Shown in pieces: positions 1-64,000 of a DNA stretch of 64,000 nt (positions within the stretch are counted from its first letter, which is position 1; the number at the start of each line of letters is the position of its first letter). The notes below the pieces were generated by a model that was not told the origin of the DNA, searched no databases, and saw only the letters and a list, made by a program, of their open reading frames with translations. The DNA is from an uncultured Jannaschia sp. (GTDB lineage: Bacteria; Pseudomonadota; Alphaproteobacteria; Rhodobacterales; Rhodobacteraceae), in contig NZ_CANNEZ010000001.1 of the NCBI RefSeq assembly GCF_947503795.1, forward strand, positions 735,001 through 799,000, written 5' to 3'. Position numbers and translations under genes: made by a program.

Positions 1-1937
1 AGTACTTCAACTCCACACACGGCGCGCGGAAGGGTCTGTCGGACACGGCGCTCAAGACCGCCAACTCGGGTTACCTGACGCGGCGTCTCGTGGACGTGGC
101 GCAGGACTGCATCGTCCGCATGGACGATTGCGGGACCGAGAAGGCGATCACCGCATCGGCCGCCGTCAACGACGGCGAAGTCGTCGCCACCCTGGCCGAG
201 CGCGTGCTGGGCCGGGTCGCGGCCGACGACGTCGTCCGCCCCGGCACCGAGGAGGTCATCGTCAAGGCCGGCGAGCTCATCGACGAGCGAACCGCCGACA
301 TCATCGACCAGGCGCAGGTGCAGTCCATGCGCATCCGCTCGCCGCTGACCTGCGAGGCCGAGGAGGGCGTTTGCGCGTCCTGCTACGGACGTGACCTCGC
401 GCGCGGCACCAAGGTGAACCAGGGCGAGGCCGTCGGCATCATCGCGGCCCAGTCCATCGGCGAGCCGGGCACCCAGCTGACGATGCGGACCTTCCACATC
501 GGCGGCGTCGCCCAGGGCGGACAGCAATCCTTCATGGAAGCCTCCGCCGAGGGCACCGTCGCGTTCCAGAACGCCAACACGCTCAAGAACGAGGCGGGTG
601 GCATCGTCGTGATGGGTCGCAACATGACCCTCGCGATCATGGACGAGAATGGCGAGGAGCGGGCCTCCCACAAGCTGGGCTACGGCACGACCCTGCACGT
701 TACCGACGGGGCCAAGGTCGCGCGCGGTGACAAGCTCTACGAATGGGACCCGTTCACCCTGCCGATCATCGCCGAAAGCGACGGCAAGGCGAAGTTCGTC
801 GATCTCTATGCGGGCATCTCGGTGCGCGACGAGACCGACGACGCCACCGGCATGACCCAGAAGATCGTGTCCGACTGGCGCTCCGCGCCCAAGGGCTCCG
901 ATCTCAAGCCGCAGGTCATCGTGGCCGGCGAGGATGGCGAGCCCGTCCGCAACGAGGCCGGCAATCCGATCACCTACGAGATGTCGGTGGACGCGATCCT
1001 GTCGGTCGAGGACGGCCAGATGCTGAAGGCGGGCGACGTCGTCGCGCGTATTCCGCGCGAAGGCACCAAGACCAAGGACATCACGGGCGGCCTGCCGCGC
1101 GTGGCGGAACTGTTCGAGGCCCGCAAGCCCAAGGACAACGCGATCATCGCGGAGGCCGACGGCACGGTGAAGTTCGGCAAGGACTACAAGAACAAGCGCC
1201 GGATCACGGTCATCCCGTCCGACGACAGTCTCGAGCCGATCGACTACATGGTGCCCAAGGGCAAGCACATCCCGGTGGCCGAGGGCGATTTCGTCCAGCG
1301 CGGCGACTACATCATGGATGGCAACCCCGCGCCGCATGACATCCTGCGGATCCTGGGCGTCGAGGCGCTGGCCGATTACCTGATCGACGAAGTGCAGGAC
1401 GTGTATCGACTGCAGGGCGTGAAGATCAACGACAAGCATATCGAGGTGATCGTCCGGCAGATGCTCCAGAAGTGGGAGATCCTCGATAGCGGCGACACGA
1501 CGCTCCTCAAGGGCGAGAATGTCGACAAGGCCGAGCTGGTCGAAGCCAACGAGAAGGCCGAGAAGCGGGGCGATCGTCCCGCGCGGGCCGAGCCGATCCT
1601 GCTCGGCATCACGAAGGCGTCGCTCCAGACCCGTTCGTTCATCTCCGCCGCCTCCTTCCAGGAGACGACGCGCGTCCTGACCGAGGCTTCGGTGCAGGGC
1701 AAGAAGGACAAGCTGGTCGGCCTCAAGGAGAACGTCATCGTCGGCCGCCTGATCCCGGCGGGCACCGGTGGCGCGACCCAGGCGATGCGCGCCATCGCCA
1801 CCGCGCGCGACAGCGTCGTGATCGAGGAGGCCCGCGCCGAGGCCGAGAAGGCTGCGGCACTGGCTGCCCCGACCGAGGAGCCTTCCGCCGAGGATGTCTT
1901 CGCCGAGACCGCCGAGGAGCCCGCCGCCGAGGAGTGA
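1..1937 (+). CDS. rpoC: RNA polymerase beta' subunit, 3' part (partial)
   Basis: The gene runs in from outside the window; the reading frame begins at base 3 and gives about 644 C-terminal residues. The fragment holds the C-terminal zinc site (a Cys in MDDCGT, then three Cys around [12 protein letters not shown]) and the trigger loop ([16 protein letters not shown]), followed by the jaw region and C-terminal helices. It ends in an acidic, Ala-rich tail ([20 protein letters not shown]). It is the catalytic subunit of transcription. A perfect intrinsic terminator follows 28 bp after the stop, so this ends the rpoBC transcript. Confidence 0.97.
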
Positions 1938-1965
1938 TCCCCGGCCGCATGGCAAGAAGAAATAC

Positions 1966-1994
1966 CCCCGCCGGAGCGATCCGGCGGGGTTTTT
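1966..1994 (+). terminator. Intrinsic terminator after rpoC
   Basis: A perfect 10-bp GC-rich stem (CCCCGCCGGA / TCCGGCGGGG) with a GCGA tetraloop runs straight into five T residues. It marks the end of the rpoBC transcript. Confidence 0.93.
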
Positions 1995-2400
1995 CGTCCG
2001 GGGGCGACGCCGGCCCAGTGCCCGGCCCGCGGGCGTCCCGGTATCCTTCCGCGCCACACAGCGTCCCGATCCATCGGACCAAAGCCATTCGGCACGCTCG
2101 TTCACGCCCCATTAACCGCTCGGCCCCAGAACCATCCCCGCGATCGCACCCGGCGGGACTGACACCCCGCCATTTCGACAGGACGACCCCACACCTGCCC
2201 GGACGAGGGCGGGGTCACCGGGGTCGGGCCCGACCTCGACCGACCGGCGCGGCGACATCCGCGTCGACACCGATGGGGCGTCCACCCGAAACGGGGCGGG
2301 CCCGCCCAACCCATCCATCACCGAGACCCATGACGGGCCGCACTGGCCCCGACCGGCGATAGGACTTGCCCGGTTCCCGCACCCGTGCGAGCGATCCGCC
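1995..2400. other. Intergenic spacer with no recognisable gene
   Basis: About 400 bp between the rpoC terminator and the next gene. No open frame here resembles a known protein and no convincing promoter hexamers were found. It presumably contains the promoter of the glycosyltransferase/exporter pair. Confidence 0.5.
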
Positions 2401-3231
2401 ATGGCCATCGTCAACCAGATCATCGGCGTCCTGCGCTTCTCCTACCCGGCGAAGGAAGGCTTCTCAGTCTCCGGGCTGGACGAGGCTCAGCTGGAGCGGC
2501 ACCTCTACGAACCCGGCCGGATCGAGACCCGGTTCCGCTATCTCGAGACGATCACCCTGCCGTCGCTCGCCGCCCAGACCGACCCGGCGTTCCGCTGCGT
2601 GATCCTCGCCGGGACGACGCTGCCGATACGGCATCGCAAGCGGCTGCGCGGCCTCGAGGAGACCTATCCCTTCCTAAAGATCGTCTTCATGGAGCGGATG
2701 GGCGCGCTGGCCGCGGGCAAGCGCAGCTTCCGGCGCGGCCTCGACGACGGCACCACCCATGTCACCGGCTTTCGCATCGACGACGACGATGCCGTGGCGG
2801 TCGACTACATCGCCCGCACGCGCGACCTCTCGGACCGGCTTCTGGCCGCGGGGCTGGCCGAGGGGCCGACCACGCTCAGCTTCATGCGCGGTATCTACTG
2901 GGACCTCCATGATCCCTCCGAACCCTTTCACGAATTCCGCGAGCCGCAGCCCCTCGGCCTCGCCTGCGCGATGATCACCACAGCCGATTTGCCGACCTGC
3001 ATCTTTCGCTACAACCATCGCCGGCTGCCCTGCCACGTCCCCGGCTTCACCCTGCCCGGAGACGCGCAGATGTTCCTCAGGACGCTGCACGACCACAACG
3101 ACAGCGGCCGCTCCATCCCGCCCCACGCGACCCCCATGACCACCCGCAAGGGCCGCAAGCTGATGGTCGAGCGCTTCGGCCTCGACGCCGATGCGGCGCT
3201 CGCGCTGATGCCCGCGCCGCCGCAGGACTGA
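2401..3231 (+). CDS. Putative rhamnosyltransferase-family glycosyltransferase
   Basis: 276 aa, resembling the 'putative rhamnosyl transferase' family (PF11316 type). Seen: the N-terminal start IIGVLRFSYP, the framework LPSLAAQTDPAF, and an acidic DDDD cluster at residues 127-130 in the place of a GT-A metal/nucleotide-sugar site. No signal peptide, so it is probably cytoplasmic. The stop is 1 nt before the start of the DMT transporter, so the two are translationally coupled. A homologue lies at 4117-4929 on the other strand with the DDDD motif at almost the same residue, which suggests a local duplication. Sugar donor and acceptor are unknown. Confidence 0.72.
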   Translation: MAIVNQIIGVLRFSYPAKEGFSVSGLDEAQLERHLYEPGRIETRFRYLETITLPSLAAQTDPAFRCVILAGTTLPIRHRKRLRGLEETYPFLKIVFMERMGALAAGKRSFRRGLDDGTTHVTGFRIDDDDAVAVDYIARTRDLSDRLLAAGLAEGPTTLSFMRGIYWDLHDPSEPFHEFREPQPLGLACAMITTADLPTCIFRYNHRRLPCHVPGFTLPGDAQMFLRTLHDHNDSGRSIPPHATPMTTRKGRKLMVERFGLDADAALALMPAPPQD

Positions 3232-3232
3232 C

Positions 3233-4120
3233 ATGCAAGACAACCTGAAGGGTGCGTTCCTGATGATGGGCGCGATGGCGACGTTCACCATGAACGACGC
3301 GGCGCTGAAATGGCTGGCCGAGGATCTGCCCGCCTTCCAGGTCACGTTCCTGCGCGGCTGTGTGGCCACGACGCTGATCGTCCTGTTGTCCTGGGCGATG
3401 GGCACGCTCGGCCGCGGCATCGCGCGGGCCGACCGTCCTTGGGCCTTCGGGCGCTCGGCGGCCGAGACGGCGGCGTTCCTGCCGTTCCTGCTGGCACTCC
3501 AGAACATGCCGCTGGCCAATATCACCGCGATCCTCGCCGCGCTCCCGCTGTCGATCACGGCCGCGGGCGCGCTCTTTCTGGGCGAGCGGGTCGGCTGGCG
3601 GCGCTGGACCGCGATCGGGGTCGGGCTGGTCGGGGTCCTGTTGATCGTGCGGCCGGGGACCGAGGGCTTCAACGCGTGGTCTGCCGTCGCGATGATTACC
3701 GTCGTGCTGGCCACGGCGCGCGATCTGCTGACGCGGCGCCTGTCGCGGGCGACGCCGTCGCTCAATGTCGCGGCGATCACGGCGGCGATGGTGACGCTGC
3801 TGGGCCTGGCGCTGTCGCTGGCCGAGCCGTGGGGCCGGCCGACGGCAGGGCAGGGCGGCATGATCCTCGCCGCCGCGGGCTTCATCTTCGCGGCCTATCT
3901 CTGTTCGGTCATGGCGATGCGCGTGGGCGAGGTCGGGGCCGTCACGCCCTTCCGCTACACCTCGCTGGTCTGGGCGCTCATCCTCGGCTGGCTCGTCTTT
4001 GGCGACTGGCCCGCGACGCTGACCCTCGTCGGGGCGGCGCTGATCGCGGCGACGGGGCTCTATACCCTCTGGCGCGAAGGCCGGGTGGCATCCGTCCCTC
4101 GTGCGGTCGGCCCTCGCTAA
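3233..4120 (+). CDS. EamA/DMT-family transporter
   Basis: 295 aa, almost entirely hydrophobic, with about ten predicted membrane helices in two EamA-type halves (starts near MATFTMNDAALKWL and TPSLNVAAITAAMVTLLG). Members export or import small metabolites; the substrate cannot be read from sequence. It starts 1 nt after the upstream glycosyltransferase stop. Its TAA overlaps the stop codon of the convergent gene at 4117-4929, so the two genes meet tail to tail with overlapping stops and no terminator between them. Confidence 0.85.
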   Translation: MQDNLKGAFLMMGAMATFTMNDAALKWLAEDLPAFQVTFLRGCVATTLIVLLSWAMGTLGRGIARADRPWAFGRSAAETAAFLPFLLALQNMPLANITAILAALPLSITAAGALFLGERVGWRRWTAIGVGLVGVLLIVRPGTEGFNAWSAVAMITVVLATARDLLTRRLSRATPSLNVAAITAAMVTLLGLALSLAEPWGRPTAGQGGMILAAAGFIFAAYLCSVMAMRVGEVGAVTPFRYTSLVWALILGWLVFGDWPATLTLVGAALIAATGLYTLWREGRVASVPRAVGPR

Positions 4121-4929
4121 ATTGCGGCGAAACTCGCCGCCAGCGCGTCGAGGTCCAGTCCGAACCGGTCCCGCAGGTCGGTCCGCTCCTCCGAGGTGGC
4201 ATGCACGAGGCGGTCGAGCTGCCCGGGCATCGGGCTGTCATTCGTCCCGTCCACGCCCCGCAGCCACATCGGCGCGTCCGGGATCGTCACCGAGGGCATC
4301 AGCGCGCCGACGCGGTGATGCGGGAAATGGATCGCCGTGCGCCGGATCGACGGCTTCAGGAACAGCGCCTGCGCCACACCCAGATGGCTGCGCGTCGCGG
4401 ATTGCACCAGCGGGCCCTGGGGCGTGGGGCGCATCACGTAGCCGCGGCTGAAATCGATCGCCAAGCGGCCATGTCGTTCCCAGAGCGGGCGAACCTCGCC
4501 GAAGATGCGCCGGGCGCGTTCGACGAAGGTCCGCGCCACGCCGTCATCGTCATCCTGTCGGAACTGCATCACCGGCGGCCCGTCCGGGTCGATCCGGTCG
4601 TTGACGATCGCCTCCATCGCGTGGCGCTGGTTTTCGGGCGGATGGAAGATCAGCTCGGCCTGAGGCAGGGCGGCGACCAGTGCCACCAGCCGCCCGCGCC
4701 ACGGCTCGGGCAGGGCATCGCCGGTGATGACGAGAACGCGGAAATCGCCGTCCGTCTGGGCCGCCAGCGTCCGCAGACAGACATGCTCCAGCGTCCGAAA
4801 CCGTGCCTCCAGCCGGTCGGGCGCCCAGAGATGTGCCTGCCGTTCGGTGACGCTGTCGTGCTCGATCTGGAAGCCGCCGGAGCCGGGATAGGCGAAGCGG
4901 GTGATGGCGATGATCTGCAGATCGGACAT
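4117..4929 (-). CDS. Putative rhamnosyltransferase-family glycosyltransferase (paralogue)
   Basis: 270 aa from the ATG giving MSDLQIIAITRFAYP, which aligns with the start of the paralogue at 2401-3231. An in-frame ATG at 4986 would add 19 residues, but that extension does not match the paralogue. Shared features are LRTLAAQTDGDF and a DDDD cluster at residues 126-129. It is convergent with the DMT gene, their stop codons overlapping. Likely a cytoplasmic GT-A-like enzyme acting on a surface or secreted glycan; this is inference. Confidence 0.7.
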   Translation of the reverse strand: MSDLQIIAITRFAYPGSGGFQIEHDSVTERQAHLWAPDRLEARFRTLEHVCLRTLAAQTDGDFRVLVITGDALPEPWRGRLVALVAALPQAELIFHPPENQRHAMEAIVNDRIDPDGPPVMQFRQDDDDGVARTFVERARRIFGEVRPLWERHGRLAIDFSRGYVMRPTPQGPLVQSATRSHLGVAQALFLKPSIRRTAIHFPHHRVGALMPSVTIPDAPMWLRGVDGTNDSPMPGQLDRLVHATSEERTDLRDRFGLDLDALAASFAAI

Positions 4930-5215
4930 GGCGGCGACGGTGCCTGCAAACACGGGGGCCGACAAGCGCGTGGCCTGCGTTGACACCCCACCGCGATTCC
5001 CCTATCAGGCCCGCAATTCGGTCCGGGTGCGCGTCGCGCGCCCGTGTCGGCAAGCCAGAACCGTCGCACACGATCCGGGATACTGTTTCCCGCATCCTCT
5101 GTCACCCAACCGCATCGTCCAGGTCGGAATTCCGGGCGGATGCGGCCATCGGTCTTTGGCGCGTCGGGGTCCGGACGAGAGATTTGAACGTGAACGATAG
5201 ACGGGGACACCCCAC

Positions 5216-5587
5216 ATGCCGACGATCCAGCAGCTGATCCGCAAGCCGCGTCAGCCCAAGCGCAAGACCTCGAAATCCCTCCACCTCGAGGGTTGCCCGC
5301 AGAAGCGCGGCGTCTGCACGCGCGTCTACACCACTACCCCAAAGAAGCCGAACTCGGCCATGCGGAAGGTCGCCAAGGTGCGCCTGACCAATGGTTACGA
5401 GGTCATCTCCTACATCCCGGGCGAGAGCCACAACCTGCAGGAGCACTCGGTCGTGCTGATCCGCGGGGGCCGGGTGAAGGACCTTCCGGGCGTGCGCTAC
5501 CACATCCTGCGCGGCGTGCTCGACACGCAAGGCGTCAAGGATCGCCGTCAGCGCCGCTCCAAGTACGGCGCCAAGCGTCCGAAGTGA
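5216..5587 (+). CDS. rpsL: 30S ribosomal protein S12 (uS12)
   Basis: 123 aa, full length. The decoding-site segments [10 protein letters not shown] and [12 protein letters not shown] are intact. Lys43 and Lys88, the classic streptomycin-resistance positions, are wild type, and Asp89 is the conserved methylthiolation position. First gene of the str operon (rpsL-rpsG-fusA-tuf), 74 bp before rpsG. The 286-bp region upstream, shared with the divergent glycosyltransferase, must hold the operon promoter, but no clear hexamers were identified. Confidence 0.98.
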
Positions 5588-5610
5588 GACCGGGTCCCGC
5601 CCAATTCTGA

Positions 5611-6132
<522 letters not shown>

Positions 6133-6162
6133 CCCGCCGCACCTATCTGACGTTCTGATCAC

Positions 6163-6183
6163 GGGGGCCCGTCCGGGGCCCCC
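6163..6183 (+). other. Stem-loop in the rpsG-fusA spacer
   Basis: An 8-bp perfect stem (GGGGGCCC / GGGCCCCC, 5-nt loop) followed 10 bp later by a short T-rich stretch. It may act as an attenuator or partial terminator between rpsG and fusA; the T-tract is too weak to call it a terminator. Confidence 0.5.
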
Positions 6184-6219
6184 GAACCTGTTTTCTCCTC
6201 CATTCAGAGGTACGAGCCC

Positions 6220-8346
6220 ATGGCCCGCGACTATCCCCTCGAACGCTACCGCAACTTCGGCATCATGGCCCATATCGATGCCGGCAAGACGACCTGCTCG
6301 GAGCGTATCCTGTTCTACACCGGCAAGTCCCACAACATCGGCGAGGTCCATGACGGCGCCGCCACGATGGACTGGATGGAGCAGGAGCAGGAGCGGGGCA
6401 TCACGATCACGTCCGCCGCGACGACGACATTCTGGCAGCGCCAGGAAGAGCCGACCGCCGACGGCACGTCCGACACCAAGTACCGGATGAACATCATCGA
6501 CACGCCCGGCCACGTCGACTTCACCATCGAAGTCGAGCGCTCGCTCGCCGTGCTCGACGGCGCGGTCGCCGTGCTCGACGCCAATGCCGGTGTCGAGCCC
6601 CAGACCGAGACCGTCTGGCGCCAGGCCGACCGCTACAAGGTTCCGCGGATGGTGTTCGTCAACAAGATGGACAAGATCGGCGCCGACTTCTTCAACTGCG
6701 TCCGCATGATCGAGGACCGCACCGGTGCCCGCGCCGTGCCCGTCGGCATCCCGATCGGCGCCGAGACCGAGCTCGAGGGCCTCATCGACCTGGTCACCAT
6801 GGAAGAGTGGGTCTGGGAAGGCGAAGACCTCGGCGCGTCCTGGATCAAGAAGCCCATCCGCGACAGCCTCAAGGCCATGGCCGACGAGTGGCGCGGCAAG
6901 ATGATCGAAGCCGCCGTCGAAATGGACGACGACGCGATGGAAGCGTACCTCATGGACGCCGCCGAGCCGGACGTCGACACGCTGCGCAAGCTGCTCCGCA
7001 AGGGCACGCTCTCGATGTCCTTCGTTCCGGTGCTGGGTGGGTCCGCGTTCAAGAACAAGGGCGTCCAGCCCCTGCTCAACGCGGTCATCGACTACCTGCC
7101 GTCGCCGCTCGATGTCGTCGACTACATGGGCTTCAAGCCCGGCGACGAGGAGGAAGTGCGCAACATCCCCCGTCGTGCCGACGACTCGATGCCGTTCTCG
7201 GGCCTCGCGTTCAAGATCATGAACGACCCCTTCGTGGGCTCGCTCACCTTCACGCGCATCTACTCGGGCAAGCTCGAGAAGGGTGACACGCTCCAGAACA
7301 CCACCAAGGGCAAGAAGGAGCGCGTCGGACGGATGATGATGATGCACTCCAACAACCGTGAAGAGATCACCGAGGCCTTCGCGGGCGACATCATCGCGCT
7401 GGCCGGCCTCAAGGACACGACGACGGGCGACACGCTCTCGGACGTGAACGATCAGGTCGTGCTGGAGACGATGACCTTCCCCGATCCGGTCATTGAGATC
7501 GCGGTCGAGCCCAAGACCAAGGCCGACCAGGAGAAGATGTCCCAGGGCCTCCAGCGCCTCGCCGCCGAGGATCCGTCCTTCCGCGTCGAGACCGACCTCG
7601 AGTCGGGCCAGACGATCATGAAGGGGATGGGCGAACTCCACCTCGACATCCTGGTCGACCGTCTCAAGCGGGAGTTCAAGGTCGAGGCCAATATCGGCGC
7701 GCCGCAGGTGGCCTACCGCGAGACCATCGGTCACGAGGTCGAGCACACCTACACCCACAAGAAGCAGTCGGGTGGTTCGGGTCAGTTCGCCGAGGTCAAG
7801 CTCCTCATCTCGCCGACCGAGCCGGGCGAGGGATACTCGTTCGAATCGAAGATCGTCGGTGGTGCGGTGCCCAAGGAATACATTCCGGGCGTCGAGAAGG
7901 GCATCAACTCGGTCATGGATTCGGGTCCGCTCGCGGGCTTCCCGGTGATCGACTTCAAGGTCCAGCTGCTGGACGGCAAGTTCCACGACGTGGACTCGTC
8001 GGTCCTCGCCTTCGAGATCGCGGCCCGGATGGGCATGCGCGAAGGCATGCGGAAGGCCGGCGCCAAGCTTCTGGAGCCCGTGATGAAGGTCGAAGTGATC
8101 ACGCCGGAGGAATATACCGGCGGCATCATCGGCGACCTGACCTCGCGTCGCGGCCAAGTCTCGGGGCAGGAGCCGCGCGGCAACGCCATCGCCATCGACG
8201 CCTTCGTGCCGCTGGCCAACATGTTCGGCTACATCAACACGCTGCGCTCGATGTCCTCGGGCCGCGCGCAGTTCACGATGCAGTTCGACCATTACGACCC
8301 GGTCCCGCAGAACATCTCGGAAGAGATCCAGAAGAAGTTCGCCTGA
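6220..8346 (+). CDS. fusA: Elongation factor G
   Basis: 708 aa. GTPase motifs are in order: G1 AHIDAGKT (17-24), the RGITI switch region (59-63), DTPGH (94-98) and NKMD (148-151), followed by domains II-V. It is the ribosomal translocase. RBS AGAGG sits before the ATG. Codon use is strongly biased, as in a highly expressed gene. Confidence 0.98.
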
Positions 8347-8355
8347 TCCGATCGC

Positions 8356-8423
8356 GGTGCGTGGGCCTCCCACCACGCACCGGTCACCCCCAAACCCGTA
8401 GGGTGCGTGCGCGTCACGCATCC
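8356..8423 (+). promoter_or_regulatory. Tandem stem-loops in the fusA-tuf spacer
   Basis: Two hairpins occupy the spacer. The first is GGTGCGTGG / CCACGCACC (8356-8381, 9 bp). The second is GGGTGCGTG / CACGCATCC (8401-8423, 9 bp with one G-U). The left arms share GGTGCGTG, so the first left arm could instead pair with the last right arm, giving a mutually exclusive fold. Neither hairpin has a T-tract. Confidence 0.5.
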
Positions 8424-8449
8424 TCGCCAATTTGAGAAGGAGCCCTCCC

Positions 8450-9625
8450 ATGGCGAAGGCAAAATTCGAACGCACGAAACCGCATGTGAACATCGGCACG
8501 ATCGGTCACGTTGACCACGGCAAGACGACGCTGACGGCTGCGATCACGAAGTATTTCGGCGACTTCAAGGCGTATGACCAGATCGACGGCGCGCCCGAGG
8601 AGAAGGCCCGCGGGATCACGATCTCGACGGCGCATGTCGAGTACGAGACCGAGAACCGCCACTACGCGCATGTCGACTGCCCGGGCCACGCGGACTACGT
8701 CAAGAACATGATCACGGGGGCCGCCCAGATGGACGGCGCGATCCTCGTGGTGAACGCGGCCGACGGCCCGATGCCGCAGACGCGCGAGCACATCCTGCTC
8801 GGTCGCCAGGTCGGCATCCCGACCATGGTCGTCTACATGAACAAGGTTGACCAGGTCGACGACGAGGAGCTCCTGGAGCTCGTCGAGATGGAGATCCGCG
8901 AGCTTCTGTCGAGCTACGAGTATCCCGGCGACGACATCCCGGTCATCCCGGGCTCGGCGCTGGCGGCGATGGAAGGCCGCGACGAGGAGATCGGCGAGCA
9001 GTCGATCCGCAAGCTGATGGCGGCGGTGGACGAGTTCATCCCGACGCCCGAGCGCGCCGTGGACCAGCCGTTCCTGATGCCGGTCGAGGACGTGTTCTCG
9101 ATCTCGGGTCGCGGCACGGTCGTGACGGGTCGCGTCGAGCGCGGCGTGATCAATGTCGGCGACGAGATCGAGATCGTGGGCATCCGGGACACCAAGAAGA
9201 CGACCTGCACGGGCGTCGAGATGTTCCGCAAGCTGCTGGATCGCGGCGAGGCGGGCGACAACATCGGCGCGCTGCTGCGCGGCGTGGATCGGGACGGCGT
9301 CGAGCGGGGCCAGGTGCTCTGCAAGCCGGGCTCGGTGAAGCCGCACACGAAGTTCGAGGCCGAGGCCTACATCCTGACCAAGGACGAAGGCGGGCGCCAC
9401 ACGCCGTTCTTCGCCAACTACCGCCCGCAGTTCTACTTCCGGACGACGGACGTGACGGGGACGGTGCAGCTGGCCGAGGGCACGGAGATGGTGATGCCGG
9501 GCGACAACGTGTCGTTCGGGGTCGAGCTGATCGCGCCGATCGCGATGGAGCAGGGCCTGCGCTTCGCGATCCGCGAAGGCGGCCGCACGGTGGGTGCGGG
9601 CGTGGTCTCGAAGATCACCGACTGA
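8450..9625 (+). CDS. tuf: Elongation factor Tu
   Basis: 391 aa from the ATG after AGAAGGAG. An upstream in-frame TTG at 8432 lies inside the Shine-Dalgarno region and is not the start. G1 GHVDHGKT (19-26), DCPGH (76-80) and NKVD (131-134) are intact. It delivers aminoacyl-tRNA to the ribosome. Last gene of the str operon; hairpins follow at 9633-9690. Confidence 0.98.
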
Positions 9626-9666
9626 TCGCGGGGGCCCTTCGGGGCCGACCGCCACGGACACGGCGC

Positions 9667-9690
9667 AAGGGCTCCCCTCGGGGGGCCCTT
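9667..9690 (+). terminator. Hairpin downstream of tuf, probable terminator
   Basis: An 11-bp stem (AAGGGCTCCCC / GGGGGGCCCTT, one G-U pair) with a 2-nt apical gap lies 41 bp after the tuf stop. A second small hairpin (GGCCC-TTCG-GGGCC) lies just before it. There is no real T-tract, so termination efficiency is uncertain. The next gene is convergent, which fits a transcript end here. Confidence 0.5.
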
Positions 9691-9862
9691 GTTGCGTGAG
9701 GGGCACCCCCGCGACCCGCCCGCATCAAGGGCCCGCCCCAGCGAGGCCCTGCGGACGGCGGCCGGATCGCGCCGCGGCGAGGCCGAACCCCGCCATGAAA
9801 GAGGGCCACCCCCCGGAAGGCGCGGCCCTCGATACGGGCGAGGTCGTGGGATCGCTTCGTGC

Positions 9863-10423
9863 TCAGGCGCGCGTCAGGGACGTGCCGTTGATGCAGTGGA
9901 GCCGCATGCCCGCGACGTCGATATGGTGGCCCAGATGCGAGCCGCAGCGGCGGCAATGAACCTCGGCCATGGCGAAGGTCTCGTCCTGGATCATCCCGGC
10001 CTGCCCGTATTGCCGGACCGCGCCGTCGAGACCGAACATCACGGCGTTCGGCTCGGCGTGGTGGAAGAAGACCCAGCCCTTGTCGAGCGGCTCGAACCAG
10101 CCCGCATCGTAGATGAAGAGATCGCAGCCGCGGCAGTTGTAGCCGGCCTCGTGCGCCTCCTCCCAGAGGTCGGTGGTCTTCGGCCATTCGGTGTTGGCGC
10201 GGCGCAGGATGCCGTAGGCGTCGTCGTCGCCGTCGAGATGGGCGCGCCATTCGGCTTCGCTGCGCTGGACCTCGAAGGGGAAGTCGCTGGTCTCGGGGAC
10301 GTATTGTGCGATGGTCCGGCCGGAGGGGGCGACGATCTCCTCGGCGCGCAGCGCGGGCGCCGTGGCGGCGATCGCGGCGGCAGAGGCCAGCAGGGCGCGG
10401 CGGGTCAGGTTGCGGTCAGTCAT
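9863..10423 (-). CDS. Tat-exported MsrB-like protein
   Basis: 186 aa from the ATG preceded by GAGGAG. The N-terminus LTRRALLAS plus a hydrophobic run ending APALRA is a Tat signal peptide. The rest resembles methionine-R-sulfoxide reductase B: zinc Cys pairs at 97/100 (NCRGC) and 157/160 (HCRRCGSHLGH) and the catalytic-type Cys177 in LHCINGTSL. MsrB reduces methionine-R-sulfoxide in proteins, and a Tat signal would place it folded in the periplasm. The enzyme region is divergent, so activity is inferred. It stands alone between tuf and rpsJ on the opposite strand. Confidence 0.72.
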   Translation of the reverse strand: MTDRNLTRRALLASAAAIAATAPALRAEEIVAPSGRTIAQYVPETSDFPFEVQRSEAEWRAHLDGDDDAYGILRRANTEWPKTTDLWEEAHEAGYNCRGCDLFIYDAGWFEPLDKGWVFFHHAEPNAVMFGLDGAVRQYGQAGMIQDETFAMAEVHCRRCGSHLGHHIDVAGMRLHCINGTSLTRA

Positions 10424-10714
10424 GGTCTCGGCTCCTCGGAACGATTGGCTACGCGGCCATCCTAGCCGACCCGCGCGCAGGCGTCTCATCACGTTGTCCC
10501 AAGGCTGCGTGACGGGGGCGCGAGTTTCCCGTGTGCGGGGGGTTGCGGGGCGGGACGACCTGGGCTATCCGCCCCCATCCACGGACGGGGTCGCGACGCG
10601 CGGCCCCGCTTCCGTTCGGGTTCGACGAGGGGGCCGGGTGGTCCTGTCTCCTCCTCTCAACTTGAACGGGCCGGTCGCCATGATCCGCGGCCCGCCCCCT
10701 GTCGGAAGAACGAC

Positions 10715-11023
10715 ATGAAAAGCCAGAACATCCGCATCCGGCTCAAGGCGTTCGATTACCGCGTGCTGGACGCCAGCACCCAGGAAATCGTCAACACCGC
10801 CAAGCGCACCGGTGCCCAGGTTCGCGGGCCGATCCCGCTGCCGAACAAGATCGAGAAATTCACCGTCCTGCGCGGTCCGCACATCGACAAGAAGTCGCGC
10901 GACCAGTGGGAAATCCGCACGCACAAGCGGATGCTCGACATCGTCGACCCGACGCCGCAGACCGTGGACGCGCTGATGAAGCTCGACCTCGCCGCGGGCG
11001 TCGACGTCGAGATCAAGGTCTGA
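10715..11023 (+). CDS. rpsJ: 30S ribosomal protein S10 (uS10)
   Basis: 102 aa, full length ([21 protein letters not shown] conserved region). First gene of the S10 operon. RBS GGAAGA lies 6 nt before the ATG. The 291-bp spacer back to the divergent MsrB-like gene must carry the operon promoter and leader; no clear hexamers were identified. Confidence 0.98.
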
Positions 11024-11037
11024 GGGAGGGTATCCAG

Positions 11038-11910
11038 ATGATGCGTTCCGGAGTGATCGCGAAGAAGGTGGGCATGACCCGCATCTTCCAGGAAGACGGG
11101 CGTCAGGTGCCCGTCACCGTGCTGCAGCTGGACGGCCTTCAGGTCATCGGCCAGCGCACCGCGGACAAGCATGGCTACACCGCCGTCCAGCTGGGCGCGG
11201 GCACGGCCAAGGCCAAGCGCACGTCCCAGGCGATGCGCGGCGTCTACAAGGCCGCGGGCGTCGAGCCCAAGCGCAAGATCGTCGAGTTCCGCGTGGACGA
11301 GGACAAGCTGATCGAAGTGGGCGAGGAAATCATCGCCGACCACTACTTCGAAGGTCAGTATGTCGACGTGTCGGGCACTTCGATCGGCAAGGGCTTCGCC
11401 GGTGCCATGAAGCGGTGGAACTTCGGCGGCCTGCGCGCGACGCACGGCGTGTCGATCTCGCACCGCTCGCACGGCTCCACCGGTCAGTGCCAAGACCCCG
11501 GCAAGGTGTTCAAGGGCAAGAAGATGGCCGGTCACATGGGCGCCGCCCGCGTGACCACGCAGAACCTGCAGGTCGTCCGCACCGACACCGACCGCGGCCT
11601 CATCATGGTCAAGGGCGCCGTTCCCGGCTCCAAGGGCGGCTGGGTCACGATCAAGGATGCGGTCAAGAAGCCGTTCCCCGAGAACGCGATCCTGCCCGCC
11701 GGCCTGATGTCCTCGAAGAAGGAAGCGCAGCGCCTCGCCGAGGAAGCCGCCGCCGCCGCCGAGGCCGAAGCCAAGGCCGCCGAGGAGGCGCTGGCCGCCG
11801 AGCAGGCCGCCGCCGAGGAAGCGGCCCTGAAAGCCGCCGAAGCCGAAATCGCGGACGAGTCGTCGGATGCCGACAACTCGGACGTTGAAAAGAAGGAAGG
11901 TGACGAATGA
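11038..11910 (+). CDS. rplC: 50S ribosomal protein L3 (uL3) with Ala/Glu-rich tail
   Basis: 290 aa from the first of two adjacent ATGs ([17 protein letters not shown]), 7 nt after GGAGGG; family starts in this order usually have one residue before RSG. The core ends near residue 230. After it comes a roughly 60-residue tail of Ala/Glu/Lys repeats ending in acidic [18 protein letters not shown], which makes the protein much longer than the usual 205-215 aa. The stop overlaps the rplD start (ATGA). Confidence 0.97.
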
Positions 11911-12527
11911 AACTCGACGTCATCAAGATGGACGGCTCCAAGGCCGGCTCCGTCGAACTCAGCGACGAGGTGTTCGGCCAGGAGCCGCGCCGCGATATCC
12001 TGTACCGGGTCGTCCGCTGGCAGCGCAACAAGGCGCAGGCCGGGACCCACAAGGTCAAGACCCGCTCCGAGGTCAGCTATTCGACCAAGAAGATCGTCCG
12101 GCAGAAGGGCTCCGGCGGCGCACGCCACGGCTCGCGCAAGGCGCCGATCTTCCGCAAGGGTGGTGTCTACAAGGGCCCCACGCCCCGCAGCCACGGTCAT
12201 GAGCTGACCAAGAAGGTCCGCCGCATGGGCCTGCTGCACGCGCTGTCGTCTAAGGCGGCCGCGGGCAAGCTGGTGATCCTCGACGCGGCGAACCTCGAGG
12301 GGGGCAAGACCTCCGCGCTGGCGCGTCAGGTCAAGGATCTCGGCTGGAAGCGCGCGCTGATCATCGACGGCGCAGACGTCAACGAGGATTTCGCGCAGGC
12401 CGCGCGCAACCTCGGCAACGTGGACGTGCTGCCCTCGATGGGCGCGAACGTCTACGACATCCTCAAGCGTGACACGCTCGTGCTCACGAAGGCGGGTGTC
12501 GAAGCTCTGGAGGCGCGACTCGCATGA
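11907..12527 (+). CDS. rplD: 50S ribosomal protein L4 (uL4)
   Basis: 206 aa. It has the exit-tunnel extension region ([21 protein letters not shown]) and the conserved end region [17 protein letters not shown]. It overlaps rplC and rplW by ATGA at both ends, so translation is coupled. In enterobacteria L4 autoregulates the S10 operon; whether it does so here is unknown. Confidence 0.97.
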
Positions 12528-12808
12528 ACACCTACGACGTGATCCGCAAGCCGATCATCACCGAGAAGGCCACGATGGCGTCCGAGACGGGCGCCGTGGT
12601 CTTCGAGGTCGCGATCGACGCAAACAAGCCCCAGATAAAGTCCGCCGTCGAAGAGCTCTTCGGCGTCAAGGTGAAGGCCGTGAACACGACCATCACCAAG
12701 GGCAAGGTCAAGCGCTTCCGCGGCCAGATGGGCCGTCGCAAGGACGTCAAGAAGGCGTATGTGACGCTTGAAGAGGGCAACACCATCGACGTGACCACGG
12801 GCCTCTGA
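12524..12808 (+). CDS. rplW: 50S ribosomal protein L23 (uL23)
   Basis: 94 aa, complete ([15 protein letters not shown] start, [12 protein letters not shown] end). It sits at the tunnel exit and docks trigger factor and SRP. The last 168 nt (12641-12808) recur, about 90 % identical, at 14232-14399. The canonical next gene rplB is 4.1 kb away. Confidence 0.97.
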
Positions 12809-12848
12809 CGGGGCGGCGGGGTCACCCCGCCGGTGGTTTGCGAATGAA

Positions 12849-12877
12849 GGGCCCCGCCGGGAACGGCGGGGCCCTTT
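12849..12877 (+). terminator. Intrinsic terminator after rplW
   Basis: A perfect 11-bp stem (GGGCCCCGCCG / CGGCGGGGCCC) with a GGAA loop and a short T-tract. It closes the rpsJ-rplW transcript. Closely similar hairpins recur at 14437 and 15855. Confidence 0.9.
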
Positions 12878-13106
12878 CCCATTGCGGGCCGATGCAATGC
12901 GGCGGGCCCACCGGCGAGGCGACGAAAAGGTTCGATATCCTGCGCGACGCCGCGCGCGCGGACCGATGCCCCTCGCGGTGCGCGGCTCTGGCAGAACGAT
13001 GTCCCGCAAGCGGGTGGTTCGGAGGGACGCCCTCCCGCCGCAGCCATTTGATCCGCCCCGCCAAGGGCCATACGTCCCGCTGACTGCGGAACGGGCGGAG
13101 GCGCAC

Positions 13107-14162
13107 ATGTTGCTGGAACAATTGGATCTGGGGCTCGAGGCTCGCGTCCTTCACGTCCTTCTCGGAGCCGCGATCGGCCTCGTTTTCGGCATCGCGGCCC
13201 AGATTTCGCGCTTTTGCCTGCGCCGGGCCGTGGCAGGCGATCCTGACGAGCGGTCGGGGGCTGCGGGGGTCTGGATGACCGGCCTCGCGGTCGCGATCCT
13301 CGCCGTCCAGGGTCTGACCCAGGCCGGGTATATCGACCTCGGCGATCACCGCTGGCTGTCCTCGGACCTGCCGGTCGCGGCGCTCGTGGTCGGCGGGCTT
13401 CTGTTCGGCGTGGGAATGGTCCTGACGCGGGGCTGCATCTCGCGGCTCAGCGTTCTAGCCTCCTCCGGCAACCTGCGCGCGGTCACGGTCATTCTGGTTT
13501 TCGCGGTCACCGCCCACGCCATGCTGAAGGGCGTGCTGGCCCCGGTCCGCACCGCCATCGGCGGCGTGACGATCGAGAGCCCGGTCGCGACCCTGACGCA
13601 GCTTCCGGGCGGCGTGTGGCTCTGGACGGCTGTCGCGGTCCTGCCGCTCCTTCTGTTCGCGTGGCGCTCCGACGCGCGCCGCACCGACCTCCTCCTCGGC
13701 GGGCTGATCGGGCTGGTGGCGGCGGCCGGCTGGGCGGGCACCTCCGTCCTGCTCTTCGATGAATTTGACCCCCTTCCGGTCCAGAGCGCGGCCTTCACCC
13801 TTCCGTGGACGGACACGCTCTTCTGGACCATCGCGTCCACGGCCATCCCGGCCTCCTTCGGGGTGGGCTTCATCGGCGGCGTCGTGACCGGGGCCTTCGC
13901 CTCGGCCACCGCCCGGCGCGAGTTGCGTCTGGAGAGCTTCGAGAGCCCCGGCCAGACCCTCCGCTACGCCTCGGGTGCGGCGATGATGGGCGCGGGCGCG
14001 GTGTTGACCGGCGGCTGCACCATCGGCGCCGGGATCGCGGGCGGCGGCGCTCTGTCGGTCGCGGCCCTCGTGGCGCTGGCCTCCGTCGTGGGCGGGGCGT
14101 TGCTGGCAAAGACGGTGCAGACCGGCGGACTCGCCGGACGGCCAATCGGCGCTTCCGGCTGA
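13107..14162 (+). CDS. YeeE/YedE-family sulfur transporter
   Basis: 351 aa from an ATG 6 nt after GGAGG. An integral membrane protein with two DUF395/Sulf_transp halves. It keeps the three Cys positions typical of thiosulfate-transporting YeeE/TsuA proteins: Cys37 (SRFCLRR), Cys110 (TRGCISR) and Cys304 (TGGCTIGAG). The likely role is uptake of thiosulfate or a related sulfur species across the inner membrane, inferred from the family. It is a single-gene unit inserted between rplW and a second copy of the rplW 3' end. No TusA-like partner is nearby. Confidence 0.85.
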   Translation: MLLEQLDLGLEARVLHVLLGAAIGLVFGIAAQISRFCLRRAVAGDPDERSGAAGVWMTGLAVAILAVQGLTQAGYIDLGDHRWLSSDLPVAALVVGGLLFGVGMVLTRGCISRLSVLASSGNLRAVTVILVFAVTAHAMLKGVLAPVRTAIGGVTIESPVATLTQLPGGVWLWTAVAVLPLLLFAWRSDARRTDLLLGGLIGLVAAAGWAGTSVLLFDEFDPLPVQSAAFTLPWTDTLFWTIASTAIPASFGVGFIGGVVTGAFASATARRELRLESFESPGQTLRYASGAAMMGAGAVLTGGCTIGAGIAGGGALSVAALVALASVVGGALLAKTVQTGGLAGRPIGASG

Positions 14163-14166
14163 GGCG

Positions 14167-14200
14167 GCCTCCGGGAGGCTGGCGCCAGCCTCTCCGAGGC
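14167..14200. repeat. Nested palindrome after the YeeE/YedE gene
   Basis: An 18-bp perfect palindrome (GAGGCTGGCGCCAGCCTC, 14175-14192) is nested in an outer GCCTC/GAGGC repeat. It has no T-tract. It lies 5 bp after the transporter stop and 32 bp before the rplW duplicate, so it may be a transcript-end structure or a recombination junction. Confidence 0.6.
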
Positions 14201-14231
14201 AGGGTCCGGTCCCGACAAGCCTTAGATCGGG

Positions 14232-14399
14232 TCCGCTGTCGAAGAGTTCTTCGGCGTCGAGGTGAAGGCCGTGAACGCGATCATTCCCAAGGGTAAGGTC
14301 AAGCACTTCCGCGGCCAGATGGGCCGCCGCAAGGACGTCAAGAAGGCCTACGTGACGCTCGAAGAGGGCAACACGATCGACGTGACGACCGGGCTCTGA
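14232..14399 (+). pseudogene. Duplicated 3' end of rplW (56 codons including stop)
   Basis: 168 nt that align without gaps to 12641-12808, with 17 mismatches counted by eye (about 90 % identity). The frame is intact to the stop and encodes the L23 C-terminus from [14 protein letters not shown] to DVTTGL. There is no start codon, no RBS and no N-terminal half, so it is not a functional L23. Most differences after the first third are synonymous, as expected if this copy diverged in a related genome under selection before arriving here. Confidence 0.93.
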
Positions 14400-14436
14400 C
14401 CGGACGGCGGACAGAACCCCGCCCTTGGAACGACGA

Positions 14437-14463
14437 GGCCCCGCCGGAGACGGCGGGGCCTTT
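14437..14463 (+). terminator. Intrinsic terminator after the rplW duplicate
   Basis: A perfect 10-bp stem (GGCCCCGCCG / CGGCGGGGCC) with a GAGA loop and then TTTGCTTT. It holds the same relative position and nearly the same sequence as the true rplW terminator, so the duplication includes the terminator. Confidence 0.85.
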
Positions 14464-14528
14464 GCTTTGTACCTGTCCGGGAGGTTCGCCGAAGGATGGA
14501 CGGCTCCGAGTAAGGTCCGAGAGACGGT

Positions 14529-15242
14529 CTAGTTCACGCGGACACGCCGCACGCCCATATCCGTGGAGCGCAGCGTGTAGGTAAAGACCCGCTTCGAATA
14601 GACGCCGTGCTTGAAGTAGAACCGGCTTGAAAGGATGGCATCCGGTCGCTGCGATGGCGCATACCGACCGTCGATCTGCACTGCGCCATCGAGCCAGACG
14701 ACAGACCTGAAACCTCCGGACCCGTCAAACTGCACCAGGACCTCTAGAAGCTGTTCGGTTCCGTCACGCTTGACCCGGGCTGGTGACGTGCCGCCGATTG
14801 TCCCTCGGATGCAGGACTCGCCCGGTCCCGTCTTGATGTCGCTGGCGATATACATGCGCCCATCCTCGCGGACGAAGAGTTGGAGCGGCGGAGCGCAGCC
14901 ATTGCGTCCATCGTGGATGGAGAAGATGCTGAATTCATTGTTGGTTGGTGTCGTAAAGCTGGTCGTGGTCGAGAACATGAAGGCGCCGCTTCGGTTGGTC
15001 GGATAATCCTCCGTGAAGATCTCAGCCCGCTGATTGAACGTCCCGCCCGTGCAGTAATTCCGGCTCGTCGAGAATACCCACGTTCCGCGGCTTCTCTGGA
15101 TCGAGCCGGGATCCGCCCCGCAGGAAACCTCCCATCGGTTGAGCGATTGCGCAGATGCGGGGCCAGTCAGAAATCCTGTGGATGCAATCAAAGTCAAACC
15201 GATCAAAGCGGCAAAGACCCGAGCAATGTTGGTCTGGTGCAT
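14529..15242 (-). CDS. Secreted polysaccharide-lyase-like protein
   Basis: 237 aa with a signal peptide (hydrophobic residues 8-28, cleavage near PASAQ). The C-terminal YFKHGVY (209-215) resembles the YFKAGxY motif of jelly-roll polysaccharide lyases (PL7/heparin-lyase-like), with a typical beta-sandwich pattern before it. A GGAG ribosome-binding site precedes the ATG. GC is visibly lower than in the flanking ribosomal genes. It may cleave an acidic polysaccharide outside the cell. The family match rests on short motifs, so it could be a non-catalytic concanavalin-like protein. Confidence 0.5.
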   Translation of the reverse strand: MHQTNIARVFAALIGLTLIASTGFLTGPASAQSLNRWEVSCGADPGSIQRSRGTWVFSTSRNYCTGGTFNQRAEIFTEDYPTNRSGAFMFSTTTSFTTPTNNEFSIFSIHDGRNGCAPPLQLFVREDGRMYIASDIKTGPGESCIRGTIGGTSPARVKRDGTEQLLEVLVQFDGSGGFRSVVWLDGAVQIDGRYAPSQRPDAILSSRFYFKHGVYSKRVFTYTLRSTDMGVRRVRVN

Positions 15243-15387
15243 TCGTTACTCCGTACGAACCATCGATCAGGTAGTTGTACGGCATTTGGCCCGTCTGGCG
15301 ACATATCATTTTCGATACTGTGCCCAAGTCCGCCGTCCCAAGTTTGTTTGTAGCTCCGCGACCCCGTCCATGCTCACTTGCGCCTCG

Positions 15388-15858
15388 GACCGGGATCAAG
15401 GCCGAAGGCGTGCCGGCGCGGGACATGTCGGTGAAGATGAAGGTCAGCTCGTAGCGTCCCGGATCGGGCAGGCTCATCCCGGCGGTGATGTTGTTCCAGA
15501 ACTGCGTCTCGTCCACCGGATAGAGCAGCGTCGAGGGCGCGGCATAGGTGTGCAGCTTGGCGCGTCCCAGCTCCGCACCGCTCTCGTCCGCGACGCGCAG
15601 ATGCAGGTCGATCTCGAACCGCATGTCCATCGTGCCGGGCTGCGCGCGGGCGACATGTTCGAGATAGGCGCGCAGGAAGATCTCCTCGTTCGGCGCATAG
15701 ACATTGCTCTCCCGCGCGAGGTAGCGGCCACGGTCGTCGCGCCGGTCCTTGTGGGCGAGATAGGCGGAGTGGACCCCGATCGGAGGCATCATCTCCTGCA
15801 TCGCGATGGTCTGCGCGTCGATGTAGATCGGCGGCGTCCGCGCGCCGGTCTCGTCCCG
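15388..15858 (-). pseudogene. Internal fragment of an unidentified gene
   Basis: About 157 codons of good high-GC coding sequence without a stop, from RDETGARTPPIYIDAQ through DMSRAGTPSALIPV. The 5' side stops exactly at the terminator-like hairpin at 15855. On the 3' side the frame continues into lower-GC sequence that no longer looks coding and overlaps the lyase gene. Both ends of the original gene are therefore missing. Its family was not recognised; the beta-rich pattern (FEIDLHLRVAD, GRYELTFIFTD) suggests a sandwich domain. Confidence 0.6.
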
Positions 15859-15877
15859 CCGGGAACGGCGGGGCTTT
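15855..15877 (+). terminator. Third rplW-terminator-like hairpin
   Basis: CCCGCCG / CGGCGGG with a GGAA loop and CTTTCTGGTTT after it. The core CCCGCCGGGAACGGCGGGG is identical to the true rplW terminator at 12849. It abuts the truncated gene fragment and lies 70 bp before the next gene. Confidence 0.65.
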
Positions 15878-15945
15878 CTGGTTTCATATTGTCGCCACCA
15901 GTCGTGACTTTTATCCGCCTAGCTGACTTCCCTAAGGACGAGAGT

Positions 15946-16632
15946 ATGAAGCCCGTTTCGCAACAAGATCGTACGCTCGCAGTCGAACTGGCGGTGTCCC
16001 TCTCCAGCTGGCTTAAATCTCATCTGGATGTCGTCACGTGGCGTGAACTGGATGAAAGCACGCCGGCCGTCTACAATATGGGACTGTCGTCACACGAAGC
16101 TGGATGCCAAGCACTGAATGCGGTTGGGGTGTTCGAGCAGGCCGACCACTACACGACCCATTACGTGCGCGTTTCGCCTGTGGACGTCCGACAGCACATG
16201 GAGCAGCTGCAGTCCCTATCATCGGACAAGCTGGCACTTCTGCTCGATGCATTCATAGGTGGGCCCGTCGCCCATTCTGCGCTGCTCCCAACCCACCGAG
16301 AGGCATTTCAGGTTCCGAACTCTCTTGAAGGTTTGGCACGGCGACTGACCGATTCCGGCTATCTCGACGCTGACGGAAACGGAAAGCGATGGACTGACAA
16401 GATTACGAGTTTCATGCACAAGTGGTCCGTCTGGACAGATGGTCGTGCACCGCTTTCCGCAACTCCCGACGGTGTCGAGGTCTTCTGCGCTGGCCTATCG
16501 GCGGCAGACCGAGATCGCCTTCTCGAGACCTATCGAGGCAACGGGTACATCGCTGCCCTCCAGCTTCTCCGAAGCATCGCAGGCTTGGAACTGAAATTCG
16601 CCAAGGACGTGCTCGACTTTTTGGTGCGCTGA
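15946..16632 (+). CDS. Hypothetical protein with L7/L12-CTD-like C-terminus
   Basis: 228 aa from the ATG giving MKPVSQQDRT; the RBS is AAGGACGAG, and the longer upstream frame is non-coding. Residues 1-195 are unrecognised, soluble and mostly helical. Residues 198-226 (GNGYIAALQLLRS, then AGLELKFAKDVLDFL) match the pattern of the ribosomal L7/L12 C-terminal domain, KI.AIK.VRE.TGLGLKEAKDLVE. In L7/L12 this helix pair contacts translational GTPases. Base composition is lower in GC than the r-protein genes. Function unknown. Confidence 0.7.
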   Translation: MKPVSQQDRTLAVELAVSLSSWLKSHLDVVTWRELDESTPAVYNMGLSSHEAGCQALNAVGVFEQADHYTTHYVRVSPVDVRQHMEQLQSLSSDKLALLLDAFIGGPVAHSALLPTHREAFQVPNSLEGLARRLTDSGYLDADGNGKRWTDKITSFMHKWSVWTDGRAPLSATPDGVEVFCAGLSAADRDRLLETYRGNGYIAALQLLRSIAGLELKFAKDVLDFLVR

Positions 16633-16770
16633 AGGTGCGTTTCGAATACGGGCATTACGTCCAGTCCCACCGAGCCTAGGCGCGCGCGGGGGTAGGCTAC
16701 CGTACCTCCCTAATCGCCTGACCCGCCCTTGACCCCACCCCCCAACCCTCCTAGACGGCCCCATCCCGAC

Positions 16771-16800
16771 CACCCCGGATTCGTCCGGGGTGTCTCTTTT
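16771..16800 (+). terminator. Intrinsic terminator upstream of rplB
   Basis: A perfect 9-bp stem (CACCCCGGA / TCCGGGGTG) with a TTCG tetraloop followed by TCTCTTTT. It ends transcripts from the inserted region, so rplB needs its own promoter in the 92 bp that follow, or anti-termination. Confidence 0.85.
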
Positions 16801-16892
16801 CGGGACATCGAACCAGGGACCTTCGGGGCCCTTACATCCAGGGCGGGACGCCGTGTGCGCCTCCGTCCGACACACAACGGAAGACAGGTAAC

Positions 16893-17735
16893 ATGGCACT
16901 CAAGTCGTATAAGCCGACGACGCCGGGCCAGCGTGGGCTGGTTCTGATCGACCGTTCGGAGCTGTGGAAAGGCCGCCCGGTCAAGTCCCTCGTCGAGGGT
17001 CTGACCAAGCATGGCGGACGCAACAACACCGGACGGATCACGATGCGCCGCAAGGGCGGCGGGGCCAAGCGCCTCTATCGGATCGTCGATTTCAAGCGCA
17101 ACAAGCTGGACGTCCAGGCGAACGTGGAGCGGATCGAGTACGACCCGAACCGCACGGCCTTCATCGCCCTCATCCGCTACACGGATGGCGAGCAGGCCTA
17201 CATCCTCGCGCCGCAGCGCCTCGCCGTGGGCGATCGCGTTGTGGCCTCGGCCCGCGCCGACATCAAGCCCGGCAACGCGATGCCGTTCCAGGGCATGCCG
17301 ATCGGCACGATCGTCCACAACATCGAGCTCAAGCCCGGCAAGGGCGGCCAGATCGCGCGTGCGGCGGGCACCTATGCCCAGTTCGTCGGTCGCGACGGCG
17401 GCTACGCCCAGATCCGCCTCTCCTCGGGTGAGCTTCGTCTCGTCCGTCAGGAGTGCATGGCGACGGTCGGCGCGGTCTCGAACCCGGACAACTCGAACCA
17501 GAACCTCGGCAAGGCGGGTCGCAACCGGCACAAGGGCATTCGTCCCTCGGTCCGCGGCGTCGTCATGAACCCGATCGACCACCCGCATGGCGGTGGCGAG
17601 GGCCGGACGAGCGGTGGTCGCCACCCGGTCACGCCCTGGGGCAAGCCGACGAAGGGTGCCCGCACCCGCAACAAGAACAAGGCGTCGCAGAAGCTGATCA
17701 TCCGCTCGCGTCACGCCAAGAAGAAGGGTCGCTGA
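16893..17735 (+). CDS. rplB: 50S ribosomal protein L2 (uL2)
   Basis: 280 aa, full length. The peptidyl-transferase-proximal segment [13 protein letters not shown] is intact, as is the Lys/Arg-rich C-terminus. It is first in the block rplB-rpsS-rplV-rpsC-rplP, separated from rplW by 4.1 kb of unrelated DNA. Confidence 0.98.
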
Positions 17736-17737
17736 GA

Positions 17738-18016
17738 ATGAGCCGTTCCGTTTGGAAAGGGCCTTTCGTGGACGCGTATGTCCTCAAGAAGGCCGAAGCC
17801 GCCCGCGAGTCGGGCCGCAGCGACGTGATCAAGATCTGGTCGCGCCGTTCCACCATCCTGCCCCAGTTCGTGGGGCTCACCTTCGGCGTCTACAACGGGC
17901 ACAAGCACATCCCCGTCAACGTCTCCGAGGACATGATCGGCCAGAAGTTCGGTGAGTACTCGCCGACGCGGACCTATTACGGTCACGCCGCCGACAAGAA
18001 AGCCAAGAGGAAGTAA
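17738..18016 (+). CDS. rpsS: 30S ribosomal protein S19 (uS19)
   Basis: 92 aa from the ATG giving [12 protein letters not shown], 2 nt after the rplB stop. Conserved core [22 protein letters not shown]. It binds the 16S rRNA head with S13. Confidence 0.97.
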
Positions 18017-18019
18017 GCC

Positions 18020-18399
18020 ATGGGCAAGGAAAAGAATCCCCGCCGCGTGGCCGATGACGAGGCCATGGCCAAGCTGCGCATGCTGAAGACCAGCCCGCAG
18101 AAGCTGAACCTCGTGGCCGCGATGATCCGCGGCAAGAAGGTCGAGAAGGCGCTGGCCGATCTCACCTTCTCGAAGAAGCGGATCGCCATCGACGTGCGCA
18201 AGTGCCTGCAATCGGCCATCGCGAACGCCGAGAACAACCACAACCTGGATGTCGACGAGCTGATCGTCGCCGAAGCCTGGGTGGGCAAGAACCTGACCAT
18301 GAAGCGCGGACGTCCCCGCGCGCGCGGTCGCTTCGGAAAGATCGTCAAGCCGTTCTCGGAACTGACGATCAAGGTGCGGCAAGTCGAGGAGCAAGTCTG

Positions 18400-18400
<1 letters not shown>
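18020..18400 (+). CDS. rplV: 50S ribosomal protein L22 (uL22)
   Basis: 126 aa. The exit-tunnel hairpin region ([20 protein letters not shown]) is present. Starts 3 nt after rpsS; its TGA overlaps the rpsC ATG by one base. Confidence 0.97.
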
Positions 18401-19137
<737 letters not shown>

Positions 19138-19149
19138 GGAGTAGATCAG

Positions 19150-19563
19150 ATGCTGCAACCGAAACGGACGAAGTTCCGCAAGGCCTTCAAGGGCCGCATC
19201 CACGGCGAAGCCAAGGGCGGGTCGGATCTCACCTTCGGCACCTACGGGCTGAAGGCGACCGAGCCGGAGCGCGTCACCGCGCGCCAGATCGAAGCCGCCC
19301 GCCGGGCCATGACGCGTCACATGAAGCGTCAGGGCCGGGTCTGGATTCGGATCTTCCCGGACCTGCCGGTGACGTCGAAGCCCACCGAAGTCCGCATGGG
19401 CAAGGGCAAGGGCTCGGTCGATTACTGGGCCTGCAAGGTCAAGCCGGGTCGCGTGATGTTCGAGATCGACGGCGTGACCGACGCCGTCGCGCGCGAGGCG
19501 CTGCGCCTCGCCGCGATGAAGCTGCCGGTCAAGACCCGCACGGTCCAGCGCGAGGATTGGTGA
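19150..19563 (+). CDS. rplP: 50S ribosomal protein L16 (uL16)
   Basis: 137 aa, full length ([19 protein letters not shown] start; [16 protein letters not shown]). It binds near the A-site tRNA. The usual next gene rpmC is 1.6 kb downstream. Confidence 0.97.
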
Positions 19564-19621
19564 CCCGACGGCTCCGCCGTCGGAGCGCGATGTAGACGGT
19601 TTGCTTGCAAACCGTCGGGTC
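19562..19621 (+). promoter_or_regulatory. Mutually exclusive stem-loops after rplP
   Basis: Fold A has two adjacent hairpins: CCGACGGC-TCC-GCCGTCGG (8 bp) and GACGGTTTG-CTTG-CAAACCGTC (9 bp, 19594-19615). Fold B pairs GACCCGACGG at the rplP stop with CCGTCGGGTC at 19612-19621 (10 bp, perfect) and excludes parts of both hairpins. The layout resembles an attenuator; no leader peptide was found. Confidence 0.5.
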
Positions 19622-19641
19622 GCGCCCGGTTCAGAATAGGG

Positions 19642-19669
19642 AAGGGGCGTCCATTGCGGGCGCCCTTTT
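19642..19669 (+). terminator. Intrinsic terminator ending the rplB-rplP transcript
   Basis: An 8-bp stem (AAGGGGCG / CGCCCTTTT side, one G-U pair) with an 11-nt loop and a TTTT end, about 80 bp after the rplP stop. Confidence 0.7.
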
Positions 19670-19775
19670 CGCATGCCGGGGACACGCCGGCCCACGGCAA
19701 GGCACCGACCGCCCTACACCTGGCCCGTCCGCCGGTGTAGGAGGCGCGCGACCGTAACGCCCCCGGAGCGCCCCG

Positions 19776-20396
19776 ATGCCCGACCTCTCCTCGCTCTTCG
19801 TGACCCGCCTCTACCGGGCCGCCCTGTCCGAACACGGCCCCGCCATCGTCGCGGGTGAGCTCGAGGCGTCCTGCCTGTCCATCGCCGAGGATGACGAGGC
19901 GGGGCAGGCGTGGTGCGAGGAGAACGACTTTCCGGGCTACACGAGCTACGCCTCGCTCACCGATCTGGGCTGGCGCTTCCCGATCTTCGCGGACCTGACC
20001 CGCGCGCTCGATGCCCATGTCGCGGCCTTCGCCGAGGACCTCGCGTTCGACCTCGGCGACAAGTCCCTGACGCTCGAGGATCTCTGGATCAACATCCTGC
20101 CCGAGGGCGGCATCCATACGGGCCACCTGCATCCCCATTCGGTAATCTCGGGCACGACCTATGTGGCGATGCCCGAGGGCACGAGCGCGATCCGGTTCGA
20201 GGACCCGCGCCTGCCGATGATGATGGCCGCCCCGGTGCGCCGCAAGGACGCCCGCCCCGAGATGCGGACCTTCCACTACGAGGCGCCGAAAGTGGGCGAC
20301 GTGCTGCTATGGGAAAGCTGGCTGCGCCACGAGGTGCCGATGAACATGTCAGAAGAGGACCGGATCTCGGTGAGTTTCAATTACCGGTGGGGGTAG
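19776..20396 (+). CDS. Putative 2OG-Fe(II) oxygenase (TIGR02466-like)
   Basis: 206 aa, single domain. Candidate metal ligands His117/His119 (GHLHPHS) and His185 (SWLRHEVPMN), and candidate 2-oxoglutarate-binding Arg197 (RISVSFNY), match the PF13759/TIGR02466 layout. Such enzymes hydroxylate unknown substrates; in this family neither substrate nor pathway is established. It sits alone between rplP and the toxin-antitoxin module. Confidence 0.75.
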   Translation: MPDLSSLFVTRLYRAALSEHGPAIVAGELEASCLSIAEDDEAGQAWCEENDFPGYTSYASLTDLGWRFPIFADLTRALDAHVAAFAEDLAFDLGDKSLTLEDLWINILPEGGIHTGHLHPHSVISGTTYVAMPEGTSAIRFEDPRLPMMMAAPVRRKDARPEMRTFHYEAPKVGDVLLWESWLRHEVPMNMSEEDRISVSFNYRWG

Positions 20397-20444
20397 GGCC
20401 TTTGCCCTGATGGCCAAGCGCGCTTGTCCGCGCGGATCGGCGGC

Positions 20445-20475
20445 TATACATATTGTATCGATGCAGATGGCATCG
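20445..20475 (+). promoter_or_regulatory. Promoter/operator of the toxin-antitoxin module
   Basis: Two adjacent inverted repeats: ATACA-TAT-TGTAT (20446-20458) and CGATGC-AGATG-GCATCG (20459-20475). TATACA at 20445-20450 is a plausible -10 box. They lie 22 bp before the antitoxin ATG, which suits binding by an antitoxin or toxin-antitoxin complex for autoregulation. Confidence 0.6.
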
Positions 20476-20497
20476 AATGCGCCGCTAGGGGCCTGAC

Positions 20498-20683
20498 ATG
20501 GACGTCAAGATCGAACGCGAAGCCGTGGAGGGTGGAACGCTGGTGCGCGACGCGCGGACCGGCAAGCTGATTTCCGTGCAGACCGGCTCCTCCGAAAGCT
20601 ATGTCGATCCGGCAAGTCGGTCTGCCGGGGAAACAGTCGCGCACCGGCGCAGGGACGCGATGGAGCGTCTTCTCAATCGCTGA
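20498..20683 (+). CDS. Probable antitoxin of a Fic/Doc module
   Basis: 61 aa, starting at an ATG 7 nt after AGGGG. N-terminal half MDVKIEREAVEGGTLVRDARTGK; charged Arg-rich C-terminus (HRRRDAMERLLNR). No family was recognised with confidence. The call rests on size, position just before a Doc-like gene, overlap with it, and the palindromic operator upstream. Confidence 0.6.
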   Translation: MDVKIEREAVEGGTLVRDARTGKLISVQTGSSESYVDPASRSAGETVAHRRRDAMERLLNR

Positions 20684-21059
20684 CGACGTCTATCAGGTCA
20701 CTTTGTCCGACGCTCTGGAGATGCACGAGATCGCACTCTCCTTCGGTGGACGTTCGGGAATCGTCAGTTTGGCCATGGTCGAGTCCGCGATTGGCCGACC
20801 TTATCACGGCTATTACGACAGCTTGGCGGACATGGCCGCAGCGCTCTTGGAAAGCATGGTCAAGAACCATGGCTTCGCCGATGGCAACAAGCGGTCGGCA
20901 TGGTTGTTGACCGAAATGATGATCGACCGCAGCGGCTATCGGCTGGACATACCCGACGACGAGCGAGTCGACGATCTCGTGGTCGCTCTGGCCGAGGGCA
21001 GCGCGGATTTTGAAGAGGCGCGGACATGGTTCGCGGACAGGTTGGCCCGGTCCGCCTGA
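20601..21059 (+). CDS. Fic/Doc-family toxin (death-on-curing type)
   Basis: The Doc-like fold is clear: FGGRSGIVSLAMVESAIGRP, then the Fic motif HGFADGNKR (residues 90-98 of this frame). Doc proteins phosphorylate EF-Tu and stop translation; Fic relatives AMPylate other targets. The start is uncertain. Family homology begins around YQVTL, but the only ATG before that is at 20601, overlapping the antitoxin by 83 nt; an in-frame TTG at 20703 gives 118 aa. It ends 143 bp before rpmC. The true product is probably 118-152 aa. Confidence 0.78.
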   Translation: MSIRQVGLPGKQSRTGAGTRWSVFSIADDVYQVTLSDALEMHEIALSFGGRSGIVSLAMVESAIGRPYHGYYDSLADMAAALLESMVKNHGFADGNKRSAWLLTEMMIDRSGYRLDIPDDERVDDLVVALAEGSADFEEARTWFADRLARSA

Positions 21060-21202
21060 TTGCGCCCGAAAACGTCCGCCTCCCCCTTGCCAACCCGCAC
21101 CAACCCGTCTAGAGGCGCCTCTCTACCGTTGATCTCCACCGGAATCAGGGTGACCCGCACGATGCGCAGGGCCCTCCGGTGATGTTGCAAAGGACGACCG
21201 GC

Positions 21203-21412
21203 ATGGATGCCACCGAACTCCGGGGGAAGACCCCCGACGAGCTCCGCACGGAGTTGACCAACCTCAAGAAGGAAGCGTTCAACCTGCGCTTCCAGGCGGC
21301 GACGAACCAGCTCGAGAACACCGCGCGCGTGCGCACGGTGAAGCGCTCGATCGCCCGCGTGAACACGATCCTCAACCAGAAGGCGGCCGAAGCCGCCGCC
21401 TCGGAGGCCTGA
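21203..21412 (+). CDS. rpmC: 50S ribosomal protein L29 (uL29)
   Basis: 69 aa from the ATG giving [14 protein letters not shown] (AGGA upstream); the longer frame from 21179 is not needed. Two-helix protein at the tunnel exit. First gene of the block that runs to rpmD. Confidence 0.96.
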
Positions 21413-21416
21413 GCCC

Positions 21417-21647
21417 ATGCCCAAGCGCATCCTCACCGGCGTCGTCACGTCGAACCAGAACGCCCAGACCGTCACCGTCTCGATCGAGCGCCGCTTCAAG
21501 CACCCGCTCCTGCAGAAGACGATCCGGAAGTCCAAGAAGTACCGCGCCCACGACGAGAACAACCAGTTCAACGTCGGCGACACGGTCAGCATTCAGGAAT
21601 GCCCGCCCAAGTCCAAGACGAAGCGGTGGGAGGTCATCGCCGAATAA
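21417..21647 (+). CDS. rpsQ: 30S ribosomal protein S17 (uS17)
   Basis: 76 aa. Conserved [27 protein letters not shown]. Starts 4 nt after the rpmC stop. Confidence 0.97.
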
Positions 21648-21719
21648 TCGGCGCGGCCATCAATTCGAAACCCTGGGGGCACCGGCACGCATCGCCGCCC
21701 CAAAGGTCGGGAGAAACCA

Positions 21720-22088
21720 ATGATCCAGATGCAAACCAACCTGGATGTTGCTGACAACAGCGGCGCTCGCCGTGTTCAGTGCATCAAGGTCCTGGGCGGG
21801 TCCAAGCGGAAGTATGCCTCCGTGGGCGACATCATCGTGGTGTCGGTCAAGGAAGCCATTCCGCGGGGCCGCGTGAAGAAGGGCGACGTCCGCAAGGCCG
21901 TCGTCGTCCGCACCGCCAAGGAAGTCCGCCGCGACGACGGCACCGCCATCCGCTTCGACCGGAACGCGGCCGTCATCCTCAACAACAACAACGAGCCGAT
22001 CGGCACCCGTATCTTCGGACCGGTGGTTCGCGAGCTGCGCGCGAAGAACTTCATGAAGATCATCTCGCTCGCGCCGGAGGTGCTGTGA
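21720..22088 (+). CDS. rplN: 50S ribosomal protein L14 (uL14)
   Basis: 122 aa, invariant length ([27 protein letters not shown]). RBS GGGAGAAACC. Stop overlaps the rplX start. Confidence 0.98.
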
Positions 22089-22392
22089 TGGCTGCCAAAC
22101 TCCGCAAGGGTGACAAGGTCGTCGTGCTTACGGGCCGCGATGCGTCCAAGCAGGGCGAGATCGTGTCCGTCGATCCGAAGGCCGGCAAGGCCATCGTCGA
22201 AGGCGTGAACATGGCGATCCGCCACACCCGCCAGAGCCAGGCGTCCCAGGGCGGACGCATCCCCAAGGCGCTGCCCATCGACATGTCGAACCTCGCCATC
22301 GTCGATGCCAACGGCAAGGCCACCCGCGTCGGCTTCCGCATGGAAGACGGCAAGAAGGTGCGTTTCGCCAAGACCACGGGAGACGTGATCTG

Positions 22393-22393
<1 letters not shown>
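22088..22393 (+). CDS. rplX: 50S ribosomal protein L24 (uL24)
   Basis: 101 aa from the ATG giving [18 protein letters not shown] (KOW motif). One-base overlaps with rplN and rplE. Confidence 0.97.
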
Positions 22394-22956
<563 letters not shown>

Positions 22957-22967
22957 GGGACTGATCA

Positions 22968-23273
22968 ATGGCCAAGGAATCCATGATCGAACGCCAGAAG
23001 AAGCGCGAGCGCCTGGTGAAGAAGTACGCGTCCAAGCGGGCCTCCCTGAAGGAGATCATCCGTGACGAGAGCCAGCCGATGGAGGAGCGCTTCAAGGCGA
23101 CCCTCAAGCTGGCCGAGCTGCCCCGCAACTCGTCGCCGGTCCGCCTGAACAACCGCTGCCAGCTGACCGGTCGGCCCCGTGCCTATTACCGCAAGCTCAA
23201 GCTGTCCCGCATCATGCTGCGCGAACTGGCCAGCCAGGGGAAGATCCCCGGCATGGTCAAGTCGAGCTGGTAA
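22968..23273 (+). CDS. rpsN: 30S ribosomal protein S14 (uS14), zinc-free type
   Basis: 101 aa. It is the long form and has only one Cys in its C-terminal region ([16 protein letters not shown]), so it lacks the CxxC pairs of the zinc-binding paralogue. Confidence 0.97.
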
Positions 23274-23285
23274 GGAGATCAGACC

Positions 23286-23678
23286 ATGAATGATCCCATC
23301 GGCGATATGCTGACCCGTATCCGGAACGCGCAGATGCGCGGGAAGGGCACTGTCTCCACCCCGGCATCCAAGCTGCGCGCGCGCGTCCTGGATGTGCTGG
23401 CCGACGAAGGCTACATCCGCGGCTACGAGACCTCGTCCGATCGCATGGGTCACCCGACCCTCGAGATCGAGCTGAAGTACTACGAAGGCGTCCCCGTGAT
23501 CCGCGAAGTCAAGCGCGTGTCCAAGCCGGGTCGCCGCGTGTATCTCGGCGTCGGCGACCTCCCGTCGGTCCGTCAGGGCCTCGGCGTCTCCATCGTGTCG
23601 ACGTCCCAGGGCGTCATGTCGGACGCAAACGCACGCAGCGCCAATGTCGGCGGCGAAGTGCTCTGCACCGTGTTCTGA
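23286..23678 (+). CDS. rpsH: 30S ribosomal protein S8 (uS8)
   Basis: 130 aa. Starts [16 protein letters not shown] and ends with the conserved [22 protein letters not shown]. In E. coli S8 represses the spc operon. Confidence 0.98.
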
Positions 23679-23688
23679 GGAGAATCTG

Positions 23689-24222
23689 ATGTCTCGTATC
23701 GGAAAACGACCCGTAGAACTGCCCTCGGGCGTCGAGGCCTCGGTCTCGGGCCAGACCATCTCGGTCAAGGGCCCCAAGGGCACCCGCGAGTTCACCGCCA
23801 CCGACGATGTCGTGCTCGAAGTGGCCGACGGCACGGTCACGGTAACCCCGCGCGGCAAGTCCAAGCGGGCGCGCCAGCAGTGGGGGATGTCCCGCACCAT
23901 GGTCGAGAACCTGGTGACCGGCGTGACCGACGGCTTCAAGAAAGAGCTGGAGATCACGGGCGTCGGCTACCGGGCCACCATGCAGGGCAACACCCTGAAG
24001 CTGGCCCTCGGCTACAGCCACGACGTCGAATTCGACGTGCCGGAGGGCGTCACCGTGACGGCCCCCAAGCAGACCGAGATCACCGTCGAGGGGGCTGACC
24101 AGCAGCTCGTCGGTCAGGTCGCGGCCAACATTCGCGAGTGGCGCAAGCCCGAGCCCTATAAGGGCAAGGGTATTCGCTACAAGGGCGAGTATATCTTCCG
24201 CAAGGAAGGCAAGAAGAAGTAA
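23689..24222 (+). CDS. rplF: 50S ribosomal protein L6 (uL6)
   Basis: 177 aa from the ATG giving [15 protein letters not shown], after GAGGAGAATCTG. Conserved end [20 protein letters not shown]. Located by the sarcin-ricin loop. Confidence 0.97.
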
Positions 24223-24233
24223 GGACCAGTCAG

Positions 24234-24593
24234 ATGGCAAACAGCAAACGGGATCTGTTCCTCAAGCGCCGCCTGCGCGTCCGGAACAAGCTTCGCAAGA
24301 TGGCCGCCGGGCGTCCGCGCCTGTCGGTGCATCGCTCGAACAAGAACATCTCCGTCCAGGTGATCGACGACGTCGCGGGCAAGACCCTCGCCGCCGCGTC
24401 CACCATGGACAAGGGGATCGACCTCAAGGGCCAGAACAACGTCGAGGCGGCCGCCAAGGTCGGCGCGGCGATCGCCGAGCGCGCCAAGAAGGCGGGCGTC
24501 GAAGAGGTCTATTTCGACCGCGGCGGGTTCCTCTTCCACGGGAAGGTCAAGGCTCTGGCCGACGCCGCCCGCGAAGGTGGCCTGAAGTTCTGA
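24234..24593 (+). CDS. rplR: 50S ribosomal protein L18 (uL18)
   Basis: 119 aa. Core [17 protein letters not shown] and end [20 protein letters not shown]. Binds 5S rRNA with L5. Confidence 0.97.
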
Positions 24594-24599
24594 CGGCCC

Positions 24600-24680
24600 G
24601 GGCGGGGAGACCCCCGCCCATTGGCCGCGCGGAGGTGGTTTCGCGAACGAAGACGATGCAGGGGGCGGCCGCCGCCCCCT
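24600..24680 (+). other. Two GC-rich stem-loops in the rplR-rpsE spacer
   Basis: GGGCGGGG / CCCCGCCC (24600-24619, loop AGAC) and AGGGGGCGG / CCGCCCCCT (24660-24680, 3-nt loop). Neither has a T-tract. They may pause transcription or stabilise processed mRNA between the two genes. Confidence 0.55.
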
Positions 24681-24752
24681 CGATGATCCGGGCGCAGCCG
24701 CGCACTTGGATCGACATGACAGGGCCGCGTGCCCCGAGACAGGAGATGCCGC

Positions 24753-25343
24753 ATGGCAGGACGTGACGACAACCGTGGACGGGGCCGAGGCCGCGATCGC
24801 GACGAGACCCCCGAATTCGCCGACCGCCTGGTCGCCATCAACCGCGTCTCGAAGACGGTGAAGGGCGGCAAGCGCTTCGGCTTTGCGGCGCTCGTCGTCG
24901 TGGGCGACCAGAAGGGCCGCGTCGGCTTCGGCAAGGGCAAGGCCAAGGAGGTCCCCGAGGCCATCCGCAAGGCCACCGAGCAGGCCAAGCGCCAGATGAT
25001 CCGCGTCGCCCTGCGCGACGGCCGGACGCTGCACCACGACATGACCGGCCGTCACGGCGCGGGCAAGGTCGTCATGCGGACCGCGCCCGAAGGCACCGGC
25101 ATCATCGCCGGCGGCCCGATGCGCGCCGTGTTCGAGATGCTGGGCATCAAGGACGTGGTGTCGAAGTCGATCGGCTCGCAGAACCCCTACAACATGATCC
25201 GCGCCACGTTGGACGGCCTCCAGAAGGAATCGTCGCCCCGCTCGGTCGCGCAGCGTCGCGGCAAGAAGGTCGCCGAGATCCTGCGCAAGGATGACGGACC
25301 CAAGATGGACGGCGAGCAAGCGCCCGTCGCAGAGGAGGCCTGA
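24753..25343 (+). CDS. rpsE: 30S ribosomal protein S5 (uS5)
   Basis: 196 aa from the ATG giving [18 protein letters not shown] (RBS AGGAG). Conserved [19 protein letters not shown]. The N-terminal Arg/Gly/Asp-rich leader and the C-terminal extension ([10 protein letters not shown]) make it longer than the E. coli protein. Confidence 0.97.
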
Positions 25344-25346
25344 TCC

Positions 25347-25535
25347 ATGGCAAAGACGATCGTCGTCAAGCAGATCGGCTCCCCGATCCGCCGCCCCGCC
25401 GACCAGCGCGCGACGCTGATCGGCCTCGGCCTCAACAAGATGCACCGCACCCGCGAACTCGAGGACACCCCCTCGATCCGCGGCATGGTCGCCAAGATCC
25501 CCCACATGGTGGAGATCATCGAGGAGAAGGGCTGA
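25347..25535 (+). CDS. rpmD: 50S ribosomal protein L30 (uL30)
   Basis: 62 aa ([29 protein letters not shown]). Starts 3 nt after the rpsE stop. In the standard spc order rplO comes next, but here it is 2.1 kb downstream. Confidence 0.96.
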
Positions 25536-25578
25536 GGCCTTTTAAGTCGGTGGGGTGACCCACGGTTGAAGTTCAATG

Positions 25579-25609
25579 CGCTCCGGTCGGAAACGGCCGG
25601 GGCGTTTTT
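25579..25609 (+). terminator. Intrinsic terminator after rpmD
   Basis: An 11-bp stem (CGCTCCGGTCG / CGGCCGGGGCG, two G-U pairs) with a GAAA loop and five T residues. It ends the rpmC-rpmD transcript. Confidence 0.9.
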
Positions 25610-25987
25610 CTGTTTTCAATGAATGAGGTCTGCGACGTGCCATTCGGTTCGTGAGGCCCCGGATGCCGTCCCCGCAGGGCGGTTGGACTGACCGAGCTGG
25701 AATTGAGCCTTGCATGACGGTCAATCTCGTTGCCGCAGCGACCCGTCAGATGGTGAATGGCAGGCCTGTCAGAGAGTTGGCGTAGATCAGGCGAGCAGCC
25801 GGCCGCCAAGGATATTACGACCATTGCGCGCCTTGTATGGGCGATGCCGTGACAACAGGCGGTGAGGACTCCGGAGGCGAAGCACGCAATGCTCATCGCT
25901 CCGAAGCGGATCGCGTCGTGACCGCATGGAACGAGACCCTCCTATACGCAAAAGGCGTCGAAGCGCGTATCGGCGGTGACGGATAGT
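25610..25987. other. Spacer without a supported gene
   Basis: About 380 bp of lower-GC sequence between the rpmD terminator and the stop of the VWA pair. A frame reading SDRPAIHHLTGRCGNE on the minus strand, and the adjacent frame reading YANSLTGLPFTI with a stop, look like possible decayed coding sequence. Neither could be assigned to a family. Confidence 0.4.
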
Positions 25988-26710
25988 CTATCCGGGCAGG
26001 TGGCTCCCCGGAGCCGACGCCCGCCCGACCACCAAACACCCCAAAGTCCGCTCCAGCGCCGCCACCAGCTCCTCCACCGTATCGGCCGAGGCGAAGATGC
26101 CGCCGGTCCGGTCGGCCATGCAGCGCGAGATGATTTCGCCTGAGAACCCCCCCGAACGCTCGGTGCCGTAGCTGCGGGCGAAGGTGTCCCACACCGCCTT
26201 GAAGCCGATGACGTGGATCGTCAGGTTGACGGCCTCGGAGGCCAGTCGGTCGGCCATCGCGCAGGGCGTCCCGCCGCAGCTTTCGTTGCCATCGGTCACC
26301 AGCACCACGACCCCCGGCTGCGCGCGGTGGTCGAGCGTCCGGGCGGCGAGGTCGACGGCGGCGGAGAGCGGGGTCAGGCCGCCGGGCTGGATCGCGTCGA
26401 CGGCCGCGATTACGGGGTCCGCCGCCGCGACGCGCGGCCCGAAGCGCAGGTCGATGCCGCTGCAGGCGCCGGGCCCGCCGGGGCCGTAGGTCACGAGGCC
26501 GATGCGCCGCGTGTGCTCGACGCGGGGCAGCACCTCGGCCACCGCCTCGCGGGCTTCGTGGATGCGCTGCACGGTCGAGCCGCCGAGGCCGGGGCTGATC
26601 ATCGAGGCGGAGGCGTCGAAGACCAGCATCGCGTCGACGGTGCACTCGGCCTGGGCGCTCTGGACGGCCAGCGCGGCCGAGAGAAGCGCGGCGAGCCCCC
26701 GGCGCGCCAC
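25988..26710 (-). CDS. Secreted von Willebrand factor A domain protein
   Basis: 240 aa. A signal peptide (residues 1-21, ending QSAQA) precedes one VWA domain. The MIDAS motif DASAS is at residues 32-36, and the later [15 protein letters not shown] segment supplies another conserved Asp and a Cys pair. Likely periplasmic or exported, binding a divalent cation and a protein partner. It is the second gene of a two-gene unit, 3 nt after its paralogue, and both are antisense to the spc operon. The partner is unknown. Confidence 0.82.
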   Translation of the reverse strand: MARRGLAALLSAALAVQSAQAECTVDAMLVFDASASMISPGLGGSTVQRIHEAREAVAEVLPRVEHTRRIGLVTYGPGGPGACSGIDLRFGPRVAAADPVIAAVDAIQPGGLTPLSAAVDLAARTLDHRAQPGVVVLVTDGNESCGGTPCAMADRLASEAVNLTIHVIGFKAVWDTFARSYGTERSGGFSGEIISRCMADRTGGIFASADTVEELVAALERTLGCLVVGRASAPGSHLPG

Positions 26711-26713
26711 CGC

Positions 26714-27409
26714 TCAGGGCCGCCCGTGCAGGGCGAGGTCCCCGATCACGAGGCATCCGAGCGTCCGTTGCAACGCGGCGACCAATTCGTCCACGGTCTC
26801 GGTCGACACGAACAGACCGCCGGTGCGATCCGCGAAGCACTTGGCCACGGTGTCGCCGCCGAACTCCTGCTGCTCGGGATTGTCCCAGGCGAAGAAGTCG
26901 CGCGCAGCCCGGAAGCCGACGACATGCACCGTCAGGTCCGAGGCCCCGTCCATCATCCGGCGCGAGGTGGCGCAGGGCGTGCCGCCGCAGGTTTCGTTGC
27001 CGTCGGTCACCAGCACCACGATCGCGGGCCGGGTGCGGTAGGCCAGCGTTTCGGCCGCCGCCTCGACCGCTGCCGACAGGGGCGTCAGCCCGTCGGGCTC
27101 CAGCGCGTCGATGGCCGCGATGACCGGCGTGGCAGCCCGGTCGCGGGGCAGGAAGCGCAGGTCGATGCCGTCGCAGGCATCGCCATCGCCGGGTCCGTAG
27201 GTCAGAAGGCCGATGCGGCGGATGCCCTCGATCAACGGCAGGGCGCGGGCCACCGCCTGCCGGGCCTCGGCGATGCGGGTCGCGGGCCCGGTCTCGAGCG
27301 TGATCTCGGCCATCGAGGCCGAGCCGTCGAAGACCAGCATCGCATCCGTGGCGCAATCCTGTGCCGCGGCGGGCAGGGCGAGGAGGGCGGAGAGGGCGAG
27401 GGCGCGCAT
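26714..27409 (-). CDS. Secreted von Willebrand factor A domain protein (paralogue)
   Basis: 231 aa from the ATG giving [17 protein letters not shown], which creates a clean signal peptide; longer upstream frames lack one. MIDAS DGSAS is at residues 28-32; [15 protein letters not shown] matches the downstream paralogue. Clear full-length paralogy with 25988-26710 (shared [41 protein letters not shown]). The two are probably a tandem duplication that kept both copies. Confidence 0.82.
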
Positions 27410-27450
27410 GCCGCCAAGGGTGCCACAGAGGCGCGCGCGCACCAAACCCT

Positions 27451-27539
27451 CATCCTCTGGCCCAAAATACCTCGCGGGGTTCGCCAAGGGGGGCCGCGCC
27501 CCCCTTGGTCCGGGGTGCGCGAGGGGGCGGGCCCCCTCG
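27451..27539. repeat. GC-rich intergenic palindromic element
   Basis: An AT-tolerant leader (TGGCCCAAAATACC) is followed by two strong hairpins: CCAAGGGGGGC / GCCCCCCTTGG (27484-27508, 11 bp) and GAGGGGGC / GCCCCCTC (27521-27538). The layout resembles the dispersed intergenic repeats common in Rhodobacterales genomes. One copy is seen in this window, so the repeat status is inferred. Confidence 0.5.
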
Positions 27540-27668
27540 CTTGCCCCCTTGCATCGCCCGCGCCCCGGCTGTAGGGCCGCGCGGTGGCCGAATGCGCCAC
27601 GTACCATCACGATATGCCGCGTCCGCCCCACATCGCTTCGGGGGCGCGTCCGGCCAAGGAGAAGCGAC

Positions 27669-28133
27669 ATGAAACTCAACGAACTGCGCGACAATCCCGG
27701 CGCCACCCACAAGCCCAAGCGCGTCGGCCGTGGCCCCGGCTCGGGCACCGGCAAGATGGGCGGCCGCGGCATCAAGGGCCAGAAGTCCCGCTCCGGCGTG
27801 GCGATCAAGGGCTACGAGGGCGGCCAGATGCCGCTCTACCAGCGCCTGCCCAAGCGTGGCTTCAACAAGCCCAACCGCAAGAGCTTCGCCGTCGTGAACC
27901 TGGGCAAGATCCAGGAGTTCATCGACGCGGGCAAGCTCGACGCCGCCAACATCACCGAGGACGCGATGGTCGAGTCGGGGCTGGTGCGCCGCAAGCTCGA
28001 CGGCGTCCGCGTGCTGGGCAAGGGCGAGCTGACCGCGAAGGCCGCGATCACCGTCACCGGCGCGTCCAAGGGCGCGGTCGAGGCGGTCGAGAAGGCCGGC
28101 GGTTCGGTCACGCTTCCGGCAGCGGCCGAGTAA
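27669..28133 (+). CDS. rplO: 50S ribosomal protein L15 (uL15)
   Basis: 154 aa from the ATG giving [22 protein letters not shown], after AAGGAGAAGCGAC. The Gly/Arg-rich N-terminal extension is typical. Resumes the spc gene order with secY. Confidence 0.97.
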
Positions 28134-28184
28134 AGGCGGTTGTGAGCGTCCACGGCGGCGCTTACATCGGTTCACGTATTTCGG

Positions 28185-28216
28185 ACGCCGCCCACGGGGA
28201 GCCCGTCGGGCGGCGT
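28185..28216 (+). promoter_or_regulatory. Long stem-loop upstream of secY
   Basis: ACGCCGCCCACGGG pairs with CCCGT and GGGCGGCGT across a GAG loop, giving 14 bp with a single bulged C. It ends 7 bp before the secY ribosome-binding site and has no T-tract. It could attenuate secY or mark an RNA-processing site. Confidence 0.6.
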
Positions 28217-28237
28217 TCCAGCTAAAGAGGGACCCGC

Positions 28238-29592
<1,355 letters not shown>

Positions 29593-29596
<4 letters not shown>

Positions 29597-30243
29597 ACAT
29601 CATACTTCTGGGGCCGCCGGGGGCGGGCAAGGGAACCCAGGCACGGCGTCTCGTGGAGGAACGGGGCATGGTGCAGCTTTCGACCGGCGACATGTTGCGG
29701 GAGGCGCGGTCGTCGGGCACCGAGATGGGCAACCGCGTGGCTGCCGTTATGGACGCGGGAGAGCTGGTCACCGACGAGATCGTCATCGGCCTGATCGAAG
29801 AGAAGCTGGAAGGCGACCGCGCGGGCGGCTTCATCTTCGACGGCTTCCCCCGGACGCTGCCCCAGGCGGACGCGCTGGGCGCGCTTCTGGACAAGCACGG
29901 CGCGACGCTGGACCGGGTGGTCGAGATGCGCGTGGACGACGACGCGCTGGTGGGCCGGATCACCGCCCGCTCGACCTGCGGGGCCTGTGGCGAGGTCTAT
30001 AACGACGTCACCAAGCCCCAGCCTGCGGATGGCAAGTGCTCCAATTGCGGCGCGTCCGACTTCAAGCGCCGCGCCGACGACAACGAGGAATCGCTGCGCA
30101 CGCGCCTTCTGGCCTACTACAAGCAGACCTCGCCGCTGATCGGCTATTACTGGGCCAAGGACACGCTGGCGTCGGTCGACGGGCTGGGCGAGATCGACGT
30201 GGTCGCGGGCGCCATCTCAAGCGTTCTCGAAGAAAGTTCTTGA
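29593..30243 (+). CDS. adk: Adenylate kinase, zinc-lid type
   Basis: 216 aa. P-loop GPPGAGKGT (7-15), NMP-binding region STGDMLR, and a long lid with four Cys at 129, 132, 149 and 152 (STCGACG and KCSNCG), which predicts a structural zinc. It interconverts 2 ADP with ATP + AMP. Coupled to secY by a 4-nt overlap, the common position in alphaproteobacteria. Confidence 0.97.
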
Positions 30244-30297
30244 CAGGTCGCCGCGCAGCGCTTGACGCGCGCGGCAGAAGACCATAGGTCGCAGTCT

Positions 30298-30325
30298 CCG
30301 CCGGGGTTCCCACGAATCCCGGCGG
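30298..30325 (+). other. Stem-loop in the adk-rpsM spacer
   Basis: CCGCCGGG / CCCGGCGG with three further pairs inside (about 11 bp in all, 6-nt loop). No T-tract follows. It could end the adk transcript or lie in the rpsM leader. Confidence 0.5.
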
Positions 30326-30410
30326 CCGACATTCAGGCCGTCCGCATGCGGATGGCGTTGTGAAAAAAGGGTCTGGAACTACGGACCCGCAACGAAGAAG
30401 GAAGCTCCAT

Positions 30411-30779
30411 TTGGCTCGTATTGCAGGCGTAAACATCCCCACGGGGAAGAGGGTTCCGATCGCCCTCACCTATATCACGGGCATCGGCCCGGCGAAGGCG
30501 AAGGAAATCGTCGAGGCGACCGGCATCGACGGCACCCGCCGCGTCAATGAACTGTCGGATGCCGAAGTGCTGTCGATCCGCGAGTATATCGACGCCAATG
30601 TCACCGTCGAAGGCGACCTGCGCCGCGAGACGCAGATGAACGTCAAGCGCCTGATGGATCTCGGCTGCTACCGTGGCCTGCGCCACCGTCGCAACCTGCC
30701 GGTCCGTGGCCAGCGCACCCACACCAACGCACGCACGCGCAAGGGCCCCGCGAAGGCCATTGCCGGCAAGAAGAAGTGA
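30411..30779 (+). CDS. rpsM: 30S ribosomal protein S13 (uS13), TTG start
   Basis: 122 aa. Homology begins at [25 protein letters not shown], and the only start codon in the right place is TTG at 30411, with GAAGGA about 8 nt upstream. The next in-frame upstream start (30360, GTG) adds residues unlike S13. A TTG start in a ribosomal protein gene is uncommon and may limit initiation. Confidence 0.95.
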
Positions 30780-30790
30780 GGGTCTGACAG

Positions 30791-31183
30791 ATGGCTCGTG
30801 AAGCTCGCCGCGCCCCCAAGCGCAAGGAACGCAAGAACATCGCCGCCGGTGTGGCGCATGTGAACTCGTCGTTCAACAACACCAAGATCCTGATCTCCGA
30901 CGTGCAGGGCAACGCCATTTCGTGGTCGTCCGCCGGCACGATGGGCTTCAAGGGATCGCGCAAGTCGACGCCCTACGCCGCCCAGATGGCCGCCGAGGAC
31001 GCCGGCAAGAAGGCCCAGGAGCACGGCATGAAGACCCTCGAGGTCGAAGTGCAGGGCCCCGGTTCGGGTCGCGAAAGCGCCCTGCGCGCGCTGGCCGCCG
31101 TCGGGTTGCAGATCACCGCGATCCGCGACGTGACGCCCATCGCCCACAACGGATGCCGCGCGCCCAAGCGTCGCCGCGTCTGA
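30791..31183 (+). CDS. rpsK: 30S ribosomal protein S11 (uS11)
   Basis: 130 aa. Conserved [26 protein letters not shown] and the end [13 protein letters not shown]-like (spelled [14 protein letters not shown]). Starts 11 nt after rpsM. Confidence 0.98.
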
Positions 31184-31298
31184 CCTCACGACAACCGACC
31201 CGGCAGGGGCTGCGTTCCGCGGCCCCTGCCACGCCGTTTTAACCTCGAGTGTCCGCTCAACCGCCCCGGAGCGCGACGAGAATGGAGGGATGGGCCAC

Positions 31299-32315
31299 AT
31301 GATCCACAAGAATTGGCAAGAGCTGATCAAGCCCGCGCAGCTTGACGTTCGTCCGGGGACCAACCCCGCCCGTCAGGCCACCGTCGTGGCCGAACCGCTC
31401 GAGCGGGGCTTCGGCCTGACGCTCGGCAACGCGCTGCGCCGCGTCTTGATGTCGTCGCTTCAGGGCGCCGCCATCACGTCGGTGCAGATCGACAACGTCC
31501 TGCACGAGTTCAGCTCGGTCTCGGGTGTCCGCGAGGACGTCACCGACATCATCCTGAACCTCAAGGGCGTCAGCCTGAAGATGGAAGTCGAGGGGCCCAA
31601 GCGCGTCTCGATCTCGGCCAAGGGCCCGATGGTCGTCACCGCCGGCGACATCTCGGAGTCGAACGGCATCGAGGTGCTCAACCGCGACCACGTGATCTGT
31701 CACCTGGACGACGGCGCCGACCTCTACATGGAACTGACCGTCAACACCGGTAAGGGCTATGTCTCGGCCGACAAGAACAAGCCCGAGGACGCGCCGATCG
31801 GCCTGATCCCGATCGACGCGATCTACTCGCCGGTCAAGAAGGTGTCGTATGAGGTCCAGCCGACCCGCGAAGGTCAGGTTCTCGACTACGACAAGCTGAC
31901 GCTGAAGCTCGACACCGACGGCTCGCTGGCCCCTGACGACGCGGTCGCCTACGCGGCCCGCATCCTGCAGGACCAGCTTCAGGTCTTCGTCAATTTCGAC
32001 GAGCCTGAGGCCGCCCGCGATTCCGGTGCCGACGACGATCTGGAGTTCAACCCGCTTCTTCTCAAGAAGGTCGACGAGCTGGAGCTGTCGGTCCGCTCGG
32101 CCAACTGCCTGAAGAACGACAACATCGTCTATATCGGCGACCTGATCCAGAAGACCGAAGCCGAGATGCTCCGCACCCCGAACTTCGGCCGCAAGTCGCT
32201 CAACGAGATCAAGGAAGTGCTCTCGGGCATGGGTCTGCATCTCGGGATGGATATCGTCGACTGGCCGCCGGAGAACATCGAGGACCTCGCCAAGAAGTTC
32301 GAAGACAACTTCTGA
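31299..32315 (+). CDS. rpoA: RNA polymerase alpha subunit
   Basis: 338 aa from the second ATG ([15 protein letters not shown]), which is well spaced from GGAGGG; the ATG at 31290 overlaps that site. The N-terminal domain has the dimer/assembly signature [22 protein letters not shown]-type (split here for length). The C-terminal domain has [20 protein letters not shown] and [18 protein letters not shown]. Confidence 0.97.
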
Positions 32316-32446
32316 GGCCGAACGCAACGCCGGGCTGGGCGGGTCGCTGGACCCGCCTCCCGCACGACCCCGGGCAATGATGCCCCACCAAGGAGACGGT
32401 CCCAACGCAGGACCGTCGGACAAAGCATAAATCTGGAGATTTTCCC

Positions 32447-32866
32447 ATGCGCCACGCCCGCGGATACCGCCGCCTCAATCGGACCCACGAACACCGCAAG
32501 TCGCTGTTCAAGAACATGTCGGCCTCGCTGATCGAGCACGAGCAGATCAAGACGACGCTGCCCAAGGCCAAGGAACTGCGCCCGATCGTCGAGAAGATGG
32601 TCACGCTGGCCAAGCGCGGCGACCTGCATGCCCGCCGCCTGCTGGCCTCGCGGCTGCATGATGACGCCGCCGTCGCCAAGCTGATGGACGTGCTCGGCCC
32701 GCGCTACGCCGACCGCCAGGGCGGCTATATCCGCGTCCTCAAGGCCGGGTTCCGCTATGGCGACATGGCCCCGATGGCGATCATCGAATTCGTCGAGCGC
32801 GACCAGGACGCCAAGGGCGCCGCCGACCGCGCCCGGCTCGAAGCCGAGGATGCGCTGGAGGACTGA
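32447..32866 (+). CDS. rplQ: 50S ribosomal protein L17 (bL17)
   Basis: 139 aa ([20 protein letters not shown] start), with a C-terminal acidic/Ala extension [18 protein letters not shown]. Last gene of the alpha operon. Confidence 0.97.
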
Positions 32867-32892
32867 CCTCCCCCGACGGACACGAATTTCGA

Positions 32893-32926
32893 GGGCTCCG
32901 CCGGACATTCGGCGGGGCCCTTTTTT
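32893..32926 (+). terminator. Intrinsic terminator of the alpha operon
   Basis: An 11-bp stem (GGGCTCCGCCG / CGGCGGGGCCC, one G-U) with a 6-nt loop and six T residues, just after rplQ. Confidence 0.93.
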
Positions 32927-33083
32927 CATGTTTAACGGAACATCAACCACGTCTGTGACATTGCGTCAGTGTGGTCGGAAAACGCCCGACGGGCCGCCCG
33001 GCTTTTACACTCTGTTAACCATTGTGGCCACTTAAAGGCAGTGAGCGCAGCGTGCTTGTCCCGTCCAACTGGACCCTGAGATT

Positions 33084-33698
33084 ATGACCGAGAGACGTCG
33101 CCTTATGGTGACCCTGATGCAGCGGCTGAGTACCGTGGCTCCGATGGGCTACGGGCTCGGCCTGCATATCCGGTTCGCGCAGCCGATGTACTACCGGAAC
33201 ACGTTCCCGCAGGCTTGGCAGGACGCCTATAATTCCAATTCATACCAGCTCCGCGATCCGCTGATCTTCTGGGGCATCGCCAATAGCGGCCGCACCCGTT
33301 GGAGCGAGATTTCCCTGCCCGATCCGTTCGGCATTCTCGAAAAGGCCAAGGCGCACGGCCTGACCTACGGGGCTACCACGTCCTGCGGCAAGGTCACGTC
33401 GCGGACGCTGGTCGGCGTGGCCCGCGACGACCGCGAGTTCACCGACGCCGAGATCGACGTCGTCGAGGAAATAACCGAGGCGCTTCACGAGACGGCGATG
33501 CCGGCCGACGACCTGACCCCTGCCATGATCGAGGCGCTTCGCCTCGCGGACGGCCAGCAGCCCATGGCCGACGCCGCCGCAGATATCGGAATATCTGAGG
33601 ACGCATTGCACAAGCGTCTCTCGTCCGCCCGGAATAGACTGGGCGCAAGCACCACGGCTGAGGCACTAAGAATGGCGAGAGAATACAGGCTGATCTAG
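33084..33698 (+). CDS. LuxR-family autoinducer-responsive regulator
   Basis: 204 aa. The N-terminal autoinducer-binding domain keeps the AHL-pocket residues: Trp45 and Tyr49 (QAWQDAYN), Asp58-Pro59 (LRDPL) and Trp73 (TRWSEI). The C-terminal GerE-type helix-turn-helix (ADAAADIGISEDALHKRLSSARNRLG) is somewhat degenerate. It should sense an N-acyl-homoserine lactone made by the adjacent synthase and control transcription. No strong Shine-Dalgarno sequence precedes the ATG. It lies 218 bp after rplQ, behind the alpha-operon terminator. Confidence 0.88.
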   Translation: MTERRRLMVTLMQRLSTVAPMGYGLGLHIRFAQPMYYRNTFPQAWQDAYNSNSYQLRDPLIFWGIANSGRTRWSEISLPDPFGILEKAKAHGLTYGATTSCGKVTSRTLVGVARDDREFTDAEIDVVEEITEALHETAMPADDLTPAMIEALRLADGQQPMADAAADIGISEDALHKRLSSARNRLGASTTAEALRMAREYRLI

Positions 33699-33778
33699 AC
33701 CTCGGCCCAATCCTGCATCGCGAGTATCCCCGGTCCCCTGGTGTCAACGACAACCTGGCAGAGAAAGCTTTGACCCAA

Positions 33779-34366
33779 ATGCAAGTAACGACGCTCTCCT
33801 TCGACAATTTGCACGCCCACGGCCCGCTCTTCACCGACCTGCTCCGGGCGCGTCATCGCACCTTCATCCAGCAGGCGCGCTGGGATCTGCCCGAGGCCGA
33901 CGGCATGGAATTCGATCAATACGACACCCCTGCCAGCCGCTGGGTCGCCGTCCATGAATACGGTCGCATCCTCGCCGGGGTGCGCCTGACGCCGACGACC
34001 CATCGCTGCGGGATCTATTCCTACATGATCCGCGACGCGCAGCTGGGCCTTCTCGACACGATCCCGCGCGACCTGATGTGGGAGGATGCGCCCGTGGCCC
34101 AACATGTCTGGGAAGGCAGCCGGGTCTTCATCAGCAAGGAGGTGCCGTCCGAGATGCGACTGCGCGTCCAGATCCAGCTCATCGCCGAGATGGTCCGCAC
34201 CGGGCGCGAACTGGGTGCGGCCGCGATCCTTGCCATCGTGCCGGTCGCCTCGCAGCGGCTTGCGCGGAAGCTCGGGCTCGAATGGACGCCCGTCGGGCCC
34301 GTCCGCGATATCGACGGTGTCGCGTGCGTGTGCGTCCAGTCGTCGATGGCGATGCGGATGCACTGA
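33779..34366 (+). CDS. LuxI-family acyl-homoserine lactone synthase
   Basis: 195 aa from the ATG giving MQVTTLSFDN; a TTG three codons earlier (33770) is an alternative start. Catalytic-site residues of the family are present: Arg27 and Phe29 (HRTF), Trp35, Asp46 and Asp49 (FDQYDT), Arg69 (GVRLTPT), Glu112 and Arg115 (WEGSRVF). It makes AHL from acyl-ACP and S-adenosylmethionine. It forms a pair with the LuxR gene 80 bp upstream. Acyl chain length cannot be told from sequence. Confidence 0.9.
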   Translation: MQVTTLSFDNLHAHGPLFTDLLRARHRTFIQQARWDLPEADGMEFDQYDTPASRWVAVHEYGRILAGVRLTPTTHRCGIYSYMIRDAQLGLLDTIPRDLMWEDAPVAQHVWEGSRVFISKEVPSEMRLRVQIQLIAEMVRTGRELGAAAILAIVPVASQRLARKLGLEWTPVGPVRDIDGVACVCVQSSMAMRMH

Positions 34367-34422
34367 CGGCGTCGGCGTGGGGATGGCTTTCCGGGCGGGG
34401 CCGGCGCGCTTATATCGGGGCC

Positions 34423-35742
34423 ATGGCCGATCTTTTTGACACCGCCGCCGCCAGCCCCGCGGCCCCCGATACGCGCCCCGGTCCGCTGGCCGACCGGCTG
34501 CGGCCGGCGTCGCTGGACGAAGTGGTCGGCCAGGCGCATCTGCTGGGCGAGGCGGGCGCGCTGACCGCGATGCTCGGCGGCACGCTCCCGAGCCTGATCC
34601 TCTGGGGGCCGCCGGGCGTCGGCAAGACGACGATCGCGCGTCTGCTGGCCGACCGGACGGGCCTGCACTTCGTCCAGATCAGCGCCATCTTCACCGGCGT
34701 CGCGGACCTGCGGAAGGTGTTCGAGACCGCCCGGAACCGGCGCGCGAACGGGCAGGGGACGCTGCTCTTCGTCGACGAGATCCACCGCTTCAACAAGGCC
34801 CAGCAGGACGGCTTCCTGCCGTATATGGAGGACGGGACGATCACGCTCGTCGGGGCCACGACGGAGAACCCGTCCTTCGAGCTGAATGCCGCCGTCATGA
34901 GCCGGGCGCAGGTCCTGACGCTGACCCGGCTGACGCTCCGGGACATGGAGCTTCTGACCCAGCGGGCCGAGGCCGTGCTGGGCGCCAAGCTGCCGCTCGA
35001 TGGTCCCGCGCGCGAGGCATTGCAGGAGATGGCCGATGGCGACGGGCGCGCGCTTCTGAACCTCGTCGAGCAGGTCCATGGTTGGGGGGCGACCGGCCGC
35101 GTCGACCGCGAGATGTTGGCCACGCGGCTCCAGAAGCGGGCGGCACAATACGACAAGTCGGGCGACAGCCACTACAACCTGATCTCGGCGCTGCACAAAT
35201 CGGTGCGCGGGTCGGACCCGGACGCCGCGCTCTACTGGTTGGCGCGGATGCTGAAGGGCGGCGAGGACCCGCGCTTCCTTGCGCGGCGGGTGACGCGGAT
35301 GGCGGTCGAGGATATCGGTCTCGCGGATCCGCAGGCGCAGGGGATCTGCCTGCAGGCCTGGGAGACCTACGAGCGTCTGGGCAGTCCCGAGGGCGAACTC
35401 GCGATCGCCAACGCGGTCGTCTACCTGGCACTCGCGCCGAAATCGAACGCGGGCTACGCCGCCTACAAGGCGGCGATGAAGGGCGCGGGCCAGACCGGCT
35501 CGGAGCCGCCGCCCAAGCACATCCTGAACGCGCCGACCAAGCTGATGAAGGACGAGGGCTACGGCTCGGGCTACGCCTACGACCACGATCAAGCAGACGG
35601 GTTCTCGGGTCAGAACTACTTCCCCGACGGCATGAAGCGGCCCGTCTATTACGTGCCGGTCGATCGCGGCTTCGAGCGCGAACTGGGCCGCCGTCTGGAC
35701 TGGTTCGTCGAGCAGCGGGCGAAGAAGCGGGGCAAAGGTTGA
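34423..35742 (+). CDS. rarA: Replication-associated recombination protein RarA (MgsA)
   Basis: 439 aa. An AAA+ ATPase: Walker A GPPGVGKT (62-69), Walker B LLFVDEIH (114-121), sensor GATTENPSFELN, then the C-terminal tetramerisation domain (PPKHILNAPTKLMKDEGYG). It acts at stalled replication forks with SSB. First gene of the apparent run rarA-crcB-rluC-atp12; crcB starts 31 bp after the stop. Confidence 0.95.
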   Translation: MADLFDTAAASPAAPDTRPGPLADRLRPASLDEVVGQAHLLGEAGALTAMLGGTLPSLILWGPPGVGKTTIARLLADRTGLHFVQISAIFTGVADLRKVFETARNRRANGQGTLLFVDEIHRFNKAQQDGFLPYMEDGTITLVGATTENPSFELNAAVMSRAQVLTLTRLTLRDMELLTQRAEAVLGAKLPLDGPAREALQEMADGDGRALLNLVEQVHGWGATGRVDREMLATRLQKRAAQYDKSGDSHYNLISALHKSVRGSDPDAALYWLARMLKGGEDPRFLARRVTRMAVEDIGLADPQAQGICLQAWETYERLGSPEGELAIANAVVYLALAPKSNAGYAAYKAAMKGAGQTGSEPPPKHILNAPTKLMKDEGYGSGYAYDHDQADGFSGQNYFPDGMKRPVYYVPVDRGFERELGRRLDWFVEQRAKKRGKG

Positions 35743-35773
35743 CACCGCCGCCGCTGCGCGGGAAAGCCGCGCG

Positions 35774-36139
35774 ATGATCCCCGTCACGATCCAGGTCGCC
35801 TTGGGCGGCGCGCTCGGCGCTGCCGCCCGGTATATCGTCGGTGCGCAGCTGATGCGCCCCGGCTTTCCCGTGGCCGTGCTGGCGGTGAACGTCGTCGGCT
35901 CGTTCCTGATGGGCCTCCTGGTCGTGTGGCTGGGACGGCGGGGCCTGACGGAATGGCAGCCGTTCCTGCTGACGGGACTGCTGGGCGGCTTCACGACCTT
36001 CTCGGCGTTCAGCCTCGAGACGGTGACGCTGTTCGAGCGGGGTGAGGTCGCGCAGGCGGCGGGGTATGTCGCAGCGTCGGTCGGCCTGTCGGTCGGCGCG
36101 CTGGCGCTGGGGGTCTGGATGATGCGGGGACTGACATGA
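35774..36139 (+). CDS. crcB: Fluoride channel CrcB/Fluc
   Basis: 121 aa with four membrane helices. It has the conserved Asn39 in helix 2 (VLAVNVVGSF) and the pore motif GGFTTFSAFS (71-80). Dimeric fluoride exporter. No fluoride riboswitch fits in the 31-bp gap upstream. Overlaps rluC by ATGA. Confidence 0.95.
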   Translation: MIPVTIQVALGGALGAAARYIVGAQLMRPGFPVAVLAVNVVGSFLMGLLVVWLGRRGLTEWQPFLLTGLLGGFTTFSAFSLETVTLFERGEVAQAAGYVAASVGLSVGALALGVWMMRGLT

Positions 36140-37170
36140 GCGGTGTGCAAAAGGTGGTCGTGGCCGCGGGCGAGGGCGATCAGCGCTTGGACCGCTGGCT
36201 GCGCCGCCGCTTCCCGCAGGTGACGCAGGGTGCGGTCGAGAAGATGTGCCGCAAGGGCGACCTGCGCGTCGATGGCGGCCGCGTGAAGGCGTCGACCCGC
36301 GTCGAGGAAGGGCAGGAGGTGCGCGTCCCGCCGCTGGCGCAGGGCAAGGCCCCGGCCGCACCGCGTCGCGAGAAGGTGGCCGAGGCCGATGCCGAGATGA
36401 TCCGGTCCTGCGTGATCTATCGCGACGAGCATCTGCTGGCGCTGAACAAGCCGCCGGGGCTGGCCAGCCAGGGCGGCTCGGGGCAGGGCGACCGGCATAT
36501 CGACGGGATGGGCGACGCGCTGCGCTTCGACGCGGATGAGCAGCCGCGTCTCGTTCACCGGCTGGATCGCGACACGAGCGGCATCCTCATCATGGCGCGC
36601 AACCGCATGACGGCCGCCGCGCTGTCGGATGCGTTCCGCGACCGCGAGACGCGCAAGATCTACTGGGCGGCCGTCGCGGGCGTGCCGCATCCCCGGATGG
36701 GGACGGTGCGCTACGGCCTGGTGAAGGCCGGGGGCGCCGGGTCCGAGAAGATGCGCGCGATCCATCCGGACGAGGTCGGCGAGGTGAAGGGCGCCAAGAA
36801 CGCAACGACCGATTACGCGGTGCTCGAGGCGCTGGGCGGCCGCGCGGCGTGGTGCGCGCTGGTCCCGGTGACGGGGCGGACGCACCAGCTTCGGGCGCAT
36901 ATGGCCGAGCTGGGCCACCCGATCGTGGGTGACGGCAAGTATGGCGGCTCGGGGCAAGAGAACCTGGGCGACGGCTGGGGCGCGCAACTCGGCGGCGAGA
37001 TCAGCCGCAAGCTGCATCTCCACGCGCGGTCGCTGCAACTGACGCATCCGATCACCGGCGCGCGGCTGCACCTGACAGCGCCCTTGTCCGATCACATGGT
37101 GCAGACCTGGAACATGCTGGGCTGGGATGCGGCCGACGTGCCCGTCGATCCCTTCCTGGACGAGGACTGA
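36136..37170 (+). CDS. rluC: RluA/RluC-family 23S rRNA pseudouridine synthase
   Basis: 344 aa. An N-terminal S4 domain (RLDRWLRRRFP) is followed by the catalytic domain with HRLDRDTSG (141-149; catalytic Asp144). It isomerises uridines in 23S rRNA. Translationally coupled to crcB by a 4-nt overlap; the crcB-rluC pairing next to luxRI recurs in roseobacters. Confidence 0.92.
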   Translation: MSGVQKVVVAAGEGDQRLDRWLRRRFPQVTQGAVEKMCRKGDLRVDGGRVKASTRVEEGQEVRVPPLAQGKAPAAPRREKVAEADAEMIRSCVIYRDEHLLALNKPPGLASQGGSGQGDRHIDGMGDALRFDADEQPRLVHRLDRDTSGILIMARNRMTAAALSDAFRDRETRKIYWAAVAGVPHPRMGTVRYGLVKAGGAGSEKMRAIHPDEVGEVKGAKNATTDYAVLEALGGRAAWCALVPVTGRTHQLRAHMAELGHPIVGDGKYGGSGQENLGDGWGAQLGGEISRKLHLHARSLQLTHPITGARLHLTAPLSDHMVQTWNMLGWDAADVPVDPFLDED

Positions 37171-37182
37171 CGGAGCGGCGCG

Positions 37183-37893
37183 ATGAGCGAGTGGAAGGCC
37201 AAGCGGTTCTGGACCGATGCCGCGGTCGAGCGGGTCGAGGGCGGGCACGCGGTCCGGCTGGACGGCCGGCCGGTGATGTCGCCCGGCAAGCGCGAACTGG
37301 TGATGCCATCGCCCATGCTTGCCGCCGGTGTCGCATCCGAATGGGCGGCGCAGGGCGAGGTTATCGCCCCCCTGTCGATGCCGCTGACGCGGGCGGTGAA
37401 CACGACCGTGGACAAAGTCGTCCCGCAGGCCGGGGCCGTCGCCGCGCATCTGGGCGAATACGGCGAGAGCGATCTTCTGTGCTACCGCGCGGCGGGGCCA
37501 GACGGGCTGGTGGCGCGGCAGGTGGCGGCGTGGGATCCGATGCTGGACTGGGCCGACGAGGTGCTGGGCGCGCGGCTGGCGGTCACGCAGGGCGTGATCC
37601 CGGTCCCGCAGCCGGCCAATGCGGTCGAGGCGCTGCATGCGGCGGTGGGCGCGGCCACGCCCTGGGAGCTGACCGCGCTGAGCGAGTTCGTCACGCTGTC
37701 GGGAAGCCTCGTGCTGGGGCTTGCGGCACTGGCGGGGCGCGACGCGGACGATCTCTGGAGCCGGTCTCGCATCGACGAGGACTGGCAGGCCGAGCAATGG
37801 GGCGTCGACGACGAGGCCGCGGCGCTTGCCGCCTCCAAGCGCGACGCCTTCCTGCAGGCGCGCCGCTATCTGGACCTGCTCGCGGCGACCTGA
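37183..37893 (+). CDS. ATP12-family F1-ATPase assembly chaperone
   Basis: 236 aa. Matches the ATP12 family (MSEWKAKRFWTDAAVE start; SMPLTRAVNTTVD; ESDLLCYRAAGPDGLVARQ; WDPMLDWA). It binds the F1 alpha subunit before assembly. Starts 12 nt after rluC. Confidence 0.93.
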   Translation: MSEWKAKRFWTDAAVERVEGGHAVRLDGRPVMSPGKRELVMPSPMLAAGVASEWAAQGEVIAPLSMPLTRAVNTTVDKVVPQAGAVAAHLGEYGESDLLCYRAAGPDGLVARQVAAWDPMLDWADEVLGARLAVTQGVIPVPQPANAVEALHAAVGAATPWELTALSEFVTLSGSLVLGLAALAGRDADDLWSRSRIDEDWQAEQWGVDDEAAALAASKRDAFLQARRYLDLLAAT

Positions 37894-38169
37894 CGTGGCG
37901 CGGCAGATGGCACCCCGTTTCGCCCGCTGCCCAACGAGGCGCCGTTTCGGGCGATGAATGCCCGATTCAAGGGGAAATACCGCGCTCTGCGACCATTGGC
38001 CTGCCTCATTTCTCGGCAACCTCCCTTGACCTTCGCAGCCCCTTCTGGCCTCTTCACGCGCAGTGAGGGGGATGAACATCCTCACGTAAATTCAGCCGGC
38101 CTTTCTCACGGGCCGGTGCCGCTCCGCGCGATGTCGCGGCAGCGGTCCATCAGGAAGAGGTTTGAACCT

Positions 38170-39189
38170 ATGAAGAAATCCGTATTTCTCGGCACCGTGG
38201 CCCTTGCCGGCCTGGCGTCCGTGGCCGCTTCGGCTGCGACGCTGGACGACGTCAAGGCCCGTGGCACGCTGAATTGCGGCGTCACCACCGGCGTTCCGGG
38301 CTTTGCCGAGCCCGATTCCGACGGCGTGTGGCAGGGCTTCGACGTGGCCGTGTGCCGCGCGGTCGCCGCTGCTGTCCTCGGGGACGCGGACGCCGTGACC
38401 TTCGTGCCGACCACCGGCAAGACGCGCTTCACGGCGCTGGCCTCCGGCGAGATCGACATGCTGGCCCGGAACACGACCTGGACCTTCTCGCGCGACACGG
38501 ACCTCAAGTTCGATTTCGTCGGCGTGAACTACTATGACGGTCAGGGCTTCATGGTCCCCGCCGATCTCGGCGTGTCGTCTGCCACCGAACTCGACGGCGC
38601 CACGGTCTGCATCCAGACCGGCACCACGACCGAGCTGAACCTCGCGGACTTCTTCCGCGTGAACGGCATGTCCTACGAGCCCGTGCCGATCGAGACCGGC
38701 GCCGAGGCCGTGCAGCAGTTCCTGGCCGGTGCCTGCGACGTCTACACCACCGACCGTTCGGCCCTGGCCGCGCAGCGTGCGGGCTTCGAGACGCCCGACG
38801 ACAGCGTGATCCTGCCCGAGGTGGTCTCCAAGGAGCCGCTCGGTCCCCTCGTGCGCCACGGCGACAGCGAGTGGGCGGACATCGTCCGCTGGACGCTCAA
38901 CGCGCTGATCTCGGCCGAAGAGCTGGGCGTGACCCAAGGCAATGTCGAGGACATGGCCGCTGCACCGGGCGACAACCCGGAGATCAACCGTCTCCTGGGC
39001 ACCGAGGGTGAACTGGGCGCCATGATCGGCCTCGACCCCGCATGGGCCAAGAACGCCATCGCGGCCGTCGGCAACTACGGCGAGGTGTTCGACACGAATA
39101 TCGGCGAGTCCACGGCCATCGGCCTGGCCCGCGGCCTGAACGCCCAATACACCGAAGGCGGGCTGATCTACTCGCCGCCCTTCCGGTAA
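38170..39189 (+). CDS. aapJ: General L-amino-acid ABC transporter, periplasmic binding protein
   Basis: 339 aa with a signal peptide (residues 1-22, ending SAASAA). SBP_bac_3 fold: LNCGVTTGVPGFAEPD, GFDVAVCRAVAAA, EIDMLARNTTWTFSRD. Matches AapJ/BztA, which bind a broad range of L-amino acids. RBS AAGAGG. A stem-loop at 39202 separates it from the permease genes, which would let the binding protein be made in excess. Confidence 0.95.
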   Translation: MKKSVFLGTVALAGLASVAASAATLDDVKARGTLNCGVTTGVPGFAEPDSDGVWQGFDVAVCRAVAAAVLGDADAVTFVPTTGKTRFTALASGEIDMLARNTTWTFSRDTDLKFDFVGVNYYDGQGFMVPADLGVSSATELDGATVCIQTGTTTELNLADFFRVNGMSYEPVPIETGAEAVQQFLAGACDVYTTDRSALAAQRAGFETPDDSVILPEVVSKEPLGPLVRHGDSEWADIVRWTLNALISAEELGVTQGNVEDMAAAPGDNPEINRLLGTEGELGAMIGLDPAWAKNAIAAVGNYGEVFDTNIGESTAIGLARGLNAQYTEGGLIYSPPFR

Positions 39190-39201
39190 GACATCGACCT
39201 G

Positions 39202-39229
39202 AAAGGGCGCGGCGCAGGTCGCGCCCTTT
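39202..39229 (+). terminator. Stem-loop between aapJ and aapQ (partial terminator/RNA stabiliser)
   Basis: A perfect 10-bp stem (AAAGGGCGCG / CGCGCCCTTT) with an 8-nt loop, then CTTCTTCC. It probably ends some transcripts and protects the aapJ mRNA 3' end, so the binding protein outnumbers the permease. Confidence 0.8.
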
Positions 39230-39335
39230 CTTCTTCCACAGACGACTAGAAACCCGCGGGTGCGGGAAACGGGGCGACATATGACCCCGACGGGCCGCAG
39301 GGGTCCAAGTGCCCGCCGGGACACGGGGAAAGCCA

Positions 39336-40565
39336 ATGACGACGATAACCGATCCGCCGAAGGCGGAAGGATTCCGTTTCGGGCAGCTGATCAACGACAC
39401 GCGGTACCGGAGCTACACGTTCCAGTTTATCGCCCTGGTCCTGCTGTTCGTGTTCTTCGGTTGGATGATCCGCAACGCGATCAACAATCCCGTTCTGCAG
39501 CAGGTCGGCATCAGCTTCGACTTCCTCCAGGCCCCGGCCGGATACGACATCAACCAGCAGCCGATCGAGTACACGTCGCAATCGACGCATCTGCGCGCCA
39601 CCATCGTCGGCGCGATCAACACGATCATCGTGGCGCTCCTGGCCTGCGTGACCGCGACGATCTTCGGCGTGATCGCGGGCGTGCTGCGCCTGTCGAACAA
39701 CTGGATCATCTCCAAGCTGATGGCCGTCTATGTCGAGATGTTCCGCAACATCCCGGTTCTGATCTGGATCATCATCATCTTCACCGTCGCGGCGAACACC
39801 TTCCCCGCGATCTCCGATTTCCGGCTGCCGCGCGACGGCTCCGACCCCGAGCGGTCGCTGCTCTTCGGGATGTTCGCGGCGACCAACCAGGGCGTCTTCA
39901 TTCCGCGCCTGACCTTCAGCGGTCAGGGCTGGCTGATCGCGGCGATCGTCGCGGCGTCGATCCTCGGCGTGTTCGGATGGCGCAGCTACGCGCGCAAGCA
40001 ACTCTATGATCATGGCCGCGAAGTTCCGACGTTCCTGCCGTCGCTCGCCATCCTGATCTTGCCTGTCGTGCTTGCGCAGCTTGTGCTGGGCTTCCCCGTC
40101 GGCCTGGAGAATCCCGAGATGGGCCGCTTCCGCTTCGAGGGCGGCTTCCTGCTGCGACCGTCGCTGATCGCGCTGTGGTTCGCGCTGTCGATCTATACGG
40201 GCGCCTTCATCGCCGAGAACGTCCGCGCGGGCATCCTCGCGGTGTCCAAGGGCCAGACCGAGGCGGCCGCCGCGCTGGGCCTGCGTCCCGGCCGGATCAT
40301 GTCACTGGTGGTTCTGCCGCAGGCGCTGCGGGTCATCATCCCGCCGCTGATCTCGCAATATCTCAACATCACCAAGAACACGTCGCTCGCCATCGCGGTG
40401 GGGTACATGGACCTGACGGGGACGCTGGGGGGCATCACGCTGAACCAGACGGGCCGGGCGCTGGAATGCATCCTGCTCCTGATGGCGTTCTACCTGACGT
40501 TCAGCCTCGCCATCTCGGCGATCATGAACGTGTACAACAATTCCGTGGCCCTGAAGGAGCGCTGA
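39336..40565 (+). CDS. aapQ: General L-amino-acid ABC transporter permease AapQ
   Basis: 409 aa from the ATG giving MTTITDPPKAEG; the frame could extend 9 codons upstream but without better support. Polytopic permease with the EAA motif region AAALGLRPGRIMSLVVLPQALRV. Matches AapQ/BztB. Pairs with AapM. Confidence 0.93.
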   Translation: MTTITDPPKAEGFRFGQLINDTRYRSYTFQFIALVLLFVFFGWMIRNAINNPVLQQVGISFDFLQAPAGYDINQQPIEYTSQSTHLRATIVGAINTIIVALLACVTATIFGVIAGVLRLSNNWIISKLMAVYVEMFRNIPVLIWIIIIFTVAANTFPAISDFRLPRDGSDPERSLLFGMFAATNQGVFIPRLTFSGQGWLIAAIVAASILGVFGWRSYARKQLYDHGREVPTFLPSLAILILPVVLAQLVLGFPVGLENPEMGRFRFEGGFLLRPSLIALWFALSIYTGAFIAENVRAGILAVSKGQTEAAAALGLRPGRIMSLVVLPQALRVIIPPLISQYLNITKNTSLAIAVGYMDLTGTLGGITLNQTGRALECILLLMAFYLTFSLAISAIMNVYNNSVALKER

Positions 40566-40566
40566 G

Positions 40567-41862
40567 ATGTCCGACGCACACGCACATTCCGTCGCCTTCG
40601 TCCGCGAGAGCGAGATCCCACCGGCACCGCCGCCGGTGGCCGAGACCGGGGTCGTCAAGTGGGTTCGCGAGAACCTCTTCTCGGGCTGGTTCAACACGAT
40701 CATGACCATCCTCGGCGTCCTGGTCGTCTGGTACCTTCTGTCGGGACTGGTCCCGTGGATCGTGAACGGCACCTGGACCGGCGAGGACATCCGCGATTGC
40801 CGCGAGCAGTTGCAGGGCAGCGGCGGGGGCTGCTTCGCGGTCCTCACCGAGCGCTGGCCGCAGCTTCTGTTCGGGTTCCAGTATCCCGATTACCTGCGCT
40901 GGCGGCCGTCTCTGGCCTTCGCACTCCTGTTCCTCGCGGTGCCGCCGGTCCTGTTCTTCAAGCTGCCGCGCTGGACGCTGATCGCGACCGCCATCTACCC
41001 GTTCCTCGCCTACTGGCTGATCTGGGGCGGCACGGCGCTGTCGCCGATCTTCGTCGCTCTGGGCATCGCGCTGGGCTACATGATCTTCACCCGCGTCGAG
41101 CGTCAGGGCTTCGTGCTCGGGCTCCTGGCCGGGGTGGCGACCTTCCTCCTGACGCTCTGGGTCGGGGGCTTCGTCATCGACGCCGGACGCGACTTCCTGG
41201 CGATCGAGGCCGTGCCGTCGCGCCAGATGGGTGGGTTCATGCTCAACATGATCCTCGGCGTCGTTTGCGTGTCGCTGTCGCTGCCGATCGGGATCGTGCT
41301 GGCGCTGGGGCGGCAATCGCGCCTGCCCATCGTCAAGGGCTTCTGCGTCATCTTCATCGAGTTCATCCGCGGCGTGCCGCTGATCACGCTGCTCTTCGTG
41401 GCGAACGTGGTGCTGGCCTACTTCCTGCCGCCGAACTCGAACTTCGACCTGATCGTACGGGTGATCATCATGATCACGGCCTTCTCCTCGGCCTATATCG
41501 CCGAGGTGATCCGGGGCGGTCTCGCCGCCCTGCCGAAGGGGCAGTACGAGGCGGCGGATTCGCTCGGGCTCGACTATCCGCAGGCGATGCGGCTGATCAT
41601 CCTGCCGCAGGCGCTTAAGATCTCGATCCCCGGCATCGTGAATGTCGCGGTCGGTCTCTTCAAGGACACGACGCTGGTCTCGGTCATCTCGATGTTCGAC
41701 CTGGTCGGCATGATCCGGGGCCCGATCCTCAGCTCGACCGACTGGACGGGCGTCTATTGGGAGCTCTGGGCCGCGGCCTGCGTGCTGTTCTTCGTCGTCT
41801 GCTACGGCATCTCGCAATACTCGCAATGGCTCGAACGCCAGCTGCGCACCGATCATCGATAG
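40567..41862 (+). CDS. aapM: General L-amino-acid ABC transporter permease AapM
   Basis: 431 aa. Long N-terminal part with extra helices, then the HisM-type permease domain with EAA motif ADSLGLDYPQAMRLIILPQA. Starts 1 nt after the aapQ stop. Matches AapM/BztC. Confidence 0.93.
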   Translation: MSDAHAHSVAFVRESEIPPAPPPVAETGVVKWVRENLFSGWFNTIMTILGVLVVWYLLSGLVPWIVNGTWTGEDIRDCREQLQGSGGGCFAVLTERWPQLLFGFQYPDYLRWRPSLAFALLFLAVPPVLFFKLPRWTLIATAIYPFLAYWLIWGGTALSPIFVALGIALGYMIFTRVERQGFVLGLLAGVATFLLTLWVGGFVIDAGRDFLAIEAVPSRQMGGFMLNMILGVVCVSLSLPIGIVLALGRQSRLPIVKGFCVIFIEFIRGVPLITLLFVANVVLAYFLPPNSNFDLIVRVIIMITAFSSAYIAEVIRGGLAALPKGQYEAADSLGLDYPQAMRLIILPQALKISIPGIVNVAVGLFKDTTLVSVISMFDLVGMIRGPILSSTDWTGVYWELWAAACVLFFVVCYGISQYSQWLERQLRTDHR

Positions 41863-41871
41863 GAGGCCGAC

Positions 41872-42651
41872 ATGGCTGCATTGGACACCAACCCGCAGGG
41901 CATGACCGTCTCCGACGAGGTGGCGATCGATATCCAGAACATGAACAAGTGGTACGGCTCGTTCCACGTGCTGCGCGACATCGACCTGACGGTGCAACGG
42001 GGCGAGCGGATCGTCATCTGCGGACCTTCGGGGTCGGGCAAGTCGACGCTGATCCGTTGCATCAACGCGCTCGAGGAGCATCAACAGGGGTCGATCGTGG
42101 TCGACGGCACGCCGCTCTCGTCGGATCTCAAGAATATCGACAAGATCCGGTCCGAGGTCGGAATGTGCTTTCAGCACTTCAACCTGTTCCCGCATCTGAC
42201 GATCATGGAGAACTGCACGCTGGCGCCGATCTGGGTTCGCAAGATCCCCAAGCGCGAGGCCGAAGAGACGGCGATGCACTTCCTCGAGAAGGTCAAGATC
42301 CCCGAGCAGGCCGACAAGTATCCCGGCCAGCTTTCGGGGGGCCAGCAGCAGCGGGTCGCCATCGCGCGCTCGCTCTGCATGCGGCCGCGCATCATGCTCT
42401 TCGACGAGCCGACTTCGGCGCTCGATCCCGAGATGATCAAGGAGGTGCTGGACACCATGATCCAACTCGCCGAGGAGGGGATGACCATGCTCTGCGTGAC
42501 CCACGAGATGGGCTTCGCCCGTCAGGTCGCCAACCGCGTCATCTTCATGGATGCAGGCCAGATCGTCGAACAGAACGAGCCGGAGGCCTTCTTCAACCAC
42601 CCGCAGAACGAGCGCACCAAGCTCTTCCTGAGCCAGATCCTCGGGCACTGA
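41872..42651 (+). CDS. aapP: General L-amino-acid ABC transporter ATPase AapP
   Basis: 259 aa. Walker [10 protein letters not shown] (51-59), signature LSGGQ (154-158), Walker B LFDEP (176-180), and the GlnQ-like D-loop SALDPEM. It powers the Aap importer. RBS AGGAGG. Last gene of the aap operon. Confidence 0.96.
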
Positions 42652-42691
42652 GCCCTACGCCGCCGGGACGCCCCGGCGCCGACCAGACCGC

Positions 42692-42721
42692 GCGGGCGCT
42701 TCGGGACACCGGGGCGCCCGC
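42692..42721. other. Inverted repeat between the convergent aapP and GFA-like genes
   Basis: GCGGGCGC / GCGCCCGC (8 bp, 14-nt loop); a smaller hairpin CGCCGGG / CCCGGCG lies 15 bp earlier. No T-tract. It may end transcripts from both sides. Confidence 0.4.
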
Positions 42722-42827
42722 TGCCGTTCGGGGGTCGGAGAGCTGGCTTGCGGGAGGGGCTTCGGGCGCGGGTGATGCGCTGGGCCCGCCGGGGTGCCGA
42801 ACGACGCGAAGCGCCCGTCCGCGCGCG

Positions 42828-43406
42828 TCAGGTCCGGCCGACGCCCATCAGCGCGGCGGCCCGCTCCTCGCGCGTCAGAACCTTCGGGGTCACGGTCGGC
42901 GTGGTGCCATCGGCCTCGAAGAACGGGCTGTCCTTCCAGTGGCCATTCAGGTTCTTGGCGGCCATCCGCACGAGCATCTTGCCGACCATCTTCGGCATCC
43001 CCTTGTGCGTCGCCTTGCCGTCCGGGGCGGGGATGAAGGCCTCGGCCACGACGGGGCCCGCCTCGGTCGCATCATCCAGCCGGTCGGCATTCACGCCGAC
43101 ATGCACGAAGCGCGCCTTGGTCGGCGTGAAGAACAGCGGCGTGTCGCAGCAGGTCGCGTACCAGCGGAGCGCGCCCTTGGGCGACAGGCGCATGATGCGA
43201 AGGTTCTCGCCGCCCTGGGTGATGCGGATGCGGTCCTGCGCCGTCTGCAGGATCTCGACCTTCTCGGGATCGGCGAGGCCCAGATGGGTGTAGGCGGACC
43301 GGCAATCCGCGCAGTGGCACGCGATATGGGTGTAGTCGGCAGGCGAGACCTCGGCCACAACGCCCCGGAGTTCGCCGCAGCGACAGGCGAAGCCGAGATC
43401 GGGCAT
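42828..43406 (-). CDS. GFA-like zinc-binding domain protein (DUF6151-like)
   Basis: 192 aa from the ATG giving MPDLGFACRCGELRG. Cys/His pairs typical of GFA-type zinc domains are visible: CRCGEL, HIACHCADC and WYATCCDTPL. The layout LRGVV...HCADC...RLSPKG..RWYATCC fits the DUF6151 subgroup rather than true glutathione-dependent formaldehyde activators. Its ATG overlaps the phaZ stop (TGATG), so it is translated with phaZ. Function unknown. Confidence 0.75.
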   Translation of the reverse strand: MPDLGFACRCGELRGVVAEVSPADYTHIACHCADCRSAYTHLGLADPEKVEILQTAQDRIRITQGGENLRIMRLSPKGALRWYATCCDTPLFFTPTKARFVHVGVNADRLDDATEAGPVVAEAFIPAPDGKATHKGMPKMVGKMLVRMAAKNLNGHWKDSPFFEADGTTPTVTPKVLTREERAAALMGVGRT

Positions 43407-44722
43407 CAGACCGCGACGTTGGGCGAGGGCGGCGGGACGTCGGCGGTCTCGACCGCGCGCAGCTTCGGCTTGCGGCGCTTGGGCGCGGCCTTGCCGGAAT
43501 TGGCGTCGATGAAGTCGAGCACGAGGGGCCGGATGTTCCGCCGCCACGAGCCGCCCGCGAAGATGCCGTAATGCCCGGCCTCGGGCTCCAGATAGCTGGC
43601 CTTCTTGTCGTCGGGCAGGCCGGTCAGCAGATCGAGCGCCGCGACGCATTGGCCGGGGGCCGAGATGTCGTCCTTGCCACCCTCGACCGTCTTGACGGCG
43701 ACGCGGGTGATCTTGCCGATATCGACCTGGTGGCCGTCGACGGTGAAGCGGTTCTGCGCGATCTCGAGTCCCTTGAAGATGCGCTCGACCGTCGAGAGGT
43801 AGAACTCGGCGGTCATGTCCATCACGGCGAGGTATTCGTCGTAGAACTTGTTGTGCCGGTCGTGATCGCTGGCCGTGCCTTCGGCAACGTTCATCACCTG
43901 GTCGGCGAAGGCCTTGGAATGGGTCTCGGCGTTCATCGACATGAAGGACGCGAGTTGCAGCAGGCCCGGATAGACCATCCGCCCGACGCCCGGATATTTG
44001 AAGCCGACCCGCTGGACCATCGACTGCTCGAGCTGGCCCATCGTGACGCGGCGGCCGAAATCGGTGACGTCGGTGGCGGCGGCATCGGGGTCGATGGGAC
44101 CACCGATCAGCGTGAGGGTCGAGGGCTGGGCGTCGGGGTCCTGCTCGGCCAAGAGGGCCGTCGCGGCCAAGGTCAGGGGGGCGGGCTGGCAGACGGCGAT
44201 GACGTTGATGTCGGGGCCGAGCGCCTTCATGAAATCGACGAGGTAGAGGGTGTAATCCTCGACGTCGAACTTGCCGGCGCTGACGGGGATGTCGCGGGCG
44301 TTGTGCCAGTCGGTGATGTAGACATCCGCGTCAGGCAGGAGCGAGACCACCGTGCTGCGCAGGAGCGTGGCGTAATGGCCCGACATCGGTGCGACGAGCA
44401 TGATGCGGCGGGCCATCGGCGCGCGACCCTGCACGTTGAAGCGGATCAGGTCTCCGAAGGGACGCGAGACCTCGGTCTCGACGGCGACGATGTGGTCGCG
44501 CCCGTCTTCGCCGGTCAGGGGCGGGATGTTCCAGTCGGGTTTGACGATCATGCGCTCGAAGCTGCGCTCGGTGACCTCGCCCCAGGCGGCCATCCACTGG
44601 AAGGCGGGGTTCGGGATCAGCGCGAAGGCCGGATAGCTGGCCATCGTGCGAGCCGTGGCCCCCAGCCATGCGTTCGTGTTTCGGGCGGCTTCCATCATGT
44701 CGTAGGCGGCCATGAAGCGCAT
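43406..44722 (-). CDS. phaZ: Intracellular PHB depolymerase
   Basis: 438 aa, cytoplasmic (no signal peptide). It matches PhaZ depolymerases of the type with a Cys nucleophile: Cys178 in AVCQPAP, with a later His in GHYGIFAG. It mobilises native polyhydroxybutyrate granules. RBS GAGGG about 8 nt before the ATG. Divergent from phaC across 120 bp. Confidence 0.93.
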   Translation of the reverse strand: MRFMAAYDMMEAARNTNAWLGATARTMASYPAFALIPNPAFQWMAAWGEVTERSFERMIVKPDWNIPPLTGEDGRDHIVAVETEVSRPFGDLIRFNVQGRAPMARRIMLVAPMSGHYATLLRSTVVSLLPDADVYITDWHNARDIPVSAGKFDVEDYTLYLVDFMKALGPDINVIAVCQPAPLTLAATALLAEQDPDAQPSTLTLIGGPIDPDAAATDVTDFGRRVTMGQLEQSMVQRVGFKYPGVGRMVYPGLLQLASFMSMNAETHSKAFADQVMNVAEGTASDHDRHNKFYDEYLAVMDMTAEFYLSTVERIFKGLEIAQNRFTVDGHQVDIGKITRVAVKTVEGGKDDISAPGQCVAALDLLTGLPDDKKASYLEPEAGHYGIFAGGSWRRNIRPLVLDFIDANSGKAAPKRRKPKLRAVETADVPPPSPNVAV

Positions 44723-44771
44723 GGGGTATTCCCTCGAAGAACGGCGCGGCATGGATTTGGACCCTGCCGCA

Positions 44772-44789
44772 TTGGGTCCGCAGACCCAA
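44772..44789. promoter_or_regulatory. Palindrome in the phaZ-phaC intergenic region
   Basis: TTGGGTC-CGCA-GACCCAA, a perfect 7-bp inverted repeat between the divergent starts. TTGGGT with CTAGGT 16 bp downstream could be a phaC promoter that overlaps it. TGC-rich stretches (GCATGTGCAGCATG, 44811-44824) follow, which may be PhaR contacts. Confidence 0.45.
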
Positions 44790-44842
44790 CGTGCTAGGTC
44801 TTGCGGTGTTAGCATGTGCAGCATGAACGCGGAAGGCAAGCG

Positions 44843-46672
44843 ATGACGAGCGAAGATGGTGCGAATGCAACGAAGCGTGACGAAACGGACGGGGGCGCGC
44901 TGGAGCGCATGAACGCCAATCTCGCGCGCATGGACGAGCTGACCAAGCGGCTGGTCGGTGCGTTGTCGCAGCGGCAATCCTCGGACCAGGGATTGCAGGG
45001 GCCGGGACCGGAGCTCTACGCCAAGGCGATGGCGGCCTACTGGGCCGAGCTGGCCAATAATCCCGGCAAGCTGATCGAACGGCAGGTCGGCTATTGGGGG
45101 CAGGCGCTGCGCCACGCGATGGAGGCGCAGGGCGCGCTGGCCCAGGGCAAGCCCGCCCCGGCGCCGGACGACCTGCCGAAGGACCGCCGCTTCGCCAACC
45201 CGCTCTGGGACGAACATCCCTACTACAACTTCCTCAAGCAGCAGTACCAGATTAGCGCCTCGGCCATCCGTGACACGGTATCGGAGCTGGGGGGGCTGGA
45301 CGCGGCCGACAAGCGGCGGGTCGAGTTCTTCAGCCAGCAGATCGTCGATCTCTTCGCGCCGACCAACTTCCTCGCGACCAACCCCGAGGCGATGCAGCGC
45401 GCCGTCGAGACCGAGGGCGAAAGCCTCGTGAAGGGGCTGGAAAACCTCGTACGGGACATCGAGGCCAATCACGGCGACTGGCTGGTGACCCTGTCTGACC
45501 CGGACGCGTTCCAGGTCGGCGGAAACATCGCGGCTACCGAAGGGTCGGTCGTGTTCCGCAACCGGATGTTCGAGCTGATCCAGTATGCGCCGACGACGAA
45601 GCAGGTCCATGCGCGGCCGATCGTTCTGTTTCCGCCCTGGATCAACAAGTTCTACGTCCTCGACCTGAAACCGCAGAACAGCCTCATCAAATGGATCGTG
45701 GACCAGGGCTACACGCTCTTCGTGGTGAGCTGGGTGAACCCCGATGCGAGCTATGCGGATGTGGGCCTCGAGGACTACGTGACGGACGGCTACCTGACCG
45801 CGATCGACGTCGCCCGCGAGATCACGAAGCAGGACCAGGTCAACGCGATCGGTTACTGCATCGCCGGGACCACGCTGGCCGCGACGCTGGCGCTGATGGC
45901 GCGGCGGGGCGATACCTCGGTGGCGTCCGCGACCTTCTTCACGACGCTCGCGGATTTCAGCGATCCGGGCGAGATGGGCGTGTTCCTCGACGACGATTTC
46001 GTCGACGGGATCGAACGCGAGAGCAAGCAGAAGGGCTATCTCGACAAGTTCTTCATGGGGCGGACGTTCAGCTACCTGCGGTCCAACGATCTCGTCTACG
46101 GACCCGCGATCAAGTCCTACATGCTGGGTGAGGCGCCGCCCGCCTTCGACCTGCTCTACTGGAACGGCGACGGCACCAACCTGCCCGGCCCGATGGTCAC
46201 CGAATACCTCCGCAAGCTCTGCCTCGCCAACGAACTGGCGACGACGGGCTTCTCGCTTCTGGGCGAGGACGGGCTGACGCTCGGGGACGTGACGGTGCCG
46301 CTGGCCGCGATTGCCTGCGAGACGGACCACATCGCCCAGTGGAAGGGCGCGTGGCACACGGTCGACAAGATGGGCTCGGACGACAAGACGTTCATCCTCT
46401 CCGAGAGCGGGCATATCGCAGGCATCGTGAACCCGCCCTCGAAGAAGAAATACGGCCACTACATCAACGACGAGGGGCTGGAGGCCGAGACGCCCGAGGA
46501 CTGGCTCGAGAAGGCCGTCTACCACGAAGGCTCCTGGTGGCCGCGCTGGGAGGAATGGGTGCGGCCGCGTTCGGGCAAGAAGGTCGCGGCGCGCAAGCCC
46601 GGCGGACCGAACCACCCTGTGATCGAGGCCGCGCCGGGCCAATACGTGAAGTCAAAGGACCGCGCGGCCTGA
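44843..46672 (+). CDS. phaC: Class I polyhydroxyalkanoate synthase
   Basis: 609 aa from the ATG after GGAAGG. Lipase-like box GYCIAG (337-342) with catalytic Cys339, Asp495 (CETDHIAQW) and His524 (ESGHIAG). The N-terminal domain contains the usual FNPLWDEHPYY-type motif (spelled FANPLWDEHPYYNFLKQQY). It polymerises (R)-3-hydroxybutyryl-CoA into PHB on granules. It is followed by phaP and phaR. Confidence 0.96.
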   Translation: MTSEDGANATKRDETDGGALERMNANLARMDELTKRLVGALSQRQSSDQGLQGPGPELYAKAMAAYWAELANNPGKLIERQVGYWGQALRHAMEAQGALAQGKPAPAPDDLPKDRRFANPLWDEHPYYNFLKQQYQISASAIRDTVSELGGLDAADKRRVEFFSQQIVDLFAPTNFLATNPEAMQRAVETEGESLVKGLENLVRDIEANHGDWLVTLSDPDAFQVGGNIAATEGSVVFRNRMFELIQYAPTTKQVHARPIVLFPPWINKFYVLDLKPQNSLIKWIVDQGYTLFVVSWVNPDASYADVGLEDYVTDGYLTAIDVAREITKQDQVNAIGYCIAGTTLAATLALMARRGDTSVASATFFTTLADFSDPGEMGVFLDDDFVDGIERESKQKGYLDKFFMGRTFSYLRSNDLVYGPAIKSYMLGEAPPAFDLLYWNGDGTNLPGPMVTEYLRKLCLANELATTGFSLLGEDGLTLGDVTVPLAAIACETDHIAQWKGAWHTVDKMGSDDKTFILSESGHIAGIVNPPSKKKYGHYINDEGLEAETPEDWLEKAVYHEGSWWPRWEEWVRPRSGKKVAARKPGGPNHPVIEAAPGQYVKSKDRAA

Positions 46673-46802
46673 GGGCTGGCGCGGGCCGAGTCGCGTGGCG
46701 AGATGTTCGTTTGGCGGATGTTTTTCGGTCGGGCGATCGGTAGGATGCATTGGCGTTGGGCGGTCAGCCGGACTCGAAACCTAAGAAAAATCTATTAAAG
46801 AC

Positions 46803-46819
46803 AACGCTTTATAAGCGTT
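46803..46819. promoter_or_regulatory. 17-bp palindrome between phaC and phaP
   Basis: AACGCTT-TAT-AAGCGTT, perfect 7-bp arms. It lies in a short AT-rich patch about 78 bp upstream of the phaP -35 box. Too short and T-poor for a terminator; it could be an operator. Confidence 0.5.
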
Positions 46820-46873
46820 CAGCTCGCGAGGCAGGCGTCTGGGCGGCGTCCGGTAAAGACGTCCGAAATTTTA

Positions 46874-46888
46874 TGCTGCAGTGCAGCA
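46874..46888. promoter_or_regulatory. PhaR operator candidate upstream of phaP
   Basis: TGCTGCA-G-TGCAGCA, a perfect 15-bp palindrome that contains CTGC-AGT-GCAG, the CTGC-N3-GCAG pattern described for PhaR of Paracoccus. It lies 8 bp before the -35 box, and more TGC repeats lie inside the promoter spacer. Confidence 0.75.
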
Positions 46889-46896
46889 ATCCACCC

Positions 46897-46925
46897 TTGC
46901 AATGCCGCGATGCAGCATGTATATC
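46897..46925 (+). promoter_or_regulatory. phaP: phaP promoter
   Basis: TTGCAA (46897-46902), a 17-bp spacer and TATATC (46920-46925). The spacer contains ATGCAGCATG, another TGC-type element. Confidence 0.65.
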
Positions 46926-46995
46926 CTTTCGCAGACGCAGCATGGACCGGTTCGAAGATCGGTCGCTGGCGCCAGAGACACGCGAGGAGAACCAC

Positions 46996-47442
46996 ATGAT
47001 GACCAAGACGCAAGATTTCACCAAGTACATGTCCGACATGATGGGCATGATGCCGGTTGACACCGGTGCGATGACCGAAGCCTTCAAGACGCAGGCCGCC
47101 TTCGCCGAGAAGATGTCCGCCGTGGCCCTGAACGCCGCCGAGCAGTCGGCCGAGATCAGCCACAAGTGGACCCGCGAGACCCTGAACAAGATGGCGCCCG
47201 TCGCCACCGTCAAGGACGAGCCGGCCGACTACGCCAAGTCCTTCACCGATTTCGCTTCGGCCTCCGCCGAAGTGGCTGCCGAGAACATGGCCGCCTTCGC
47301 CGAGATCGCCAAGAAGGTCCAGATGGACACCGTCGAGCTGATGATGGCCGCCGGCAAGGAAGCCCAGGAAGACGCCACCGTGGCCGTCAAGAAGGCGACC
47401 GCGCAGGCCACCTCGGCCACGAAGAAGGCCGCGTCCAAGTAA
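46996..47442 (+). CDS. phaP: Phasin (PHB granule surface protein)
   Basis: 148 aa from the ATG 6 nt after GAGGAG. Amphipathic helical phasin: Met-rich start MMTKTQDFTKYMSDMMGMMP, then Ala-rich helices and an Ala/Lys/Thr C-terminus (KKATAQATSATKKAASK). It coats PHB granules and sets their number and size. Own promoter with PhaR site. Confidence 0.92.
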   Translation: MMTKTQDFTKYMSDMMGMMPVDTGAMTEAFKTQAAFAEKMSAVALNAAEQSAEISHKWTRETLNKMAPVATVKDEPADYAKSFTDFASASAEVAAENMAAFAEIAKKVQMDTVELMMAAGKEAQEDATVAVKKATAQATSATKKAASK

Positions 47443-47469
47443 GGACGTCGCCGGTCGAACGACCGTGAG

Positions 47470-47497
47470 GGGCGGGTCCGCGAGGGCCCGCCCTTTC
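47470..47497 (+). terminator. Intrinsic terminator after phaP
   Basis: GGGCGGGTCC / GGGCCCGCCC (10 bp, one G-U) with a GCGA loop and TTTCT. Separates phaP from phaR. Confidence 0.82.
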
Positions 47498-47560
47498 TGC
47501 GTCCGCATCATGGAGCCCTCCGCCTTACGAAGCGGCAAGGTCCGGGTCGGACCTTTTCGT

Positions 47561-47597
47561 TTGCGCTGCGCTGCGGAACCGCTACGCTGCACTGCAC
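47561..47597 (+). promoter_or_regulatory. phaR: phaR promoter and PhaR site
   Basis: Weak hexamers TTGCGC and TACGCT, 16 bp apart. CTGC-ACT-GCAC at 47587-47597 is one base off the CTGC-N3-GCAG pattern, and two more CTGCG repeats precede it. It suggests autoregulation of phaR. Confidence 0.55.
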
Positions 47598-47614
47598 CCA
47601 ACGGAGGTCGAGCG

Positions 47615-48193
47615 ATGTCGGATGACACGAAGCCGCTGCTCATCAAGCGCTACGCGAGCCGACGGCTCTACAACACCGAGACCAGCGACTACGTCACGCT
47701 CGAGGACATCGCGGGCTTCATCCGCGCGGGGCGCGAGGTGCAGATCGTGGACCTCAAGTCGGGCGACGACCTGACGCGATCCTACCTCCTCCAGATCATT
47801 GCCGAGCACGAGTCCAAGGGCGACAGCGTGCTGCCGCTGGGCGTGCTGACCGACCTCGTCCGCTCCTATACCGGGGCGGCGCAATCGGTGGTGCCCGACT
47901 TCCTCGCCTCCAGCTTCGAGATGCTGCGCTCGGGCCAGTCGAAGATGCTCGAGAACATGACGGCGATAAATCCGATCGCGCAGATGCCTGGCTTCAAGGC
48001 CATGCAGGAGCAGCAGAAGGCGTTCTTCAAGGCGATGACCGGCGGTTGGACCGCCCCGGTCGAGGGCGGCGCAGCACCCGGCGAGCTGCCCGCCGAGGGC
48101 AGCGACGCGGCACCGCAATCGAAGGAAGAGCTCGACGCGATCCGCAAGCAGCTGGCCGAGATGCAGGCGATGCTGTCGAAGATGAACAAGTAG
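47615..48193 (+). CDS. phaR: PHB synthesis repressor PhaR
   Basis: 192 aa from the ATG after GGAGG. The DNA/PHB-binding N-terminus is characteristic: KRYASRRLYNTETSDYVTLEDIA. A PHB accumulation regulatory domain and a charged C-terminus follow. It represses phaP and itself until PHB granules titrate it away. Confidence 0.95.
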   Translation: MSDDTKPLLIKRYASRRLYNTETSDYVTLEDIAGFIRAGREVQIVDLKSGDDLTRSYLLQIIAEHESKGDSVLPLGVLTDLVRSYTGAAQSVVPDFLASSFEMLRSGQSKMLENMTAINPIAQMPGFKAMQEQQKAFFKAMTGGWTAPVEGGAAPGELPAEGSDAAPQSKEELDAIRKQLAEMQAMLSKMNK

Positions 48194-48209
48194 GCCGGGA
48201 CGCGGCGGC

Positions 48210-49430
48210 CTACTGCGCGGGGACGTAGCGCTCCATCACGATGCGCACGGGGCCGCTCTGGCCGTCGCCGACCATCCGCAGCGCGAGAAGGTACTCGCCG
48301 GGAAAGAGCTTGGTGACGAGCTGCGCGTCGAGCCCGTTCGGCCCGTCATCGTTGCGCCCCATGTCGCGGCCCGCCCGGTCGAAGAGGCTGACCGCCGGGT
48401 CGAGCCCGTTGCCCAGTGCCTCGATCAGCACCAGCCCGCCCTGCGCCACATTCAGGCTGAACCAGACGGCCTCCGTGGTCGCCTGCGCCTCGGTCACGAG
48501 TACGGTCTCCAAGATACCGATCTCGCGGATCGGCGTGTCGTCCGAGGGGCCGGGGGCCATGTTGCCCGCCGCGATCTCGCGCCGCCGCTCGGCATCGGGA
48601 TCGAAGGACAGGATCTCGACGAACACGTCGTTTTCCGAGCCGTTCAGGTCCTCCACCTCGAGGCAGTATTCGCCCGGCGGCAGCGGGTCCGTCATGTCGA
48701 TCCGGCTGTTGAGCCCATCGGCATCGTCGTTCTCGGCCAGAAGCCGGCCCGTCCCGTCGCGCAGCCGCAGCACCGGATCGCCCGTCTCGCTCACCCCGGT
48801 CAGCGTCAGCGAGAGCGGCTCGGCCAGCGACAGCGCCCAGGCCGGGGTCACGCCCGTCGGCCCGCCCGCCGACAGCCCGTCGGCGAGATCGGCGGCGGTG
48901 ATCCTTTCGGCCAGTACGGCGATGTCGGGCGCACCGCAGCCGCCCGACGCCTCGCCCTGATAGGCCGGGGTCGTCTCGGCCGGAGCGGTCATGGCCGCCT
49001 GGTCGGCGCGTCCGACCCGGAGATCGACCTCGGTCACGCCGGATTCGTAGCTCCGGGCGGCGAGGCAATAGGACCCCGGCTCCAGCGACATCTCGGCCCG
49101 CGCGGCGAAGTCGCCGCCGCCGTCGTCATCCTCGCCGACCTGCGTCCCGGCGGCGTCGAACACGGTCACGTACGGATCACCTTCGGGGCGGGCGGCGACC
49201 TCGACCCGGATCTCCGCGGGAGCCGACAGGGTGAACATGCGCACGAGATGGCCCGCGATGGGAACCGCGCCGCTGCCATCGAAGGGCGCGTCGGCGGTGG
49301 CGATGTCGGAGCCGTCTGCGGTGCCGCCGAGCCATTCCCCCACGAGGCTGATCCCGCCGCAGATCGGCGCCTCCTGCGCCTGCGCGGGCAGGGCGGCGGC
49401 AAGGAGAAGGGCGGCGGCGAGGCGGGGCAT
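48210..49430 (-). CDS. Secreted protein with three PPC-like repeats
   Basis: 406 aa from the ATG giving MPRLAAALLLAAALPAQAQ (signal peptide). It contains three beta-sandwich repeats of the bacterial pre-peptidase C-terminal kind, each with D-P-x-V/L-x-L-x-D/F, an acidic ligand loop (GEDDDGGGD, ENDDADG, RNDDGPNG) and a GxYxL end (PGSYCLAARSY, PGEYCLEVEDL, PGEYLLALRMV). No catalytic domain. It probably binds calcium and a surface or extracellular partner. Convergent with phaR. Confidence 0.72.
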   Translation of the reverse strand: MPRLAAALLLAAALPAQAQEAPICGGISLVGEWLGGTADGSDIATADAPFDGSGAVPIAGHLVRMFTLSAPAEIRVEVAARPEGDPYVTVFDAAGTQVGEDDDGGGDFAARAEMSLEPGSYCLAARSYESGVTEVDLRVGRADQAAMTAPAETTPAYQGEASGGCGAPDIAVLAERITAADLADGLSAGGPTGVTPAWALSLAEPLSLTLTGVSETGDPVLRLRDGTGRLLAENDDADGLNSRIDMTDPLPPGEYCLEVEDLNGSENDVFVEILSFDPDAERRREIAAGNMAPGPSDDTPIREIGILETVLVTEAQATTEAVWFSLNVAQGGLVLIEALGNGLDPAVSLFDRAGRDMGRNDDGPNGLDAQLVTKLFPGEYLLALRMVGDGQSGPVRIVMERYVPAQ

Positions 49431-49606
49431 CAGGTGTCTCCGGCGGTGATTGGGGCTGTGGGCCGAGCCTAGGCCCGGGCCGGGGTGCGGTCCAGTGGGC
49501 CGAGGCGCGTCGACCGGGACCGGACCGGTGGGGCATGATGTGTTGGCCTTGTCGGCGATCGTCAGGGTCATGGCCGGGGGGCGCGAACCTAGGCAGGCGC
49601 CCGCCG

Positions 49607-50005
49607 CTAGAAGAACGCGATCCGGCAATCGGTCAGGGGATAGGTGCGACCGTCATCAACAGTGAAGCGGCGGCCCGCGATCTTCGCAAGCGACCAGCCA
49701 TGGTGTCGCGCCCCGGCGGCGATATCCTTCCGCCAACCGTCGACATCTAGATTGGTCACGAGACAGTGATAGACGACGCCGTCCGGTGTCTCGACCGAGC
49801 AGCCATGCTCCGACGCCCCGCCCTCGCGCGCATGGATCGGATCGCTTGTCGTCGTCAGCTTGGTGAACGCGTCGCGGGGCGTCTCGCCGGGCGGGACTTC
49901 GAAGAAGATGTACTCATTGCGTGGCGTGTCCGTCATGCGACGGAGGCGCGGATCGAGCGGCGCTCGACCGGTCAGGCCCCGCAGCCATTCCAAGAGCCCG
50001 TTCAC
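49607..50005 (-). CDS. Hypothetical protein
   Basis: 132 aa with a GTG start (MNGLLEWLRGLTGRAPLDP); an ATG at 49936 would give 109 aa beginning MTDTPRNEYIFFEV. Contains several conserved-looking blocks (ASEHGCSVETPDGVVYHCLVT, RRFTVDDGRTYPLTDCRIAF). No signal peptide. Family not recognised. Confidence 0.6.
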   Translation of the reverse strand: MNGLLEWLRGLTGRAPLDPRLRRMTDTPRNEYIFFEVPPGETPRDAFTKLTTTSDPIHAREGGASEHGCSVETPDGVVYHCLVTNLDVDGWRKDIAAGARHHGWSLAKIAGRRFTVDDGRTYPLTDCRIAFF

Positions 50006-50168
50006 GGCGCATTCCCGCGCCGCGCGGCGGCGTACGATCCGACGGTCGGATCGGAACGGCGGCGTGTGGGGGACGGGTCGAGGATCATCGTCATCCGTCG
50101 CACGTGTGGTTCACATGAAAAGGGGCGACCCGCAGGCCGCCCCCGTCCGATATCGCGAGCGTCGCGGT

Positions 50169-51164
50169 TCACTCCAGCGCGGCGTCGGTGATCACGCTGG
50201 TCCACGCGCCCTCGGGCTGGGCGGTGATGACCGGGTCGGAGCCGCCGGCCAGCAAGGTGTCGACGGTGCGCTGAAAATCGGCCTCGTCGAGCGCGCCGTT
50301 CGAGCCGGCGGTGAGCTTGGCGATCTCGCCCATCATGCGAAGCTGGTGGGCTTCGGACTGGGCGCCCGTCTCGTCGTTGTCGAGCACGATGCCCGCGGCC
50401 TCCTCGGGGTTCTCCTCGGCGTATTTCCAGCCCTTCATCGAGGCGCGCACGAACTTGGTCATCTTCTCGACGAAGGCCGGGTCCTCGAGGTTCTCTTCCA
50501 GCACGTAGATGCCGTCCTCGAGGGTCGCGACGCCCATGTCCTCGTATTTGAAGGTCACGAGCTCGTCTTCGGAGATGCCGGCATCGAGGACCTGGCCGTA
50601 TTCGTTGTAGGTCATGGTCGAGATGCAGTCGGCTTGACGCTGGAGCAGGGGATCGACGTTGAAGCCCTGCTTGAGGACGGTGACGCCGTCATCGCCGCCC
50701 TCGGTCGGGATGCCTTCCTGCGACATCCAGCTGAGGAACGGGAACTCGTTGCCGAAGAACCAGACGCCGATGGTCTTGCCGCGGAAGTCCTGAGGGCCTT
50801 CGATGCCCGTGTCCTTCCAGCAGGTCAGCATCAGGCCGCTCGTCTTGAAGGGCTGGGCAATGTTGACGACCGGCAGACCCTTTTCGCGTGCCGAAAGCGC
50901 CGAGGGCATCCAGTTGAGCATGGCGTCCGCGCCGCCGCCGGCGAGGACCTGCGGCGGGGCGATGTCGGGGCCACCCGGAAGGATCGTGACGTCGAGCCCT
51001 TCCTCTTCGTAGAAGCCCTTGTCGAGTGCCACGTAGTAGCCCGCGAACTGGGCCTGCGTGACCCATTGCAGCTGCAGCGTGACCGTGTTGTCGGCATGGG
51101 CGTCGGCGAAGGCCGCGCCGGTGGCCGCGCATACGATGGCGGCCGAAGCGATGAGATGTTTCAA
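50169..51164 (-). CDS. NMT1/THI5-like ABC transporter substrate-binding protein
   Basis: 331 aa with a signal peptide (ending GAAFADA). The fold is the NMT1/ThiY type: LQLQWVTQAQFAGYYVALDKGF, PGGPDIAPPQVLAGGGAD, and a Trp/Phe-rich binding region (IGVWFFGNEFPFLSW). Relatives bind pyrimidines such as formylaminopyrimidine. Here the neighbours PreTA, HydA and RutR suggest uracil, thymine or a dihydropyrimidine (inference). Last gene of the minus-strand transport block. Confidence 0.82.
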   Translation of the reverse strand: MKHLIASAAIVCAATGAAFADAHADNTVTLQLQWVTQAQFAGYYVALDKGFYEEEGLDVTILPGGPDIAPPQVLAGGGADAMLNWMPSALSAREKGLPVVNIAQPFKTSGLMLTCWKDTGIEGPQDFRGKTIGVWFFGNEFPFLSWMSQEGIPTEGGDDGVTVLKQGFNVDPLLQRQADCISTMTYNEYGQVLDAGISEDELVTFKYEDMGVATLEDGIYVLEENLEDPAFVEKMTKFVRASMKGWKYAEENPEEAAGIVLDNDETGAQSEAHQLRMMGEIAKLTAGSNGALDEADFQRTVDTLLAGGSDPVITAQPEGAWTSVITDAALE

Positions 51165-51212
51165 GTCGTCGTCTCCCTGTTATCAGGCGGGGGTGTCCCG
51201 CCCGGCCCGCCT

Positions 51213-52124
51213 TTAGCGACGGGATCTCTGCGAAGGATGCCAGAAGGTCATCCGTTTTTCCAACATGGCGATGAGGCCGTAGCTGAGGCTTCCGACCAGC
51301 GCCGCGACGGTGATGGAGGCCCAGACCATCGGAAGGTTCAAGCGACCGACCTCGGTCGAGATGCGGAAGCCCATGCCGACGGTCGGACTGCCGAAGAATT
51401 CCGCGACGATGGCGCCGATCAGGGCGAGGGTGGTCGCGATCTTGAGGCCGTTGAAGATGAAGGGCAGGGCCGATTGCAGGCGCAGGTGGCGCAGCGTCTG
51501 GCCCGGCGTCGCACCATAGGTGCGCATCAGGTCGCGCTGCATGGCCGAGTTGTCCGAGAGGCCCGCGACCGTGTTCACGAGGACAGGGAAGAACACCATC
51601 ACCACGACGACCGCCGCCTTCGATTCCCAGCCGAAGCCGAACCACATCACGAGGATCGGCGCGGTTCCGACGATGGGAAGCGCGGCGACGAAGTTGCCCA
51701 CCGGCAGGAGGCCGCGGCGCAGCAGGTCCGAGCGCGCCACGAGAAGCGCCGCGCCGATGGCCGCGCCGCAACCGATCAGCCAGCCGGTCAGCGCGCCCTT
51801 GAGGACGGTCTGCACGAAATCGGCCCAGAGGATCGGCAGGTTCGCGGCGATGGCACCCGCGATGAGGCTGGGCGCGGGCAGGATGACCGTCGGCACGTCG
51901 AAGAGGCGGACCGTCGCCTCCCAGAGGACGAGAAGCGTGACGCCGAAGAGGACGGGCGCCACGAGGTCGGCCGCGCGGCCGCCATGGCGCACGAGGGCCA
52001 CGTTGGCCGCCCAGAAGAGCGCCCAGAGTGCCAGCAGGACGGAGACCCGGAGGTCCACAAGGAGCGCCAGCCCGGCGAGAATGAGGAGGGCAGAGGGCCC
52101 GCGGGGGAAGGTGGCGAGGCTCAT
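51213..52124 (-). CDS. ABC transporter permease (pyrimidine-type)
   Basis: 303 aa. BPD_transp_1 permease with EAA loop (DLMRTYGATPGQTLRHLRLQSALP). Overlaps the stop of the second permease gene upstream (52121-53119) by 4 nt. Forms the transmembrane pore with it. Confidence 0.88.
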   Translation of the reverse strand: MSLATFPRGPSALLILAGLALLVDLRVSVLLALWALFWAANVALVRHGGRAADLVAPVLFGVTLLVLWEATVRLFDVPTVILPAPSLIAGAIAANLPILWADFVQTVLKGALTGWLIGCGAAIGAALLVARSDLLRRGLLPVGNFVAALPIVGTAPILVMWFGFGWESKAAVVVVMVFFPVLVNTVAGLSDNSAMQRDLMRTYGATPGQTLRHLRLQSALPFIFNGLKIATTLALIGAIVAEFFGSPTVGMGFRISTEVGRLNLPMVWASITVAALVGSLSYGLIAMLEKRMTFWHPSQRSRR

Positions 52125-53119
52125 CGCGCGATGCCCATGCGGCGGAGCGTCAGTCGCTCGATCCCCGCGATCAGCATCACGAGAAGGGCGGCGACGATCG
52201 CCGCGCCGAAGAGGGCCGACCAGATCTGGACCGTCTGGCCATAGTAGCTACCGGCCAGAAGCCGCGCGCCGAGGCCGCGCACGGCTCCGGTCGGCAGCTC
52301 GCCGATGATCGCGCCCACGAGGGCCGCGGCGACGGCGATCTTGAGCGAGGCGAAGAGATAGGGAAGCGAGGTCGGCAGGCGGAGCGACAGAAGCGTGCGC
52401 CCGGCCCCCGCGTTCCATGTCCGCATCAGGTCGAGATCGGCAGCCGAAGGCGCGCGGAGGCCCTTCACCATGCCGACGGTGACCGGAAAGAACGACAGGT
52501 AGGCCGAGATGATGGCCTTCGGGATCAGCCCCTGGATGCCGATGGAATTCAGCACCACGATGATCATCGGCGCGATGGCGAGTATCGGGATCGTCTGGGA
52601 CGCGATGGCCCAAGGCATCACGCTGACATCCATGACGCGGCTGTGGACGATGCCGATGGCCAGGAAAATTCCCGCGAGCGAGCCGATGGCGAAGCCCAGG
52701 AGCGTCGGCCCGAGCGTGATGCCAGCATGGAAGACGAGGCTGCGCCGCGACGTGATTTCCTGTCCGACGGTCGTGTTCCAGAGTTCGGTGACGACCTGGT
52801 GCGGGGCGGGCAGGCGGGGCCGTTCCTGCGCGAAGGCGCGGGCGGTCGCGGGCCCCGGATTGGCCAGCGCGATGGCGAGACCCGCCATGTCGCGGCGCTC
52901 GGCCGCGGTGGCGGGCGAGACGGCGATCCCCGCCCGCTCGGCCTCGAGGGCGGATTGCTGGGCGTTCATCGGGATGCAGGCCGCGTACCAGAGCGCGAGA
53001 AGCGCTGCGATCACCACGAGGACGGGCAGGGTGCCATGGGCCATGCGCCGCACGATCAGCGCCACGCGGCCCGACCGGCCGATGGCGGCGCCGGGCGCGG
53101 AAAGGGGCGCGTCGGTCAT
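52121..53119 (-). CDS. ABC transporter permease (pyrimidine-type), larger subunit
   Basis: 332 aa from the ATG giving MTDAPLSAPG, after AGGAG. Same permease family as the neighbour (EAA loop DLMRTWNAGAGRTLLSLRLPTSLPYL). It has an extra periplasmic insertion after the first helix (residues about 50-110). Confidence 0.88.
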   Translation of the reverse strand: MTDAPLSAPGAAIGRSGRVALIVRRMAHGTLPVLVVIAALLALWYAACIPMNAQQSALEAERAGIAVSPATAAERRDMAGLAIALANPGPATARAFAQERPRLPAPHQVVTELWNTTVGQEITSRRSLVFHAGITLGPTLLGFAIGSLAGIFLAIGIVHSRVMDVSVMPWAIASQTIPILAIAPMIIVVLNSIGIQGLIPKAIISAYLSFFPVTVGMVKGLRAPSAADLDLMRTWNAGAGRTLLSLRLPTSLPYLFASLKIAVAAALVGAIIGELPTGAVRGLGARLLAGSYYGQTVQIWSALFGAAIVAALLVMLIAGIERLTLRRMGIAR

Positions 53120-53144
53120 GCGGGACGCTCCTGTGCGTGCCGCA

Positions 53145-53570
53145 TCATCGCGACCACTCCATGCGGATTTCGGGGACGCCGTCCTCACCGGGCAGGTCCG
53201 TGGCGGTGATGCGGAAGCCTTCGCGTTCGTAGAACCGATGGGCGGCGGCGTTGGGCGCGTGGCTGTTGAGTTGGAGCCGGTCGCGGTCGGCCTTGACCCG
53301 GTCGATCAGGGCGCGACCGGTGCCGTGGCCGGGCCGGTCGGCGTAGAGGCCGACGATGTGGTCCTCCTCCGCGCGCATCGAAAGATAGCCGGCGATGGCG
53401 CCATCCGACTCGGCGACCCAGGCTTCGCGCCGGGGGAAGCCGTCGCGCATCAGCGCCTCGAGCTCGGCCTCGCTCGGGCCATCGGGCATCCAGTCGGTCG
53501 CGTCGATCCAGCGCGCGACGATGGCGGCGCAGGCGGGCGCGTCCCCGGCAATGGCGCGGCGCAGCTTCAT
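53145..53570 (-). CDS. GNAT-family N-acetyltransferase
   Basis: 141 aa. Acetyl-CoA site pattern DRPGHGTGRALIDRV and the C-terminal NAAAHRFYEREGF. The substrate is unknown. It is embedded in the ABC operon, overlapping the 57-aa gene by ATGA. Confidence 0.85.
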   Translation of the reverse strand: MKLRRAIAGDAPACAAIVARWIDATDWMPDGPSEAELEALMRDGFPRREAWVAESDGAIAGYLSMRAEEDHIVGLYADRPGHGTGRALIDRVKADRDRLQLNSHAPNAAAHRFYEREGFRITATDLPGEDGVPEIRMEWSR

Positions 53571-53740
53571 GAGGCCGACCCGTGGCGCTTCCAGATCCGC
53601 CAGAGCGATGACAGCACCACGAAGCCCGCGAGCGCGCCGGTCAGCGGGTTCACGAGGTCGTCGAAGCGCGGCGCGAAGAGGAACCAGAGCGCGACCGCGA
53701 TCGCGACGAGATCCGCGACGGTGGGCCAGGGCAGGTTCAT
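53567..53740 (-). CDS. 57-aa membrane protein in the ABC operon
   Basis: Starts with ATG at 53740, MNLPWPTVADLVAIAVALW, and ends KRHGSAS. Two short hydrophobic helices (about residues 9-24 and 35-50) flank RFDDLVNP. It overlaps both neighbours by 4 nt (ATGA with the ATPase stop and with the GNAT start), which is strong evidence that it is translated. Family not recognised. Confidence 0.75.
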   Translation of the reverse strand: MNLPWPTVADLVAIAVALWFLFAPRFDDLVNPLTGALAGFVVLSSLWRIWKRHGSAS

Positions 53741-54510
53741 GCCGCCTCCATCCCCTCGCGCAGGCCCTCGCGGACGCGGTGGGCGATGGCGAGGAATTCG
53801 GGGCTGTCGCGGATGTCGAGCGGGCGCTCCTTCGGGAGCGGCGAGTCGATGATGTCGGTGATCCGGCCGGGGCGCGGGGACATGACGACGATCTTGGTCG
53901 ACAGGTAGACCGCCTCGGGGATCGAATGGGTCACGAAGAGCGTGGTCTTCGTGGTGCGCGCCCAGAGGGCGAGGAGTTCCTCGTTCAGGCGGTCGCGGAC
54001 GATCTCGTCCAGCGCGCCGAAGGGCTCGTCCATCAGCAGGATCGGCGCGTCGAAGGCGAGGGCGCGGGCGATGGACGCGCGCTGCTGCATGCCGCCCGAG
54101 AGCTGCCAGGGATACTTATTGGCGAAACTGCCGAGCTCGACCAGCTCCAGCACCTCCTCCATCCGCGCGGTGCGGTCGGCCTTGGAATACCCCATGATCT
54201 CGAGCGGCAGGGTGACGTTCTTCCCGATGGTCCGCCACGGGTAAAGCCCGGCGGCCTGGAACACATACCCGTAAGCCCGCGCTTTCCGTGCCTTGTCCGG
54301 GGTCATCCCGTTGACGGTAAGCGTGCCGCCTGTGGGGGTTTCGAGGGCTGCCACGCAACGCAGGAAGGTCGTCTTGCCGCAGCCCGAGGGGCCGATGAAG
54401 GAGACGAACTCACCCTCGGAGACGTCGAGCGAGACGTCCTTGAGGGCATGGACGGGGCCGTCGCCGGTCTGGAAGGTCAGGTCAAGGGACTGGGCGGAGA
54501 TTGTGGTCAT
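53737..54510 (-). CDS. ABC transporter ATPase (taurine/pyrimidine-type)
   Basis: 257 aa. Walker A GPSGCGKTT (40-48), signature LSGGM (137-141), Walker B LLMDEP (158-163), with the IPEAVYLSTKIVVMSPRPGRI end typical of the NitT/TauT/ThiZ class. Powers the permease pair below. Its start overlaps the stop of the AT-rich gene by 4 nt. Confidence 0.93.
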   Translation of the reverse strand: MTTISAQSLDLTFQTGDGPVHALKDVSLDVSEGEFVSFIGPSGCGKTTFLRCVAALETPTGGTLTVNGMTPDKARKARAYGYVFQAAGLYPWRTIGKNVTLPLEIMGYSKADRTARMEEVLELVELGSFANKYPWQLSGGMQQRASIARALAFDAPILLMDEPFGALDEIVRDRLNEELLALWARTTKTTLFVTHSIPEAVYLSTKIVVMSPRPGRITDIIDSPLPKERPLDIRDSPEFLAIAHRVREGLREGMEAA

Positions 54511-55262
54511 GTCAGAAGTTGAACGACAACCGGCGCAACAGTTATGGCATTTGCTGCAAGTGACGAGCTAGTTATAAGCCTTCCGAGCATTGTATTCACT
54601 CTCTCTTTGTATTCCTTTGAAGTCTCCCCGTCCTTGAAGTGTGTTTCATGAAGTTCAACAAATTTTGAGAATAGAATTCTATAGTGATCCCAGAAATCCA
54701 TCTCGCCGTGTGTCTCGTAACTATCAATGAGGTTCGATAAATGGTCAATGTGAATGGATATAAGACGTTTCGCCCTTGGAGAAAGGTTTCCATTAGATCT
54801 AGATAGTTCGGCTAGTTGCTTAGCAACTTCAAAAGCGCCCAAAAGATTTTTCGCATCGGACCTGCCGAAATGCTGGGACTCAAGTCGCTCTGATAAGTCG
54901 TCGATCGAATCTAAGTTCACTTGGCTGAAATAACTACCGAATGCCTGATTAACACTTCTTTTAAATGCGGGAGCATCAAAAATTTTTTGAATCTCGTCTA
55001 TTCTGCGAAATGCGATCTGACGAACAGATTCTCTGCTTAAATCGAGAACACTCGCATCGTGTCTTAGGCGATCAAGTCGATAATTAAAAGCCTTAATCAG
55101 ATCAAGAGATGTCGGATAGCCAAGCGTTGACGCTATTTGTGGCAGCGCGTCGGTCATCGGCGTGGAGCCAATGGTAGTATTTTGATACGTGCCGGCCGTA
55201 GTATCTAGCATCTCGTCGATCATAGTACGTACAGCGTCTGCCGAATTTAAGTTCCTAGACAT
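54507..55262 (-). CDS. AT-rich hypothetical protein, probably acquired
   Basis: 251 aa, starting 10 nt after the hydA stop and overlapping the ATPase start by ATGA. GC is near 40 % (23 of 60 in one sampled stretch) against about 65-70 % on both sides. The protein is mostly helical with many Ser/Asn/Asp, and ends in a hydrophobic C-terminal helix (LITSSSLAANAITVAPVVVQLL). The RBS is poor. No family recognised. A C-terminal membrane anchor is plausible. Likely horizontal gain within the operon. Confidence 0.8.
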   Translation of the reverse strand: MSRNLNSADAVRTMIDEMLDTTAGTYQNTTIGSTPMTDALPQIASTLGYPTSLDLIKAFNYRLDRLRHDASVLDLSRESVRQIAFRRIDEIQKIFDAPAFKRSVNQAFGSYFSQVNLDSIDDLSERLESQHFGRSDAKNLLGAFEVAKQLAELSRSNGNLSPRAKRLISIHIDHLSNLIDSYETHGEMDFWDHYRILFSKFVELHETHFKDGETSKEYKERVNTMLGRLITSSSLAANAITVAPVVVQLLT

Positions 55263-55272
55263 TTTTCTGGTA

Positions 55273-56736
55273 TCAAACCCCCGCCGGAATGTTCATCGGG
55301 TCGCGCTCGATCTTCCTCGGCGTATTCAGCGCCTTCCACTTGCTGAGCGCCTGGCTCGCGCTTGCAAACGGCGCGCGTTTCACGAACTTGCCTCGGCCCG
55401 GTTGCGGCTGCGAATTCTGCCCATGCGCCCAGATGACGTCACCGCGGCTGAGGGTGTAGCGGGGGGCGGCTTTCAGCTCCATGCCCTCGAAGACATTGTA
55501 GTCGATGATCGATTTCTGCGTGCTGACCGAGACGGTGCGGTGGATCGACGGGTCCCAGACCACCAGATCCGCATCGCCGCCCACCGCGACGCCGCCCTTC
55601 ATGGGGTAGATGTTGAGGATCTTGGCGATGTTGGTGGAGGTCACCGCGACGAACTCCTCGGGCGTGAGGCGGCCCGTTTCGACCCCGCGTGTCCAGAGCA
55701 TCGCCATCCGCTCCTCGAGGCCGCCGGTGCCGTTGGGAATGAGGGTGAAGTTGTCGACGCCCATGCGCTTCTGTTCGTCCGAGAAGGCCGCGTGGTCGGT
55801 GGCGACGACCTGCAGGGAGCCGGAGGCGAGACCCGCCCAGAGGCTGTCCTGGTGGTCCTTGGACCGGAACGGCGGCGACATCACCCGACGCGCCGCGTAT
55901 TGCCAGTCCTTGTCGAAATACTCGCTCTCATCCAGCGTCAGGTGCTGGATCAGCGGCTCGCCATAGACGCGCATCCCCTTTTGGCGGGCGCGTCGGATGG
56001 CCTCGTGCGCCTGCTCGCAGGAGACGTGGACGATATAGAGCGGCGTGCCGGCGGCATCGGCGATCATGATGGCGCGGTTGGCGGCCTCGCCCTCGACCTC
56101 GGGGGGGCGGCTGTAGGCGTGGCCCTCGGGGCCGGTGATCCCGTCGGCCAGCAGCTTCTCCTGCATGGCGGCGACGATGTCCCCATTCTCGGCATGGACG
56201 AGGGGCAGGGCGCCCAGTTCGGCGCAGCGGCGGAAGGACGCGAACATCTCGTCGTCCTCGACCATCAGCGCGCCCTTGTAGGCCATGAAGTGCTTGAACG
56301 TGTTGATGCCGCGCTCCTTCACGACGGCCTCCATCTCGGTCCAGATGCCCTCGTTCCAGCCGGTAATCGCCATGTGGTAGGAGATGTCGCAGCAGATCTG
56401 GTCGCGGCTCTTGCGGTCCCATTCGTCGATGGCGTTCAGGAGCGAGCCATCCTCGCCGGGTAGGCAGAAATCCACGAGCATCGTCGTCCCGCCCGCGGCG
56501 GCGGCAAATGTGCCGCTTTCGAAGGTCTCGTGGGCCGTCGTGCCCATGAAGGGCATCTCCAGATGGGTGTGCGGGTCGATGCCGCCGGGGATGACATAGG
56601 CGTCGCTGGCGTCGATCGTCTCGTCGCCATTCAGGTTCTCGCCGATCTCGGCGATGCGCTCGCCCTCGATCAGGATATCGGCCTTCCACTGGCGGTCGGC
56701 GGTGACGATGGTGCCGTTCTTGATGACCTTGGACAT
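55273..56736 (-). CDS. hydA: Dihydropyrimidinase (D-hydantoinase)
   Basis: 487 aa. Cyclic amidohydrolase with metal ligands His56/His58 (GIDPHTHLEMP), carboxy-Lys148 (FKHFMAYKG), His181 (VHAENG), His237 (IVHVSC) and Asp314 (ATDHAAF). It opens the dihydrouracil or dihydrothymine ring to N-carbamoyl-beta-amino acids. Second step of the reductive pathway encoded around it. Confidence 0.95.
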   Translation of the reverse strand: MSKVIKNGTIVTADRQWKADILIEGERIAEIGENLNGDETIDASDAYVIPGGIDPHTHLEMPFMGTTAHETFESGTFAAAAGGTTMLVDFCLPGEDGSLLNAIDEWDRKSRDQICCDISYHMAITGWNEGIWTEMEAVVKERGINTFKHFMAYKGALMVEDDEMFASFRRCAELGALPLVHAENGDIVAAMQEKLLADGITGPEGHAYSRPPEVEGEAANRAIMIADAAGTPLYIVHVSCEQAHEAIRRARQKGMRVYGEPLIQHLTLDESEYFDKDWQYAARRVMSPPFRSKDHQDSLWAGLASGSLQVVATDHAAFSDEQKRMGVDNFTLIPNGTGGLEERMAMLWTRGVETGRLTPEEFVAVTSTNIAKILNIYPMKGGVAVGGDADLVVWDPSIHRTVSVSTQKSIIDYNVFEGMELKAAPRYTLSRGDVIWAHGQNSQPQPGRGKFVKRAPFASASQALSKWKALNTPRKIERDPMNIPAGV

Positions 56737-56785
56737 GGGAGACCTCCGGATTTCAGGCGGGTGGGTAAAGGCGCGCGGGCGCGCG

Positions 56786-57022
56786 TCAGAGACAGATCGG
56801 GGTGCCCTCGATATCGGTCAGGGGGCGGGCGCCCGCGCCATCATCGACATACCAGCAGCCCGATTGCAGGCTGAGCGCCTCGCGACCGGCACCGGGCGGC
56901 AGGTTGCGCTCGACCTCGGGGGGCAGGATCTCGGGGATGGGCAGGGTGCCGCCGCCGAGACCGCCGGCCGCGGGGCCGCAGGCGACGGGAAGAAGGAGAA
57001 GCGGAAGAAGGAAGCGATGCAT
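56786..57022 (-). CDS. Small lipoprotein
   Basis: 78 aa. Signal peptide with lipobox LPVACG. The mature part is Pro/Gly-rich and ends SGCWYVDDGAGARPLTDIEG then TPICL. The ending (GTxxCL) and size resemble the neighbour at 57039-57287. Function unknown. Confidence 0.72.
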   Translation of the reverse strand: MHRFLLPLLLLPVACGPAAGGLGGGTLPIPEILPPEVERNLPPGAGREALSLQSGCWYVDDGAGARPLTDIEGTPICL

Positions 57023-57038
57023 TCGGGATGGTCCGTGG

Positions 57039-57287
57039 TCAGAGGCAGTATTGCGTCCCGCGCGGGATCAGCACGGGGTAGATCAGGCCCTGGTAGGCGT
57101 AGCCATAGCAGTTGTCGGCGACGCGCACGTCCTGGGCGGTGACACCCCGCGGCAGCAGACGGCTTACGGCGAAGGGCACGGGCGCCGATGTGGGACCGTA
57201 GGTCTGCGGGTCCGGCACGGGGGTCTGCGCGGTGGGCAGGCAGGCGGCGAGGGTCAGGAGCGCGAGGGCGGCGAGGGCGCGGATCAT
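57039..57287 (-). CDS. Small lipoprotein (paralogue)
   Basis: 82 aa from the ATG giving MIRALAALALLTLAAC, after GGAG. Lipobox LTLAAC. The C-terminal NCYGYAYQGLIYPVL then GTQYCL parallels the downstream lipoprotein. Overlaps the class II aldolase stop by 4 nt. Confidence 0.75.
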   Translation of the reverse strand: MIRALAALALLTLAACLPTAQTPVPDPQTYGPTSAPVPFAVSRLLPRGVTAQDVRVADNCYGYAYQGLIYPVLIPRGTQYCL

Positions 57288-58027
57288 TGGCGGTACTCCG
57301 GTTCCTCGGTGTCGAGGATGCGTTTCATCTGTTCGAAATGGGCGGTGCGCTCGGTCGGATCGACCTCCCAACCGCGGGCCGTCTCCTCGGCGAGGTCATC
57401 CGGCATGATCGCGAGCGGCTGGCCGGTCGAATAGGCCAGCACTATCGTCCGCGCGGCCCGCTCGAGGTGATACATCGTGTCATAGGCCTCGGCCGCGGTC
57501 GCGCCCAGCGTGGTCACGCCGTGATTGCCCATCAGGACGGCGGCGTGGTTGCCGAAGCTGCGCGCGATCCGGTCGCCCTCGGAGGCGTCATGGGCGATGC
57601 CGCCGAAATCGAGATCGTAGGCGAGGCGGTTGTGAAACCGCGCAGTGACCTGGTCGATGGGCTTGATCCGGGGATCCTTCAGCCCGGCCAGCGCGGTGAG
57701 GTAAGGCGGGTGCAGGTGCAGGGCCACGCGGGCCTGCGGCAGCGCGCGGTGCAGCGCGGCGTGGATCGTCCAGGCGGTCGGGTCGGGCGCGTCGGGGCGA
57801 TCCATCGTGCTGGGATCGTCGGCATCGACCAGCAGCAGGTCCGAGGCCCGCACGGTCGAGAAATGCACCCAGCGGGGGTTCACGAGGAACCGGCGTCCGT
57901 CGTCCGACACGGCGGCCGAGAAATGGTTGGCGACCGCCTCGTGCCAGTCGTGGCGCGCCGCAAGGCGCAGGCAGGCGGCGAGGTCGATGCGGAGCTGGGT
58001 CTCGTCGGCGCGCGGCTGGTCGAGCAT
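57284..58027 (-). CDS. Class II aldolase/adducin-family protein
   Basis: 247 aa. Zn-ligand pattern of the family: HLHPP (HxH) and GNHGVTTLG, with the N-terminal EAVANHFSAAV. Members are aldolases, epimerases or decarboxylases; the actual reaction here is unknown. It overlaps genes on both sides, so it is part of the catabolic operon. Confidence 0.85.
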   Translation of the reverse strand: MLDQPRADETQLRIDLAACLRLAARHDWHEAVANHFSAAVSDDGRRFLVNPRWVHFSTVRASDLLLVDADDPSTMDRPDAPDPTAWTIHAALHRALPQARVALHLHPPYLTALAGLKDPRIKPIDQVTARFHNRLAYDLDFGGIAHDASEGDRIARSFGNHAAVLMGNHGVTTLGATAAEAYDTMYHLERAARTIVLAYSTGQPLAIMPDDLAEETARGWEVDPTERTAHFEQMKRILDTEEPEYRQ

Positions 58028-58218
58028 CAGTCCGGATCCTTCCGCGAGGCCTGCCAGCGCAGGAACAGCCAGTAGAGCAGGGTGGCGACCACTGTGGTCA
58101 CGAAGGCCGAGGCGAAGGCCGCGGTCGTCAATCCGCCCGCGCGGTAGGCGTCGAAGCCGAGATTCACCACGAAGAAAATGCCCGCGAAGAGGGCGAGCGC
58201 GCGCATGAGCGGCGTCAT
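58027..58218 (-). CDS. Small membrane protein
   Basis: 63 aa with two hydrophobic helices (ALALFAGIFFVVNLG and AFASAFVTTVVATLLYWLFL). TGATG overlap with the aldolase start. Function unknown; not related by eye to the 57-aa protein. Confidence 0.7.
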   Translation of the reverse strand: MTPLMRALALFAGIFFVVNLGFDAYRAGGLTTAAFASAFVTTVVATLLYWLFLRWQASRKDPD

Positions 58219-58243
58219 CGGCGCGGCCCTCCGAGGCGGCGGG

Positions 58244-59497
58244 TCACGACACGACCTCCGCCGTCTCGACCACCGCGTGCAACAGAACGTCGGCCCCAGC
58301 GCGGGCCCAGTCCTTGGTGATCTCCTCGGCCTCGTTGTGGCTGAGGCCGTCGACGCAGGGGCACATGATCATCGCCGTGGGGCAGACGCGGTTGATCCAG
58401 CAGGCGTCGTGACCGGCCCCCGAGATGATGTCCATATGGCTGTAGCCGAGGCGTTCGGCGGCCGAGCGGACGGCACTGACGCAGCCCTCGTCGAAGGTCA
58501 CGGGATCGAACCCGCCGACCTTCTCGAATGCGATCTCGAGGCCCATCTCGTTCACGATCCTCTGGCCTTCGCTGCGCAGCCGCGCCTCCATATCCTCGAT
58601 TACCGACAGATCGGGCGAGCGGAAATCGACGGTGAAGATCGCGCGGCCGGGAATGACGTTGCGGGAATTCGGGTGGACCTCGATATGGCCCGCGGCGCCG
58701 ACGGCGTGGGGCGCGTGCGACAGCGCGATCGCCTCGACGGCCTCAAGGATGCGCGCCATCCCGAGGCCCGCGTTCTTGCGCATCGGCATCGGGGTCGAGC
58801 CGGTATGCGCGTCCTTGCCGGTAACGGTCACCTGCGTCCAGCTCAGGCCTTGCCCGTGGGTGACGACGCCGATGTCGCGGCCCTCGGCCTCGAGGATGGG
58901 GCCCTGCTCGATGTGGAGTTCGAAGAAGGCGTGCATGTCGTCGCGCCGCGCGCCCACCTCCTCGTCGCCGCGCCAGCCGATGCGGTCCAGCTCGTCGCCA
59001 AAGCGGTGGCCCTCGGCATCGGTCTTGTCCTCGGCCCAGTCTTGCGTGTGCACACCCGCGAACACACCCGAGGCCAGCATCGCGGGGGCAAAGCGCGTGC
59101 CCTCCTCGTTGGTCCAGTTGGTGGCGACGATGGGGTGCCTTGTGCGAATGTTGAGGTCGTTGAGCGTGCGGATCAACTCGAGCCCGCCCAGCACGCCCAG
59201 GACGCCGTCATACTTCCCACCGGTCGGCTGGGTATCGAGATGCGAGCCGACATAGACGGCCGGCAGATCTTCGGTTCCTTCGCGGCGGGCGAACATGTTG
59301 CCGATGGCGTCGACGCCCATCGTGCAGCCAGCATCCTCGCACCAACGCTGGAACAGGTGGCGGCCTTCGGAATCGGCGTCCGTCAGGGTCTGGCGGTTGT
59401 TGCCGCCCGCGACGCCGGGGCCGATCTTGGCCATCTCCATCAGGCTGTCCCAGAGGCGGTCCGGGTCGATGCGGAGATTCTGTCCTGCGGCTGCCAT
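58244..59497 (-). CDS. M20-family N-carbamoyl amidohydrolase (beta-ureidopropionase type)
   Basis: 417 aa from the ATG giving MAAAGQNLRIDPDRLW, after GGGGGA. Metal and catalytic motifs: His86, Asp88 and Asp97 (GSHLDTQPTGGKYDG), Glu131/132 (TNEEGTRF) and His195 (ELHIEQGP). It hydrolyses N-carbamoyl-beta-alanine or N-carbamoyl-beta-aminoisobutyrate to the beta-amino acid, CO2 and NH3. Third step of the pathway. Related allantoate amidohydrolases cannot be excluded. Confidence 0.9.
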   Translation of the reverse strand: MAAAGQNLRIDPDRLWDSLMEMAKIGPGVAGGNNRQTLTDADSEGRHLFQRWCEDAGCTMGVDAIGNMFARREGTEDLPAVYVGSHLDTQPTGGKYDGVLGVLGGLELIRTLNDLNIRTRHPIVATNWTNEEGTRFAPAMLASGVFAGVHTQDWAEDKTDAEGHRFGDELDRIGWRGDEEVGARRDDMHAFFELHIEQGPILEAEGRDIGVVTHGQGLSWTQVTVTGKDAHTGSTPMPMRKNAGLGMARILEAVEAIALSHAPHAVGAAGHIEVHPNSRNVIPGRAIFTVDFRSPDLSVIEDMEARLRSEGQRIVNEMGLEIAFEKVGGFDPVTFDEGCVSAVRSAAERLGYSHMDIISGAGHDACWINRVCPTAMIMCPCVDGLSHNEAEEITKDWARAGADVLLHAVVETAEVVS

Positions 59498-59511
59498 GTA
59501 TCCCCCGATAT

Positions 59512-59527
59512 TTGACCGTTCGGTAAA
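59512..59527. promoter_or_regulatory. RutR operator candidate (amidohydrolase/rutR)
   Basis: TTGACC-GTTC-GGTAAA. It matches 11 of 14 fixed positions of the E. coli RutR consensus (TTGACCA-nn-TGGTCAA) and has symmetric TTnACC/GGTnAA arms. It lies between the divergent amidohydrolase and rutR-like genes, 15 bp before the amidohydrolase ATG. Confidence 0.75.
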
Positions 59528-59646
59528 AGCGACGCTATCACGGGTCGGAGGGCAGTCAACCGGCCCGCGCCGCCCGGCGGCACGATCCGGCGGATGCCCG
59601 GTTTCGAGGCGGCGGGGAAGGGCCCCGGCATGAGGAGCGGGCATCG

Positions 59647-60252
59647 ATGGCGGACGGGGATACCCGGATACAGAAGGACCGGCGCGCGCGGATCCTCGAT
59701 GCCGGGCTCGATGTGTTCGCCGCCGAGGGCTTCCGCGGGGCGACGCTGGACGGGATCGCCTCGGCGGCCGGCTTGTCCAAACCGAACCTTCTTTACTATT
59801 TCGCGGGTAAGGACGCGGTCTACACCGCGTTGCTCGACCAGTTGCTCGACACGTGGCTCGACCCGCTGCGCGCGCTCGATCCCGGCGGTGTGCCGCTGGA
59901 CGAGATGTTGGGCTACGTGCGGCGCAAGCTGGTGTTGGCGCGCGACTTCCCGCGTGAAAGTCGGCTCTTCGCGGGCGAGATCCTGCGCGGCGCACCGGTC
60001 ATGGGGGCGGCGCTCGCGGGCGATCTTCGGCGGCTGGTGGACGACCGCGCCGGGGTGATCGGCGGATGGATGGAGGCGGGGCGATTGGCGCAATCGGACC
60101 CGCATCACCTCATCTTCTCGATCTGGGCGCTGACCCAGCACTACGCGGATTTCGACGTGCAGGTGCGTGCGGTACTGGGCGATAATCGCGATCCCTGGGC
60201 CGAGGCGGAGCGCGAAGTAGAGCGCCACTTCAAGCGGGTTCTTGCGGCCTGA
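59647..60252 (+). CDS. rutR: TetR-family regulator, RutR-like
   Basis: 201 aa. TetR HTH (GFRGATLDGIASAAGLSKPNLLYYFAGK). The C-terminus DPHHLIFSIWALTQHYADFDVQV is characteristic of RutR/YcdC proteins, which release DNA on binding uracil or thymine. It is divergent from the amidohydrolase gene. Likely controls the cluster and itself. Confidence 0.85.
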   Translation: MADGDTRIQKDRRARILDAGLDVFAAEGFRGATLDGIASAAGLSKPNLLYYFAGKDAVYTALLDQLLDTWLDPLRALDPGGVPLDEMLGYVRRKLVLARDFPRESRLFAGEILRGAPVMGAALAGDLRRLVDDRAGVIGGWMEAGRLAQSDPHHLIFSIWALTQHYADFDVQVRAVLGDNRDPWAEAEREVERHFKRVLAA

Positions 60253-60264
60253 ATACTGTTATCC

Positions 60265-60321
60265 GCCAGCGCGTTGGAGATTGACGTTCATGTGGTCACG
60301 CTCACCACATGACACGCTGGC
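60265..60321. other. Compound inverted repeat between convergent rutR and preA
   Basis: Inner stem TCATGTGGT / ACCACATGA (9 bp, 7-nt loop) and outer GCCAGCG / CGCTGGC. It could end transcription from both sides. No T-tract. Confidence 0.5.
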
Positions 60322-60400
60322 CCCCCTGCCTCCGACAGCTACGCAGACAGACTCGCCAAGATCTCGCGGATAGGAGCCGTTCGCCGGCACGGCCCCGCAA

Positions 60401-60421
60401 CACGCGGGGCCATGCGCGGCT
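60401..60421 (-). terminator. Hairpin after preA, probable terminator
   Basis: GGCCCCGC / GCGGGGCC (8 bp, 5-nt loop), 6 bp after the preA stop on the minus strand. It has no T-tract. Confidence 0.5.
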
Positions 60422-60426
60422 GTCGG

Positions 60427-61731
60427 TCACTCCGCCGCGGCGGCGGCCGGGTTGTTGGGGTGGGTCGTCCAGTTGGCGTATTCGGGCTCGACGACCTTCT
60501 GGGTGCGCGGATCGATCGTTCCGGGCTCCATGGCAACCATGTCGATGCAATCCTCGACAGGGCAGACATCGACGCAGAGATTGCAGGCGACGCATTCCTC
60601 GTCGATCACCGTGAAGGTCCGGTCCGCCGACATCGCGATGGCCTGGTGCGAGGTATCCTCGCAGGCGGCGTAGCAACGACCGCAGGAAATGCACAGATCC
60701 TGATCGATCTTGGCCTTCGCGACGTAATTGAGGTTGAGATATTGCCAGTCGGTCACGTTCGGAACGGCTGCGCCCCGGAAATCCTCGATCGTCTCATAGC
60801 CTTTTTCCGACATGTAGCGTTCGAGGCCGGCGGTCATCTCCTTGATGATGCCGAAGCCGTAGGTCATCGCCGCCGTGCAGACCTGGACGTTGCCGCAGGA
60901 CATGGCGATGTACTCGGCCGCGTCGCGCCAGGTCGTGATTCCGCCGATCCCCGAAATGGGCAGACCCGCCGTTTCGGGGTCTCGCGCGATCTCGGACACC
61001 ATAGACAGGGCGATGGGCTTCACGGCGGGGCCGCAATAGCCGCCATGGCTGCCTTTACCGTCGATCGAGGGCTCGGGCGAGAAGCTGTCGAGATCGACCG
61101 AGGTGATCGAGTTGATCGTGTTGATCAGCGAGACGGCATCGGCGCCGCCGCGCTTGGCCGCCGCCGCGGGCTTGCGGATATCGGTGATGTTGGGCGTCAG
61201 CTTCACGATGACGGGCATCCGGCTGTACTGCTTGCACCAGCGGGTGACCATCTCGATGTATTCGGGAACCTGGCCCACGGCCGCACCCATGCCGCGCTCG
61301 GACATTCCGTGCGGACAGCCGAAGTTCAGCTCGATCCCGTCGGCACCGGTCTCCTCGACGCGGGGCAGGATGGCGCGCCAGGCCGCCTCCTCGCAGGGGA
61401 CCATGATCGAGGCCACCAGCGCGCGGTCGGGGTAGTCGCGCTTGACGGCCTTCATCTCGTCGAGATTGGTCTGCAGCGGCCGGTCGGTGATCAGCTCAAT
61501 GTTGTTGAGCCCCAGAAGCCGCCGGTCGGCACCGTAGATCGCGCCATAGCGGGGACCGTTGACGTTGACGACGGGCGGGCCTTCGGCGCCCAGCGTCTTC
61601 CAGACCACGCCGCCCCAACCGGCGTCGAAGGCGCGGCGGACGTTGTATTCCTTGTCGGTCGGCGGCGCGGAGGCGAGCCAGAACGGATTGGGGGACTTGA
61701 TGCCCACGAAGTCGGTTTGAAGGCTCGCCAT
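60427..61731 (-). CDS. preA: NAD-dependent dihydropyrimidine dehydrogenase subunit PreA
   Basis: 434 aa. FMN-binding TIM barrel of the DHOD family, then two C-terminal [4Fe-4S] motifs (Cys347/350/353/357 and Cys380/383/386/390). Reduces uracil and thymine with electrons from PreT. The loop that holds the acid Cys in mammalian DPD reads GAAVGQ here, so it seems to carry Val at that place; an alignment is needed. A 9-bp gap separates it from the 175-aa gene. Confidence 0.95.
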   Translation of the reverse strand: MASLQTDFVGIKSPNPFWLASAPPTDKEYNVRRAFDAGWGGVVWKTLGAEGPPVVNVNGPRYGAIYGADRRLLGLNNIELITDRPLQTNLDEMKAVKRDYPDRALVASIMVPCEEAAWRAILPRVEETGADGIELNFGCPHGMSERGMGAAVGQVPEYIEMVTRWCKQYSRMPVIVKLTPNITDIRKPAAAAKRGGADAVSLINTINSITSVDLDSFSPEPSIDGKGSHGGYCGPAVKPIALSMVSEIARDPETAGLPISGIGGITTWRDAAEYIAMSCGNVQVCTAAMTYGFGIIKEMTAGLERYMSEKGYETIEDFRGAAVPNVTDWQYLNLNYVAKAKIDQDLCISCGRCYAACEDTSHQAIAMSADRTFTVIDEECVACNLCVDVCPVEDCIDMVAMEPGTIDPRTQKVVEPEYANWTTHPNNPAAAAAE

Positions 61732-61740
61732 GGGGTCTCC

Positions 61741-62268
61741 TCAGGGGCTGAGCGACGCCACGTCCACACCCGCCCCTTCCAGGCGGCTGGTCGCGGCGGC
61801 GCGGGTCTCGTCGTCGAAATCGTCCGGGTGGGCCAGCACGATGGCCTCGGCGGTGAGCGTGGGCTCGCCGCGCTCCATCAGCTCGTCGAAGCGCTCGGAC
61901 GGGCCGGGCTTGGAGACGAGCTTGCCGATGGCCGGGGCCGCGCCGACCTTTTCGATATCGCGGCGCAGGTAGCTCAGGCGGATGGTCTTGCCGGCGGCCT
62001 CGCGCTTGATCTGCTCGACGGCGTGAATCATCTGCCAGGTCGCGTTCTCGACCGAGCCCTCCTCGCCCTCGGACTGCACGGCGGCGAGGCGGCGGAAGGC
62101 GGCGGCGCGCACGGGTTCGACCCCGAGGCGTTCGGCATTGGCCATCAGGTTTCGGAGACCGTCGGGGTCGTCCATCGTGGCCACGCGGGCGAGGGCGGCC
62201 GCGTCGCGCTTGGCGATCGCGGCCTCGGTCGGGGCGGCTTTGGCGGGGGGGGGCTTGGTTTTGCTCAT
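61741..62268 (-). CDS. Conserved-looking hypothetical between preT and preA
   Basis: 175 aa from the ATG giving MSKTKPPPAKAAP; it overlaps the preT stop by ATGA and ends 9 nt before preA. Soluble and helical, with no Cys. Residues 25-75 (DDPDGLRNLMANAERLG, EPVRAAAFRRLAAVQ) resemble repeat-type helices. No family recognised. Coupling on both sides makes a role with PreTA plausible. Confidence 0.78.
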   Translation of the reverse strand: MSKTKPPPAKAAPTEAAIAKRDAAALARVATMDDPDGLRNLMANAERLGVEPVRAAAFRRLAAVQSEGEEGSVENATWQMIHAVEQIKREAAGKTIRLSYLRRDIEKVGAAPAIGKLVSKPGPSERFDELMERGEPTLTAEAIVLAHPDDFDDETRAAATSRLEGAGVDVASLSP

Positions 62269-63596
62269 TCGCGACTCTCGGACAGTGCCGCGTGGATGTC
62301 CATGGCTGCATCGCGCCCTTCGGCGACGGCGGTAACGGTCAGATCCTCGCCGCCCGAAGCGCAATCGCCGCCCGCCCAGACGCCGGTGACGCTGGTCCGG
62401 CCGGCCCCGGTGACGGCGATCTTGCCGCCATCGAGCGACAGGCCGTCGACGGCTTCGAGTTTCTGGCCGATGGCCCGGAAGAGCTGGTCGGCGGGCAGGC
62501 GGATCGTCTCGCCCGTGGGGGCCATGTCCGGGCCGACATAGGCCAGTTCCACCTCGCGCAACCGGTCGTCGCCGTGCAGCGCGTGGGGGATCAGGCCGAA
62601 GACGAGGCGGACGCCGTGGCTGGCCGCGAGATCCTGCTCCCAGCGGCTCGCGGGCATCTTCGCGCGGTCGCGGCGATAGGCGATCGTGACGGTCTCGGCC
62701 CCCAGAAGCTTGGCCTGCACGGCCGCATCCACTGCCGTCATCCCGCCGCCGATGACGACGACATGGCGCCCGATGGGCAGCTGCGTCAGATCGTCCTGCT
62801 GGCGCAGGGCCGCGATGAAGTCGACGGCATTCTCGGCGCCGGTCAGGTTCTCGCCTTCGAGCCCGAGCGCGCCGACGCCCGCAAGGCCGATCCCGAGAAA
62901 CACCGCGTCATGCGCGTCGCGCAGACCTTCGAGCGTCAGGCCGTCGCCGATGGACTTGCCGGTCTCGACGGTGATGCCGCCGATCTTCAGCAGCCAATCG
63001 ACCTCGGCTTGGGCATAGCCGTCGGGGGTCTTGTATTGCGCGATGCCGTATTCGTTCAGCCCGCCGGGCTTCGGTCGCGCGTCGTACATGGTGACGTCGT
63101 GGCCGTGCATCGCCAGCCGGTGCGCGCAGGCAAGACCCGCGGGCCCCGCGCCGACGACCGCCACGGTTTTGCCGGTGGCGGGGGCGCGGGTGAAGGGATG
63201 CTCGCCCGCCGCCATCATGCTGTCTGTGGCGTAGCGTTGCAGGCGGCCGATCTCGACCGGCTTGCCCTCGGCGACTTCGCGGACGCAGACTTCCTCGCAG
63301 AGCGTTTCGGTCGGGCAGACGCGGGCGCACATGCCGCCGAGGATGTTCTGGTCGAAGATCGTCTTGGCCGAAGCCTCGGGCATTCCCGTCGCGATCTGGC
63401 GAATGAAGAGCGGGATGTCGATATCGGTGGGGCAGGCCGTCACGCAGGGCGCGTCGTGACAGAAATAGCAACGGTCCGCGGCGACCAGCGCCTCGTGATC
63501 CGAGAGCGCGGGATGCAGGTCGTCGAAATTCGCCGCCAGGTCTTCGGCCCCCAGCCGTCCAGCCCGGATTCCGTCCAGTCGCATCGCCTCGGTCAT
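62265..63596 (-). CDS. preT: NAD-dependent dihydropyrimidine dehydrogenase subunit PreT
   Basis: 443 aa from the ATG giving MTEAMRLDGI, 6-7 nt after GAGGG; an ATG at 63611 lacks a good RBS. N-terminal [4Fe-4S] Cys set (43/46/51/55 and 90/94/100/104), FAD site VGAGPAG (148-154) and NAD(P) site VVVIGGGMTAVDAA. Passes electrons from NADH to PreA. Confidence 0.94.
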   Translation of the reverse strand: MTEAMRLDGIRAGRLGAEDLAANFDDLHPALSDHEALVAADRCYFCHDAPCVTACPTDIDIPLFIRQIATGMPEASAKTIFDQNILGGMCARVCPTETLCEEVCVREVAEGKPVEIGRLQRYATDSMMAAGEHPFTRAPATGKTVAVVGAGPAGLACAHRLAMHGHDVTMYDARPKPGGLNEYGIAQYKTPDGYAQAEVDWLLKIGGITVETGKSIGDGLTLEGLRDAHDAVFLGIGLAGVGALGLEGENLTGAENAVDFIAALRQQDDLTQLPIGRHVVVIGGGMTAVDAAVQAKLLGAETVTIAYRRDRAKMPASRWEQDLAASHGVRLVFGLIPHALHGDDRLREVELAYVGPDMAPTGETIRLPADQLFRAIGQKLEAVDGLSLDGGKIAVTGAGRTSVTGVWAGGDCASGGEDLTVTAVAEGRDAAMDIHAALSESRE

Positions 63597-63644
63597 GTCG
63601 CGCCCTCGCATGAATTCACTGGACAGAGTGCCACGGCTTCATTT

Positions 63645-63660
63645 TTTATCAACTGGTAAA
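63645..63660. promoter_or_regulatory. RutR operator candidate upstream of preT and the DUF1330 gene
   Basis: TTTATCAACTGGTAAA matches 11 of 14 fixed positions of the RutR consensus. It shares the GGTAAA half-site with the copy at 59512. It lies between preT (minus) and the DUF1330 gene (plus), so it could control both. Confidence 0.68.
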
Positions 63661-63683
63661 ATTTCAGCAGTTTGGAGACGGCC

Positions 63684-63974
63684 ATGCCTAAGGGATACTG
63701 GATCGCGCATGTCACGGTGACGGACCCCGAGCCCTATGCGCTCTACGCCAAGGGCGCGACGGAGGCCTTCGCCAAGCATGGCGCCAAGGTCCTGGCGCGC
63801 GGCGGCACGGTCGTGGGCCTCGAAGGCGAGAGCCGACCGCGCAACGTCATCATCGAGTTCGAGAGCCTTGCCGCGGCGCAGGCCTGCTACGACTCGCCTG
63901 AATATCAGGCGGCGCGGGCGCATCGCGATGGGGCGGGGGACGCGCAGATCATGCTGCTCGAGGGCGCGGACTGA
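63684..63974 (+). CDS. DUF1330-family protein
   Basis: 96 aa from the ATG after GGAG. Typical DUF1330 ferredoxin-like alpha/beta fold: GYWIAHVTVTDPEPYALYAKG, GESRPRNVIIEFES, and CYDSPEYQAARAHRDGAGD. Function is not established; the RutR-like site upstream links it to pyrimidine catabolism. Confidence 0.88.
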   Translation: MPKGYWIAHVTVTDPEPYALYAKGATEAFAKHGAKVLARGGTVVGLEGESRPRNVIIEFESLAAAQACYDSPEYQAARAHRDGAGDAQIMLLEGAD

Positions 63975-64000
63975 GGCCACCGGCCTTCCCTTCGCACCCG

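Follow-up and report, generated by a model that had tools for sequence, protein, structure and literature searches.

The ribosomal protein gene rplW (L23) of this uncultured Jannaschia species is followed by an inserted sulphur transport gene of the YeeE/YedE type, and behind that by a second, truncated copy of the rplW 3′ end. Most likely this extra piece is the gene's own old end, displaced by the inserted transporter gene together with a new end. The window, i.e. the whole stretch of DNA analyzed, has a length of 64,000 nt and comes from an assembly of 3.46 Mb in four contigs. Elements homologous to the rplW 3′ end plus its terminator also lie behind cargo genes in relatives, above all in Ruegeria. 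We refer to these elements as tails. The explanation that we favor, and consider reasonably probable, is homologous recombination of a cassette carrying rplW-like arms.

The functional rplW is intact and occupies positions 12524..12808 of the + strand. Its nt 1–191 (to position 12714) are like those of the sister species, and nt 213–285 (12736–12808) have probably been replaced. Repeat analysis places the terminator hairpin at 12847..12876 (+); this is a strong terminator, and the segment 12800–12885 folds with z = −4.9. The tail lies at 14215..14399 (+). BLAST comparison of rplW with the gap aligns rplW nt 101–285 with these positions at 88% identity (E = 1e-65), so that the tail begins about 17 nt to the left of the limit given in a preliminary description of this DNA; similarity left of 14215 is weaker. 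The tail's terminator was located at 14435..14462 (+) by repeat and terminator analysis. Positions 12641–12808 and 14232–14399 align over 168 nt without gaps at an offset of 1591 nt, with 17 differences, 11 synonymous and six non-synonymous. On recount the length, the number of mismatches and the number of synonymous changes reported in the preliminary description all proved exact. Both 3′ ends have the same orientation and are followed by a terminator, and in a repeat search the hairpins (12850–12876 and 14437–14463) are 89% alike. The same search returned a longer repeat pair of 236 nt and 83% identity (12584–12819 and 14175–14410). The tail is the sole second match to rplW in its genome at E ≤ 0.001. 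The rplW DNA model detects it with E = 5e-50, and reversed gap sequences gave no match at E ≤ 1, so the repeat is beyond chance. Its reading frame is interrupted by upstream stops and it therefore cannot make L23, as had been stated.

Which of the two ends is native can be judged from the pattern of changes. We polarized the differences using the sister species G014 and G009, dropping three of the 17 sites where these disagree; the 14 sites at which they agree could be assigned. Between rplW nt 118 and 191 eight changes are private to the tail and none to the functional rplW, but between nt 213 and 285 five are private to the functional gene and one to the tail. This split gives P = 0.003 in a Fisher test, for a break point picked after inspection. 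The functional rplW differs from that of G014 at 0 of 74 positions in nt 118–191, compared with 9 of 73 in nt 213–285. Over these last 73 nt the tail has four differences from G014 and three from G009, and the functional rplW has nine and seven respectively. Even the nearest of 225 rplW sequences differs from nt 213–285 of the functional gene at seven positions. In the tail, then, nt 118–191 are decayed and nt 213–285 are native-like. The simplest reading of the sequences is that a yeeE cassette with an already decayed tail may have joined the native rplW by a single crossover between nt 191 and 213. The likely place would be a 21-nt block at 12715..12735 (+), which is identical in rplW and tail. 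The tail of G014, the second Jannaschia case, has no clear switch of changes.

The preliminary description had proposed that the second copy was imported together with yeeE from another genus. We regard this as very unlikely. The preponderance of synonymous changes (11 of 17, where random changes would give 24%; P about 5e-4) is in its favor, and the part of the proposal that invoked divergence under selection holds for part of the divergence between rplW and tail. That the second copy is the foreign one is not supported. The best matches of the tail, among the sequences compared, come from its own species and the sisters and not from another genus, and it is the 3′ part of the tail that is sister-like and that of the functional rplW that is odd. 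The direction of import is probably the reverse of that proposed. Nor did we find a donor in which a yeeE-like gene follows rplW. The closest YeeE relative in 19 other genomes of the genus is 39% identical, and the relatives at 49–57% identity in 11 genomes of other genera do not lie beside rplW.

A local tandem duplication had been named as the alternative. In this case the copy of the rplW 3′ end would have decayed neutrally after it was made, and yeeE would have come independently. The tail is close to its own rplW (17 differences in 168 nt), and the three-way distances between rplW, tail and G014 are nearly star-like (17, 16 and 12), which would suit such an origin. It should however lead to even decay, and of the tail-specific changes eight lie left of nt 192 and one right of nt 212. 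The switch in the pattern of changes, which occurs between nt 191 and 213, is hard to reconcile with plain duplication. The same arrangement recurs with other genes in Ruegeria and several further genera, which speaks for a common process. We therefore judge local duplication to be quite unlikely. Displacement of the old end by an incoming one remains our preferred reading.

The inserted gene extends over 13107..14162 (+) and matches PF04143 with E = 1e-41. An inverted repeat directly after its stop codon (14167..14200, +) is probably the end of the inserted gene. The tail begins about 52 nt past the stop, at rplW nt 101, unlike the tails of Ruegeria. From the tail and its terminator to rplB there are a further 2.4 kb or so with two poorly understood open reading frames (ORFs), neither with a Pfam match: one of 237 aa at 14529..15242 on the − strand, and one of 497 aa, the longest, at 15139..16632 (+), where the true gene limits are uncertain. 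The right border of the insertion region is rplB (L2; 16893..17735, +). Its leader contains a hairpin with a T run (16771..16792, +). Also in front of rplB is a promoter-like site TTGACC-N17-TAGACG (16729..16757, +) that was missed by a consensus promoter scan. The pattern TTGACC-N15–19-TAnnC is present upstream of rplB in 13 of 15 genomes of the genus with a long rplW–rplB gap, compared with 0 of 3 with a short gap. This agrees with an operon that is split between rplW and rplB.

Other non-ribosomal genes lie within the S10-spc region of the window, at 19776–20396, 20601–21059 and 25988–27808. They encode a 2OG-Fe(II) oxygenase, a Fic protein, and a VWA protein with an adjacent ORF that partly repeats it. 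The oxygenase has relatives of 77–80% identity in the ribosomal clusters of G028 (L162, 2928–3542) and G021 (L164, 11121–11735), and for that reason it may represent an insert of older date that these genomes have in common.

The rplW–rplB gap is a site of frequent insertion among relatives. We collected 112 distinct loci from this and related genera of the Rhodobacteraceae, 99 of them with rplB on the same stretch. The gap measures 4–265 nt in 23 of the 99 loci, and 383 nt to 10 kb in the other 76. In two of the 76 (L080 and L098) rplB is inverted, and their gaps were taken to end at the inverted gene. We predicted 164 cargo ORFs in 75 gaps, including one (L098, 450 aa) that is antisense on the inverted rplB, and 107 of the 164 match no other ORF of the set. 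The cargo that we examined by Pfam name consists of ordinary genes: sulphur transport, fatty acid desaturase, aldose epimerase, sulfotransferase, DJ-1, DoxX, YceI with MarR, and AAA_33. Among the matches listed (25 of 87 Pfam and 25 of 64 PHROG families, for 127 of the 164 ORFs) there was at least one transposase, and no recurrent recombinase or integrase. A defence island was considered and rejected, since the families concerned (AbiU, TIR-TM, PD-T4-6 and others) were hit by one member each among the matches listed (25 of 46; 127 ORFs). Across related genomes the cargo flanked by these two core genes varies, as expected of an integrase-free hotspot, and recombination within a flanking core gene is seen in the rplW/tail switch of the window and in the F1 and F2 junctions described below.

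In a first survey we scored as tails truncated rplW 3′ ends that matched the rplW DNA model with E < 1e-3. By this criterion 15 of 90 gaps contain tails, 22 altogether, and every one of them is oriented like rplW and extends to its 3′ side (nt 267–285). The next weaker match, in L079, has E = 0.007 and lies on the opposite strand, and no pieces of rplD were found in the gaps. The second survey was of the Ruegeria group, defined as the genus of G100 and including loci named Ruegeria, where 53 of 54 genomes gave an rplW match; seven loci are common to both surveys. Here there are 45 tails in 27 of the 53 loci, with up to four per locus. The limit was set at E = 0.05, and the weakest of the 45 has E = 6e-4. 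By contrast, 60 loci from other genera had no tail, although four positive controls were detected. These loci were not random. They were chosen for resemblance to Ruegeria rplW and for sufficient flank, and some are records of the first survey, but genera surveyed before are omitted, including that of G198 (the L141 locus, which has a tail), as are G236 and G065, each with a second rplW match. The stretches of L233, L241 and L258 end early at a contig end. Outside Ruegeria tails occur in two Jannaschia genomes (that of the window and G014) and in L079, L085, L132, L137, L139 and L141. Given the absence of tails from the 60 loci, the process is common in Ruegeria and sporadic elsewhere.

By the rplW model the left edge falls at rplW nt 178–210 in 47 of 54 tails. 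Local alignment to the rplW of the same genome places 33 of 54 there, with alignments partly running into the cargo, and edges at nt 101, 132 and 235 also occur. At the right, 27 of 54 local alignments stop at nt 336–346, corresponding to the end of the terminator, with the query cut at nt 355. In 44 of 54 cases the stop codon of the cargo is no more than 15 nt away from the tail, which holds for 140 of 3240 (4%) random positions in the same gaps; the window is one of the 44 by its model edge, and the count is 43 if its BLAST edge is used. The cargo preceding the tails falls into 14 clusters, and the clustered left edges are seen across different cargo families. A cluster of AAA_33 genes is common to L132 and L139, with 70% identity. 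For five cargo families the tails diverge by 0.24–0.38 and the synonymous sites of the cargo by 0.26–0.42. Since these values are about equal, the tails look like relics. A role of the rplW 3′ end as a functional RNA element was also considered, but rejected on account of this divergence and because codon use there is under no special constraint. The tails of G100, G133 and G130 consist of a short decayed stub and, behind it, an intact, readable L23 end. As predicted, this would be the mark of recent recombination with rplW. The near-pristine tail of G100 already has a short edge, so that slow trimming is not needed.

The clustering of left edges raises the possibility of a site-specific recombinase that cuts a conserved site at about nt 178–210, with the attachment site of the cassette restoring the rplW 3′ end as in islands at tRNA genes. 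The 47 edges placed there by the model across cargo families are what such an enzyme should produce. The abutting stop codons resemble integron cassettes, and the nt 178–210 region of rplW can form a hairpin, although a weak one (z = −1.5). Yet local alignment leaves only 33 of the 54 edges in this interval, with others at nt 101, 132 and 235, and the listed cargo matches include at least one transposase but no recurrent recombinase. The integron integrase model TIGR02249 gave no match over the cut-off in any of ten genomes. Weaker tyrosine-recombinase matches, among which such an enzyme may lie, were present in all ten, and also in 14 of 14 controls. On balance we judge a site-specific enzyme to be unlikely.

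In Ruegeria the insertions behave like cassettes. A small set of genes is found again and again in permuted order, always on the + strand: F1 in 22 of 22 copies, F2 in 14 of 14, F3 in 12 of 12, F6 in 9 of 9 and F17 in 4 of 4. F2 precedes F1 in G110, G112, G116, G127 and G146, and follows it in G115 and G117. F3 precedes F1 in G112 and G116 and follows it in seven genomes; it precedes F2 in G115, G117 and G138 and follows it in G111, G112 and G116. Half of the 22 F1 copies lie directly behind rplW and the other 11 behind various genes. Nine of the latter nevertheless keep the context of the rplW stop codon in front of them, the exceptions being G112 and G127.

In G111, G127, G130, G134, G141, G142 and G146 the leader of F2 directly follows the rplW stop codon; a hairpin of 12 pairs lies between this stop and F2 itself, and the F2 ORF begins 77–89 nt on, so the junction comprises leader only. 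In G115 and G117 other genes separate rplW and F2, and the identical junction of stop codon and leader sits on a decayed tail. Because it bears the junction otherwise found on functional rplW, this tail is an rplW end parted from its gene by inserts. These sequences suggest that the rplW end now on the gene is part of the inserted unit. What the F1 and F2 junctions demonstrate is either displacement or excision, its reverse; the order of events is not given by them alone. When Ruegeria sequences were grouped by their first cassette, the ratio for the rplW 3′ end (1.47) was almost the same as that for the upstream rplD (1.46).

We suggest the following mechanism. The junction between rplW and rplB would be an operon boundary at which inserts are tolerated, with a terminator followed by what is probably a promoter of rplB's own. 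Incoming DNA with the order rplW 3′ end, terminator, promoter and gene would enter rplW through homologous crossing over within the gene. In this scheme rplW remains complete, as its 3′ end is renewed from the incoming DNA, and the old end with its terminator would be shifted behind the inserted gene as a useless tail. Since rplW-like arms flank the inserted gene, the cassette may pop out and re-insert in another genome by ordinary recombination, and in the same manner cassettes could be stacked and reordered. The observations beneath this scheme are the tails with their orientation and limits, the permuted order in Ruegeria, the F1 and F2 stop junctions on decayed tails, and the switch in the window. 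RecA, rather than another recombinase, would presumably be the agent, and the DNA may arrive by transformation or in a gene transfer agent. The genome of the window carries the gene transfer agent marker PF13547, which is present in 1 of 14 controls. It also has a ComEC domain, but this is unspecific as it occurs in 10 of the 14.

The way in which a gene is first joined to a tail is a part of the model that we infer. Here homology-facilitated illegitimate recombination, with one homologous and one non-homologous junction, is relevant; it is known in other bacteria (PMC3240628). Each insertion might arise by a crossover in rplW, random end joining and then trimming to the cargo stop. This accounts for new junctions of gene and tail, and for the mirror-image case of L115, in which a 44-nt 5′ piece of rplB (E = 5e-10) lies at 1578–1648 of the gap, perhaps together with part of the rplB leader (a weak match, E = 0.16). 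Taken alone, however, it predicts neither the clustered left edges nor the permuted order nor the repeated use of the same junctions, and the short-edged, near-pristine tail of G100 leaves no need for slow trimming. As the explanation of each insertion it is possible but has a fairly small chance of being correct. It may nevertheless be the first step of the recombination model that we favor, and the two are not exclusive. In comparison with that process, the units here seem to travel with their junction, after which both flanks are homologous.

Plain homologous recombination does not explain the clustering of left edges at nt 178–210. This preference and the initial union of gene and tail might be due to preferred break sites, to a site-specific recombinase, or to illegitimate joining with later selection. 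We tentatively offer a further idea, for Rhodobacteraceae and Ruegeria above all, to which we would give only a small chance: these could be integron-like cassettes that lack an integron integrase. A dedicated process at a fixed site in rplW would join the stop codon of a gene to the last 80–110 nt of rplW plus the terminator, and the arrays would be gained, lost and reordered within the S10 operon, each insertion swapping the rplW 3′ end.

Integron cassette arrays consist mostly of one-gene units in fixed orientation and permuted order, with a repeated element behind the stop codon. The rplW-tail units share all of these features, but the repeated element consists of a ribosomal gene 3′ end from the host itself, with its terminator, and they occur in genomes of which none among the ten searched has an integron integrase over the cut-off. 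Genomic islands at tRNA and other genes replace the 3′ end of their target and leave the old end displaced on the far side, and accretion is possible. Here too the rplW 3′ end is replaced, the old end lies on the far side and accretion can be repeated. Unlike such islands, these are small units of ordinary genes with no integrase seen in the cargo matches listed, and the length of the repeat varies, being 185 nt in the window.

Hotspots that lack mobile elements and show recombination at flanking core genes are known (Oliveira et al. 2017, PMC5635113). The present case differs in that its flank is part of the S10 ribosomal operon and in that displaced rplW ends have been left behind, in Ruegeria as arrays. 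Our literature search, with subscription papers outside its coverage, returned no title on rplW tails or an rplW–rplB hotspot. These structures can be compared between genomes and show how genes could be gained at a hotspot with no integrase of its own. An essential ribosomal gene would serve as the homology arm and be repaired by the incoming DNA, with a scar left. Because tails make single insertion events countable, the link between hotspots and homologous recombination becomes directly testable. The observations also contradict the usual view of the S10 operon as an invariant block. The earlier suggestion that a ribosomal protein gene can act as a recombination anchor for gene gain is thus supported, both in the window and in a series of relatives.

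Some further rearrangements were observed in these regions. The rplB gene is inverted or moved relative to rplW in G028 (L162/L163), G141 (L080/L185), G132 (L098/L180), G135 (L181) and G154 (L211), and the rplB side carries one or two tails in G135, G141 and G154. The gap of L082, where rplB is displaced, has a minus-strand match to the middle of rplB at 8580–8956 (E = 9e-13). In G003 another complete rplW, accompanied by the final part of rplD (L042, 1879–2284), is 98.5% identical over 406 nt and lies 1.36 Mb from the other rplW. This copy ends at the rplW stop codon, and each of the six differences inside rplW falls on a third codon position. Finally, the window has an extra hairpin at 15853–15874 whose 19-nt core is the same as that of the rplW terminator. 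Its alignment score is 45, compared with a maximum of 41 in 200 shuffled sequences, and it is perhaps the last trace of an older unit.
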